Below, piece after piece: positions 1 to 64,000 of a DNA stretch of 64,000 nt. Origin of the DNA: Tubulanus polymorphus (lineage: Eukaryota; Nemertea; Palaeonemertea; Tubulaniformes; Tubulanidae). Where the stretch lies: assembly GCF_964204645.1 (NCBI RefSeq), contig NC_134029.1:22524450-22588449 (forward strand). The letters run 5' to 3'. Each line of letters opens with the position of its first letter. The first letter of the stretch is position 1. The notes beneath the pieces are model-generated. The model was not told the DNA's origin and made no database searches. It was given only the letters and a program-made list of their open reading frames with translations. The position numbers and the translations under genes were made by a program.

Positions 1-2502
1 GAACAATATTGTAATCCTCTTGCCCTCCCCGCAACCCTGGATCACTATCCAGACGCACTACCGAGCAAAATTGAATTTATAGACTGTGGAATATTTTAGC
101 GCGCAGATTTCATCGCATTATCAGGCTAACTAAAAGGCTCTAACGATACTGCCCGATCCCACGGGTCGTCTTTTATCAAGTTAGGTATTCCGTCGTGTGA
201 CCTTCGTGTCAGTGTCATTTAAAAGAAAAATAAACTGTCCCTGGTCGTGGCTTTAAATCTTTGTCGGGTAGACTATCGAAGAGAGGATTCTGTGTTGGAA
301 GATTGTTGTGACGGAATGCGTTTGAATGGCATATGTATAACGTTCACCTCAGAGGCTGCAGCAAATCGAATAATGACAAATGATCGCGGGTGATTACGAA
401 CGCACAGACTAAACGATTACTTCTCTTGTCGGCCCAAAGCTACGAGAGAGCTCATGGTCATATTTAGTATACAACTAAATATGAGCCTTTGCAGTTGATT
501 CACTTGAAAAAATCTCCGAAACGATGTTCGGAAATGGTGCCAGTTTAGCGCTGGTCGGAATCAAAATATGGACTTAATGCGTAGTTTGTTTAAAAAAAAA
601 GCTAATCACAAATTACTTCATCAAGTTTGGCTGTGATTCCTTTGTTATTCCTAAGCGTTTTTATTTTCGTCATTACTGAAAGCGACGGAACCGACGGAAT
701 TACAATATTCTCCTGTACAAACACGTCATCTGTTATTCCAGCCTTTGTTGCGTTACGAAACTGATACCGCAAAATATGGACAGAGAAGAATATCGTGTTG
801 AGATAGCGTATCGTCTAAAAACCGTTGATCTAAATATCGTATCGGAAAGAATTCTATCCAATAGATAAGAAAGAACTTGATGAAAAGAACACACGTGCGA
901 AACCTGTAAGGGGAGAACTTATGTTTCTAGAATTACCGAGTTCGGCCGCGCAAACCATTCATAGGAGTGCAATTGATTCGAAATCTGTGAATGTTGTTAC
1001 TGAAAAATACACTTTAATTTAGATTAGTTCGTTGACATGTAAACAACCTGTCGTTTTGTAAACTGCGTTTGAAGTTTATCGTTTCTTCGCTTCGATAAAA
1101 CATATCATAGAACTTCGATACCTCGTTAAATCCCATTGATTATAATCGCTGAAATTATAACTATCTTTAAATCAGATTTTCATTAGATGGCGACAGTTTG
1201 GTCCGGAAAGGTCATGTTTTGCAGGAGGTTTAATTGCTTTGACAGGTAGAGATAAGTTATCGATATGGAACTGTGTCATCTGCGATGTGGGCTTCATCGC
1301 CTCCATTCGTTCGAAACTAAATTTCAAGGTTTTCAGAACAACCTTGAAAACTAGATTGAAATTCAAATATTTCGACGTGCCTTTTTAACCTTGAGCGATT
1401 ACTCACACGAGGAATTACTAGGATTAATTGAACTGGTTTAGAAGATGTTTCATCTCTGGAATGTCTCAATGTTAAATCACCTTGTCACATATCGGCGTGC
1501 ATCAGACGAGCATGGTGAGTGACAATAATCCCGCCAATATTTTCCGTTATATAAACAGGTTATAACCGGTTATGGCATTTTAATGGCATCATTTGTCAAG
1601 ACGTACCGCACATTTCTGTCGCTATTGTGACATTCCTGCAAAGGTTCGACATAGAACAAGAATAATTTGTATTTCTTCAGATGACGCACATTGTATCAGA
1701 TTGTCTCGAGATATAAGCCCGATGACAACAAAATCCTTAGCACGTTTGTATTTTTGAGTAAATCCTTTTTGGTGATTATTTCATCGAAATAAAACGTCCG
1801 AGTTTGCATTATGAAGCCAATTCGTGAATATTTTTAGATATTTTTCTTCACAATTTCAAGCGAGATTCATCGGCAGTGTCAAGGTCACGCAGTAGATGCA
1901 AATCAGCCAAATTTCCGCGCCGAGTACTCCAGGCGAAACGAAACGAGACTAGTAAAAATAAGTCTTCCGCTCATCCTTTGATATCTAAATGAACCACAGC
2001 AGTCTTGTATCTCGATCCACGCTAATTTGAATCAGAAATTACCCTTCATTTGCTTTTTTTTGTCTCGGATTGAGCTTTGAATAGAGTGTGACGCAAAACG
2101 TCTGCTTGCTTTCAATGAGTTTTTTCAAGAAAAATTAGGTACGCAGGTTTGCATAGGAAAATATATTTTCATGAAATAAGGATTGCCTAGCGCGCAGCAA
2201 GTCTCTGCTGGGCTGCTAACGATTAACCGTATTGAACTTCCCGGAACCCCACCCAAGTTTACGATGGCTCCGTAGAAGGCTTTACTTCCTTGAAACGTTA
2301 TCGAATCATTATTTTTTTTTCATTCGTTCGTTCGTTTTTCTAGTTCGCATCACACGACATTGTCAACAATTCACGAAAATACTTCTTACTACGCCGTTGA
2401 TGGATCAATCACTTTAGCGTTTCGTTTTTCTCTCTTTGAGAATCGGCGAAATACGTGTTTTAAAGAACGAATGAGATTAAACGTGAAAGTGATTTACGCG
2501 CC

Positions 2503-2550
2503 GTGAAGACTACTGAAGACTACTGACGACTACTGACGACTACTGAAGAC
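2503..2550. repeat. 10-bp tandem repeat, about five units
   Basis: Five consecutive units of the form TGAMGACTAC (M = A or C) are visible, with the last unit diverging. This is a simple minisatellite in non-coding sequence. Confidence 0.8.
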
Positions 2551-4308
2551 GACGAAAGAAGCCGAATCAAGTGTGTTTTACTGTGTCGTCATAATCTTCA
2601 GCTTTTTGACTTTATGAAATGTACGACGGTTTTGATTTTGCACGGTGAAGATTTCATCGAAACGAACTCATTTTCAGGTAACGGTTCGCGATGATTCGGT
2701 TACTGCAACAGTCGTATATTTCTGTACCGAACCGAGAATCGAATAGAGAGTTCGGTGACATTGTAACATTGTACATGCAAAACGTCGCTTTTTTATAGCA
2801 TTCTCTAATAGAAAACAAAATCCAGCCCGTAATAAATTCATCTTTATGGCTGAACGTGGTACCTTTAATTAGTCAACTGGGATTATGGCGCTTTATAATC
2901 GATCATAAATCATTATTTTTGGTATTAGTTCGTCATTGATATTATGGGTCCTGATGGAAACGCCGGGTCGGTATCTTCATCCGTGACAAATGGCTCTTAA
3001 CAAGCGCGTTAACAACGGTGGTGTTATTTTGACTTATCACATATAATCATAGCGTTCTCGCCGACACTTTTCTTTTTAAAAAAAGTAGCCGACATAAACA
3101 AAACGTTAATCGCCCTTAGTCGGAGTCGTGCGTAATGGGCCACGGGTCGATATGGACAAAATGACTACAGAAATATCACAAATTGCAGTGAAATTTCGGT
3201 TGTGGTTCTCAGTACGAAAGCCGTACAAGTAGAAATAGTTTTAGTTCGTATTTTCGAGTAGCTCATTAAACATAGACGCTAGCCGAAAAGCTGCAAACAA
3301 GTTTATAGTTTCACCAGGCGGGTACTAAGTAACTTACACGAAACCCTTGTCATAAAATGTCTGAAAATAAATCTGACTTTCCCAACCAGCGACCACTGAA
3401 ATACATATATACTTATTCAGTTTAGGTTGATTGATTCGGGACAGATGGTGGATCCATTATACAATGATACACGGAATAGCGCGGAACTAGTGTGATAGAT
3501 GTATATTCTATGGTTGTCTGAGCAAAAAAAAATAATACGCGAAAACCAGCCACCAGTAATAATATTTATACCGTAAATACACGAGCTATTGTACATATGT
3601 ACCCCGGTGTTTTACATCGGTTGCATACGCTTCGTTTATGCGCGTACATCCTCGTCCATCGTTGGTAGAACATGATTTTCTGGACAACACTTTCATGTCA
3701 GTTTTAACAGATCAATCGCTTTCGATTACTTGAAAGTTAAAATCTGACGACGTTCATGTTCAAATGCATATGCAGTCCTACTCGCTGAAGTTGTTGTGAG
3801 ACGATCATATGTCGACAACTTATCCATATGACGATTTACATATAGTAACTTGAACTGGAAATACAAATTAGGACTCACAAACAGATGGAAAAGCGACGAC
3901 TTAATCGAGTTCGACTCATTGATAGTTGAATATTCTTTTCAGCTGGCATTAAATACGGGGAAAAAAGCATTGGAAATTTCTACTTCACTAGATAGATACT
4001 GATAATGATGGTGTTGACCATATTCGTCCCTAGCGAAAAGAAAATAATTTTCTTTTTATCGTTTATCCACGTTCAGAGAAATTACTTTTGCCGACAACGA
4101 GTTGTCTGGTCTGGGTCTCGTTGCGTACTTGCGTTCTCAGTTATTGATATGCTACGCGGCGTCGCGAAATTTCCGATAAGCCATAGAGCACACCATCCCA
4201 TCCCGAGTTATCCCTTCCAGATGAATAGTCTCACCGGAGATTCCCACTCACATAGATTATGCACTACGATGATTGCCGAATGGGTATAGGACGATTTCAA
4301 GCGAGTCC

Positions 4309-4386
4309 GGCGAGTTCCGAGTTCGAGACCTCCCGGCGAGTTCCGAGATCGATACCTCCAGGCGAGTTCCGAGGTCGAGACGTCGT
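4309..4386. repeat. 26-bp tandem repeat, three units
   Basis: The block GGCGAGTTCCGAG recurs at 4309, 4335 and 4361. Each copy is followed by a variable TTCGAGACCT-like half, giving an exact period of 26 bp. It is more GC-rich than its surroundings. No function is apparent. Confidence 0.85.
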
Positions 4387-5400
4387 AATGACCGCCTCTA
4401 AGACGGGTTCGTTTTGATCGGGTTTCATGATTATCTGTTAATTAGCTCTTTGGAGTTGACGCAATTTAATTGATACAATATACAGCATGTCGTCTGGCCA
4501 TATTTCACTAAAATTTCGAGTAACCGTTCATGTTAAACTACTGAAGTTTGAATACCGACCGCGCAGTAAGATGACGACGAAATAAATCATTTTAGTCGAT
4601 GCAATTTGAATATCATTATAATTTCGTCACGAAAATTAGATCAAGTCAATAAGCTAAATTGCGTAATTTGAAAACTACAGCCTGTACGTACTCAATATGA
4701 AATTTTCCTTTCGCGTTGAATGATCGAATTTGATAATTTGTCTATCATCAGTGTATTTTGAAAATAATTCAATTTACTTGTCGTCGAATCACGAATTTCA
4801 CGACGAACGTTCGTTACCTCTTATCTCAACTGATTTGTTTCATGATGAGATATTTCCCTTTTTTCGCGATTGTGGGATGCTGCTGCGGCTGCTGCTGCTA
4901 CCGCTGTTCGGTTGTCTGCACGTACGCCACTTTTCACGTGGATCTCGGGGGAAATTTTATCATTTAAAAATGTGTGCATTCCTTTCAAAACGAGCCGAAT
5001 TATTCTTGACAATCTTCTGCAGTCGCTATCTGTGAAATCCATTGTTATCGATGGCCCGATAAGTGGCGAATTTATTAATCATTCCTTCTGAATTGAAGTT
5101 CTTGTATTTGTAATTAAGGACAATTATTTTTTTTTTCAATTGAATTGATAACGCTTTCTTGCAATGTAGAGATGAGACAAAGATCTAAGAACTATACTGC
5201 TGCAGAGCAAGTTTATATACAACGAAATTATACAAGATTTCCACGAGGCTTTGATGGAGATTTCAAACCCATAGTGATTAATCAGTGATTAGTGGATTTA
5301 TGTTCAAATTCGTGACCTTTGAACGAGACAAGCCCGCGCTGAATGTGACTACACGAACCCGAGGCCAAGGAAGCAATAAGCTTAGCAGAATGTATCCGAT

Positions 5401-5769
5401 TCATTGCCAAACGCCAAAATCTATGACTAGAGCTGTATTGGTTGCGGTGGAACGCTTTTGGAAGCCAGGACCCAATGCCTGAATCTTGATAGTGTCTGAG
5501 GCATCTTGATTTACAGTCGATTTCGGCATCGACAACATGCTCGGAATATCGAGAAAAAGAAAGATGCGTGATAAAGTTTTTTTCACAAGATTGCTTGTCT
5601 TCACCAGAATTTCTAGTGGATGGTCGACAAGTTGCGTATGTCGGATGTCCATCAATTGCCGCACGCTGAAGTGGCATTTCACTTTCGCTACCGGTGTCTT
5701 AAACAGGATTACATCCTTAAGTCGGGCACCGGAGTTGAGTAGTAGACAAAAAAACATTACAAATCTCAT
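5401..5769 (-). CDS. Doubtful ORF with signal-peptide-like start (122 codons)
   Basis: An ATG-initiated frame of 122 codons starts at 5769 with a short basic then hydrophobic stretch (MRFVMFFCLLL), as in a secretory signal peptide. I recognise no family. It has few cysteines and one possible dibasic site (QKR) near the C-terminus. A second open frame of 131 codons overlaps it on the same strand, which argues that openness here is compositional. It could be a small secreted-protein exon, but nothing else supports that. Confidence 0.15.
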   Translation of the reverse strand: MRFVMFFCLLLNSGARLKDVILFKTPVAKVKCHFSVRQLMDIRHTQLVDHPLEILVKTSNLVKKTLSRIFLFLDIPSMLSMPKSTVNQDASDTIKIQALGPGFQKRSTATNTALVIDFGVWQ

Positions 5770-8700
5770 TGCTATTTTAGTCTAGTATCCAGCGGGCTGA
5801 GATAACGCCTGACGTGACCAGAAGTTCAAGTACGCGTATGCAGTACTTTACCTATTTGCTATCTGACAAGAAAACGACGATAACGTGAGATACATTTAAA
5901 ACAAAAGCAACGAAAAACCGATGCCTCTAAAACCAATGAAAATTCCATCAAGACGTATCAATATCGCAAAAACTATAAAACAATTTGGTAAAATGTTTGG
6001 TAAAATTAAAAGTTATAGAGGAATTCTATGTCCTTCACTCTGCACCAAAATGAGCAAATTGCTTGACTTATCGACATTACCGACTGGACAATGAAATAGT
6101 TATGATAGTTATCAGGAAGGTGCGCTATATTCTCTGGGCTAGTTCGGCAGTGCCAAGTTGGTCGGCGCATCCTGACATTTTTGTCACTACATTCCGTTGC
6201 ACCACGCATCGGGGCTCATTGGATCCTTGGAGTAATCAGGGTCGCTCGTAACCGTATTTTGAAATCGAATTCGTTTTCATGGATATTGCGTAATATGTAT
6301 TGGTCGCGTAAAATAGATATACATATTCATAGATACTTATGTCGATTTGGTACCGACTAGTTTAACATTCTGTGGACAATTTCCCGGTGAATGGCCACGC
6401 ACTTGTTAGGACCTAAAATGCAACACCGAACAATCTGATCATCCATAAAATTGAGTTGTCCATCCTTACACGTAGAATTTACGCCATCAATTCAGGTTTG
6501 AATATAGAAGACGTATAGCTATCGTCTAGGGTTGGACTGGTCTATCAGTTTGCAGGCTACACTTTGCACCGTAAATTCCACATGGTTGAACAGATGTGAC
6601 CGACATGACATCCCCTATACTGTCGCTGCTGCCGGCAGTGTTAGCATTAATAGACGCAGTAAGAGGTCGGCTGGTAAGACGTCTATTTTCCCTTTATAAT
6701 GAGGGCCTGGTGCGAAGAGAGACGGAATTCCGGCTTGCTGACAGCTTTTCAAAAATGTTGTCATTTCCCAAAATATTGTTCGTTCTCTCGACACGTGGCT
6801 CGCCTCGAACTACAAACAAATCCGACAATACTTTGAGGCAATTCTATCGATAGAGCGATTTCGTTTTTATCTGAAATGTATATTTCTAAGCATTTTTCTA
6901 TTTTTGAATTGCGTTGGAATATATTTTTTGAAGTTGTCGATAGTCTACGCACTGAGATACAATTTCAAACGGGAGCTGCATGCGGGAAACGGAGACAATT
7001 CTAACCGATCGAAATCGACAAATCGCTTGGGAACACTAGATCGTTCCCTTACACTGTTTTATCAAATATTAGATTTGCAGAAATCGTTGAATTACGGCGA
7101 ACAAAAACCAACGATAACAAATTACTGATGTTATCTCAGCTAAAGTGTAGAATTCTGTTTATTATTTGTTCAAAACGAGCGATATTTCCAAATGAACGAG
7201 TCGAGGGAAAATCATACAGTCAAATCACGGAGTTGTTAGTGTATTTCCCCCATATCGAAATTGTTGCGACACGACTTCGGGGAGGCATTAAATCTTAAAT
7301 AATCTGATTAATGGTTCTCCTTAGGTGGTTTGCATCAACTGATAAGGCCGTTTAAGGCCATTTACTGGGGACTGTAAACATAAGTTTTATTTCGTTAATA
7401 CGCGAAATTGATTTCTTAGCGCGAGAAAATGATAGCATGAAAAATGAAAAATGTCTATAGCTCATCGACGAATAACGATGATTAAGCGACGCATGAACAT
7501 CTACAGAACCACGCACAACAAGCAGATTCTTGTACAACAGAAAGATCAGCGATTTTGATATTAATAACAAAGCTATACATGGCCGGGTATGAGATTCTAA
7601 AATTGCAGAGGGACTGAACGGATTATTGAAACGAACATTTAATCACTTAGCGGGCAATGTCTTCCATTATTCGAAGATTCTGTATTCATGTCTTAGATCT
7701 TGGACAATAAGAAATCTCGAGGGATTGAAGTTCGATCTTTATTATCACCACTATTAGCAACTACTGAAAGCGCAATAAGTTTCCAAGAATCCGATACTAT
7801 AATTGGATATCTGAGACGATATCCGTATAGTCAGTACGTGTAGTTTATTGTGTCTCCAGTGGTTTGAGCTGACCGGTACAGGCTAATCACCAGTTTTCCA
7901 TCAGTCGTGATACGGCATAATTGGCCCCAAGACGATATATATAAATATGATTGTGCACCGTGGCGTGACATGAACGGGCTTCTGAATTTTCCGATGCCGG
8001 GACTATAACGAGGCTAAACGTCCGACCATCCTACTGCAGGTTCGTGGCTCATCTGTTGAAAAATATTCGTGACCTGTAGAACGGGGGTAAATCTAATTCA
8101 TCGACGCAGTAACGTAATATCCTTAACCACGGCTAATCAAGTGAACGGAAGGAAGACTTTCTGGTGTTGATTCAACCGGAACTGGTCACTCGTCTAATTT
8201 GATTATACACTGCGGTGCAAATAATAATTCGGACTCGAGTTTGCATCATCCCGACACGATATTCTATTTGTATCATGTAAATATAAGGATAAACGAGACT
8301 CGATTATTTATACAAGGATCCACACTCGTTTATACTGTCTGGCTCTGGACGTCACAAAAGACAGTATCTTAATGCGGCAGGATATTGGCATGTGCTTCGC
8401 AAAAACGGCCAATAGCCATGCGCTAATTGAAATCTGATATATCGGGTTTGGTATAAATCGCGACAGGCGGTTAGAAACATCGTCAATCATGAGAAATACT
8501 TAAAAATCTAAAAAGAAATTCTACAATCGAGATCTATGAATGCGCGTATATTCTTCAATATGACAAATATCTAGGAATGTTTTAGCGATTTTTCTGAATC
8601 AGAAGTTAGGGAGAAAACATTAAATATCCTACCAATTTTGTTCTTTTTATTTCTGATTATTAAAAGGAGAAATAACGAATGATTGTCTCCTTGGGTTCAT

Positions 8701-9094
8701 ATAAATGACATAAATTGACGACATACTCTATGGTGGTCAATGGAGTCCGGTTTCTCGAGAGTCATTATGCACATCCAGTTTACAAGCCGCCATCAATCTT
8801 ATTTATAGCCCATAAACACTTATCTGCTTACACCGGCACTAAATAACTTTGTAGCCCGGTAGCATTTCGCATTTCGGTTCAATATTCGCACCGTTGCGTC
8901 AAAACACATGTAACACTCAACGCCGTTTACTTAAAACGGCATGAAAATATTTTGCCGCTGCGATGATTCTATTGGTCAAAATGCAGTGACGTCATCTGGC
9001 ATCTTATTGAATACGAATACTACAGGTACGACTTTTGTTGTTAAATCAGCGAGTCGACCGGCGCTGATATGACTATGTGTCCTTGCCTGAATAG

Positions 9095-9176
9095 CATGGT
9101 TTCAGTAGGACTTGAACCCGCAACCTCTCGATTTTGAGTCGAATACCGTATCCACTAAAGTCACAGCACAGAGTTT
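9095..9176 (-). pseudogene. tRNA-like sequence (degenerate tRNA or SINE head)
   Basis: On the minus strand there is a near-perfect RNA polymerase III B box (GGGTTCAAGTCC), a plausible A box (TGACTTTAGTGG) and a five-pair anticodon stem. The seven-base loop would read CAA (Leu). The variable region is short, unlike a true tRNA-Leu. The 5' side does not pair with the 3' acceptor half CTGAAAC, so the cloverleaf is incomplete. A tRNA-derived SINE remnant or tRNA pseudogene fits better than a working tRNA. Confidence 0.5.
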
Positions 9177-12100
9177 ATCTATACTTCAACCATTTTCATG
9201 ATACATGAAGGGAAAATATATAGAGTAAACATATATTAATATTTACAAAACAACACTTTAGCGATAAAATTTAAAGAATAAAATCATTACAAAATCATTA
9301 ACAAAAAATACATTAACTACTTACAATAAATACTATTGGAGGGATCTAAGCCTGTTTCAATGAATTGAATGGTCAGAACTGATCGGCGCTATCTGTACCG
9401 CAGACGAAAACGAATATGTACATTTTTATGTCAGCTTGCTTCGTTTTGAAATGATTCAACGCAACCTAATTGCAGTTGAAGTCGGCTTTAATTACAAAAG
9501 ACTCCCCTGAGAGCGGCCAGATTCGGTAAATGTTTTTAACGTAATTAGCTCAGGGATACGCGGCAGTTTTCTGAGAAGAGGAGGAATGTAACGTTTTTCG
9601 ATTATTCAACCAAATCAGCTTCTATTGATGAAAACTTTTAAAGTTTTTTTGCATCGATTCAAAAAGCCTAAAATCGTGATACGAATCTGGATTGCCAGCA
9701 GGATTCACAAGAATTGAGTTACGTAATGTTGATGAAAGCACTTTGCGTGGGCGAGCGAAGTGTAGAATAACTCGCTTCACGTTCAAATTCGGAACTAGCT
9801 TTAAAAAAAAAACTAGAATTCATATCTAAATTGCCTTTCAAACGTCGTTGATCGCATATGAAATTTAGTTCGCAGATTGATATTTTTGAACGAATACTGC
9901 GTAACACAATATTACATAAACAATAGGTATCAATCTCGTTCGTCAAAGTGATCATTCGTTCCACAGTCTGCTGCCGATACCTAAACGAGTCCCGCGGCTC
10001 GACACACCTCGCTACACGTTGTATTTCATCCCCATTTTGCTACCGCGTTCGTTTATTCGGTGTTTCGTTCGGCTTATAATCCTGCAATTCTAGAGTCTTT
10101 TTGTTTCAGTAAATTGTTATCTTTACGGCAATCAACGCTGCCTATTTGGTGTCACAGTACACCTCGATATCTACTTATTGCAGCATTTCTGACGGCAGTT
10201 ACTTCACTAATAGTATATTATTTGAGTCTCCAACGCGATGGGGCTTATTAATCATCATTGTTCAGTTCGATATTTTCTCCTGGGCGGTAGGTAATTGCTC
10301 TACCTGCAAGTATCCGGTGTTCTATAGAAGAAAAATGCATCTTAAAGAATCGTAATGGTATCAAATTCTATATCAAGCTTTTCACACCGACGCGCGAATA
10401 GATAACACCATACATACAAGTTTCATATTTCCTCTTCCCTGTTTATATTTTGAAATGGACTCAAAACTATTCAGAGTTGATCAGTAATTTGATATTTCTT
10501 AATTCCTGTTAATGAATATTCTGTTTTGACACGAGGTACCAATATCGGGTGATGTTATCACGTGCAAGTGATGATATCGAAATGAAAATCAAAGCCCATC
10601 ATTTTCGTGTGCATTAATTCACGGATTGAATTCTCAACCCACGCACGCGTGACCCTTCAATCTAATTTACCGCGACTTTCTTCAGATGTACACCGTTCCC
10701 TAGATGACCGGGCTGGATACGTACGAAAGGTTCAGATATGGCTAATTATCAGCGCATAGAACATTTGTTTCCGCGGTCGATCGTGTTTAAAGCGCTTGTT
10801 TTATACCCGCACCGTGAACTGCTTTAATGACCAATTAACCGACCGACGGACATTTGTAATGTCGTAAACGTGACTGCGACTGAACTGTCGTTGTCAGGGT
10901 TTAACCCAGCGGGAAAACTACAAATAAACCTCATGATTGAGATGCATTGATCGACTAAACGGGTTCCCGTAGACACTATACGCGTCATTGCGTTTTGTAT
11001 TACCATCCTTTCCGCTGTCTCTGCCGCCGCCACATCGTCTCGCTGCGTGTACCGCTCATCGAGCATCAGTACGTATGCGGACATTTTTCATAAAGGTATA
11101 TCTTTTCAAAGGTTCCCTTTTGATAAAAGAACACGTAGCGAAATCTACCCAGAAAAATAATACCTACAAACAATTCTAATCCTTTTATAATCTGAAATAT
11201 TCGCCAGACGTTTGAAGTTTGTATTCCCGCGATAAGGCAACAATTCCTCGACGCTGACGTATAGTATTCTACAAATGCTTCGATAAGTTACTGACATCGA
11301 GAGCGCACTTGAAAATGCGCTTAACCTTTAAGCCATCGTTCTTTCAAAATATATCTTAACTTTCAATTTAGCAAAAAAGATCTGGTGAATTACTATTGTA
11401 TCTGTTAAGTCACGTAGTCTATAAGAGTTGTTCCTTTCGAATGTCCTTAAATTAATCAGACTGAAATTAGGTTTTTTCCATGTGGACATGGATATTTTTG
11501 TATTTTTCTATTCTCGTTTTGCTCAACTAGTCAGTACTTTCTGTAACGAAACAAAGACCTCAAAGAAATCAAGTATCCACATTCCTGACATTCCAACGTC
11601 CTTGTAGAAGGCCTTTCAGCATTTTGGTCGTTATAGAGAATCGAAATCGCTGGTTCCTTTTTGGAAATGGGGCTTATCATTGCAAAACTGAAACTGCCAA
11701 AATCAGAGGCTCATCAATCTCAATACGAGTTTCTCAATTTGTCGAAGGATTGATAATATTGAATAAACAAACGTCGCATATCTCCAAAGAGTTACAGAGC
11801 TCTTTCTCATCGATCGGTGAATTCTATGAAAAGAAAATATTCCGATGATGCTCGTATATATACTCGTCTATTGATCAAATATGGAACCTACTTCAAAGTT
11901 ACTGCAAGCGCTTTCTACATCAAGTCAATTGCATGAAATGAATTAAAATCAATATTACGATAATGAGAAGCCGTATTTCAAATGCAAAATGTCTATAACT
12001 GTCTGTTTGTTCAAGAAATTGCCGAGGCAATGTCGTAGAGAGCCGTCCCTACGTCTCGAATACAGTTCGAAAAGGTTACACCCGGTTATAATCGGAGAGT

Positions 12101-12668
12101 TGATAGGTATTTGGAGTATCGCGTGTTACCGAGTCAAAGATGATGATTATCCTATCAGAATCTATGACAGGACGGAAATTATCCGAATCCCCACATGGGT
12201 CTGAAATAGGAAATCGTTTCGGTATGTTGTCTTCTGGTGAAGTCTTCTACAAATATTTCATTGATGCGAGCCAGTTTTTAACTGTGCGTCGAGTTCGATA
12301 CTTATTCACCTAATGCCTTCTGATAATTATAGGGAATTATTCTATTTTACAGCTGTGGTATGCTATATTTACGAATGGTTTTTTCGGTCCGTGTGAAAGT
12401 GTCTTAATAAAACAGCTGGGAAACCACAGCTTATCTAATCTATATGAAACTCATGCAATCTTATTGAAATATTGATGAAAAGGTTCTGAACTGATATAAC
12501 CCAGGAGATTGTACGTGTTCAAATACTTGCAACTTATTAGTTCATACATTTAACATATTTCCGTACAAGAAACTGCCCGAAGCGTACGAAAAGAATAACA
12601 GTTGTTCAAATTGATTTTGTCGGTTTGTCTTGTATGAATAATATGTAGAAAATCCCACAATAAATAAA
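9177..12668. other. Gene-free stretch
   Basis: I see no supportable gene, strong repeat or RNA gene here. The short open frames on both strands lack plausible splice sites and similarity. Confidence 0.5.
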
Positions 12669-12781
12669 GAGAAAAAGACGAAATGTTCGTCGTTTCGTCG
12701 TCATCATCAGGTTCAGTATGACTGATGATAGCTGAAACGTTGCTGCAATAAATATATAACAGAACATTTCGTCTTCTTCTC
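12669..12781. mobile_element. Small foldback element with CTGATGA/GAAAC core (family copy A)
   Basis: The 113-bp unit has 20-bp terminal inverted repeats at 12669-12688 and 12762-12781 with one mismatch. Inside, the plus strand reads CTGATGATAGCTGAAACG followed by TTGC. The minus strand also carries a CTGATGA...CGAAACG arrangement. The core and its AT-rich tail (ATATATAAC) match the copy near 37.6 kb. It is therefore a member of a dispersed non-autonomous family rather than an isolated hairpin. Confidence 0.7.
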
Positions 12782-15700
12782 TGGACCAATCATGATATAT
12801 TTCTACACTTTCAACTTGTTCTTTTGGCGTTCGCTATAAGAAACTTCGGCAGCAGTTCTGGTTGCAATTAGATCGGCTGTGTACAGGTAAGCAGAAGCAG
12901 AAAAATTCGGCCTGTCTTTTATTGGCTACCACATCGACCTGATAATTCTTAAGCCACAAATTCTTGAAATCCCTGCTATAGTTCGCTGAAGGATTTACTT
13001 ATGTCGATGAACTTTCTAATCTGACGGGATCATACCGAGGAGCGCAAAGCCCGGAGGGACGCGTAAGATTAAAGTGGATGCTCTGTACTGTCAGAAACAG
13101 AAAATAATCCAACCTGGCAGTAAGAATTCCCGGTGAGCGCTGTTCATCTATTTGAATCATTAGAAAGATATCAGGCGACTCTAATCAAGGAAATTACATA
13201 TCGAATTACGGCTAAGACGCGGAGATGTTTCAAACATCGCGAATCTAATGAAGTCCTGATACCATCTTCTTTCGCCATTTCGCTACCTTCCGGACTTGCC
13301 TGGTGAGCAGGAAATCAACGGTCGCCATATTGTAGAAAATTTAATTTCATATCATATGATAATCTGAGGCGTTTACCATCGAGCTGAATGTGCACTATAT
13401 CACCCTAAAGCACTCGTTACATGGCTCAATCAGAGCCAATTGCTCGTAATCCATACAATTTTATTGTTATTGCGCCGAAGACATCAATTGAATTAAATCC
13501 TCTGGTAGAAATATATTGTCTCGACGACACACTGAGGCGTTTGTAGTTTCCGCGCAGACAGCTATACCAGTGCTTATCAATCGCAATAAAAATGGATAAA
13601 TGCCGATTCCATCACTTTATCTATAGTCCCCACGCCTCCCCAGTTCGCCATATTTGCACGCGCCTTAACGTCGTGTTTATTGCCGTAAGTGGGTATTTAC
13701 TAGCAATCATGGAGTCAGGAAATAGTGCGATAATCGCAGCCAGACTACGATCGACGCGCCAAGCGATCGAATCAGCCTCAGCTGGACACAGCACCGTTAT
13801 TATTTACTTCTGCAATAAGCTTTCACTTCGTCTTGCCAGAAGTTAATCAGAAACCTGACTGCCATACCGTTGATGCACGCATTACGGCGTCTCCCACTGG
13901 ATCGAGCACTCGAGTTTATACCTCAGCGACGCGTCGTCGTCACGGCGTAATCATACTGCAACATTGATTCTCGTCGTTCGTAAAACCTTGAAGCAGTAAC
14001 GCCACAACCCGCTAGGTCGGTGATATTGCCAGTCACGAAAATATAAAAGCCGATTTTCTTAGTCTTGATTCAATTAGCTGAGGTCTCTACATCCCAGGAA
14101 TACTAATAATAAGACAATTAACAAACATATTCGTCTTCCATATACTATTGTTATTTCTTTATCACTGATTGTATCCGCGAGGTGAGTTAGCGTGGAGAGA
14201 ATGTAGGCGATGAGAAAAAAAGGCTGCAGCTTTCACCGTCGAAGATTACTTATGACCATGTTTTGAAAGCTGATCAAGACCATAATAACATATGATGAAT
14301 GAGATTATAGTTGAAATCGATTATTGCCGAAGCGATTCGTGTTAATGATCACGTTTATTATAGACTACGATCTTCGTAAGTCGAAACGAAACAAGCTTAA
14401 AATGCGTCCAGGATGATTCGGCCGGTAAGTCCTGAGTCGCATGAACATATCTGAAAAGCCAACAGGCTCTGTCTGTATCGAGAGTGACGTTCGGTTCTAT
14501 TACCCAAATCGTGTTTCTACATGTAAATTAATTGTATTAGCGCGCCAATAAACGGAACACTCCGAAGATATGACGAACTGATACGGTGGCCTGTTCTATG
14601 ATTCGATATCTGCGGTGATGTAAAAAAAAAAGCGATACCGCGGTACGAACGAGCTGTAACTGGAAATTGCATTAAGCTCGTACAGCCAAGTATTGTCAGC
14701 ATCATTTGTTTAAATCTAAATCGAATGCGACTTCGCATTCGTATTTTCATCAATTCGTGTCGTTTTTATTTTGATCGTTGCCCGATGTAAAATTGAATTA
14801 ATTCAATCGCGCAATGATGAATATGCCATTCCGACGTCGTAGACGCCGCAAATGAGCATCGACCTTTCAATAGGCTAAAACTACAGAACTGCTTCATACG
14901 TAGAATTAGTTATTGAGCGGGATGACATTTAATGATAATTTAGTCCTGTGTTAAAAAACCAGATGAGAAACAAGGAAACGCGCAATCAACGATATTTCGA
15001 TCTCGGAAAATTTTTTATCCGAAATCATCTTGCTCGTTTCTCGTAAACGCACACGACACAGAAAATCGCTGGGTAACATGTTTTTCTGTCTTCTGTTTCC
15101 GTATTTTCCTGCGTGTTCGTTGACTTTAGGCCCTACTTTACAAGTGAGCCCGAATTCTCCAACAGAGAAAGATGCTACCCGCAGACCTTTCAACGGAGAA
15201 ATATTTATAAAACATCTTTTCAAGTTCGTTTTGAAATGAATGTAGCCTATCCTTTGTTAGATTTCCATAGTTGGATATCAAAAAGTGTCTCTGCTTAAGA
15301 ATGCCGGCGAAAAAAACAGGCGAATACCTTTAGAAATATAGCATTCTTTTTCATACATTCAGCAGATTTTTACCTTTCGATTAATCCAATTCCGATTCTC
15401 ACAATAAAGAACGAAAGCCTTTTTGCTGAGATGAAGTATTAGGGGATTATGTATTTTCGGCGATAGGTTTTTTGTGCATTTGTGGTGCCGAACAATGATC
15501 GGATTACACGCGGAAATTGGAGATGATTTCACGCTAGTTGCTGCTGCGTCTATCAAAAGACTCAACACTATCGGTGTTCCTTCAACTCATAAATGTCCAT
15601 TTCAGATTAAAAGACTGGACCTGGTGCATCGCAGCAATGAAACGTGGGCCGAACATTTTATCTTCTCGCTACCGGTTTCTTATTCGCTTTTGATGGTATT

Positions 15701-18700
15701 TACAGGAATACGGACGGTGTTACAGCAGTATCTTTGCAAGTTGTTAATGGAAACAAAATCCCCAGTAATATCCTGGTAGACCTATGATAAATGACTTTTC
15801 ATCAATCGCCAGAATGGGCAACGATTACGTTCATTTTATTTACATTGAGGACCTGATTCGCTACTAGTTGTCCGCAGTTAGTCACAGTGACAAGCGATGT
15901 ATTTGTACAATTCTGCGCTTTTCCTGCCATGAAGGACTACATAGATGTTCAGTAAACAAACAGGAAGGTTCGGTCGACCCAATAACTCATCGACTGCATA
16001 GATATAGAAGTCGTTAACCAATTATGAAAGTTTCTTTTTATTGAGAATGATGAACCTCGATAATTTTGTCAAATTTGCTATAAGCGTCTTCAGAATTTGT
16101 TTTATCGCATTTTCTCAAACAGTACAAACTACGATGAACTAATGATAAAATCGAAATTATTCATTTATCTCGGAAACTCCGTTATGCCTATTTTGAATGA
16201 CGACTTTTGAATGTTCAAATGCGAAATAACTTTCTAGAATTATTTTCTTATTCTGTACGTATCTACATACCATTCAAAAACAAACACCTGCAGAAGCAAT
16301 GTAACCTTCATTAGGTTGCCATGTGACTAAATGGAAATATTATCACGTCATGACCGAAGGCTACGACCGAGATAAACTAATAACCCCCGAGAAACTATTA
16401 TGATGAAAACTACGTCAGTAATTCCAGAGATCTGGCACAAAATGCGGTCACGAACAGGTGGGCGGAAATAATCTATTGACAGAATTCAGACGTCGTTCTG
16501 TCCCGATGTTCCTGGGCAGTAGCTGAACTGCACCAAATCATATGATACGCCACCAATCCCACGAAGTTTGATTAAGTCTAGACAATGATATCATTAAGAA
16601 AAACTTCAAGCATAGAATGTACTGTGCCTAATACTAAAAAACAAGACGGGGTATTTTTACGGCGAGAAAAATCTAATTAGTCGTGGATGAAGTTTTGAAT
16701 GAGTCCGAAAAAATGGCAATCAGTCCGGTAATGTTACAGTGTAAGGAGAATCCGAATCCTTGAAGAGAATTTGAGAACCTAGGCCCGTTGATTAATAACG
16801 TAAATAGGAATTCGCTGTTTAATTATGTGGAAAGGAGGAATCAGGATCTGCATCATAAAACTCGGCCGTAGATCATGTGATCGACGCATTTTTAGCGTGA
16901 CTGTAAACTACGACGATGTAGCGTGACTCGAAATAACGTAATTTGAGTCCTGTCGTATATTATTCGATAACGATTCGAATGGACTCAGCATGCGTGTACT
17001 CATTTCGGTAATCTTTATCTTCTATACCTCACTGTCAACGTACAATTTGACGCCATATAAGTCCCCGTAAGAAAGAGCTTAGCTGCACTGCGTCAACTCG
17101 TTAGCGTCAAAGAATAATTTTCCAAATTGATACTTGATCTTTCTGGGTAGGTAAACTTTAAAACACGTATACCGAAAGATTCTTATCGCGTTGAAACACG
17201 AGTATGGTATATCAGATTGGTTTAAGATTATGCGTAGTGTTTCACCTTCTTTTTCTTAAGTGCCACTTACAGGCTTCAAAGTCGGGTAGAAATGAGTCGC
17301 TAGAAGCAATATTACATATAACATCTTTCCAATCTGTATATCAATCTGGCGCGCGAGGAAATTGGATATTTTGAGATTTTTTCTTTTAAAGCGCGTTCAA
17401 ATCTACATTCATACTTCAAGTGCGCACTCGGCAAAAGTCGTTGCCGTGATCATTATCATCACCACTAAAGGCAATTATCAATCGCGACGACGTTAAAGTT
17501 AAAGACGACTTCTCGCGAGCATAACGACTGAAGAGGCTTCTCTCGGTTATTTTCTGCCAGTTCATAAAATTTCTAACGGCTTCAGAGAAAAGAACGAAGA
17601 AGGAATATCGACGACGATGAAAAATAGATCTACGAAATAAATAGGATAAATTTGGCGACAATTTTTCATAGTTTTCTTAATCAATAATAATTGTAATGTA
17701 ATAATGTTAATGCAGATAATTCGAAAATTATTTTATCTGTAGCTTATAAGCGAGAAGATGTTGACTTTTTAACGCATTTTTGGATGTGTTCAAATGCACT
17801 CCTATCCTAGTCTGATATGACGAATATAGAAGTCGTTTGATTTCACAAATCTCCGAAATATATATCATACAGGACGAGCCATGCATACCGGCTCATCACC
17901 TCTAGTCTGTAAGCTGCGCGTGCGGTATATTTCGATCATTAATTCGGATATTTTACTTATGAATAAGAAAAAATGTCTGGTGTCTGAATGTCTGATCCTT
18001 CACGGCTTGTTTTGGATTTAGATATTCATGAATTCAATATCTATTCATCCATTATATAGATCATTGCATAAGATTCGATCGTCAAAAGCTTAAATAGATT
18101 TTGCTCGGATTTCGAGCGTCAGAAAAAATATCCGATTGTAAATGAATGATTTGATTCAAATTGAAATCGCGCAGTGATATCGATAGAGATCGTGTGCAAG
18201 CGAGACTTTAACTTTCCGGTTTCAATATTTCAACACGGATGCTTTATCCAGAAAGTAACACAATCTATAGCGAGCGGGTTCGAATTATAATCGCTTTAAA
18301 TATTGATTCATTAATTTGTTCGGCAACAGAACGAAATGACATGCGCTGAGCTTTTTAACCGCTTCGGGTTGTCGGATGTGATTTAACGTTTTTGACACGT
18401 TTAAACCACCTGACAACGAATATGCAGTGGGAAATACGTCATCAATGAAATTGTCACTTCTAATTAAATATAATCGAAACTCTAACTGTGAACAAATTCA
18501 AAAACCATCAAAAATTGCTTCGCGTCATTTTTAATGTTCGATTTGTTTCTCATCTTAGATTTGTGAGTTTTTAATTACCCACGTCCGATTGCGGTTATTC
18601 AACTACTGTAATTACTTGTAATACGCGCTACTGTTAATTACGATGCGTAGGTTATATATTCCCATGTGGAGGACCCTCTCATTTTCCCTGAACGAGATTC

Positions 18701-21700
18701 CTCTCTGGTGATCTATTGGGAACGTGTTTCGCTAGGTATAGAAATAGCAATAAACTCCTATTCACCTCCCGGCTGGACTATACCATTAATTCGCAATGGC
18801 CGTAAAACGAACTATCGCTTCAGATCAAGTTTCTTATCGTTTGATGATGGAGCTAAAAGGCGTCAGTGAATGGAGCTGAGTTGTGGTAATGTCACGAGCT
18901 TGCATTTCAGCTAATACCCATTCAATAAATTCGCCGACCCTGCAACTGTTATCTAACGAGAAAAAACCGACTGGTGACTATTCAGATTGGACTATTCGTC
19001 GACACGTTTTTCATATTGCGCCGCTAATAAAATGTCCAATATACGACCGCTGAATCCTCTTATCGAAGAAGAATTTACTAAGCCAGGCTGATGTTTATTA
19101 CTGAGTTGTGCTGTTTTCTTGTTGTCCTCCGGTTATCGAAATTGTCACAGGGGAAGTCGACATTGTCGTATCATTAGATAATGATAATACTGAGATTTTT
19201 TATCCATCAAGCGAGTCATGGTCAGAAGACAGTCAATGTATATCTATGTTCTATCAACCAATGTGCTGACACTCATTTCATTTTCTCATCTACATCATTA
19301 ATGATGAAAAGATCATGAAAGTTTAAATATTCCCTGTTTGGTTTGTCAGTTATACTTCTATCGGTTATATTAGGTAAATGCACGGACGTCTGGTCGACGA
19401 AATGACAGTCAAACTTGACTGCTAACTTCGGTTAGCTGCTTGCGCTTGACGTCCAAGATGACGCGCTGTGACATCAGGTGTATACCTTTCCATACGATCC
19501 GTAAATCAAAGTGCGTTGGAATTTGCAAAGTGCGCTGTGAATTTGAGTTGGAAATGCCTCCCTGAAACAAAGAGCGAAGATCCATATCGAAAGTGGATCT
19601 GTGTAATAGATACACCCTTTAAAAAACTGAAGCAATATTCATGTCGAACATGAATCAATCCCCGCCTCGTTCAACTAAACCCTGTAATAAATCATAAACA
19701 TGCTGCATTCAAAGACTGCCGTAATCTGGTATGTTTTATTAACTTCAAACAGATCCTTTGTGACATTTTGTTAGCTTTCAGCAATTCAATCTCTCCAGCG
19801 CCGGCGCCGCTGTTTACGCACCAATCAAACCGTGTCTTTTCAAGGACGGACGCATTACGTCATTAGGGAAACTTTTTCGCGCACGAATCTGTCCGTAAGG
19901 TAAACATCGAAATAATCGACGAGATCCCGCGAGAGTAGATTTTCATCTGCAGATAGCTTTCTTGAATGTGAATGAATGCTGAGAAAAACGCACACCCTCA
20001 TATGGAAAATTAAAACCGAAATAGATGACACAGAAGACTGACGCAATATTGAAGTTGATATCAGAAAAATTCTGCAGTCAATGTATGGGAAAATCAACCG
20101 AAAGGTCTATTATTATTTATATGTATAAGTGTATATTTATGTTGATGATGGTAAATTGAAGAAGATTTGTCTAGGGATAACATACACCAGGCCCTATTAA
20201 CATGTTTCACCATTCTTTCAATTTGCTTATTGAAGACGATACCTCGAGGTAATTCAGATCTCGAAAAAAGATATATTCCCTATTATTTATTCGATTGATT
20301 GATTAATTTGATTTGATTTGATTTTGGCCGTGTCGGATCCGACTTGTGTGAATAATTTTCCTGACGATTGGGGTTGCATTTTGTTTGCTGCTTGAGAACA
20401 TAGAAATTTGTTGGAAAAATTTAAAAAAGACCATTGTCCATTTGTACATGTTCCGTGGTCGATTTATCAAGTTCCAGACAAACAAACATAAGTACTCGCA
20501 CCACTATTCCGTGAATCTATTGGAATTGTAGATTAACGACGTTCGTCTGATCACGATAGTGAACGGCCATATTGTCTTCCAACATGGAAGTCATTTGTCT
20601 TCGTTAATGATTCTCAGCCAGCATTCTTTAGTTAAGGTTTTTGGTTTACCACCTCATAGAAAGGAGATTCATTTCCTTCTTCATTTGCAAATCTTAATTT
20701 ACTTCTTTTCCAGTCGCTTCTTAATTCGGCGGAGTTTTCGATCGATTGTCTTTGAACCACTTATACCTTGGGAAGAGTAAAATGAGCAGTTGACTGTATA
20801 ATCAAAAAGGTTAAACGAATATTCGCAGCCAGCAATAGACTTTACTCAGGATCTTTTAGACCATAATTATAAGGCTGTGAACAACTACAAATGAAGAAAT
20901 CTTTACTCAATTCAAGCTCAAGTGTCCAAAACCGCTTCGTGATTTCTTTTTTCATTATGGATTCGGTAATGAATTTTCTACCAGTGAAAAAACAACGGGT
21001 AAAAGCGCATTACCGCCAATTGTGGTAATTAGTTTCACCACCTGCAACATTTCTTGTTGAGAGAGCCATTGTATCATAGCGAGGCGGTATAAAGCCAGTG
21101 CGCACTCCCGGCTCATAAACTGCGTTTAGAGCCATTCGTAATAATCTGATGCGACTAAACCAATACAAGATCTCTGAAAAAAAATCTTCTTAATGAAAAG
21201 AAATATACCGGGGTACAATTCTTTGAATTATTAGGTTAGTACATGATAAATTATCTTCGGAAAGGAGAAGAATGCTGATATCTCCTACGAAACATGATGA
21301 TAACAATAAATTCTGAAAAATGAAATTGATAAAATGATTTGAAATAAGCTTTACCATTTCCATTCAAATTTGTCTAACGACAAGAAATATACAACAGCGG
21401 TTCATTGATGCAGGCCGACTATGTTCATAGCTGGGGAAAGCCAAAAAGCACATTTCGCATCATAGAACATACGACTCGAGTATATTAACTTGGATATCAT
21501 TACTCTAACGACAACGGCCCTGACCCCGATGTCAACAAATTCGCCCGAAACCGAGCTCAAGATTTTCCTCCGTGGTGTATATCATGTTCTTATCCTATCG
21601 CTTATCATCGAAGCTCGGTTGAATTGAACCTTAACGAGAACACGACGAGGGCACTTTATTCGTCGGCTAGAAATCTCATCGATAAGCGTCTAATTAATTC

Positions 21701-24679
21701 TCAGGCGCACTTGTTAAGTCGACGAGTGAAAGCGTATCAGGGTGCAGAGTTAAATCAATGGAAAATGAAGGGCGGTTATCTGAAAACAAGAATTTAACGA
21801 CGAAACGTGCGCAATCGTAGTAGAAACACACGTCGTCTGATGATCTGCAGTGTACAATCTTAATTGGATATAACTCCCCTCAATTATTCGAGACACCCGA
21901 AATCTTGAAATAAACAACCCGTATAATCAATAATCATTAGTTCAATCAAGTCACTGCCGTTTCTAGGAAAACGATGGTCAAAACAAAACTTTCTTCGACA
22001 ATCCTTTCTCGAATTTTGTTTTGAGATACGTGTCTATACACCGATAAATCTGTGTAAGAATAAGAGCGACTGGAGATCATTTTACCACGTCAGGCCAGAA
22101 GCTCATAAGATTATAATTAGCGCCGCTGACGATAGCTGAAAAATAATCCACAGTATTTGAAATTTCTAACTTATTGCCTATAATTAGAACTATAAAGCAG
22201 TCAACGTACGGATCCTTAGCGGTTAACTGGCTAAAATTGATATAACAGTGGATGATTTGGATTAACATTTATGACACAGTCTGAACTGGCAGGTCCGTGT
22301 TATCATAAGATTGCATCCACGTAGTTAGATATTTTGGAACTATCATTCGTATCCGTCTGATGCACCGAAAAGAAAAAAATGAATTTAAAATGAAAATCAA
22401 TGCTGGCAGCATTAGATCTTCGTCGCCTCGGGAAGATGTTACCGATTAGTCGTAACAAACTGATATTGACGCGCCGTTAAAACTGAAGCTGACAAGAACA
22501 AGAACATTTACGAGTGAAGTTCATAGTCAATATAGCGACTACTCGGAGCCGTGTTGGATTACTTCATACGACACGACATGTGATACATTTAGCGTCAGGT
22601 AAACTATAAAAAAAAAGTTACAAAATTCACGAAGAGCAAGAAGATAATGTAATTCTCAACGGTACAAGTTTTTTTAACATTTGACTTATCGGAAGCTTTT
22701 GCCAGGCGTCGATCGATCATATATTCCGCATATTGACCGACAGCCGGAAGTCGATAATCTAGACAAATCGGCATCAATTCAATGTGACGTCATGGAACGT
22801 CTTTCAAAGTTGTCTTTTAGGCGTCAATAGCGCGTACAAGCATTGATGTCCAGCTAAATCCCTGTGCTGTCATCCGCACCTATCATTTCGGCTGGTAATT
22901 AACGATCGCCCGACGCATGTGGCTGTATGAACGAAACTCGAATTGACCTCGTCCCTTTATCACATTCGTGATGGAGGTTGCGATGCGCGAATATGGCACT
23001 TGTGCTTTTTTAGGATCCACAGCGAGTCTCACAAGTACGGAAAGTGCTTACTTACGAAAGAAAAATTAGCATTAAAAACTTCCTAAATACTTCAAAAAGC
23101 TTACTTTTGACTTCGGGTATATCCCGAATTATTTTTTGGACATGACTCTGGGCTTCGACGATGTATTTTGCGGACTTCATTACTAAAAAAGTGTCCTCTT
23201 GCCTTACAAAAGTGCCCTAGAAGTGCTTCATTTTGCCTCAGTCTTACTGCATGTACAAAGAACCCTGCTTTTGTCAGTTGACGTATTTGACATTGCATTT
23301 GCCTCTATTGACATTTGTTCTAAGAAATGCCATGTCAATTCATCTACATGGTTTTTGTCATAATACTAGAAAACGTACTGTAAACAATAATTGTCCATAT
23401 CCTAATTCGGAATATCCTTTCCTGGAAAGCCGATCGGGAATTCGATTGATCGTGAAATGATGTTTCGTGACGCGAACCTGATCGGCGACGATTTGGTGTA
23501 TAGGTGAACTGTCACTCAAACAGTATTAGATCCGATGATCGAACGATGTTTAAGCTCTGGCGAACGAATCCTTACTCGTCCTGAATAACATCTGCATTTT
23601 TGTGCGTTTCGTGTAGGATCCCGTGAAGCCTTGATTCCACGTTCGCTTGCCAAATGTGAACGTATAAATCTATTAGCGTTTCAATAAATCCTCGGCTTAG
23701 ACGTGTACTGCATACTAGTCGGTGTGAATTAAAACGTCGCCAGTTCTGGGGTGAATATTTTTGTCCCATTCCACGTTCTTAAATCCTATGGCAAGATATT
23801 TCATTCTTAATATCCCATATAGATATACGCGTTATTTTCGTACTAATTCTAATGAGTTAACGAACTAATAATTACAAGTCGATTCACCTTCATCTATCGA
23901 TATATCAGGATTCAATAATATTCTAAAAGCGAGAGAGGAGTATAAAGATTGATGGGGTGTAGTGAGAAATAAAAACTCATTGTACAACGCCAACGTCGTG
24001 TATCTACGGAAATGGGGTTTCGGGCTTCTATGATATCCTGTCAACAATCTTATTAACTTGGCTTGCAGCGTAATGTGTTCTCAATAAGCTTCCGTCTACT
24101 GTCGACATCGGCAACGACGATCACAGATAGTTGGACGTCAATACGTTTCCGCAACAACGTTTTCTAGTTGCCGGTACACGGTGTTCATTAGGGCCTGCCT
24201 CGGGGTTCGAACAGTCGCGCCAGCTTTTTACGCGTCGAAGCTATTCGAGTAATTGTCTTTACCTGTAATGAGAGGTGGAGAATTCGTTAATTTTTCTAGA
24301 AAAAAAGTTCAAGCGGACTTCTTTTCTTGTGAACATGATTTAAATGTGGCGTGTTTCGCCGATTAAATGCAGCCCTGATGCAGTGTTTTGTGTCAGGATT
24401 TTAGCGATATTCTAAAAGCGAGGGGGTGATGTGTGAGTGTGTAATTATCGACTTTGCCCAGAATATCAAATCGCTAATAGACACCCGCGAATAATTCCTT
24501 AATGGACGCTAACCAGTCGCATTAGAGTATCAACCCACTTGAAATCTGTAGAATTGTTAAATATGAAATTTAACCAACCCACCCAACTGCAATTTGAATT
24601 AAGTTCCTATAAACAACATGAACAATTGGTATTTAATGTTATTCTTATATATAGTTGTACTTTTTGTATCTATTTACAG
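12782..24679. other. Gene-free stretch upstream of the receptor exons
   Basis: I found no coding exon with convincing splice sites, including none encoding the missing first two or three transmembrane helices of the receptor at 24680. A simple (TTTGA)n/(GATT)n patch lies near 20293-20325. The stretch is best read as intron or regulatory DNA of that receptor gene, or as true intergenic DNA. Confidence 0.5.
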
Positions 24680-26056
24680 CTGTTTCTGTTGGTGTGAATG
24701 TCATTACGCTAGTCGCAATCTCACTGGAGCGTTATTTTGCCATCTGTCAGCCTTTGAGAAGCAGAAGATGGCAGACACTGTCGCATTCGTATAAAATCAT
24801 CGTCGCCAGTTGGATCTCGTCTGGTTTGTGTATGATACCGATAGTTATACACACTCGACTCATCGAACTAACAAACGGCAGTCACAAATGTCGTGAAGTG
24901 TGGACCGACTCCGTTTTCGAGATGTTCTTCAGTGTATTTTTGATTCTGGTCCTACTATTGATTCCGTGTCTGGTGATGTTTCTCGCTTATTGCATGATAT
25001 CCTGGACGCTGTGGAAAGGGATCCGTATGGACATGAAATCGCAAGCCGGTACGTCATTTAGCGTTACCCTATATGTTTCGAATAATTCACAAAAATATGA
25101 CCTTAACCATATCAGACGAAATCAGCCATCCATATTTAGTAATATATGTCAGTTTCATAGATTTGGAGGTCATTAAAAAAGATCGTATTCAGGGCTGGGT
25201 TTCATAGATGTGGAAGAAAAATAGTCCCTGGGAACATTTTGAAATTTGACAGTTATAACCATGGTTTCTCATTGTTACTATGGTGGTTGTCACCCAAATT
25301 GTGGATTTACCCCTAGGGATTACTTTGAAACCAGTCTATGAAACCGGGCCCTGGAATTCAAAATTTGTCGGAGTATCTTTGCAAGATTCTCTCGAAGATT
25401 AAAGAAGTTTGAAGATTAAGAAGAAATTAAGAAGTTAAATATAAGTCTCATATTGCAAATGAAGAAGTCGTGAGTAAGAAATCAGTAATCTTTCAGAAGC
25501 AGCGGAAGCGAAGAACATGAACAGCAATTACCAAGACGAGGAATACGAGATGACTGTGGATGAAGAAGATGAATACAGTCCTAGTAAAAACACGCTGATG
25601 ACCAATGGTCGCATGACCAGACGACAGAAATCTCGTTCCAATATGCCAACTGTCAGATGCACCCAAAGTGAAAAAACTCTGGCTGCAAAGAAACGAGTTA
25701 TAAAAATGTTGTTCGCCGTAGTCTTAGAATTTTTCATATGTTGGACCCCTCTTTATGTAATGAACTCGTGGGAACTATTCGACTATAAGACCGCCCATGA
25801 GCACATTAGCCCCACCGGTAAAAACTTCGTGAATTTGCTATCGTACGTCTCAACCTGTTGTAATCCTATCACTTACTGTTTCATGAACAAAAAGTTCCGT
25901 CAAGGATTCATTGCCGCGTTCAGGTGTTGCAGTCGTCGACGATCGGGCGTGTCACGGAAAACCAGCGACTACTCGTATAGCCAAACGAACAACTCTCGCA
26001 CAGGTAAACACGTCAAACTTATCCTTACCAGAAACGGTGCGCATGCGCATGTGTAG
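24680..26056 (+). CDS. CCKR: Cholecystokinin/sulfakinin-type receptor GPCR, two 3' exons (partial)
   Basis: Two exons are visible, 24680-25048 and 25497-26056. They have clean AG/GT borders (donor GTACGT, acceptor TTTCAG) and join in phase 1. The first begins in TM3 (AVSVGVNVITLVAISLERY), has ERY in place of DRY, and runs through TM4, ECL2 and TM5. The second encodes an acidic third loop, the TM6 motif CWTP, TM7 with NPITY and a CC cysteine pair suited to palmitoylation. Order and residues match vertebrate CCKAR/CCKBR closely (recalled). The family couples peptide hormones such as CCK, gastrin or sulfakinin to G proteins at the plasma membrane. The N-terminus, TM1 and TM2 are missing and must lie upstream, perhaps outside the window. 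A second donor (CAG/GTAAAC at 26003/26004) could give another C-terminal tail. The exact ligand is inferred. Confidence 0.9.
25190..25353. mobile_element. MITE in the receptor intron
   Basis: The 164-bp element has terminal inverted repeats beginning CAGGGCTGGGTTTCATAGA on the left and CAGGGCCCGGTTTCATAGA on the inverted right end. It lies wholly inside the intron between the two receptor exons and has no coding capacity. A similar CAGGGCC-GTTTCA terminus occurs near 49.97 kb. Confidence 0.75.
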
Positions 26057-29000
26057 CACGCATTTGACAATGACAATGACCTTGCTTTTTTACATCACGC
26101 AGGACGTGATTCTGAGTTCCAGCTGAGATAAATATAGATCAAAATGAAGGACATTGCAGTTTTCAGTGTTTGTGTAATAGTTGATAGGCGAAGTACTAAT
26201 ATGAATATGTATACGTATATATAACTACTTATCTCGCACTTGCATGGATTAGAAATATTGCACATTTTTCTGAATCTAGGTATATATATGTATATATACG
26301 TCTAAAATCAAAGAAATATTGTGAAACAAAAGCGTATCGAAATTGTCGTATATTGTCTTCCAGTTTTGCTATATGTACCACATTATGTAGACGTTACGAA
26401 AAAAAGTATGTCTCGATTTTCATGAATACGAAGAGAATACCGACGAATATCCGATATATTTTAAACAAAAAGAAAAGCATGCTAGATTTCTACATTCATA
26501 CATAGGAAATTCATTATCAAATTCGTTCATAACATCTCCATGAGTTATTCGACAAGAAATGAAGAAAAAAATATTATGAATTTTTTTCTATAAACGATGA
26601 AGATATACAAATATATACACGCAGTTAAATGTCAGTAGGCCTGCTCCCCAAAATTCTATCCAATCGATGAGATTTTACATGAATCTTAACAAGTCCCATA
26701 TCATTGTCGTTAGTGTAGTTTTTATAACAATTTACCTAAGATTACTATGATTCCTAAGTATTTTGGGGAATTACTAATCAAATCAGGAAGGATGTGTTGA
26801 CTAAATCTCGCATTAACTTCAATACGAGCTGAAAACCTTTATCATCGAGAAAGAATAATGACATATCATTAACGGGAATATTATACACTATACGGTTTCT
26901 CAATACTCAGACACGCTTATTCCATCTTCTGATTTTGTCGTCTCGTGGCAGTGTTTTAAGCTTTCATGAAGTATCCCCGTCTGTTTAATTGCCTCTATTC
27001 GGTTCGGTTTCTGCAGCCAATTTCTAAATACCTAAGCTGAATTCAATTATGCGAACACCGCTGAGCCCCACGGAACTCGGCGAATATGTACGAAACGTGT
27101 GTAGTTGAACATCTTGTGTTGATTAAATCATTAACAACCTGCCCAAAACGGTCACGTAAACCACGCCGCATGCAAACAACATGGCGACGACGACTGGTGG
27201 TAATGCCAGTGACAGGGGTAGTATATACATACTCAACTGATGGGAGATCAATGGGGTACTGTCACGATTACGCAAATCTCATGTAACATAAAGTTTCAAC
27301 GAGATGCCAATTCCTGGGGGTGACTACCTGCGGGTGAACCTTTTTATCATTTCAGTGTTTTTATATGTGCGAACAAGCAACAATGTTTTCGCCTTAAAAG
27401 CTAAAATTTATTGCCAAGAATATTTGAATATAAACTTCCAAAATAATTGATCGGTTTCAATTGTAACTCGATTCCTCTTCTTTTCAATAAGAAAACGTAG
27501 CTGATTACGTGTAAATGACATCACAGAAAGAATCGCCTTTCATAACAAATTTATTCGATCATTTTAACCTCGTTAAACCAATAAATTAATACAATTCAAT
27601 ATCACAAAAAAATGTAACTGACGGAATTCATAAAAAGTAGCGATTTTAATGGACGAATCTGAAAGAAATCCGCATAATAAGACTTGTTGTGTATCAATAG
27701 TATCCATAGATTCGAATAAAACTCGCAGATAACCGAAAAATATGAACTAAAATTAAGTACATGATTATATTAAAAGTATTTCTATTAAAGCAAAGATATA
27801 TATTATGGATGATTGATAACGATAGAGTGGCTGTGATCTACCCTATCATTAATGTTAACATATTTATCATTATTACATAATGTTAAGCTGTCAATAAATT
27901 TTTTCGAATTGAATAAGTTAAATAAATCGATGTTTTAAAAAAAATACCAAAGTCTTTCTTCTAAAGTTTTGAGCATCTTCAGCTCCTCAAAGATTTCCCG
28001 CGTTTATGTTTTAACAGTTGAATGGCAGCACCGTCTGGTCTAAAAAAAAAAATCGGCGGGTTTTACATACAGAAAGGCTCCACGCGGATAAGCTTATTTT
28101 TCTCGCACAATCCACGTCAAAAGCATAACGGCTCGATCCATTTGACTAATACAGTCAATTCCAAAAAAATCTTATCTCAAAGCTATGTTCAAGCCATTAA
28201 TTTCATAATTATCAGATCATAGGTACCCGAGTGACTACGATCCCAAACCCACATTTTCTTTTTTGATTAATGTCGTCGTTTTCATTAATTTATAGCTTTG
28301 TATGCTTACTGTGATTTTTTTCTCTCTCTCTCTCTTTCCTCAAAACTCCTGGTCACAGCTGGCAAACTTCTTACACGGATGCATCGAGTTTTAAGGGAAT
28401 TCTTTGCCAACAGGTATAATATGTTTTACCTCGAAACATAAGCAGGAATGTTGCTTTTGTTGTGCTGAAAATCCCCCCCCCCCAGCAGCTGACTGTTCAC
28501 CCTATTACAACCCTCCTGTCTTTAATCGCCCGACGGTTGTCTATTCCATTCTTGGTCGGTATTTGTGAGTACCGGACTATCTTTGATTTCAATAAAACTA
28601 CAAATTAATAAATGGATATATTTTCGATCTCTACCTTATCATCATGAATTTGTGCTGTCATTGCCCGGAAAACCTTTCATGTCGTGTTCGTGTTCTCTAA
28701 TGCTTAGTCGCGCAATCTTTTTATAACCAGTTTATACACGTAGCCTGCTTGTATATACATATTTACATCATTTGAGTGCAATAGAAATCGCAACTACATC
28801 ACAATTAAGTATTTTCACCGATTTTTATTAAACTTTTTCAGCACCTTGATAACAACTTATTCACTCGTACGTTTATTAAAACATATCTTATCAGATGCAA
28901 AAAAATTTGGGCTAGTATCCCTTTTGATCTCATACAAAGCAAATGCTTATTTCCTGCCCAGTTATTTGCTATAATGTAAAATTGTGTTGAGATCGGGGAA

Positions 29001-31573
29001 TGGTAATCATTATTCTTCCCTGTTGAGATTTAATTCAATGTTTTGATGGGAATACAGTTTTTCGTCATTCTATGTTTTCAGTGTTCACGTCGATACGAAG
29101 TCACAGCCCCGGTGAAGCATCCACATCCGACAAATCGGCATTTCTATAAGAAGGCCCTACTTCCACTTGAAATTTCGCCAAAAGCTGCTTCGTCATACCG
29201 TAAGACAAACGACTGATCTTAGTATCTGTCTTAGCGATCTTAATACGGAAGTGCTGATGACGTGATTTTCACATGGGCATATCAAAGGGCGTAAGGCGAG
29301 CAGCATGCGTCGAATCAAACTTGATAATGAAATATATCACGTGTGAAATGAAATATATTAATTACGAAGTCGTTTTCATCGGCAGTATCGAAAGGCGAAA
29401 GTTGTCCCCGATGTCAACCTAGTCTTCATCTACAATATCAAAAGGCGTGCATGAGTCAAACTTAGAATATGCGATATGATACGAATCACGCCGACCTGCG
29501 TAAGATGTTGACGAGACACTCGGATACATCCTTAGTATCATTTCACAAAGTACGTAAGTTACGAAGTAAACGGTATGATATTCGCTTTGTAACGTCAACA
29601 TAACACATTGTCAAAGAAGACTCCTCTCGACTCGGTCAACAGGGTCAAATCGTTCCTCAAGTCAGTGAATCTTATATGAAAAACAATTGATGCACATATT
29701 TGGAAAGCATTCTTTTTCCCTCAAAAGTCCAAACGCTACCGAGCGCACGTTTAGTCATATTACCTCGATACAGGATACTAAATTGTATTTTTTTGTAAAT
29801 ATGAAAAGGCTACGCGAAGTACAGTTTATCATTGTTTCTAATCTATTCTAGTCGATTCCACAAGAGTTTTGTGAAGATTGTGAGTCGTGGTTTTCAAGCC
29901 ATACATAAAATAGTCGTAGTGTTAATAATGAAAAATATTGTGGTATTTTGTGAAGAGTCGTTATCTATCTATAATACATATATATTGTTGATTAACGAAT
30001 GCATAATATTCCCATTAGACGGAGATATAGATTGTTATGAAGAAAATTAAGTCGTCGAATTTTGGGTTACAGATATTTATATGGTATTCATATTGTATTA
30101 TACATCTATTGTTTTTAATTAGTGTATAGTATCAATAAGTCGTAGAATATACATATGTATTGTAACGCCAAGGTTGACATGTTAGTAATAGGCTCCATCA
30201 TTTAATCGTATTTATCATGATTTATTGAAGTGTTATAGATTGATCGTGAAAGATGGACCGCGATAATCTCCCAATTAACAAAGTGATAAAATGGCTACTT
30301 ATTTCACTGTTTTATTATATAATGTGCTGTACATCGTGTGTAAATTAAGTGTAAGTTAAGTGTAAATACGTAGTTAATAAAGCGAAACAAGATTTGTTCA
30401 AGCCGTGATTTTATCGTGAAGGATCGGTCGGTATTTGCAATAACATTTCTCTCCCACACACCTGCCTGATCTGACGTCTCGACAAACGCTACAGGTAGAA
30501 CTACCCCAAATGATCGCCATCAAGATGACGAGGTCCGCTATTGATATATGTGACGTCTACGGAGAATTCGATTGTGTTAGCTACTGAAGAACCTCCATTA
30601 AAATGGAATCTCACGGGTCCTATGTATGTGAAACCTTAAACTGCCTGTTCCTTTTTAACTTTGTTAATGGAAAGTTCCAGGATTAACAAGTTTACCCTGG
30701 CTTTTATCGAGAGACCGGATAAACCCTTTAGTCTGGCATTGAAGAGGATTAACCATCACGAGAATATACTTTATCAAATAGTAAAACCTTTGAAGCGTTC
30801 CATTTTCAGAAACTAAGACATTAGTGATCTGTTAAGAAAATTGAGTTGGATCTTCGAGTACCCTCCCCCAACGACCATAAGGTCACCAGGATTACGACAA
30901 ACTAGGAGACTAGAATAGCGTCCTCAAAGAATAATGGATAAAGATGTCATCATGTACTGATATGGACTTTATTTGTTTTGAAGACGATTTCAAGATACAG
31001 TGCATACAAATACAGTTCGATTGAAATATCCTATAAAAATATGACACCTAACTACGATTTATAAATGATATCAAAAAAGCACTACAATACTATTAAAACA
31101 GTCTCACTTTCCACAGTCAAGCTTCATTAAAAAAGTAAGAAAAGGAACTCTATCAATTTATTTTTTTTACAATATATCCTACGTTTATCAAATCAGTTAT
31201 CATAAAACACAACTTCTTAACATTCTGTATCAAAAATTTGTGTACCTAATCTAAAATACAATTACAAGAAAAATCAAATGCAAAAAAGAATACATGTAAT
31301 TACCGTGATTCATATTCAAGAAAACGGTTTTTTAAAACATAAGAAAATAAAACAAATCGAAGATCGTCTACACTACCGTGCATGTGTATAACCTACGAGC
31401 TATTATGATAACAGGTATTACATACTTACATACCACATACACGTCGTACCGATATAACTTGAAAAGCACAGAACTTTCATTAGCTTTAACAGTGGTTCAT
31501 TATACACAAAGAAAGTCATGTCGATTACAGGTAATAGATAAAAACATACATCGTCTCAATGACTGGTTCATGA
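26057..31573. other. Receptor 3' UTR and intergenic region
   Basis: No exon is supportable here. The start is presumably 3' UTR of the receptor. Simple repeats include a (TC)n run near 28320 and a poly-C run near 28474. An AATAAA near 30374 could be a polyadenylation signal. On the minus strand, TTTATT at 31157-31162 reads as AATAAA about 410 bp past the STRA6-like stop codon and may end that transcript. Confidence 0.5.
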
Positions 31574-34500
31574 TTAAACGTATTGATTTGGAAGGAATCC
31601 TACTACTGCCAAACTTTGAAGCTCATCGTTATTGTTAGCAGCCTTTCTTTGACGGTATTTCACGAGTTCAGGATTCGCGACCAGCGTACGACACAACAAC
31701 CATAACTTCTTTCCTTGAGATGCTGAATATAAAATAGCGAAATTTTTCATAAAACAATCTCAAATTGAATCTGCCAATCTGATAAGGAAGCTTTCATTTT
31801 AGCGCTGTACTTTAATTATTATATCCACCACTAAAGTGCTCATTGAAAATAATGGGCAGAAAGAAATAGACGTTCTAGTTAAGATGTTGTAATAATAGTT
31901 TTAAGACGTTTACCTGGATGTAAGACAGGAGGCTGCTGCAGTAGATGACAGAAAGAACGCATTATAGGATTCGTGTGTGCGTGGTCCAACAACAACATGC
32001 ATACATATGAGAAGTATCCTGAAATTATTAACATTTACAATCAGCAAAGAGAAATAGCCAGCGACCTTCAATTTGGAACTAAATTCATAGGATGTAAACT
32101 TCGAAGAGGTAGAATTCCCCAATAATCACTGCAATGTCAAACAATCGATCAACCAACAAGTTTTAAAACATCGCAAGTTTTGTGAAATTTGTCGAGGGGT
32201 GGGTGACAACTTGACGAAATTCTTCAATTTCTAAGGTGAAGCATAGAACTCGGGTGAAGTGACGATTCTATGAGATACACAACGATATTGCACAGGGTTA
32301 AAGATAAAAGTATTTTTCAACACCTCCGAATTTTCGGTAATTCACTAAAACCATTCATTTTCAAGGAATGAAAAATATGCATGATATGAGAACATTACAT
32401 ACTATTGCATACATGACTGCAAAATGATTAATAAGAGTTGCAATTAACTGTGACAAAACTACACAACTCCACATATAACCTAATATATATTCACCTCGAT
32501 CGAATTTCTCCATTCCTCTCATTAGAACAGATCTATGAAGACGCGAACTGAAAACTATGCCGATTACAGTTCCATACAGCAATCTCTTAACACTCGACAC
32601 CAAACCGATGTTCACATTGAAGAACGTGAAGTAGAAACTAGCGTTATTGTACCACATCCTGAAAATCAAAACGAAAATTGAAATCGATTTCAAGAAACAT
32701 CATCAATTCAGTAGTAAATCAGTACGAGCGAGAATTGACTACCTGTGCCGAATAGCAAGTGTCTTACGGTCGTCAAGCAGATATCTGCCCAATATGTTTT
32801 GCAGATAAAACAGTATTATCAAAATCAGAAATGGAGCGCTGAAAAGATTTATTGTAAAAAGAAAAAATCTTAAAATGATATTTTTCTAGCCATTAAATAT
32901 TCATATTCATGAATTCACATTGTAGACCAGTTCAATGGGGTAATAAATTGGTACTTACAAGGACTTGGTCATTACTTGTTTGAAATATTCAGCATCTCCC
33001 AGAATGATCGGACGGATGACACCGAAGTAAAGCAAAGAAGCAAGAACTGTCATCGATACTTGGAATATAAGATATCCTACGAAGAAAAATTATGCAATTC
33101 ACTAAGAACATCCTTATTCCGGAAATAAGATGAAAACACAAAACTGGGAATTTTAAAACTTACCCCAAATAATACTGGCAACTTGATATCCCGGAAAACG
33201 CATGGAGGCTGCCTATAAGATAAATACCTAGTTAAATCTCAAAAGTTATTCAACCATTGCATCAGAATTTTGCTTGTGTTTTTGCTTACGACAATTGCTG
33301 CTGGATTCGGTATAAGGCGTTGTTGAGGTAGAAATGATCGATCTCCGCGACTGATCTGTCCGAAATGTCTCCTATAGATGAACATCAAATGAGCCAAACT
33401 GACCAGAGTAAGCAGAAAACCGATTCCGATACAAATGAACAGAATGCCTGAAATCATACATATTTCTTCCATTATTCATTCTAAAAACTATCGCGAGAAA
33501 ATATACATCGAGAATCAGAACTACCTGCAAATTCTTTCATAATAGGAATCCACGTCGGCTGATTTTGCAGCAATATAAGACATTGTTTGCTGAATAAGTC
33601 AATAACGTAGATATCCAGAAACATAACCTACAAAACATGTGTTTTTTAATCATCAATATCATGTATAATATCAATGCCAGTATTACAGTATGTTTTCATC
33701 ATTCAACTTACTTTGTAAAGCATCACTAGACTGAGGAACAAAGTCACCAACATCTTCGTCGAGTAGCGGAAATTCTTGTGGAAATATGTCATCTTCAGTT
33801 GTCGAATTTTAGCATCGATTAAGAGTCGGTCGATCTTCCGACCGATATTTACATGTAAGCAAGAATTGTTAATCGATATGCAAGGTGCGGCAACTGGTTC
33901 AACTAGATGTTCACTATCGATGTCATCATCACTGAAATATAGCACAAATTTATAGAATAAAATTTCCTAAGATTAGTTAGACACGTGTGGTTGATGATAT
34001 AAACTTTACTTTTTTACAATTCACTTTGAAGATAGCATTTCCATAGATTATTAGGTTCTGAATGTAATGTAAGCCCTTATATATAATTATAGGTTTCATC
34101 ATAAAAAATAAGCCATAAAATAGCAACTATTCACCGTTTGGCGCTGTTTAGAAGACTGCCCACATAACGCATTTGAAATTCACTGGTTACATGAGAAGCC
34201 TGAAATGCAAGTAATGGGTTGAAATTACGACATACACCGGGATGAAAAACTACAAAGTGTGAAGACATTGATTTTAATTTGTAACCTCGTCATCTCTGCT
34301 GTAATTCTGAGACATAATACAACGACACAAAGACATCAGAAAACCGATGACAACACCTCCATAGCAGATCATGGTTGGGATGTTACTTAATGCGTCCATC
34401 AATGACTTATTCTGAAAAGTATGTAAGATAAGTTTAATCAACCAAATAAAATCAATATATATCCACCTCTTCGATTTATAGATCATATAAATGATTTTAT

Positions 34501-35923
34501 ATCAATACATGTAGTATTTGATTATTTCTTAACGTTTTTTTCGCATATAACAGTTTTTACAGTGAATAAACCTTATATTAGCAACCATAGTCCTTGATAA
34601 ATGAGTTCCAAAATATTCAAAATATTGGTCTTCCAAGTCGAATTACGGCCATGTTCGACGAAATTGTCGGGTACAAATTGATCCGACTTAGGCAGAGTTT
34701 ACTGTACAAGATCTTACCAACATATAATTGCTGACTAATGGGTTGTTTGTAAATCGAGAATCAGTATGAATGTCATCAATTGGCAGTTCTTTATTCGTGA
34801 TCAAACTCAACAGATAATTCACCTACAGATAGACAAAACTCATAAAAATATTTTAATTACAATTCACAATATGAATAATGTATAAAAAGAATATTTACCA
34901 ATAACACAGGACGACAGCTGAACTGCATCATACTATAGACAAGTACCCTGAAAGAAAAATAGATTTCTATCAAACAGCTGACAATATAAGCTGATCAATT
35001 TCAGTTGTAAATGATCTGAAAAACAAACCTACCAAATTCCAGAGTAGAATATTCCAATAATCGAACCCAGAAACTTGTACGGTGTGTTGATGCATAGGAA
35101 GATCGGATACATGTATATTGAAATAATCAACATAATGATCGGAGTTAATAAAGCTGAAATAAAGAGATATAAAATACATTCAAAGTGTAATTCAAGGTAT
35201 CAGTTATTCTATTAAAAGTCAGATTGCGTGTATGTTGAGAATTCAAGAGTAAAAGCTGAAATCGAAATTAAGCTAACGCTCATTTCTGTAAAATATCAGA
35301 TAAACGATGTCATTCAATGTTATAAAGAATCGAATATTTGCAAAAGTCGTACATTCCTAAAATAAACAAAACGGAATTCAGCAACGGTTTTGATACATAC
35401 CCATACCCCAATTAGGGATATTAGCTATACGAACAGATGTTGAGAAGAACAACAGCTCCGTAATAACATCAGCTACAGCACCAAACGCAATCGCATTCCT
35501 CCAACGGTTGTGCACATCATCAATGAAATTCAACGCACTGAAAATCAATTTCAACATTTTCTCGTGCAAACATTTCATTTTATATGACTCTAAAAATCTT
35601 TTTAAACACATGTATCTAAAAATTCTATGAACAACTAACTAATTAAATTCTATTCTTAGTATCTGCTGTTCTTATCGATGAACTTACATAATGATTCTTG
35701 TCAGTCCGATATCACCATCATGTTTTCCATTTCGCCATTCAAGCCAAGAAAATACTGATATGATCAACAACTGAAAAAAAAAACAAAACATGAAAGTTTT
35801 TTTGAAAAAATCTTGATGTATAGCGTTAAGTTGTATATTTACCGATAAAGTTAATATAGGGAGTAAAAGTGGCGTCCAGTTTCTGATGACAGGGTCGCAT
35901 TGAAGACTCGTATTGAATTCCAT
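31574..35923 (-). CDS. STRA6: STRA6-like vitamin A / retinol-binding-protein receptor
   Basis: Seventeen exons, from 5' to 3' on the minus strand: 35923-35843, 35770-35688, 35537-35407, 35153-35033, 34947-34899, 34822-34718, 34411-34286, 34199-34135, 33931-33712, 33627-33525, 33447-33290, 33212-33164, 33076-32959, 32838-32743, 32658-32495, 32018-31914 and 31722-31574. They sum to 1923 nt, or 640 aa plus stop. An in-frame stop lies just upstream of the chosen ATG. Human STRA6 is of similar length. Matching blocks include the multi-pass helices, a cytoplasmic block DRGYFSYVCMLLLDHAHTNP (human DPGYYTYRNFLKIE...) and a C-terminal LWLLCRTLVANPEL (human RWGLAYTLLHNPTL). The family imports retinol across the plasma membrane from carrier protein; that role here is inferred. 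A carrier partner is not visible nearby. Confidence 0.93.
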
Positions 35924-36439
35924 CTCATCAGTATCTTAAGTATCACGACCCTAAATAAAAACAAACTGTGTATTATAGATTGATTTTGTAGATATGAAAT
36001 TAAGAATAGGTTGAGCCACGGGGGGCACTTCTTGTTAACTTTTTTAGTAATATATATCATAAAACAGCGTAATATGTATCATAATACATGTGGATTAAAA
36101 CTTGAGGTCTCTAGCGAGACTGTGAAACGCTATGTCTTTTGGTTTTAATTTTTTGACCCCATCTGCCCATCTTATGCCACAAATGTTTTGAATAATAAAA
36201 TTTGCTTTTAAACTTATAAATTTTGTATATATAGTGAGGAGTTTAAACAAAATGTATTCAAGTAAAAGTTTTGCTTACCTAAAATCAACGATGATTGTAA
36301 CACAGAGTACTATAATAAATACACAGAGACACCAGAGCAGGTTTTGTACCACACAAAATCTCAGAGCCAAGTGAAGATCAGATAGACCCTGATTCAACAG
36401 GATGACTCCAAGCACCTGCTGAAAATCCTGTGATTTCAT
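35851..36439 (-). other. Possible upstream exon with overlapping ORF before the STRA6-like start
   Basis: An exon-like block ends with donor GTAAGC just below 36279. From an ATG at 36439 it is open for 53 codons and encodes a strongly hydrophobic segment (LLWCLCVFIIVLCVTIIVDF). Joined to the acceptor before 35950, the frame continues through the first coding exon in a different register and stops at 35851-35853, giving about 86 aa. It cannot be the receptor N-terminus, because the receptor frame has a TAA upstream of its ATG. It is either a 5' UTR exon with an overlapping upstream ORF, a small membrane-protein ORF, or chance. Confidence 0.3.
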
Positions 36440-39250
36440 TGGACACAATACGTCTCCTTAGGTGAAAATGCAGGTTTTAGGGGCGAAAAACAGGAAACAA
36501 TGGATACCCAGACAAACTGTCTCAAGAATCTTGACAATAATTCAATACAACCGATCCAACACATCAGCACTTCCACTAATCATCTGATTACACATTTAAT
36601 TGGCTGATTAGTTGCTTTAGTAAAGTTACTATGAACGTTCATTAAACAAATCTTAAGTGAACATATGGAAGTTTATTATGAATTGATATATTTACTAAGT
36701 TCTTAAATATCAAACAAATATCTAAATAATGTACCAATAAAAATAATAAATTACTATTTATGTTTATTTAACTACGTACATTACAAAATAAGATATTACA
36801 AAATAATATAAATATGATCATCATTTTTCACTACACAATTATCAGTCCACAAATAACTGATGATATTTGTGATATTTGTCTGTCCGATGTTAAACTGTTA
36901 TGAGGCTGGATATTTTTTCCCAACTTAGAAATTAGGACATTTTTGCGCGTAGTTTCACTAAAAAAAATGTCATACCAAGCATCTACTAACATCATACATG
37001 CCCATACAACAACTATGGTCTGGGCATGTGAAAGGCTAACATCCTTCCATTCTATTTACTATTTGTTAGAAAAACACTACTGTTGATCTGAAGTGTTCTT
37101 TTGCTACAACTAAGATTAAGAATTCTCCAAAATTCAAAATTCTTTAAACCTAATGTCCTATACAAATTCAATTGTTCATGTGACATAACCACTTCCTTTA
37201 TTGGAAACTGATTGACATCTAGCTGCTAAGGTTTCAGGGCATCGAACATATTAACTGCTGTCAGACAATACTAATCTGCCTGTTCTACTTGTAGTCAGGG
37301 CTTCAAGATTTTGGACTAAGCAAACTCTCTGTTGTTTTTAGACCCGTTATATTTTATCATGTGACCAGTTTCGCCTTTCAGAGTAGCTCAAACCCGAGTA
37401 GTCCACTATCAGTTGAAAAGCCTTAATTTCAAACTCGAAAATGTTCGATGGATACATGACGATATATGAAACCTTTCTTTTACCTTTACAGATATTCAAC
37501 TATTTGAACAAAGAATCTACTAACATGACTAATGACGATTGGGGTTCGACGATTGGATACCTGGTCTTCTACCTATTGTTCCAGGGCCAGGCGATTCGAA
37601 CCAGTACGTAGTCAGTACGCCTGATGATGGCTAATAGTCTTTAGCCGAAACGTTGCGCAAATATATATATAACTCTTCTATTCAAGTTTCTCGTTTTGGC
37701 TGAACTTATTGTGGGATTTCTCTTGTTATCAGTACGTAGTCTGTTATTCAGACTACTGGGCCCCTTTTCTAATCAGTATCTGTCTATGTTAGTTTTACTT
37801 TTACTATCAGATTTTTTAAGTATGATCGCAAAATTTGTCTCAAACGTCATAATTTTTATAGATGAATTTTACCTACTAACCACGCTGCTGCCAACTGCTC
37901 CACTGTAAGATGCATCGACCTGTATTCACTAGCACATCTGCCTAAGCACGTGTTAAACATGTGGGGGATTTCCAAATATAAGAACCGCTATTAACTACAG
38001 GAAACATTTTGATCCAAAACTAATCAAAAACAAAAATGAATTTGTTTGACAAATAACATCCATCAGTTTATTTTCTTAATACCACAATGCTGGGTACATA
38101 CAAGCTAATAATCATTGGTAAGCTTAACTTTTAAGCGTTGTAATTTTTCAGGATGCCTAAAAACTAACTGAGTCCGATCGACATTCGATCCACCTGACAA
38201 ATAGCTAGATGTACAAATAATTTCAAACTTACCAGACATACATCACATACATGTACTTGGCACTTGATTTTTGTGCAATTGGAATTAAATGCTGAACGGA
38301 AAAAAGCCCACCGCAAGAAATGCCACCAAATTTTGTAAGGTACGTAGGAAAAGATACCACCGGCAAAATTTCACTTTTGCACATCGGGTAAAAGATACTA
38401 CTAGGAAAAAGAAAGTAATTTCAAAACATAAATTTATGTTTAACGGCAACAATGATAATCGAGATCTTCAATCTCCAGTCAATAGTTTGTTGTAATTAGG
38501 TTTCAATGCAATGACTACTAATTTCGATTAATTACATAATCTTCAATTAGATAATTCATTATGGCAACATAAAGTGAGTAACTGACTACTGGACAGAGGG
38601 TCAAGATGTCCTAAATAAAGTCCAGTAATATCTGACAGCATAAAATTTGCGTTAACACTCATTGTGAAACAAATAAAGATGATATGCGCTTATTTGGATC
38701 AAATTCATAATCTAGTTAATTATATTTTGAGCATGTATAGAATCTGCATGGATGTAGTCTGCAAGAAGTCCGAAAATGAACTGTAGCATTTCTCACTATT
38801 TGTTCATTTTAAATTGAAGAAAAACTCATAGCTGGCATTTTTTCCTACTATCATATTATACAGTGGCATTCTTTATTACATTTGAAATCAAAAGCATTTA
38901 TATTTCTGGCTAGTGATTTGATTGCATTTTGGAGAATTACACTAACTCCAAGTTTGAGCGTGAGAGCATGGTAGCTTTTAAGGCCATATCCAATCCGGTG
39001 TCACTAAAGATGGAAATGCTCTTTTGTAATACTAGACTAATTTACACAGAATTGATGGTTACGAAAGTCAACAATCAGTATTTCTACAAACATTTTCGAG
39101 GAATTTCTTACAGAATGAACTTCATCCTAATTTTTATCACAGGTTAAAATAACACATCTTGTATTTTCTAAACAGACTTTTGTCATTAAATGACGCACCA
39201 GTCTACGAATAAATTAATGTCGGGTCCCGCAGTGCTCAAAACACCCACGA
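36440..39250. other. Intergenic region between STRA6-like and UBAP1 genes
   Basis: This spacer lies between the 5' end of the STRA6-like gene and the 3' end of UBAP1. It contains the element copy at 37602-37741 and otherwise unremarkable AT-rich sequence. TTTATT near 38871 reads as AATAAA on the minus strand and may serve UBAP1. No coding exon is supported. Confidence 0.5.
37602..37741 (+). mobile_element. Short insertion with hammerhead-like core and 12-bp flanking repeats (family copy B)
   Basis: The 12-mer CAGTACGTAGTC occurs at 37602-37613 and again at 37730-37741, so the intervening 116 bp look like an insertion with a target-site duplication. The insert starts with CTGATGA at 37621-37627. 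A hairpin follows (GGCTAA 37629-37634 against TTAGCC 37641-37646), then GAAAC (37647-37651), GTT and GCG. An AT-rich stretch leads to the tail GTGGGATTTCTCTTGTTATC (37711-37730). The tail is shared with the copy in the UBAP1 intron. Confidence 0.75.
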
Positions 39251-42200
39251 TCACGTGGCGGTTAGAAAATCTAGTGCTTCATCTCTGTTGTTGCTATGCA
39301 GAACAAGCGCTTCTCTTATTTTATCAGATTCGAATCCGAGCTCCTCAAACTGTCTGACCATCTCGATATATTCACACGCCTGTTAAACAAGAAATCAAAA
39401 CTAAACAGCCAAATCTGGTATTAATGATGCTTCACCTGGTCGACAGCAATTTGGAAGAATGAATGCCTGAAGAAAAGGTCGATTGATACCTGCATAGATG
39501 AGTTATGGTTAAACCGACATATTATTTACCTTCGCGAAATTATTGTCAAATAAAGCAAGGGAAAATTCAGCTTGTTCATCTTTGTAGCCTTTTTCAACAA
39601 TTCTATTCACAAGACATAAATGATCTATGACCTGAAAATAATGCGGTAAAAGAAATAGCTTTTACTCAAATAATCACGAATACAATTTGAGACAAAGTTA
39701 ATGAATGATATTAATTACTGACCACTTTGTCATCGGGGCCAAATTTTTTAACAGCTCTCGCCACTTGTGAACGAGGAAAGCCCATATCAGCGAGTGCGAG
39801 TACGAATTCCTGTTGACCGATCGGCAGACTACAGAATGGATCTACAGGAGTTGGTGAACACGGTGTCGACGATGAATCGCCGGTATTCTGTTGTTGCCAG
39901 TTCGGTAGAGGAGAATGTCTATTCCAATCCTAAAATACAAATTATCGATTATGAAATGCAATTAGTAGAAATTAATGAATTAATTCTATACAGTTAAGTA
40001 TAAGTAGATATATGCAGGTACCAATCTGTCACAACTCCTCGGGTGTTCAATACTTTATCGTCAACTCAATCTTCCCCGATGTTTTATCATCAAGGCTCCG
40101 TCCTTTGTTCAGGATTTTGCCTGTGACAATATCTGGCATTATCTGTCGATTAAATTCAATTTTCAATTGAAAATAGACTACAAATGCCAGACATTAGATA
40201 ACCATATTTTCACAAAGTTGCCATCAAGACGGCTAATTAATGATTTATACCTGCATATATAAGTTGATTGAAGAGGTAGAGGTACCTGTGTACTAGAAGG
40301 ACGAGGTGGCGGTGATGGTGATAACGGTTTGAACGGCGAGACAGAACGATTATTAAACGACGCCGACGAATCACGCGTAATATCCGGCGTACTCAGAGCA
40401 TTACGCAGCGGATTCAAAGTCGGCCATGATTGATCATTCACCGATGAACCGTCCGTGAATTGAGAGTTTTTATCGTGCGTAACGACGTCTAAATCGACCG
40501 AATTTAGTCCGTTTATATTCACCGACTCTTTATTGCGCTTGAAATAACACGAATACGGATTGAAACTATTATTCGTCGTTTTAATCTGATTAAATGAACT
40601 GTGTTTTGGATCTTTAACGTAATTCTCCAGTCCGGCGATGCTGTGTCGCCCCTCCGGGAATAAAACATGCTCGCAGTTTGTCGCGTTGGATTTTTTTGAA
40701 CCGATAGGGGGCAGCACGCTACGAGCGCCGAGTTTTCTACCGATAGAATTATCACAAACATTTTCATTGTCCGATTTCAGCATTGGATTGTCCGAACCCC
40801 CGATAGTGATAGAACCGTTTGGTCGATTTCTATCACATACGTTTTCATCGTTCTGACCAGTGGTGGCGCCGTCTAGCGACTGAGATTGAGCGACTTGCAA
40901 CACGTTTTTCAGTTCTTCCATCGTGTTGATTGTTTTTAATTCGAGTTTGTCGAACGGATCTTCCTCGCGTTCGAAATCGGTGAGATCGATACAGACGTGT
41001 TCGGCGGCGGTCGGCGACAGTTTACGAACCGGTTGTATCGGGGTCGGTAAGAGTATTTCGTTGCCGATGTTGAACAGGAGATTATGCCGCGGTTTCGCGA
41101 CGTTTTCATGACTAGAATCACACTGATTATCAACAGTAACAGCACCGGAATCTACAGCGTCAGTATCACAGGTTATATCGTTATTTACAGCAGCAGCAGC
41201 GCCGGCTGCCGCGTCTACGCTTGCGCGAGAAAAGTCTTCGATTTCGGCACCAACCGAACGAACTTGAGCCTCTTGTTCGGCGAGTTGCGCGAGTTGATGT
41301 TCCTCGTACGACTGAATAACTGCATGTTCCAGACTGAAGTCAATCTACAAGATTTAAAACACAGGGGTGGATTAAGCGGGGAGGGACCTTAGCTAAGTTT
41401 AACGGAGATAAAATTTTCAGAAACATAAGCTTAAAAAGGTTACACAAACAGTGGCAAATTATTTCCAGTCATTTTGGTTTCAGAAACACTCCCGAATCCT
41501 GATGTTCAGAAAATGATCAATGTTTTCAAATTTTCTTTGAGGACCCTAAGCCCTCGAATAAGCTTTGCACCTACGCCACTCCCTCTTCATAAGTTTTGCC
41601 CTTCCCTATTCTGGATTCATCATCTTTTATCAACCTATCACAGCTTTATCGCGAATTTGAACGGCAGAGTTTAGTTCATCGAATCGGATTGTATATCCTC
41701 ATAAATCAAAACCTAAAAGTTTGAATGAATCAAACGTATTTTGTAAATAAATTTTTTTCCTCCCAAGGGTGGAGGACATTTTTTTTAAATTCAGCCAATG
41801 GTGTTTCCTGTGTCTGTATGCAGTCTATATATTGTTACATATTACAAAATGGAAGTTAAAGCGTTAAAAAGAAACCTTGGTTATTAATGGTACAATAATG
41901 AGAGTATGATGATAACGAGAGAAATCCCACAAGAACGAAGCCAAGATTAAAAAATTCTATATCAGAATGATTATATTTGAGTAGCGACGTTTCGGCTAAC
42001 AACCGTTAGCCATCATCAAGCGTAATGACTCAGTGTGTCGCTCCTCAAATATAATCATTCTGATAAAGAACTTGAAATTTTCACTTCATTATCGTGGGAT
42101 TTCTCTCGTTATCTTCATACACGGATATTGTGTATCTTCTCGTCTTATTATGGTACAATCTTTATATACTTACATCTTCATAAATAATACGAGGAGGTTG

Positions 42201-42454
42201 TGCATTTAATACACTAGCAGGTAACGATACCTGCGGCAGTTGTTGAAACTTGTTGCTGATTACTAATGGTATTCCATCAAGACTTGAAGTTGCAGTGTCT
42301 GACACTGAAAAACATTTTACAAACAAAAACATTAGGCCTACCTCATAATAACAACACTTACTAGACATAGACATACTTGTCTAAAATAAGAAAAAATTAT
42401 CTTATGACATTTACCACTCCAAGTCCTGTTAATTCCACTATGGCCATAGGACAT
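39251..42454 (-). CDS. UBAP1: UBAP1, ESCRT-I ubiquitin-associated subunit
   Basis: Six exons on the minus strand: 42454-42415, 42304-42174, 41344-40286, 39929-39723, 39631-39530 and 39379-39251. They total 1668 nt, or 555 aa (human 502). An N-terminal UMA block (LDGIPLVISNKFQQLPQVSL, from about residue 23) matches human LDDVPFKTGDKFKTP. Residues around 150-175 carry DFEREEDPFDKLELKT, nearly identical to human DFECEEDPFDNLELKT. The C-terminal exons encode the SOUBA ubiquitin-binding bundle, including ALADMGFPRSQVARAVKKFG. UBAP1 joins TSG101, VPS28 and VPS37 to sort ubiquitinated membrane proteins into multivesicular bodies. The large third exon is low-complexity and CpG-rich, consistent with a disordered linker. 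The exon 4 donor GTCAGT was chosen because it preserves family spacing. It is head to head with TRMO. Confidence 0.95.
41904..42120 (-). mobile_element. Foldback element in UBAP1 intron 2 (family copy C)
   Basis: The outer inverted repeats GATAACGAGAGAAATCCCAC (41911-41930) and their exact complement at 42094-42113 extend outward to about 27 bp. Inner arms at 41961-41988 and 42037-42064 match over 28 bp with one mismatch. The central minus-strand sequence reads TTGATGA, a GGCTAAC/GTTAGCC hairpin, then GAAACGTC. This is the core seen near 37.6 kb with its leading C changed to T. It lies between exons 2 and 3 and does not disturb splicing. Confidence 0.85.
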
Positions 42455-42819
42455 TTTCAAATCTCACTGGATTCACATTTTCCGATAAACTGAAAGCAGC
42501 AAAATAATATTAATATAACGAAGCATATTGTAAGAAAACGAGTGAGTGGAGTACACACAGAGTATTTCATTCCAAAATCGAACGCGTCTTCCAGACTAAT
42601 TCAACCGTTGTAATAATCCTATCGACAGTGATTTTAATGCCTTCCACTTTAAATATCATAGATGTACACATTAAATATTGTCTGAAAGGACAAACTTACA
42701 CTGGGAACGACTTATTTACTTTTATTTAAGGAAAATCGCGTCATCTTCAGATGACTTACTTCCTGGTTAATACGCGATGACACTACCAGGTGGCAGCAGC
42801 TTCGCGGCCAGTTTAGGCT
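42455..42819. promoter_or_regulatory. Divergent UBAP1/TRMO promoter spacer
   Basis: Only 365 bp separate the start codons of UBAP1 (minus) and TRMO (plus), so both promoters and 5' UTRs must lie here. An ETS-like ACTTCCTGG sits at 42758-42766 and a 7-bp-arm palindrome GTCATCTTCAGATGAC at 42740-42755. Housekeeping-type bidirectional control is inferred from the layout. Confidence 0.6.
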
Positions 42820-44654
42820 ATGGCGACGAATGACAGGTTTTTACATTTAAATCAAGAAATCAGCGAAGCTAGAAGAGAAATCGATATACTCAGGTGTGTG
42901 ATTAATTTGAAACAACCTAAACAGTCGTTTAATGGGATTTTATTATGATATTTTCACTTGTCATACGTGGAAATGTGTGTATCAATTCAAGCAAAATATT
43001 ATTTTATTGTTAGAATTGTCTTTCAGAGAGATGATAGATTAGAAAATTGCATTGTTAACGTATCATCACGATAATTTCAGGAAGCAGATCACTGGATTAA
43101 GAGAAACCAACAAGAAAGATGTCCAAAGATTGGAAAAGCTTGTAAAGCAAATGTGCAAAAGTAGTCTGGCGTCTGATAAAACCACTGAACCATTTGGTAA
43201 AGCCTTGATTTAGGTTGTAAGGATTTAGCTGAATCTAGTTACTTTGATGATGACAATATGCTTGCGTTTAATTTTAGTTGATCTGTCATGTAAACCTATC
43301 GGTTATTTGCGGTCGATATTCAAATTCAAGAATGGAATTCCGAGACAACCGAGTGTTTGTCAACAGGCTCGAGGATGGTTGACCATTGAATCTACAACTT
43401 ACAATCCAGAACATTCGCTAGAAGGTCTTGAGTCATTCAATTATCTGTGGTATGTTAAAGTATCATATCTTGCATTACAATTGTACATTTCAAACTTGTA
43501 TTGTCATTATGAGTGATTGAAGATTAAACCCACAATATGAAGTAATGTCGATATGACGTTTTGATATTTCAACTCAAATGCTATTTTCAAAAACATTTTG
43601 GGCTTTTGAAATGTACTTCTGAGTTAAAACGTTAAATTCCTCTATCAGTTTTACTTCAATTTGTGGTTTTTTCTTCAATTGAATTTAACGGTCACACATC
43701 TCTGGAAACCATAGTCAGTAACCTGACTGTGGTTTAGTTTCACGATCGGATATTTTCACAAACCACAAGGTTGGTATAAGCCCATCCGATTATAAAAAGC
43801 TTACCACCAACGATTAGGTAACTAACTATGGAAACCATTGATTATGAGTGGTATATTTTTAGGATCATATTCGTGTTTCACAAGAACAACAATGAGTATA
43901 CTAAAGCTAAAGTGAAACCGCCGCGTTTGGATGGAGTCAAAGTCGGCCTGTTCTCGACGAGATGTCCCTATAGACCCAACCCAATCGGTTTAACATTGGC
44001 CAAGATTGAAAAAATTGAAGGTATATCCACTGAAACTTTACATGAAATTATCTTATTTGAGAAAAATGACTAAATTTCAGATCCAATATATTTTCTACAA
44101 TAGGAAGTACTGTTTACTTGTCGGGTATTGATATTTTGGATGGAACGCCTGTTCTAGATATCAAGCCATACATCTCGGATTATGATCAGCCAAATCAGCT
44201 AGCATTTACTATAGAACCTACATCGACATCGGACATCGGTGGCAAACAAAATCAGGATGATCAACTGGATGTGAAAGCTTTGAATGATCAAGAAAATGGA
44301 GATAAAACAGAGAATTCTGTCGCTGCATCTTGGATTAGTCAACCACCGATAGATGAACTCGATATCAGGTTTACAAACTTTGCTGAAGAACAATTGCGAC
44401 AGTTCGATGCCGTGAATGACAAACCTTTTCATCTGGAACAGTTAAAAACTTCAGCCGAATTAAAAACAGCAATTATCAACATTTTAAAAGCAGATCCGCG
44501 ATCTGTTTATCGGCGAAATCATTGTCAAGGTCGTCTGTATTTTTTCTGTCTCGATAACGCTCATGTTACTTGTTGGTTTGATAAAAACGTCGCTGAAGTT
44601 GTAAGAATTCAGCCTATGGCATTTAGAGACTCAAATTTAAAACGAAATGAATAA
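42820..44654 (+). CDS. TRMO: TRMO, tRNA (adenine37-N6)-methyltransferase
   Basis: Five exons: 42820-42893, 43081-43196, 43278-43449, 43863-44020 and 44104-44654. They total 1071 nt, or 356 aa (human about 441). The first two exons encode a charged coiled-coil-like N-terminus (QEISEARREIDILRKQITGL). Exon 3 opens the TrmO/YaeB (TsaA-like) beta-barrel with PIGYLRSIF and RQPS. Exon 4 holds the cofactor-site signature RCPYRPNPIGLT, and exon 5 has SGIDILDGTPVLDIKPY, both hallmark motifs of the family. The enzyme uses S-adenosylmethionine to methylate N6 of t6A37 in tRNA-Thr(GGU). The start ATGG has a favourable context. An acidic insert follows the barrel before a conserved C-terminal segment (LKADPRSVYRRNHCQGRLYF). 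Confidence 0.95.
43709..43831 (-). mobile_element. MITE in TRMO intron 3, dispersed repeat copy 1
   Basis: The 123-bp element is bounded by CCATAGTCAGTAACC and GGTAACTAACTATGG, inverted repeats with two mismatches. Internal blocks such as the reverse complement of GTGAAAATATCCGATCGTGA and of CCTAATCGTTGGTGG recur at 62.08-62.18 kb in the opposite orientation. It is non-coding. Confidence 0.8.
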
Positions 44655-47260
44655 ACTTTCACCTGTAAAATGAATAGGTCTTGGTTTTGATTTTTGCCAG
44701 TAATCTGCTCTTCATTCGGATTGCAGTCAGTTATTTCTCAGGGATGGAAAACTAAACCTCAAAAAAGCTTTAGCAATCGCCATAAATCACAACACTTCAT
44801 ATTTTACACAGTTATCAATTTATATTATCTTTTTTAAATACAAAATAATTTATTTTCTGTACAATAATTCATCCTTCTATTGCACGTGCTTTCAAGAAAG
44901 TATTAACAACATTCTATTCCTAGAATTGTTCTGTTCCTAGAATAATTGAACTTTGTTAATACGAATCTTGTGGTTACAGTACTGTGAAATTGGTTTTGTA
45001 TTATCAAAATCTATCGCGGTAGACGTTATCATAATCAACAGTTATTTTATGTAAAATGAATCGTATTAACAAGGTTCAACTACATATACATACTTATATA
45101 TTTATCTAATATCCCAAAATTGAAAGAAAAACTTTTAATGGCTGCAGCCCTGAAAATTGTTACAATTACAGTTATTTCTAATTCAGAAACCTGCACGATA
45201 GCTAATAAAAGTTTCAGCAATGATTTGAGGATGCATAAGACCCCTTCATACAGGTCTATGGCCTGATATCATTGTGCAAATTATCAGAATTCTAACAAGT
45301 ACAAGTACTGTTCGTATCCTATTTTTGTTGGCAATCATTTTTCGATTCATTTGAAAAAGTTTGATTCGATATCGGTTTCCATTGACTGGAAAATTTCTCA
45401 ATACTGAGTTCGTAAGACTAGCATTCCTAGTACATTTGTATTCCTCGATATTTGTAGTTCACCAATTCCACAACAGTTATTATAACTATTAATACTTTAA
45501 AAAAAAAAACATTCATTATTTTATCACAATTCAAGTAACACATACACGCCATAAAAAGAAGGATATTTTATAGAAAAATTAATTGCAAAATAATCAATAA
45601 CAATAGAAGTGAAAGTATCCGGTGAAACTGTGACCAGTCTTTTTTAATATTCCATAGTTGATAATCCGCTTCTCTATAAGGGATCTTTCATTTATAGGCC
45701 TTATGTATGCATAAAACTTGAAGTTTCCGGCCCGTTTTTCCTATACTTTTAAGCATTTAGTACGCAATTGCACCTCCATCTCTCCTTTCCCTATCCCTTA
45801 ATGCATAGGCCTACATAATAAATGAATGAACCCGAAATGAAATATAATTGTAGCTTTATAAATTCTATTCATTCATGCGGCTGCTGAATTTGGATAATAC
45901 TGAATCATTTTTTTTCAAAAATATCTACTTGCTAGATAACAAAGTCACTGATAATAATGATCTGGGCATCAGTCACATTCCAATTGTTATTTTCAATTAA
46001 AGTCGAATAATAAGATATAAGCAGAACAATCAATTTCTACCGACTTGATCTGAATAAAATATGCCACGTCTATTGAAACAGTGTATAAATCTATACGATG
46101 TAGACAGATGTACCTGATTAATCACAGTCAACTGATATACAAGAAACTGCACTATACCTAATCTAATATACATAGAAATGCCTCGATTTAATGAAATTGG
46201 ATTGAACAAGCATATTTGTCCAGTGTCCTGATCACACGGAGACCTGGGTGAAATCGGCCTGGACCAGACAAAAGTCACATTTGGCCCATAATTAGAGTGT
46301 GCATTTGCACGTAAATCATTCATTCGTTGTCAAAATGCTATAAAAAGATGCTGTGGCGAGGCATAAACCAGATAGCATTTACATGGAATAATTTCACGCG
46401 TGCTATAATTTGGCACTGGCCTGGTCTGCCAACATTTGGTCTCGGTAAAATACACATGTGTGAACCTGGCATTATTTCAATCAGGTTCCACCGTACTGGC
46501 TTTAAGATCAAAATAAGTAGTTGAAAAATGAAATTTCGAGGAAATATACTTTTTACCTCGGGGAACAATGTCAAATGTTATCACTAATTCAAAATAAGTA
46601 ACAGACTTTCTCCGGAGGCTATACAAGTAATAGTCCGACGTCATGGTAACGCAGAAGGCATGAGACGTCAGTTGGAAGACATTATTTCTAAGAGTCTGCT
46701 TTAAAGCCAAATACTATACATGCAACTAACACGCATACGATAAAATATTCATATATACCACGTATACAAAATACAATGAAAACTCAATATAGTGAAGCAC
46801 AATATACTAGCATTTTAGAGCAGAATGTAGGCACATTTCAGAGTGAATCAGCTCAGATGTGATAACACAAGGAGGTCGTTCGAGCTCAGATCTTTAATCC
46901 GCAAAGCATCAACTTTCACCACAAGAACGCTGAATGCAGGTACTGAATTTGCTATGAGCGCGACATTATTTGCAGAGTCGGACAACTTCCAATTCTTCGC
47001 GTCTTCTCAACTTAAAATAGGAGATGCTGGAGATAGGCAGTGATTTTGTAATCAAACTCTTTCAAATGTGTCGACGGCTAGACTAGAAATACTCCTTATC
47101 GAATATGTACGAATGAATTCAGCGGTCGATATAGACACTGCTCAATCTCACACAGCAACAAATCTCATCTCGATAGCGAAATCTGGGTAGGTGTTTCGTG
47201 TGACCGCCTCCCGGTACGAGTTTAAAATGCGCAGTACAAACAAGTGTAACGACGACGCTG
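44655..47260. other. Convergent TRMO / FAM219 intergenic region
   Basis: This region holds the 3' ends of TRMO (plus) and FAM219 (minus). It is strongly AT-rich with no supportable exon. Short overlapping open frames occur on both strands around 46.0-46.7 kb. They have no similarity I recognise and no consistent splice context. Confidence 0.5.
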
Positions 47261-48391
47261 CTATTGTATCACACATGACGCTGTATTCGGGTTGCAACAT
47301 ACGCAACGTTCGTTGAATGATTTCGGAGGAATTAGATCCAAGTCTTCATCGTCCGGCTGTAAATCTAAATTATATCCATCTTTGATCAATTGTTGCGTAA
47401 TATCCTGATTGGAGATTTTACTGAATATCGGCGATTCAAATTCATCCTCGCTGAAATGAACAATTCAATATTTTCAATGCAGTATAAGGAAAAATGAATT
47501 ATGCTTGACTTCCTAACACAACCATGTTTACACGCTAGAATGGGTTAGGGTTTGGGATGGCGGGGTGAGATCAAGGCGTGGATGTGAAGATTACGGTGTA
47601 TGAGGGATTGAAAAGGTCGACGAACAAACGAAATAATTTCGATACACACCTATCATCTGATTGTATGGCAACTAAAGGCTGTATATCGGAATGTAGTAAT
47701 AACGTGTGGCCACCTTTCTGCGGAATCTTTAATCTGAAAAGATAATATCAAAACCATTTCATTGAATCATAATAAATCAACCAATTGACTTAGTATATTT
47801 GAGTTAGAATTACGTGCAGTGAAAACCCACCTGCTCATTGATAGTAAGCCAGGTTTTCTGGTTGGTTGATCAATGATTGCTGCCGATTTTCTAGCAATTT
47901 CCCTTTGTTTTTCTAGAAAAAAAGGTATTGAGACAATTCAAGATTTGAAGAAACTACAAAGAATAAGACACAAGGATTTTTCGGCATTCCAGAATTTATA
48001 CGCACCAATCTTCTTCTGTAAATCCGATGGTCTTCTAATATTGATTCCAGTTCCTTTATTGGATCCTTTCGGTGATACTGGGCTGTGATGCTGAAAATGA
48101 ATCGTTATAAAATGGCTATTATTATAAAAAAGGAACCTTCACCATTCGAAGTGTATTTGTCCATCAGATGGTGGAGCCTTAATCATTTAAATCTAACACT
48201 AGAAGTTGGTATAAAGGAAAACACAAAACTGAAGAGATGCAGATTTTTGACTCGAAAGATGTTTACCCAGACTACTTTTCATCATTTTTTAGTAAAACAT
48301 ATGTTAATTCTGAAAATACCTTAACAGTTGTTGAGCCATTACTGGAGGTTTTAGGATCGCTATCGAAACCGCTATCTTCCATGCTATCCAT
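47261..48391 (-). CDS. FAM219A: FAM219 family protein (FAM219A/B-like)
   Basis: Five exons on the minus strand: 48391-48320, 48090-48006, 47912-47831, 47733-47650 and 47450-47261. They total 513 nt, or 170 aa (human FAM219A about 185). Two blocks identify it: LQKKIEKQREIARK (human LQVKLEKQRELARK) and the C-terminal signature DGYNLDLQPDDEDLDLIPPK followed by SFNERCVCC. The vertebrate proteins have no settled biochemical function, so none is assigned. The protein is short, without signal peptide or membrane helix, and rich in Ser and acidic residues. An in-frame TAG lies shortly upstream of the chosen ATG. It is head to head with DNAI1 at about 490 bp. The vertebrate ancestor of both FAM219A and FAM219B would correspond to this gene. 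Confidence 0.95.
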
Positions 48392-48881
48392 GGATACGAT
48401 CGGTCCAGATACAAACTAAACATTCATGATTTTCGTCGAAATATTGGGTTTCGGCGAACATAAGCAAATCAACCGGACTCCATTTCGTTCCGTGACGTCA
48501 ATCGGGGAACCCGTTTAGAGGACACTCGATTCTGTTCCGTGACGTCAATCTGGGAAACCTGTTAGGAAAACTGAGAAACTGAATGACGAAATATGGAAAA
48601 TAAGTTTATTCAAATTATGATGATTAGATATATAGTTGTATCGTTTTTTGAACAAATATCAAATAAAATAAACATTTTATTGTTATAAACTAAACATTTT
48701 TTCACAAAGCTTAAGATTTTTAGAGTAAATTTATTTCCGACGTGCCACCAAGGTGTTCTACCTTTAATGAGGAAGTATCAGTCGCCTTGGATACACAAGA
48801 CGCCATATCACAGGCAGAGTAAATTCTGTCGGTGTTCATGAGTTTCCAGAGCAGAATTGTATCGAAATAAACTCAGCAATT
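48392..48881. promoter_or_regulatory. Divergent FAM219/DNAI1 promoter with duplicated CRE
   Basis: The 490-bp spacer between opposite start codons contains two perfect CRE palindromes TGACGTCA at 48493-48500 and 48540-48547. Each is embedded in a unit running GTTCCGTGACGTCAATC, then GGGAA, then a GTTTAG-like end. The units are tandem with a 47-bp period (48487 and 48534). CREB/ATF-family binding and bidirectional activity are inferred. Confidence 0.75.
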
Positions 48882-51800
48882 ATGCCACCAGCAAAGCAAA
48901 CAGTCCGAATAAGACAGGTAAATGAGGGGTCAAAATTTGACACATCAAAATCGGTAGTTTGTCGCTGGAAAAACGATAAATTCCGTTGCTAGAAACTGAG
49001 TTTATGTTTTTTTTAAGTCAAATCAATTGATTTTATTTAGTCTTCTTAAATTCTTAATATTTTATACGATGCAGATATATTGTATATCTATTTATATAGT
49101 CGTAAAAGTTAAAGAAGCCCAACAAATAAGTTAAGTAGGTTTCAAGAAAAAGTAGTGACTATAAAGATTAATTTTCAATCAAACACAATTGTTTCACAAC
49201 AAAATCTCTGAAAAAGAATACCTCGCTAATGAAAATTGTTGATGATGTTCACAATAAAGTTTTTTGCATGTTTTTAGTCAACAGTTTTAACCAGCATTCT
49301 TCAGATTGACATTTTCAGGATTTGAAACGACCATCTCTTATTGATTGTCAGTTTAAAGTAGAATTTTGCTCTTTTCATTTCATTCAATTGCAATTTGCAC
49401 GATCATTTTTCAAGTTCTAGATTTAATTTCTTATTGAGAAAGAGGGATGCGTTTATTGAAAAAATATTTTATTAGAACCTTTTCTGCCCAATGGGATTTT
49501 AGTCGCTTTTCGCTGATAAATTTCAAAGTAAATAAATAAGTAAATGTATGAGTGTACTTTGAATTTTAAAGCAGCCAGGTACTGGCGCTCCAGTAGCCAA
49601 AGGGAAACCTAAAAGAGTAAGTAGAACCTGTGATTGAAATTATGGTTGAAGGTTTTGTTGATTCTGTACTTCTGAAATCAGTAGTGGCTTTTTATTCAAG
49701 ATGGAAAGAAGCGTTTGCTTTGAATCCCTCGTAGGCTTCAGATCCTCTTAGATACCATCAACTTCTTCTGTCAAGATGATTTCAGGGACATGGAATCGGT
49801 CTCAGTGTCATTTAGATTAACATGAAACATCACGGTTATTAATTCAATTCAAAAATTCCCGAAATAGTGATGCGTCATTTTAAACTTTTTGACCGTTAAT
49901 GTTTGGTGAAGTGAAACTCAATGATGTATAGGCCTATTGAGTTTCACTTCGGTACCCATGGTAACCAGGGCCTTGTTTCACAAAATCAGGCTATAATTGT
50001 TGAGATTGAAAACGTGAAACCGATAGCGACTAAACCAAGAATTTGAGCTTTTTGTGAAACTTGGCTCAGATCTAAGACTAACCTGCATATTCTGGTTGGT
50101 GTTGGAAAACTGTGTTGGTACAACTTGCACAAACTTCCCTCAATATGTTCATCTTGAATGTTAAATCAATAGACTTTCTCGGCATTCATAAGAATATTGA
50201 GGGTAAGTTTTCTCGACCCAGCCAACTTATTATTCATAATTCCGCACTAACAATTAATTCTACCTGAATTATTTTCATCTTTAGCCACCTTCCGGTGCAG
50301 GAGGTGGCCCGCAGAGGATCCACCCCAGTCAGGCAAGAGCTCGGCAAAGTATAGCTGCGCCGCGACTAAGCATAGCCCCGACAAGACTGGCCAGGGTAAG
50401 AAAGGTCACCGCCAGTTAAGCAGAACGCGAAATCCTGGCAAAAATACTTGATTTCAAATGCTAACTTAAGTTTTTATCAAAGCTATTCTTGTGGACTGTA
50501 GAATATTTCACCAATGGTAATGTAGAGTATGACATCAAGAATCTCTACCATACTTGTATCTTGTACATGTTCCCACTCTTGCTTAGAAAAAGAAACAATT
50601 TAGCTTTCTCCTACTAACCGGAAATGTATTTATCCAAAAATATGCACCAATTAAAAACTTATTTGTTCTTAAGGGTTACAATTTCCCTTCCAAATCATGT
50701 ACTAACATGTTTAATGTAACAGTTAAAAAGATAATGTACTTATTTTAAACGCAATCACAATTAGATGGAAAAGGTAGCTCAGCTATCTAGCCATGCTGAG
50801 GTAAATTTTAAGCACTTCTTTGTTGAGAAAAAGCAGTTCTTTATTTCTACTAACTCACAATTTATTCTTTACGACACATATTCTTACAGATTAAACTTCA
50901 CATACTATTTTTTTCTGAATTTTTACAAAAATCTTCAATTTCTTGGACTAATAAAGATCGAATTTGCTGATTAGCAGATTCATTACTTTTAGCATTTCTT
51001 GATAGATTCACCAGGTATAACTGCTAATCTATCTGCGGGTTATGGCACGTATTCTGCCTGCTACATCGTGCAATTTATAAGTCTTCTATATTTCACTTAA
51101 TTTCAAAGATTCTTTATCTACCCTTTATCAATAACTTTTATGAATTCAAATTATCACTTATGAAATAAATTGAAAAAGAAATATATCTTTTATTGCTGCT
51201 AAAAACTATGAATGGCAAAAATCTGATATTTAGTCCATATCATAGAAACTACAAGTTGATTATGTGTAGGACGTATCTGTCAGATTCTTGTCATGAAGGA
51301 AACCGATTTTTATAAAATGCTAATTTGATATTGAACAGGAGGAAGATGATGCAACATCGATGGGTGAAGCTCGTGAGGATGACTGGATGCAGGTATTGAA
51401 TTCATTTTCGTGGATTTTAAAAAGATGTCTTTCACGTGCGTCGGTTAAAACTTCATTTGTCTATGTTTTCTTCTGTAGCCACGAGCGCTTATTAAACCCG
51501 ATGACCAGCTACAGTTGAGTGAAGCTGTAAGTTTCAATTTTCGTTTCTGAAAACGTTTCTGGTTTGTAGGTTTTTGGAATAGAAATTCCATATAAATTTT
51601 GTTTCTCCAAAGATGAAAGGAATAGAAATTCCATACAGGTATATGCTTTATTTCTCTATTTCTGTCATTATGAAATTCTTATTCCGTTTGCAGGAATTGA
51701 AAGAAGAATTCACACGTATTCTGACCGCTAATAATCCGCATGCTCCTCAAAATATCGTCCGATATAGTTTCAAGGTAAGGAAATATTTCCAAATATTCAT

Positions 51801-54800
51801 GAAATCTCTATCCATTAGCAAAGTTTGGTATTGAAATTTTCTTTTGAAAATGTACGTATTTGCAGGAGAAACAATATAAACAGATATCGCAGGTCGATCA
51901 GTTGGCAATTCACTTTTCTCTTGATGGTAACATGCTACACAAAGAATCAGATGAGGCCAAACGTCAATCTATGCGTTCTGGTCAAGCTGAAGGTATGGCA
52001 GTCGAGAAGAATACATTATAATCATAATTAGCTTTAAGTTCTGCGGCCTAAAAAACGTATTTATAAGCATACTGAATGAACAATACTTGTACCCAGATCA
52101 AACTACAATAGATGATCTGCAATCAGAAGATTTACATCATAAAACAGATGAAGGTATCATTTTGATAGTTCTAATTTTTTATTGAGCTAAGATAATACAC
52201 AAGCTTACACCTAGGAGATGATTTTCAAATTCTTCTGTAATTTTTAGATTGTTGGATTTTTTGATGCATCACGCATGAACATCTTTGTTTAGCTTTGACT
52301 TTTTAAGCTAATTTCAGGACACAGAAATACGATTTTCAAGCACCGTATCATTCAAGATTCTACTGGGTTAGTTTTCATTAGGCTTAAGTCATGAATGAAT
52401 ATGTTTCTATTACTTTTTAGCTGCTACAAGTGACCAGGCGATCAGTGAAGATGATGAAGCCGGCGCAGATGCAGAAAAACCTGCTGAAGAACAGAAAGAA
52501 GGAGAGGTAAAATTCACATCCGATGAACGATGTTAAAAATTTGCCTATTTTTTACTGGTATTTTTTCGGTTCCTAATCATTGAAAAAAAAGTTCGTAATT
52601 TTTAACGAAAATTGTCGCAAAGATTTTGAAATAAATATAATCTATAAAATGTGCAGCCATCGCGACCAGGATCACAGTTAAGTAAAACACAGAGCACTGA
52701 CAAAAATGAGAAGGTAATTTTACACAATACTCACCCTTAAACAAGTACTACAAGCATTTAAGGACATAACACGAAGTGATATCTTACATGCATATAAATC
52801 ATTGCATGGTTTTAAGTCCCAGGTAGTTAACTCGTCTGCTTTTGGTTTCAAAGTTGGATGACCATGAGCAAGTTTCTCATGATGAAATTGATGATGATGA
52901 TAATGAAATTGATGATGATAAAGAATCATCACTGAAAAGTCATGCATCATGTAAGAGCTTGACACCGAGTCAGGTCGCTGAGAACGAGGTAATGCATGGA
53001 AAAATGCATGAAACAGTAGAGAAATTAAACACATCGGTCAAATTATGTATATGAGTAGTACTTAAAGATGACATTCGTTCGCTTTAATATGAAGCTTACA
53101 ATCAAATCATCGCTAATCAAAGGTTTACCATCATAGCTTGAACTCCTTTCAAATCTCTCAAGTTACTCTTCAGTTGAATTTAGTTTAATATCTACGAAAC
53201 TGTTAGTCAGTTATAAGAATGAATAGAAGAAGGCTTTGAGCCATCGAGATTAGATAGAGAAAGAATTGATCTTATAAACATTTTACGAACAATTTTCTAA
53301 AAATCCCCGCTGCTATGAAGGTGACAGTAGAAGATGTAGCTCAGTTCAAGCCACCGCCGGTGGTTCAGAAAACTAAACAGCGTCGGCGACGAGCTGTTAG
53401 CGTTGATGACAGTGACGATGAATTCACCGATGAGGTATAAATCAATCACACTTTTACATCACGCGAACTCTTGCATATCACGCATACCGGTACAAACACT
53501 TTTAAATGCATGTCGCGAAGGGAAAATATAAAACAGCTTTCGAGAGCTTTCGATTTTCACGCATTGAAACTTTGGAACTGTTGCAAGGTAAACGAAAATC
53601 TGGTTTTCTGTTTCAAATAATGTTAAAAAAATGAGACAAAAAGGTAAACTCGGACACTTCACCAGTTCATCAAATGTGTAACTTATAGAATCACTGTAGG
53701 AAGTTAGCGTGTATTGCATTGCAAGTAGTGTACTTTCTAGCTTGACACGGTAGGCTATAAAGTCGTATCACCTCGAAATGATATATTGATTTCATTCCTA
53801 GGATGAGGGTCAAAAGGAAGAGGCTACTTCAAGTGATGGTAAGAAATTGACAAACCAGTTCAACTTCAGTGAACGAGCTTCACAGACGTACAACAATCCT
53901 TACAGAGTAAGTTATTCATGAAAATCATTTCAAGAAAAAAGGTGTTAATATTTGTGTAGGCCGGAGAATTGAATCTAATTTCTGTGATTATTTTCAGGAG
54001 CGTGGAACAGCTACTGAACCGCCGCCGCGAGAGACATTTTCTGGAAATGTGACACAGTGGGAAATATATGACGCTTACCAAGAAGATTTCGAGAAACAAG
54101 TAAGTTAAAACAGTGGCTAACATATCCTTTATCGTTATGAATGTGAGATTTCTTTGAGTAATTTTTGTTCCCTAGATTTTCTATTTCTTCTTAACTTTTC
54201 TTATGTTTCTTAATCATTGCCAGAAAGACAAGGATATTCTTGATATGAAGTTTCAAACGTACATTCATAATCCTAAATATCGGCCAAAAACTGTTAAACG
54301 TTTGAAACCTATATTTGCCAGAACGGTAGGCCCTTGTATCGCATGCCTCTCTTTTTCATAACCACCTTGTATGTTTACAGATATACACACGAAATACAAA
54401 CCAGTTTCAGCATTTACTCTGTACATCGATAAATAAAACATTCACATTTACTTCTTTCACTTAGGAATAAAATATACATTCCATATTGATGTATTCTTAG
54501 GTAGCTTTTATTTACTGCAAATTTTTATTTTAAGCCGATATTTTTGACATAGTGTAAATGATCAGTGAAATTCTTTTATTACTTCTACGTTGTTTCTTTC
54601 AAATTAAGCTGAGCGTTTTAAGTTTGCCTGGATCAAAACCAAAGGAGGTAATCAATCATTGCGGCCTGATCCAAATTACTACGATATACATCTCTTCTCT
54701 GTCCTATCCGTGTATTTGAGTTTATTTCAACGTTTTTCTACTTTTTTTTATTTTTTGCCGTCAGTTTTTGAATGAGGACTGTGATGAGGTATTGATCAAT

Positions 54801-57800
54801 GCATGTGCATATATTCAAATAGACTGTTGTGTCAAAAACCATTCAAAATCCAAGATTGAAATCTGTTAGCAAACACTAACGTTTTCAGCTGTATTTCTAG
54901 GAGAAGAATAAAGAAAAGAAGGTCGTCCCTGGTAAGAAAGACGATGAGAAGATGAAAAAGAGATTGACAGTAGTAGACAGTCAGGGAGATGATATCAGCA
55001 GAGTTCAAAGAGCCGCTCAAATAGTTGAGAGAATGGTAAATCAGAATACTTATGACGACGTAGCACAAGGTACCTTTCCTTCCGATTAATTTCACTAACC
55101 AGCCGAATGAGAAAGCTTTTGAACGATGATAATGTGTGTTCTGTCTGATTCCAGATTTCAAGTACTGGGAAGATATATCAGATGAATACAGAGACCAAGA
55201 GGGTACATTATTACCGCTATGGAAATTCCAGTACGACCGCGCTAAGAAACTCGCCGTGACAGCCGTCGCCTGGAGTCCAACTTACAAAGATTTATTCGTC
55301 GTTGGCCACGGATCTTGTAAGTTGTCTAGAATTGCGTTCACATCGTTCAGAATTTTTCATACAATATCCGATGTTTTTTTTTCTGTTGCCAGATGATTTC
55401 TTGAAGCAGACGAGAGGAATGATATTGTACTATTCGCTGAAGAATCCCTCGTTCCCTGAATGGATATATTCGACTGATAGCGGCGTAATGAGTTTAGATA
55501 TTCATCCCGAGCATCCGTATTTAGTAGCTGCAGGTTTTTATGATGGAAGCGTCGGTGTATTCAACATCATCGAAAACAAAGCTATGCCGATTCAAATGAG
55601 CACAGCTAAAAATGGCAAACATACAGACCCGGTCTGGCAGGTAGGAGAAACACTAAACATGAAAATACCTTCCATCGAACATTTCAGACTCGAAAACATT
55701 TTCTAAATGTATATTAATGCTGGGTGTTTGTTGTTGTAGGTGCGATGGCAAAAGGATGATATAGATAACAATATGAACTTCTATTCAGTTTCCTCAGATG
55801 GAAGAGTTGTATGTTGGACCTTAGTCAAAGTACGTATCAATAGAAATAGAGAGGCTGTGTACTGCTATAGTCAAACACTTGTTTATACGATGAAATTTGT
55901 TTTGTAGAATGAACTTCACTACACAGATATTATTGCACTAACACTAACTTCTGACCCATCTGAAGGTCCAGACGGAACTAAACTTACCACATCAGGTTTG
56001 TTGAATATCTCATGACCTGGATCAATTTCAAATGATCAGGAGATATCTGTATATTTCTATGTAACAAAATTTTGTCTTCTATTTTACTTTTAGGTTGCGG
56101 AACTGCATTTGATTTCCATAAGCACACAGACTACCTGTTTTTGGTCGGCACAGAAGAAGGCCGAGTGCACAAATGTTCGAAAGCATATTCAAGTCAGTTT
56201 TTGGATATTTTCGAAGCACATCACATGGCCGTTTATAAAGTAGCCTGGAACACGTATCATCCTAAAATATTTATCACGTGCAGCGCTGACTGGAGTGTGA
56301 AAATCTGGGATCATACCTGCAAGTAAGTGAAACACTCCAAGAATATCTCATCTCGGTCTTAAACCAATTGAAATTCTGTAACTCACTTTTTTATCTACGA
56401 TCTTGCAGGGATCCATTGTTCACGTTTGATTTGAACAGTTCAGTTGGAGATGTAGCCTGGTCTCCATATTCGTCAACTGTTTTTGCAGCAGTCACAGCCG
56501 ATGGCAAGGTATGTTAACCTGATCTTCCCTATGTTTACTTTCGTATGGGAACATGAACTGTAGCGATGAAATATTATTCGATACTAACTTTTCTGATTTC
56601 GAATCTTTATCATTCAAACTATAGGTATTTGTCTATGATTTGAGTGTGAACAAGTATGAACCGATTTGTGAACAAGCTGTTGTGCAGAAGAAGAAGACAA
56701 AGCTTACACATTTAGCTTTCAACCCGACGCATCCTATTCTCATTGTTGGTGATGATAGGTAAGCATTGCTGCCTAGAAAATTCCACCTTATACTCGATTA
56801 TGTCTGATTACATGCCGGGTTATCAATCTATCTTTCCAGGGGGCACGTTCTAAGTCTGAAGCTTTCTCCTAATTTACGGAAAATGCCAAAAGTGAGTAGT
56901 TTACTAAATGTATGGAAGTGAATTCATGGTTGATTTGTGATAGGATTTTTTTAGTTAATCAGTCAAAATACAAGCATTTTTAACAAACATTTGGTGTGTG
57001 AAAACCTAACCTTTAAATCCGCCTTGCTTTGAGTTTACTAATGAGGTGGGATTAAGATGTGTTTTACTTATGCAACTTGTTAAGTACATTTCTAGTACCG
57101 GTAGTTGTCACTGAAATTTATATTTTTCTAACCATATGCATTTACAGACAGGAGGATTCTTTAGTGCAGGCCAGGTATAAATAACAAACACTTCTCGAGT
57201 TTAGGAATCAACTACAAATTCATAGCGTATTCATATAAGAATGTTAGAAATTTTAGTTGAACATAGATGAAATCGTTTTGAATCATTGTTTTAGTCTGTA
57301 TAATACGGACTAAAACAATGATTCAAAATACTATTAGATTCAATTTCGATGTATGTATCTATTGAAATTATAGTCAGATTCTATGTAGTATAATAGGATA
57401 GAACCGTAGAGAACAATCTAGACATTTAGAACTTAGTTTGAGATAAACATTTACCTTTCACTGGCCCTGTAGAAAAAGTATCAGGTAATCCACTTTTATC
57501 ATAGAAAATTACTGTCGCCTTCTATTTTAACTCAAATTTCTTTGACTCTTTTCTCTTGCTGACACAAAATAGCAAGCACCTAGTTCTAGTCTTAGCACTG
57601 CTGGAAAAAAGGTCCAAAAACGACTGGACCAGGTAAGATATCACCACAATAGCTTATCCCCTTCTGTCTATATATAATACTACCCGGTATATACTTCTTC
57701 ATCGATGTTGTACTATTATACGTCATTCTAAGTAACATTTGGAGGCTAAAAAGAAAAAAAGATGCACTGATCATGATTAGGAAAAAACAGTTTGAAGACT

Positions 57801-58581
57801 TTGCTAAGTTCGATATTTTATTAAAAATCGTAGTACTTACCGCACTAATTTATTTAGCCAGCATCTCTACCTGCAGTTAATGATCAGTCAACAGAAGAGG
57901 TATGCGCAGATGGATATTCACAACCATATAAAGTCTTCACTGTGTACATAAACATTTATAGGACGATTTACTGATTACTGAGTTATTTTCATAAAGAGCA
58001 GTGTTGTTATACTATAGCATGAATTGTACACCAGTTGAGAGTACTTTCAAATGAATGTCATACGTATCTAAAGCAAATGTAATTTCAAAATCTTTTTTTC
58101 ATATGTTTTTCTATGAAAAATGCATGCATCGCGTTCAGCTCTATTTATGTGTCATTATTTTATAGGCTAAAGTCACTGTCTTTTCATATCAACTCGGTAA
58201 CACTGGAAACATGTACAGTGGAACCTCGTTATGACAAACTTCGGGGGACCAGAAAATCAGTTTATTTTAACCGATAATTTGTTATATTGAGTACAAAGTT
58301 ATTTGGGATGAAATTCTAGGTTTCTAATTACAACCAATAGATCGTAATATCCAAGGTTGTTATAACGAGGTTCCTCTATGAATGACATGTAAAATGTATT
58401 TTACATACCTGTATCTGTTTATTATTACTGCGTTCATATTGTGTCCCTTTTCGTTGATTGTCTACGATTTGAACATTTTCAGGAAAAGAAAGGTGCTGAA
58501 GCGACGAAAGGACCAGAAGTTGAAATCGCTAAATTGGATAAGATCTTGGCGTTAGTGCGAGAACCGGAGAAAAAGAACTAA
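48882..58581 (+). CDS. DNAI1: DNAI1, outer-arm axonemal dynein intermediate chain
   Basis: Exons: 48882-48917, 49575-49616, 50285-50395, 51339-51392, 51479-51526, 51694-51774, 51866-51992, 52097-52153, 52421-52506, 52657-52713, 52854-52988, 53321-53434, 53802-53906, 53998-54099, 54224-54325, 54609-54647(?), 54765-54788(?), 54901-55069, 55155-55316, 55393-55640, 55740-55829, 55908-55995, 56094-56322, 56409-56508, 56625-56758, 56840-56891, 57148-57174, 57573-57632, 57858-57899 and 58483-58581. They total 2820 nt, about 939 aa (human 699). [38 protein letters not shown] and [10 protein letters not shown] are near-identical to human DNAI1. The second half is a WD-repeat propeller that anchors the outer dynein arm, while the N-terminus binds light chains. 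The extra length lies in acidic linker cassettes and short C-terminal exons. AATAAA occurs at 58998-59003. Confidence 0.96.
49908..49950. repeat. 15-bp inverted repeat hairpin in DNAI1 intron 2
   Basis: GAAGTGAAACTCAAT (49908-49922) and its exact complement ATTGAGTTTCACTTC (49936-49950) flank a 13-nt loop. Confidence 0.85.
49966..50068. mobile_element. MITE-like unit in DNAI1 intron 2
   Basis: The left end CAGGGCCTTGTTTCACAAAA and the inverted right end CCAAGTTTCACAAAAAGC match over most of their length, enclosing about 100 bp of non-coding sequence. The terminus resembles that of the element in the receptor intron at 25190. Confidence 0.6.
57276..57328. repeat. Near-perfect 53-bp palindrome in a DNAI1 intron
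   Basis: Two 26-nt arms (57276-57301 and 57303-57328) are reverse complements with a single mismatch and are separated by one base (A at 57302). The arms begin TTTTGAATCATTGTTTTAG. The near absence of a loop makes a microRNA precursor unlikely. It lies between the exons ending at 57174 and starting at 57573. Confidence 0.9.
58216..58379. mobile_element. Tigger/pogo-like MITE in the last DNAI1 intron
   Basis: The left end CAGTGGAACCTCGTTATGAC follows a TA dinucleotide. The right end, inverted, reads CATAGAGGAACCTCGTTATA. The shared GGAACCTCGTTAT terminus is typical of pogo/Tigger-type DNA transposon termini (recalled). There is no transposase frame, so it would be non-autonomous. Confidence 0.65.
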
Positions 58582-59203
58582 ACCGCTAAATGAATTGAAA
58601 ACCGACGAGGACAATTACAGTTTGAACTGATGAAGTCTTTATAAATTTATGCATCGAGATACAAAATTAAACAATGGCAATGTTTTCAGTATCGAAAACC
58701 TTGCTTACCTGAACGAATGTGCATTGAATTGTTCATTAATATCCGTCCAACTGTTATTTACTGTTCAGAGCCCGTGCTGTGAGTATTGTAGAATTGTCCA
58801 CACAGCCCCAGTGTTGCGTACATTGTAGTTGTTCATTTGTTAAATACTACGTAAAATTTCTACCAAAATCTGTTTCGTCCTCTATTGATCAGATAATTAT
58901 GTTTTATAGGATATTCTGAAGAAACTTTATTTCTATTCACAATGATTAAATAGAATCTATTTATTGTTATGATGAATTACATGTATTTTGTATGTTGAAT
59001 AAATTTATTCATATATGACACGCATTTTAAGCAGTTGGATTTTATTATTGGTTCAGTCAAAATGAAGGCATCTTGTTCTTTTTATTGGTCGACTTCGTGA
59101 CTGGGAGTGGTTAGTTGAATACAAATTCCGCTCCATTGTCCATTGATTAATTCTCAACAATGTCAGACTAGCGACGCATAGTCCCTGTTGGCATCACTAT
59201 TAC

Positions 59204-59434
59204 TTCGGCCAGTTGCTCAAAAGTTGGGTTAAGTTAACCAGCAGATAGATACGCACTTTTAATTTTCACCGTGTCAACTATATTCACTGGTTAACTGCGA
59301 CCACCTTTTGAGCAACTGCAGCCCCTGGTCCTTTTGCGTTTCACACTATCTTAGTCAACTATCCACTGGTTAACTGCGACCACCTTTTTTGAGCAACTGC
59401 AGCCCCTGGTCTTGTGTTTTACGCAATCTTTAGT
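59204..59434. repeat. 81-bp tandem duplication with an inverted third copy
   Basis: Units starting TCAACTA at 59276 and 59357 share ACTGGTTAACTGCGACCACC and TTTGAGCAACTGCAGCCCCT. A partial inverted copy (CCAGTTGCTCAAAAG ... GTTAACCAG) precedes them near 59209-59241. This looks like a rearranged non-autonomous element. Confidence 0.8.
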
Positions 59435-59994
59435 TGACGTCACTAAAATTAATTTCCTAATCAAATGCATCAAGTCTGTAAAGAACAGGACTGATCAATC
59501 CCTGTGCATGTTAACAAACGTATCATATCCTAGTAAGCTGACCACAATAAGACTGAACTTACTTTTACTGTGTAGAAAATTCATATTAACAACCGCATTT
59601 TATTCAAACATGCACAAAGTAAGAAATGTACAAACCTGATCAACAAATAGATAAGAGATAAAAGAGAACAATATAATTACATATCTCGGTATCTGACAAT
59701 TCAGCCAGTGAAAGCGGCGCTTCTTTTAGTTATTTACATTTCAGTATGATTATAATGGGTAAAAGAGTCTCTTCAATATGATAAACACATTATATTGACG
59801 AATAAAAATCATGATAGATTGTAGAAATTATCATCTAAAATACAATGAGATAAAATTTGCTGACCACTGATATGCAGGTTTGATCAAAATGTTGACCGTA
59901 TTTCAGAAAGCACAACAGAGACTAGGAACGATTACAATAAATGGAATGCTTCTCATCTCATGGCACATGTTTTAAAAATCTCGCATTCCCTTAA

Positions 59995-60254
59995 CCCTTT
60001 CAGTGCTGACTAATCAATACCCTACCTTTAAAAAAATTCCACCCTAGTGTGTTGAATAACAGGAATACCACTATAATGCGTCTACACCGCGGCGCGGTGT
60101 ATCGTTTGTTACTAGTATTGCACTATGTTTGACAGGTGCTGCCATCTTTCAATAGAGATAAAAACTAATGACATCAATACACCGCAGTGCGGTGTACTAG
60201 CAAAATCCATCGCCGATTCATACACTGCACTGCGGTGTAGACACACTGAAAGGG
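59995..60254. mobile_element. piggyBac-type MITE with three internal palindromes
   Basis: The element is flanked by TTAA at 59991-59994 and 60255-60258. It is bounded by an exact 11-bp inverted repeat CCCTTTCAGTG. TTAA targets with CCCTTT-type ends are characteristic of piggyBac elements (recalled). Inside are three 19-bp odd palindromes: 60083-60101 (TACACCGCGGCGCGGTGTA), 60178-60196 (centre changed) and 60221-60239 (one mismatch). There is no transposase. Confidence 0.85.
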
Positions 60255-60318
60255 TTAACCAGGGTTGGTATAAGCATATTTTATACGTTCTAAAATCTAT
60301 GAATTAATATCCGTATTT

Positions 60319-61842
60319 TCAGTGATACGTATCTACTTGTTTTGAATTCGGATATTTCGGGTTTTCGATGACGCCGGCGCCGAATTTATATTCGAGAAAC
60401 TCGCGTACGTTGTTCGGCGCGCTGGCTTCGATTCCGGCGAATTTGATTTTCGTCATCGGCTGTAAAAACTTTTCCGGAAACTCGCGATCCTGCCGATGCG
60501 ATTTAAACCAGTATTTCTTCGTCATGATTCCGTTTTTCGAATAAAACGGAAATATGTCGACGTGCAGGTGATTCGTTTCGCTGTACTGAACTCGGAAAAA
60601 ATGTCCTTCTTTCACGTCCGACCGTTGCCAGACGTAATCGTTCTCGTCGACGATACCCCCGTCGTCTTGGACCGATTTCAAATTTTTACACTTCGGAATA
60701 TCTTCGAGATAGATCCCGATATCGACGTCGTAATCCCACGGAATGATGTCCTCGTTGCGAGCCGCGCCTAACAAACTTCCGCCTTCGAGCCAGTATCGAA
60801 CGCCGCTTTCCTCTAAAGCGCGTATCACGTAAGCGGCCGTTTCGCGTAATCCCTTCAGACAGCACGGCGGCGTCCACCGATTCGCGTATATATATTCGGG
60901 CATGTCGTTTATGACGGTTCCGAAACAACGAGCCGTCGTTTTACCGCAACCGAACATCTTCTCGTCGCCGCCGACGTCGATCACTTTTTTAACGCCGAAC
61001 TCTTCGTAAACTCTTCGCAGACGTTCGGCCTCGCGAGTTTCGTGTTTCCACTTGACGTGCGAATCCGCCGCGTACAGCTGCCTCGGTTTACGTTCGAACT
61101 CGATTCCGTCGGCGATGTAGACTTTCCAACGATTCAGACTCGTTTGAATGAACAACGCGTGTTTAATCGGTCTCAGAAACGGATTCGACAGAGCGAGGAA
61201 ATCTTCGCGTCGCATCGCGAGAACCGCGTCGCTCAGAACGCTATCGCAAACCGAACGATGACACAACGAATGCTGCAGCGTCCATCTCTGTAAATCGAAC
61301 TTCGTTCCGGCCGGAGTGAGAAACCCGGGCGTGATTCCCGCCGCTGCGATTCGGATATTACCGAAACTATCGACGAATTTATCCCTCATTATTCGTACGA
61401 GTTTTTTCAGATTTTCCCGCGTGTCGATCCGGACTCCGTCGGGAACGAGAACCACGTTGCTTTTATGGATGAAATTTTCGGGTCGCGTTTCGAATAACGG
61501 TAATCCCGGCGAATCGGGCTTCAAAACGACGACTTTCACGTTTTTAAACAGGTGTAAATCGATAGGCGGGTACGGAAGTTTGTCGGCTACGACGAGGATA
61601 TCATCGCGCGGAAATGTAGCCGCAATATTGCTGATTATCGACAAAACTTCATTATCAAATTCTTCGAATTCTCGAATAATAAATGTGACGCTGTCGCTAT
61701 TTCTGTCGGAAAGCGCCCTCTGTTGGTTATTGATGGCTTCGTTTTTATCTATCTGCAGCTGTAGATGGTATAGGTAATAGAGTACACCGACGTTGATGAG
61801 TAAAATTGCTGCCAGGAAGATTCGCAGCGGAGTGATCTTCAT
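60319..61842 (-). CDS. FKRP: FKRP, ribitol-5-phosphate transferase (fukutin-related protein)
   Basis: A single uninterrupted exon encodes 507 aa (human 495, also one coding exon). A type II signal anchor lies at residues 6-26 (LRIFLAAILLINVGVLYYLY). A stem domain follows, with REFEEFDNEV (human REFEAFDNAV) and KLPYPPIDL. The C-terminal LicD-type nucleotidyltransferase domain carries RYWLEGGSLLGAARNEDIIP and the catalytic acidic motif DYDVDIG (about 370-376). It ends with GVIENPKYPN. Four zinc-site cysteines appear at about 299, 306, 327 and 328, matching human 289, 296, 317 and 318. FKRP adds the second ribitol-5-phosphate to alpha-dystroglycan O-mannose core M3 in the Golgi. I chose the ATG at 61842; the more upstream in-frame codons are TTG. 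A six-codon upstream ORF precedes it. The exon is much richer in CpG than the flanks. Confidence 0.97.
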   Translation of the reverse strand: MKITPLRIFLAAILLINVGVLYYLYHLQLQIDKNEAINNQQRALSDRNSDSVTFIIREFEEFDNEVLSIISNIAATFPRDDILVVADKLPYPPIDLHLFKNVKVVVLKPDSPGLPLFETRPENFIHKSNVVLVPDGVRIDTRENLKKLVRIMRDKFVDSFGNIRIAAAGITPGFLTPAGTKFDLQRWTLQHSLCHRSVCDSVLSDAVLAMRREDFLALSNPFLRPIKHALFIQTSLNRWKVYIADGIEFERKPRQLYAADSHVKWKHETREAERLRRVYEEFGVKKVIDVGGDEKMFGCGKTTARCFGTVINDMPEYIYANRWTPPCCLKGLRETAAYVIRALEESGVRYWLEGGSLLGAARNEDIIPWDYDVDIGIYLEDIPKCKNLKSVQDDGGIVDENDYVWQRSDVKEGHFFRVQYSETNHLHVDIFPFYSKNGIMTKKYWFKSHRQDREFPEKFLQPMTKIKFAGIEASAPNNVREFLEYKFGAGVIENPKYPNSKQVDTYH

Positions 61843-62504
61843 TGTCTTCAACAATTGATTCTCATCAATCCTGAAAATCGTACGAAATCATTATTAATAA
61901 GCCAACGAATAGGCCAGTGAGTGCTCAACCAAATAAAGCTTAGCATTTACTGGTCCTATCTAAAAGCCACGGGTATGGCGGCCCCGGCACAGCTTTTTTT
62001 GCCATTTAGGATTTGGACTGGATGATGTCGATGACGATGCCCAGTTCCAAGTATTTAGTTACAGGTACCTAATCGTGTTACCGGTACCTAATCGTTGGTG
62101 GAAAGCTTTAATCGGATGAGCTCAGTGGTGGTTTGTGAAAATATCCGATCGTGAAACTAATTAGCCACAGACAGGTTACTGACTCGAAGCGCAGTCTGCC
62201 TGGTTTTTGGTAATAGGCTTAAATTAAAGATCATAAAGGAGAGAGGGCAAGAAGTCAAGTCTTACTTAATCTTTTTCTACGAGGAATCGAGTAAAAAGAA
62301 TGCGCATCCTATGCATAGTCTGTTCTATGGGATATGTGAGCACTGCCGAGATATGGATGCCCAGATTTGGATATTCTCGGAGCTACCCGTTATTGGTTTG
62401 AGCGGAGCCATCCGCCTCTGATGCTGCCACCAATGTTACCGAAAACTCAAGGTCGTTGCGCTTAAAAAAAGACGGGAAATTTTAATTTACGATCTTAGCT
62501 GAAA
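61843..62504. promoter_or_regulatory. Divergent FKRP/PMF1 spacer
   Basis: About 660 bp lie between opposite start codons. A likely 3' splice acceptor (TTTTCAG) sits just upstream of the FKRP ATG on the minus strand, so FKRP probably has a non-coding first exon here. The rest includes a dispersed repeat copy at 62083-62183. No distinctive factor site stands out. Confidence 0.5.
62083..62183 (+). mobile_element. Dispersed repeat copy 2 (same family as TRMO intron 3)
   Basis: The blocks CCTAATCGTTGGTGG, GTGGTTTGTGAAAATATCCG and CAGGTTACTGACT occur in the same order as in the reverse complement of 43709-43831. The left terminus is less well preserved. Confidence 0.75.
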
Positions 62505-63951
62505 ATGTCAAGTACAATCAATGAAAGTGATTGTGATGCGTCGTGTTCGAAACTTCAGAACGATTCAGGGGTGAATGAGTCAGGAATTCAATCCCGTTCT
62601 CGAATGAGCTGTCTGAGAAACGCTGTGAAACGGACTAATTCTAGATGTCTCAAAGAATACAAGTAATCAACCATTGCCAGATTTGACTTTTATTCAAAAA
62701 CATATACAAATTTGAATTCCAAGAAGGACTGGGGGACAATATGGATGCAAGGCAGTTAACAGAAATCAACCAAGTGGTTCAGAAGTTATATGGGTCGAAC
62801 TTAATTATTAGATGTCAAATCAATTCATTCATATATAAATTTATTTTTCCAGGTTTTCTGTCATGGCTAAAGCCTTTAAACCGATTTACAAGAAGAATCC
62901 GACAAAATTCAAGGAGCAACATCAACAGTTTCTAGATGACGTTATAAAGGAAGTCGATGTAAGCTTTTAATTGAGTACATTTATTTCAAGAGGTTGTTCT
63001 TTAACTCTCAAAAACCTTACTGTATTATTGATATGTATTAATAATTTATCATTTTGCCTTTTTTCTAGCGAGAAATGGACAATGTTTTAGCCGTGGAGAA
63101 CCTGCCAAATCTAATGGATGGATTGGAAAAGATAATACAGGAAACATTTCTAAGCCGTGAAACAAAAGCCTGGTACAATAACAGGGTCCCTACAACTTCT
63201 CCTTGATATCTTAAAAACTCCTTCTAAATACTTTTAAAGGTGCTTGAAACTCCTTCGATTTGAGAAAATGCGTTTACCAAATTACCCAATTGCAGTTACC
63301 AAATAGAAACCAGGTTTAGTGTAAAGGATAAAAATTGCTTACATAACCAATGATTTAATTAATGGTTTACCGAGATGAACTGTACTGATTTAGGAGGAGG
63401 AAGGAGTCAATGTAATTGAGATATGAAAGTGATGCAGATTCTTTCTCAAAATTTTAAATTTTCTCCTTAAAAACCCCTTGAAAACTACTCATATCCAGGA
63501 ATGACTATTATTTAGACATCCTGTATTTTGCTGGAGCCAAATATATCTGTTTCAAACGTTCCTAAATTCTTAATTAGCAGTATATCGCTTGTTTCTAGGC
63601 GTCCCACAGAACCGTCGAAAGATGTGCAAGCACACCTCGTTCCCTTATACAGGAAATACAAGAACTCGTTAGAATTGATGCTTAATCAAATGGAACGAGA
63701 AAATAAACAGCAACAAACAGAAATTCTTCATAAACGCAAATACATTAATAAAATTGAAGATCAAATGCAACAACATCTGGATATGTTCACTGAGGTAAAA
63801 CATGTTGTTAGTTATCATATATTTGTTTCGTTTAAGAAATAATTGTTATCAAAAATGTTAAATTCAAAATTTTTCAATTCAAAAATTTCAGGCTGTTGAG
63901 GTATTTGAAGAATTACCCACTGAAGAGATGGGAATTGAAGAGAAGAATTGA
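62505..63951 (+). CDS. PMF1: PMF1/Nnf1, MIS12 kinetochore complex subunit
   Basis: Five exons: 62505-62662, 62853-62958, 63069-63172, 63599-63794 and 63892-63951. They total 624 nt, or 207 aa (human PMF1 205). After a Ser-rich N-terminus, CLKEYKFSVMAKAFKPIYKK parallels human YQRFTDCYKCFYQLQP. LPNLMDGLEKIIQE parallels LEAVLNALDKIVEE, and KAWRPTEPSKDV parallels PAWRPSGIPEKDL. The last part is coiled coil (MLNQMERENKQQQTEILHKR). PMF1/Nnf1 pairs with MIS12 in the four-subunit complex that links inner centromere chromatin to NDC80. Identification rests on recalled family alignment plus exact phase closure. The gene ends about 50 bp before the window edge, so the polyadenylation site is not seen. 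It is head to head with FKRP. Confidence 0.92.
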
Positions 63952-64000
63952 ATTAAGTCGAGAATATGTTTATATTACTGTTTATTATCAAATATGTGAA

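Follow-up and report, generated by a model that had tools for sequence, protein, structure and literature searches.

Short microsynteny blocks on ancestral linkage groups are known from bilaterian genomes, where a few unrelated genes are neighbours in both protostomes and vertebrates and match the wider content of their chromosomes. In vertebrates UBAP1 and UBAP1L are split over the two segments of the 9/15 paralogon, UBAP1L being placed at human 15q22. The same division is seen for FAM219A/FAM219B and RPP25L/RPP25 in the horse, cattle and human lists.

On horse chromosome 23 the order is UBAP1 (50.232-50.255 Mb), KIF24, NUDT2, MYORG, C9orf24, FAM219A (50.362-50.367 Mb) and DNAI1 (50.427-50.465 Mb), with UBAP1, FAM219A and DNAI1 spanning about 235 kb; ENHO, CNTFR, RPP25L, DCTN3, SIGMAR1 and GALT follow beyond DNAI1, which places DCTN3 and SIGMAR1 near that gene (PMC8515666). 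The vertebrate linkage of UBAP1, FAM219A and DNAI1, which the initial annotation had given for human 9p13.3, is supported by this table, and in coho salmon one 0.76-Mb interval contains dnai1.2 together with fam219ab (PMC8102513). The list for cattle chromosome 21 includes COX5A, FAM219B and MPI and, further along, ARID3B, UBL7, SEMA7A, CYP11A1, STRA6 and ISLR, about 13 genes separating STRA6 from FAM219B (PMC9602073). The grouping of STRA6, FAM219B and UBAP1L on 15q, also given in the initial annotation, is supported in so far as FAM219B and STRA6 occur in one list, but these two genes are not tight neighbours.

Gene content of the Tubulanus polymorphus locus

The window is the whole stretch of 64,000 nucleotides that was analysed (C5:22,524,450-22,588,449), in a genome of 268 Mb and 77 contigs. 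The following genes were recognized, in this order:

about 24.6-26.0 kb, plus strand: rhodopsin-family GPCR
31577..33475, minus strand: STRA6/RBP-receptor gene, C-terminal exons (Pfam RBP_receptor, E=2.5e-16, profile positions 325-604)
39251..42380, minus strand: UBAP1 (Pfam UBAP-1_UBA2 and UBA; stop codon ends at 39251)
39254-39929, minus strand: UBAP1, SOUBA C-terminal exons
40178-41344, minus strand: UBAP1, large exon
within 42165-42380, minus strand: UBAP1, putative UMA-type N-terminal exon, assigned by eye
about 42820..44654, plus strand: TRMO, tRNA methyltransferase O (TrmO_N 4.9e-38, TrmO_C 8.7e-5; from open reading frames)
47261..48391, minus strand: FAM219, 170 aa (PF15260, E=1.4e-20)
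48320-48391, 48006-48090, 47831-47912, 47650-47733 and 47261-47450, minus strand: FAM219, five coding exons, hand-spliced at GT/AG boundaries
48882..58581, plus strand: DNAI1, axonemal outer-arm dynein intermediate chain 1 (PDB DNAI1 entries, E=1e-250 and 5e-241)
60319..61842, minus strand: FKRP (Pfam FKRP_N, 1.5e-57, and LicD), flanking and outside the shared block
after FKRP, plus strand: Nnf1/PMF1-like exon

The STRA6-type gene, UBAP1, TRMO, FAM219 and DNAI1 all lie inside about 27 kb, and the interval 39251-58581 runs exactly from the stop codon of UBAP1 to that of DNAI1. The identities and positions assigned to these genes beforehand agree with the Pfam and PDB matches and with the match of the UBAP1 SOUBA region to human UBAP1 4ae4 (E=1.1e-13). 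For DNAI1, the axonemal DNAI1 far outscores DNAI2 and the cytoplasmic chains; the first ATG in its exon 1 is at 48882 and its C-terminal exon ends at 58581. The model of the STRA6-type gene covers the C-terminal exons, and the N-terminal exons would lie further toward 38 kb.

Of the 124 positions in the family model, the FAM219 protein covers 8-124. Its weak PDB match to a designed protein was dismissed as low-complexity. FAM219 and the STRA6-type gene each have a single match in the whole genome, in keeping with the claim, for these two, that one copy lies here; moreover, FAM219 has paralogues on both vertebrate segments, so that its single match is what would be expected of a locus that precedes their duplication.

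FAM219 (start codon at 48391, minus strand) and DNAI1 (start codon at 48882, plus strand) are divergently placed with 490 bp between the start codons, the head-to-head arrangement that had been proposed. UBAP1 and TRMO are likewise head to head, and a few hundred bases separate their first recognized coding exons (window positions 42380-42820). With the human FAM219A on the minus strand and both DNAI1 and UBAP1 on the plus strand, the orientation of UBAP1 relative to FAM219 appears flipped in Tubulanus.

Linkage along the contig

FKRP, RPS3A, GEMIN5 and PGM2, which flank the locus, are not 9p13/15q genes, and the same is true of most other flanking genes; the shared block is therefore short. 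On the left flank, around C5:22.492-22.496 Mb, similar repetitive open reading frames occur on both strands, probably as a local repeat family.

Seven probes had been chosen beforehand from human chromosomes 9 and 15 (COX5A, groucho/TLE, NOL6, SIGMAR1, MPI, DCTN3 and RPP25). COX5A (6.77 Mb), groucho/TLE (5.0 Mb) and NOL6 (0.2 Mb from the window) share the contig of the window, whereas SIGMAR1 is on C7 and MPI on C9. The genome search was negative for DCTN3 and RPP25 (Alba), both of which are close by in mammals, a result that is not evidence of absence. Three of the five detected probes are thus on this contig against 9.3% expected for each, which is above chance (P about 0.007, or about 0.02 if the undetected probes are counted as misses) and of moderate weight given the few probes.

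The region C5:22.738-22.788 Mb is packed with UBE3A, a SKI/SKOR-type gene, RPL4, a MAT2B-like gene, a TPR gene resembling TTC23, and NOL6. The human relatives of UBE3A, SKOR and RPL4 are on 15q, SKOR having one on 18q also, and those of COX5A, groucho/TLE, NOL6, UBE3A, SKOR and RPL4 are, taken together, on 9 or 15. When the genes named in the finding are left aside, 18 genes were identified in the vicinity, and 4 of them belong to the 9/15 set, where about 7% would be expected (P about 0.03). Between the window and NOL6 there are many genes whose human counterparts map elsewhere, so that only the immediate cluster forms a tight block. No telomere repeat was found at either end of contig C5, and its status as a whole chromosome is accordingly not established.

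Of the six nearest neighbours of FAM219, two (UBAP1 and DNAI1) also belong to the 14 genes that accompany it in the horse UBAP1-CCL19 interval. The probability of this overlap is 5.6e-6 for a random genome (22,000 genes assumed) and 6.7e-4 for one shuffled chromosome (2,000 genes assumed); the latter is the fair null, and it is exceeded. The FAM219/DNAI1 pair alone is not decisive, since about two conserved divergent adjacent pairs would be expected genome-wide if gene order were shuffled within chromosomes.

The FAM219-DNAI1 intergenic region

The sequence between the two start codons includes the following features:

48392..48881, no strand assigned: divergent gap, candidate shared promoter
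48488..48512, plus strand: CRE-containing repeat, copy 1, TTCCGTGACGTCAATCGGGGAACCC
48535..48559, plus strand: CRE-containing repeat, copy 2, TTCCGTGACGTCAATCTGGGAAACC, 47 bp downstream of copy 1

The two copies are near-identical (TTCCGTGACGTCAATC[G/T]GGGAA[C/A]CC) and each carries a perfect CRE (TGACGTCA). When the 25-mer was searched genome-wide at up to 3 mismatches, three sites were obtained, namely both copies in the gap, which are the only exact sites in the genome, and one site on another contig with 3 mismatches. This is suggestive of the duplicated CRE element being a local promoter element. CRE sites are also more numerous across the window than expected (5 observed against 1), some of them outside the gap. 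An RFX X-box was considered for the gap as well and rejected, the best site having 3 mismatches, which is the level of chance. Both observations count against the promoter reading.

The opposite-strand starts are less than 1 kb apart, as in bidirectional promoters, the distance being taken between start codons rather than between transcription starts. Taken alone, a divergent promoter shared by FAM219 and DNAI1 is a proposition about evenly balanced between being right and being wrong.

Origin of the cluster

Mitochondrial COX1 gave no match, and the animal was placed by its Hox peptides. In the homeodomain search the Hox genes were recovered as a colinear cluster on C6 (5.32-5.63 Mb), with a single posterior gene apart from it on C7, a separation that is annelid-like. 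Two central Hox genes carry a UbdA peptide (IKELN), as in Lox2/Lox4, and the tail of a third, KLNGP, is Lox5-like. The UbdA and Lox5-like peptides are established marks of protostomes, and they place the source among the protostomes, most probably within the lophotrochozoans. In such a source, linkage that is shared with vertebrates implies a bilaterian origin unless it is convergent. A Cdx-like and a Gsx-like homeobox gene, both of ParaHox type by resemblance, are close together at C5:5.59-5.61 Mb, on the contig that also carries the window.

UBAP1, FAM219 and DNAI1 are clustered both in this protostome and in a deuterostome, the horse. From the identities and arrangement of the genes, their single matches, the vertebrate linkage and the other 9/15 genes on the contig, we infer that UBAP1-FAM219-DNAI1 were probably neighbours already in the bilaterian ancestor. 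The cluster would then be a short remnant of that ancestor's gene order retained in this lophotrochozoan, and the vertebrate genome duplication would have copied the block to 9p13 (UBAP1, FAM219A, DNAI1) and 15q (FAM219B, UBAP1L, with STRA6 in the wider linkage group). The pre-duplication bilaterian block of the initial annotation is thus retained for these three genes, which are most likely ancestral in view of the horse linkage, the protostome source and the 9/15 genes of the contig, but not for STRA6, which shares the wider linkage only. Evidence to the contrary is the location of SIGMAR1 and MPI on other contigs, the missing matches for DCTN3 and RPP25, the differing orientation of UBAP1 and the flanking genes from outside 9p13/15q.

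What most likely holds FAM219 and DNAI1 back to back is one compact divergent promoter that the two would share, the 490 bp with their duplicated CREB/ATF-type site; we propose that breaking a shared promoter would impair both genes. The main alternative to this promoter, though not to the ancestry, is passive retention, in which joints of one ancestral linkage group simply happen to be unbroken, with neither a shared promoter nor selection. Passive retention is favoured by the spread of the other 9/15 genes over megabases of the contig, as with TLE and COX5A (5.0 and 6.77 Mb), and by the colinearity of the Hox cluster, which speaks for a conservative genome. However, little of the gene order on the contig has survived, and still FAM219 and DNAI1 are adjacent, divergent and 490 bp apart; we consider passive retention a serious, though less likely, explanation.

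It is unlikely that STRA6-UBAP1-TRMO-FAM219-DNAI1 formed a single tight ancestral block that was dispersed later in vertebrates, TRMO being on the other arm of human chromosome 9 from UBAP1, FAM219A and DNAI1; TRMO may be an insertion or an original member. In Tubulanus all five genes indeed fit into about 27 kb, and human chromosomes 9 and 15 carry their relatives, but in the cattle list some 13 genes separate STRA6 from FAM219B (PMC9602073). This distance means that the tight linkage of STRA6 in Tubulanus may be secondary. The data fit STRA6 having belonged at least to the same wider ancestral linkage group, and it is not placed in the tight block.

A further alternative is an independent origin of the FAM219/DNAI1 adjacency in both lineages within a shared ancestral chromosome; two lineages were compared, and shuffling within chromosomes alone would yield about two such pairs per genome, but UBAP1 is also within two genes (P 6.7e-4 even under chromosome-limited shuffling), and we regard coincidence as very improbable.

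No function is known for FAM219. It might act together with motile cilia, a CRE-driven promoter shared with DNAI1 having held the two genes together from the bilaterian ancestor onward. This seems quite improbable, but if true the conserved FAM219-DNAI1 adjacency would reveal a role for this gene. The position of FAM219 next to a motile-cilium gene in a lophotrochozoan and in mammals is in any case a testable hint on its regulation.

Comparison with known systems

A literature search found no description of a UBAP1-FAM219-DNAI1 block, and the known microsynteny blocks comprise many other gene sets. The Tubulanus cluster nevertheless resembles them in its few unrelated neighbouring genes and in its matching wider chromosome content, and it is a new example of a known phenomenon, not a new kind of system. 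FAM219 and DNAI1 are moreover arranged like divergent bidirectional-promoter pairs, as far as start codons alone define such a pair. Unlike the vertebrate 9/15 segments, the Tubulanus locus is an unduplicated counterpart, with STRA6, UBAP1, FAM219 and DNAI1 together, and reconstructions of the vertebrate 9p13/15q segments can use it as an unduplicated reference.
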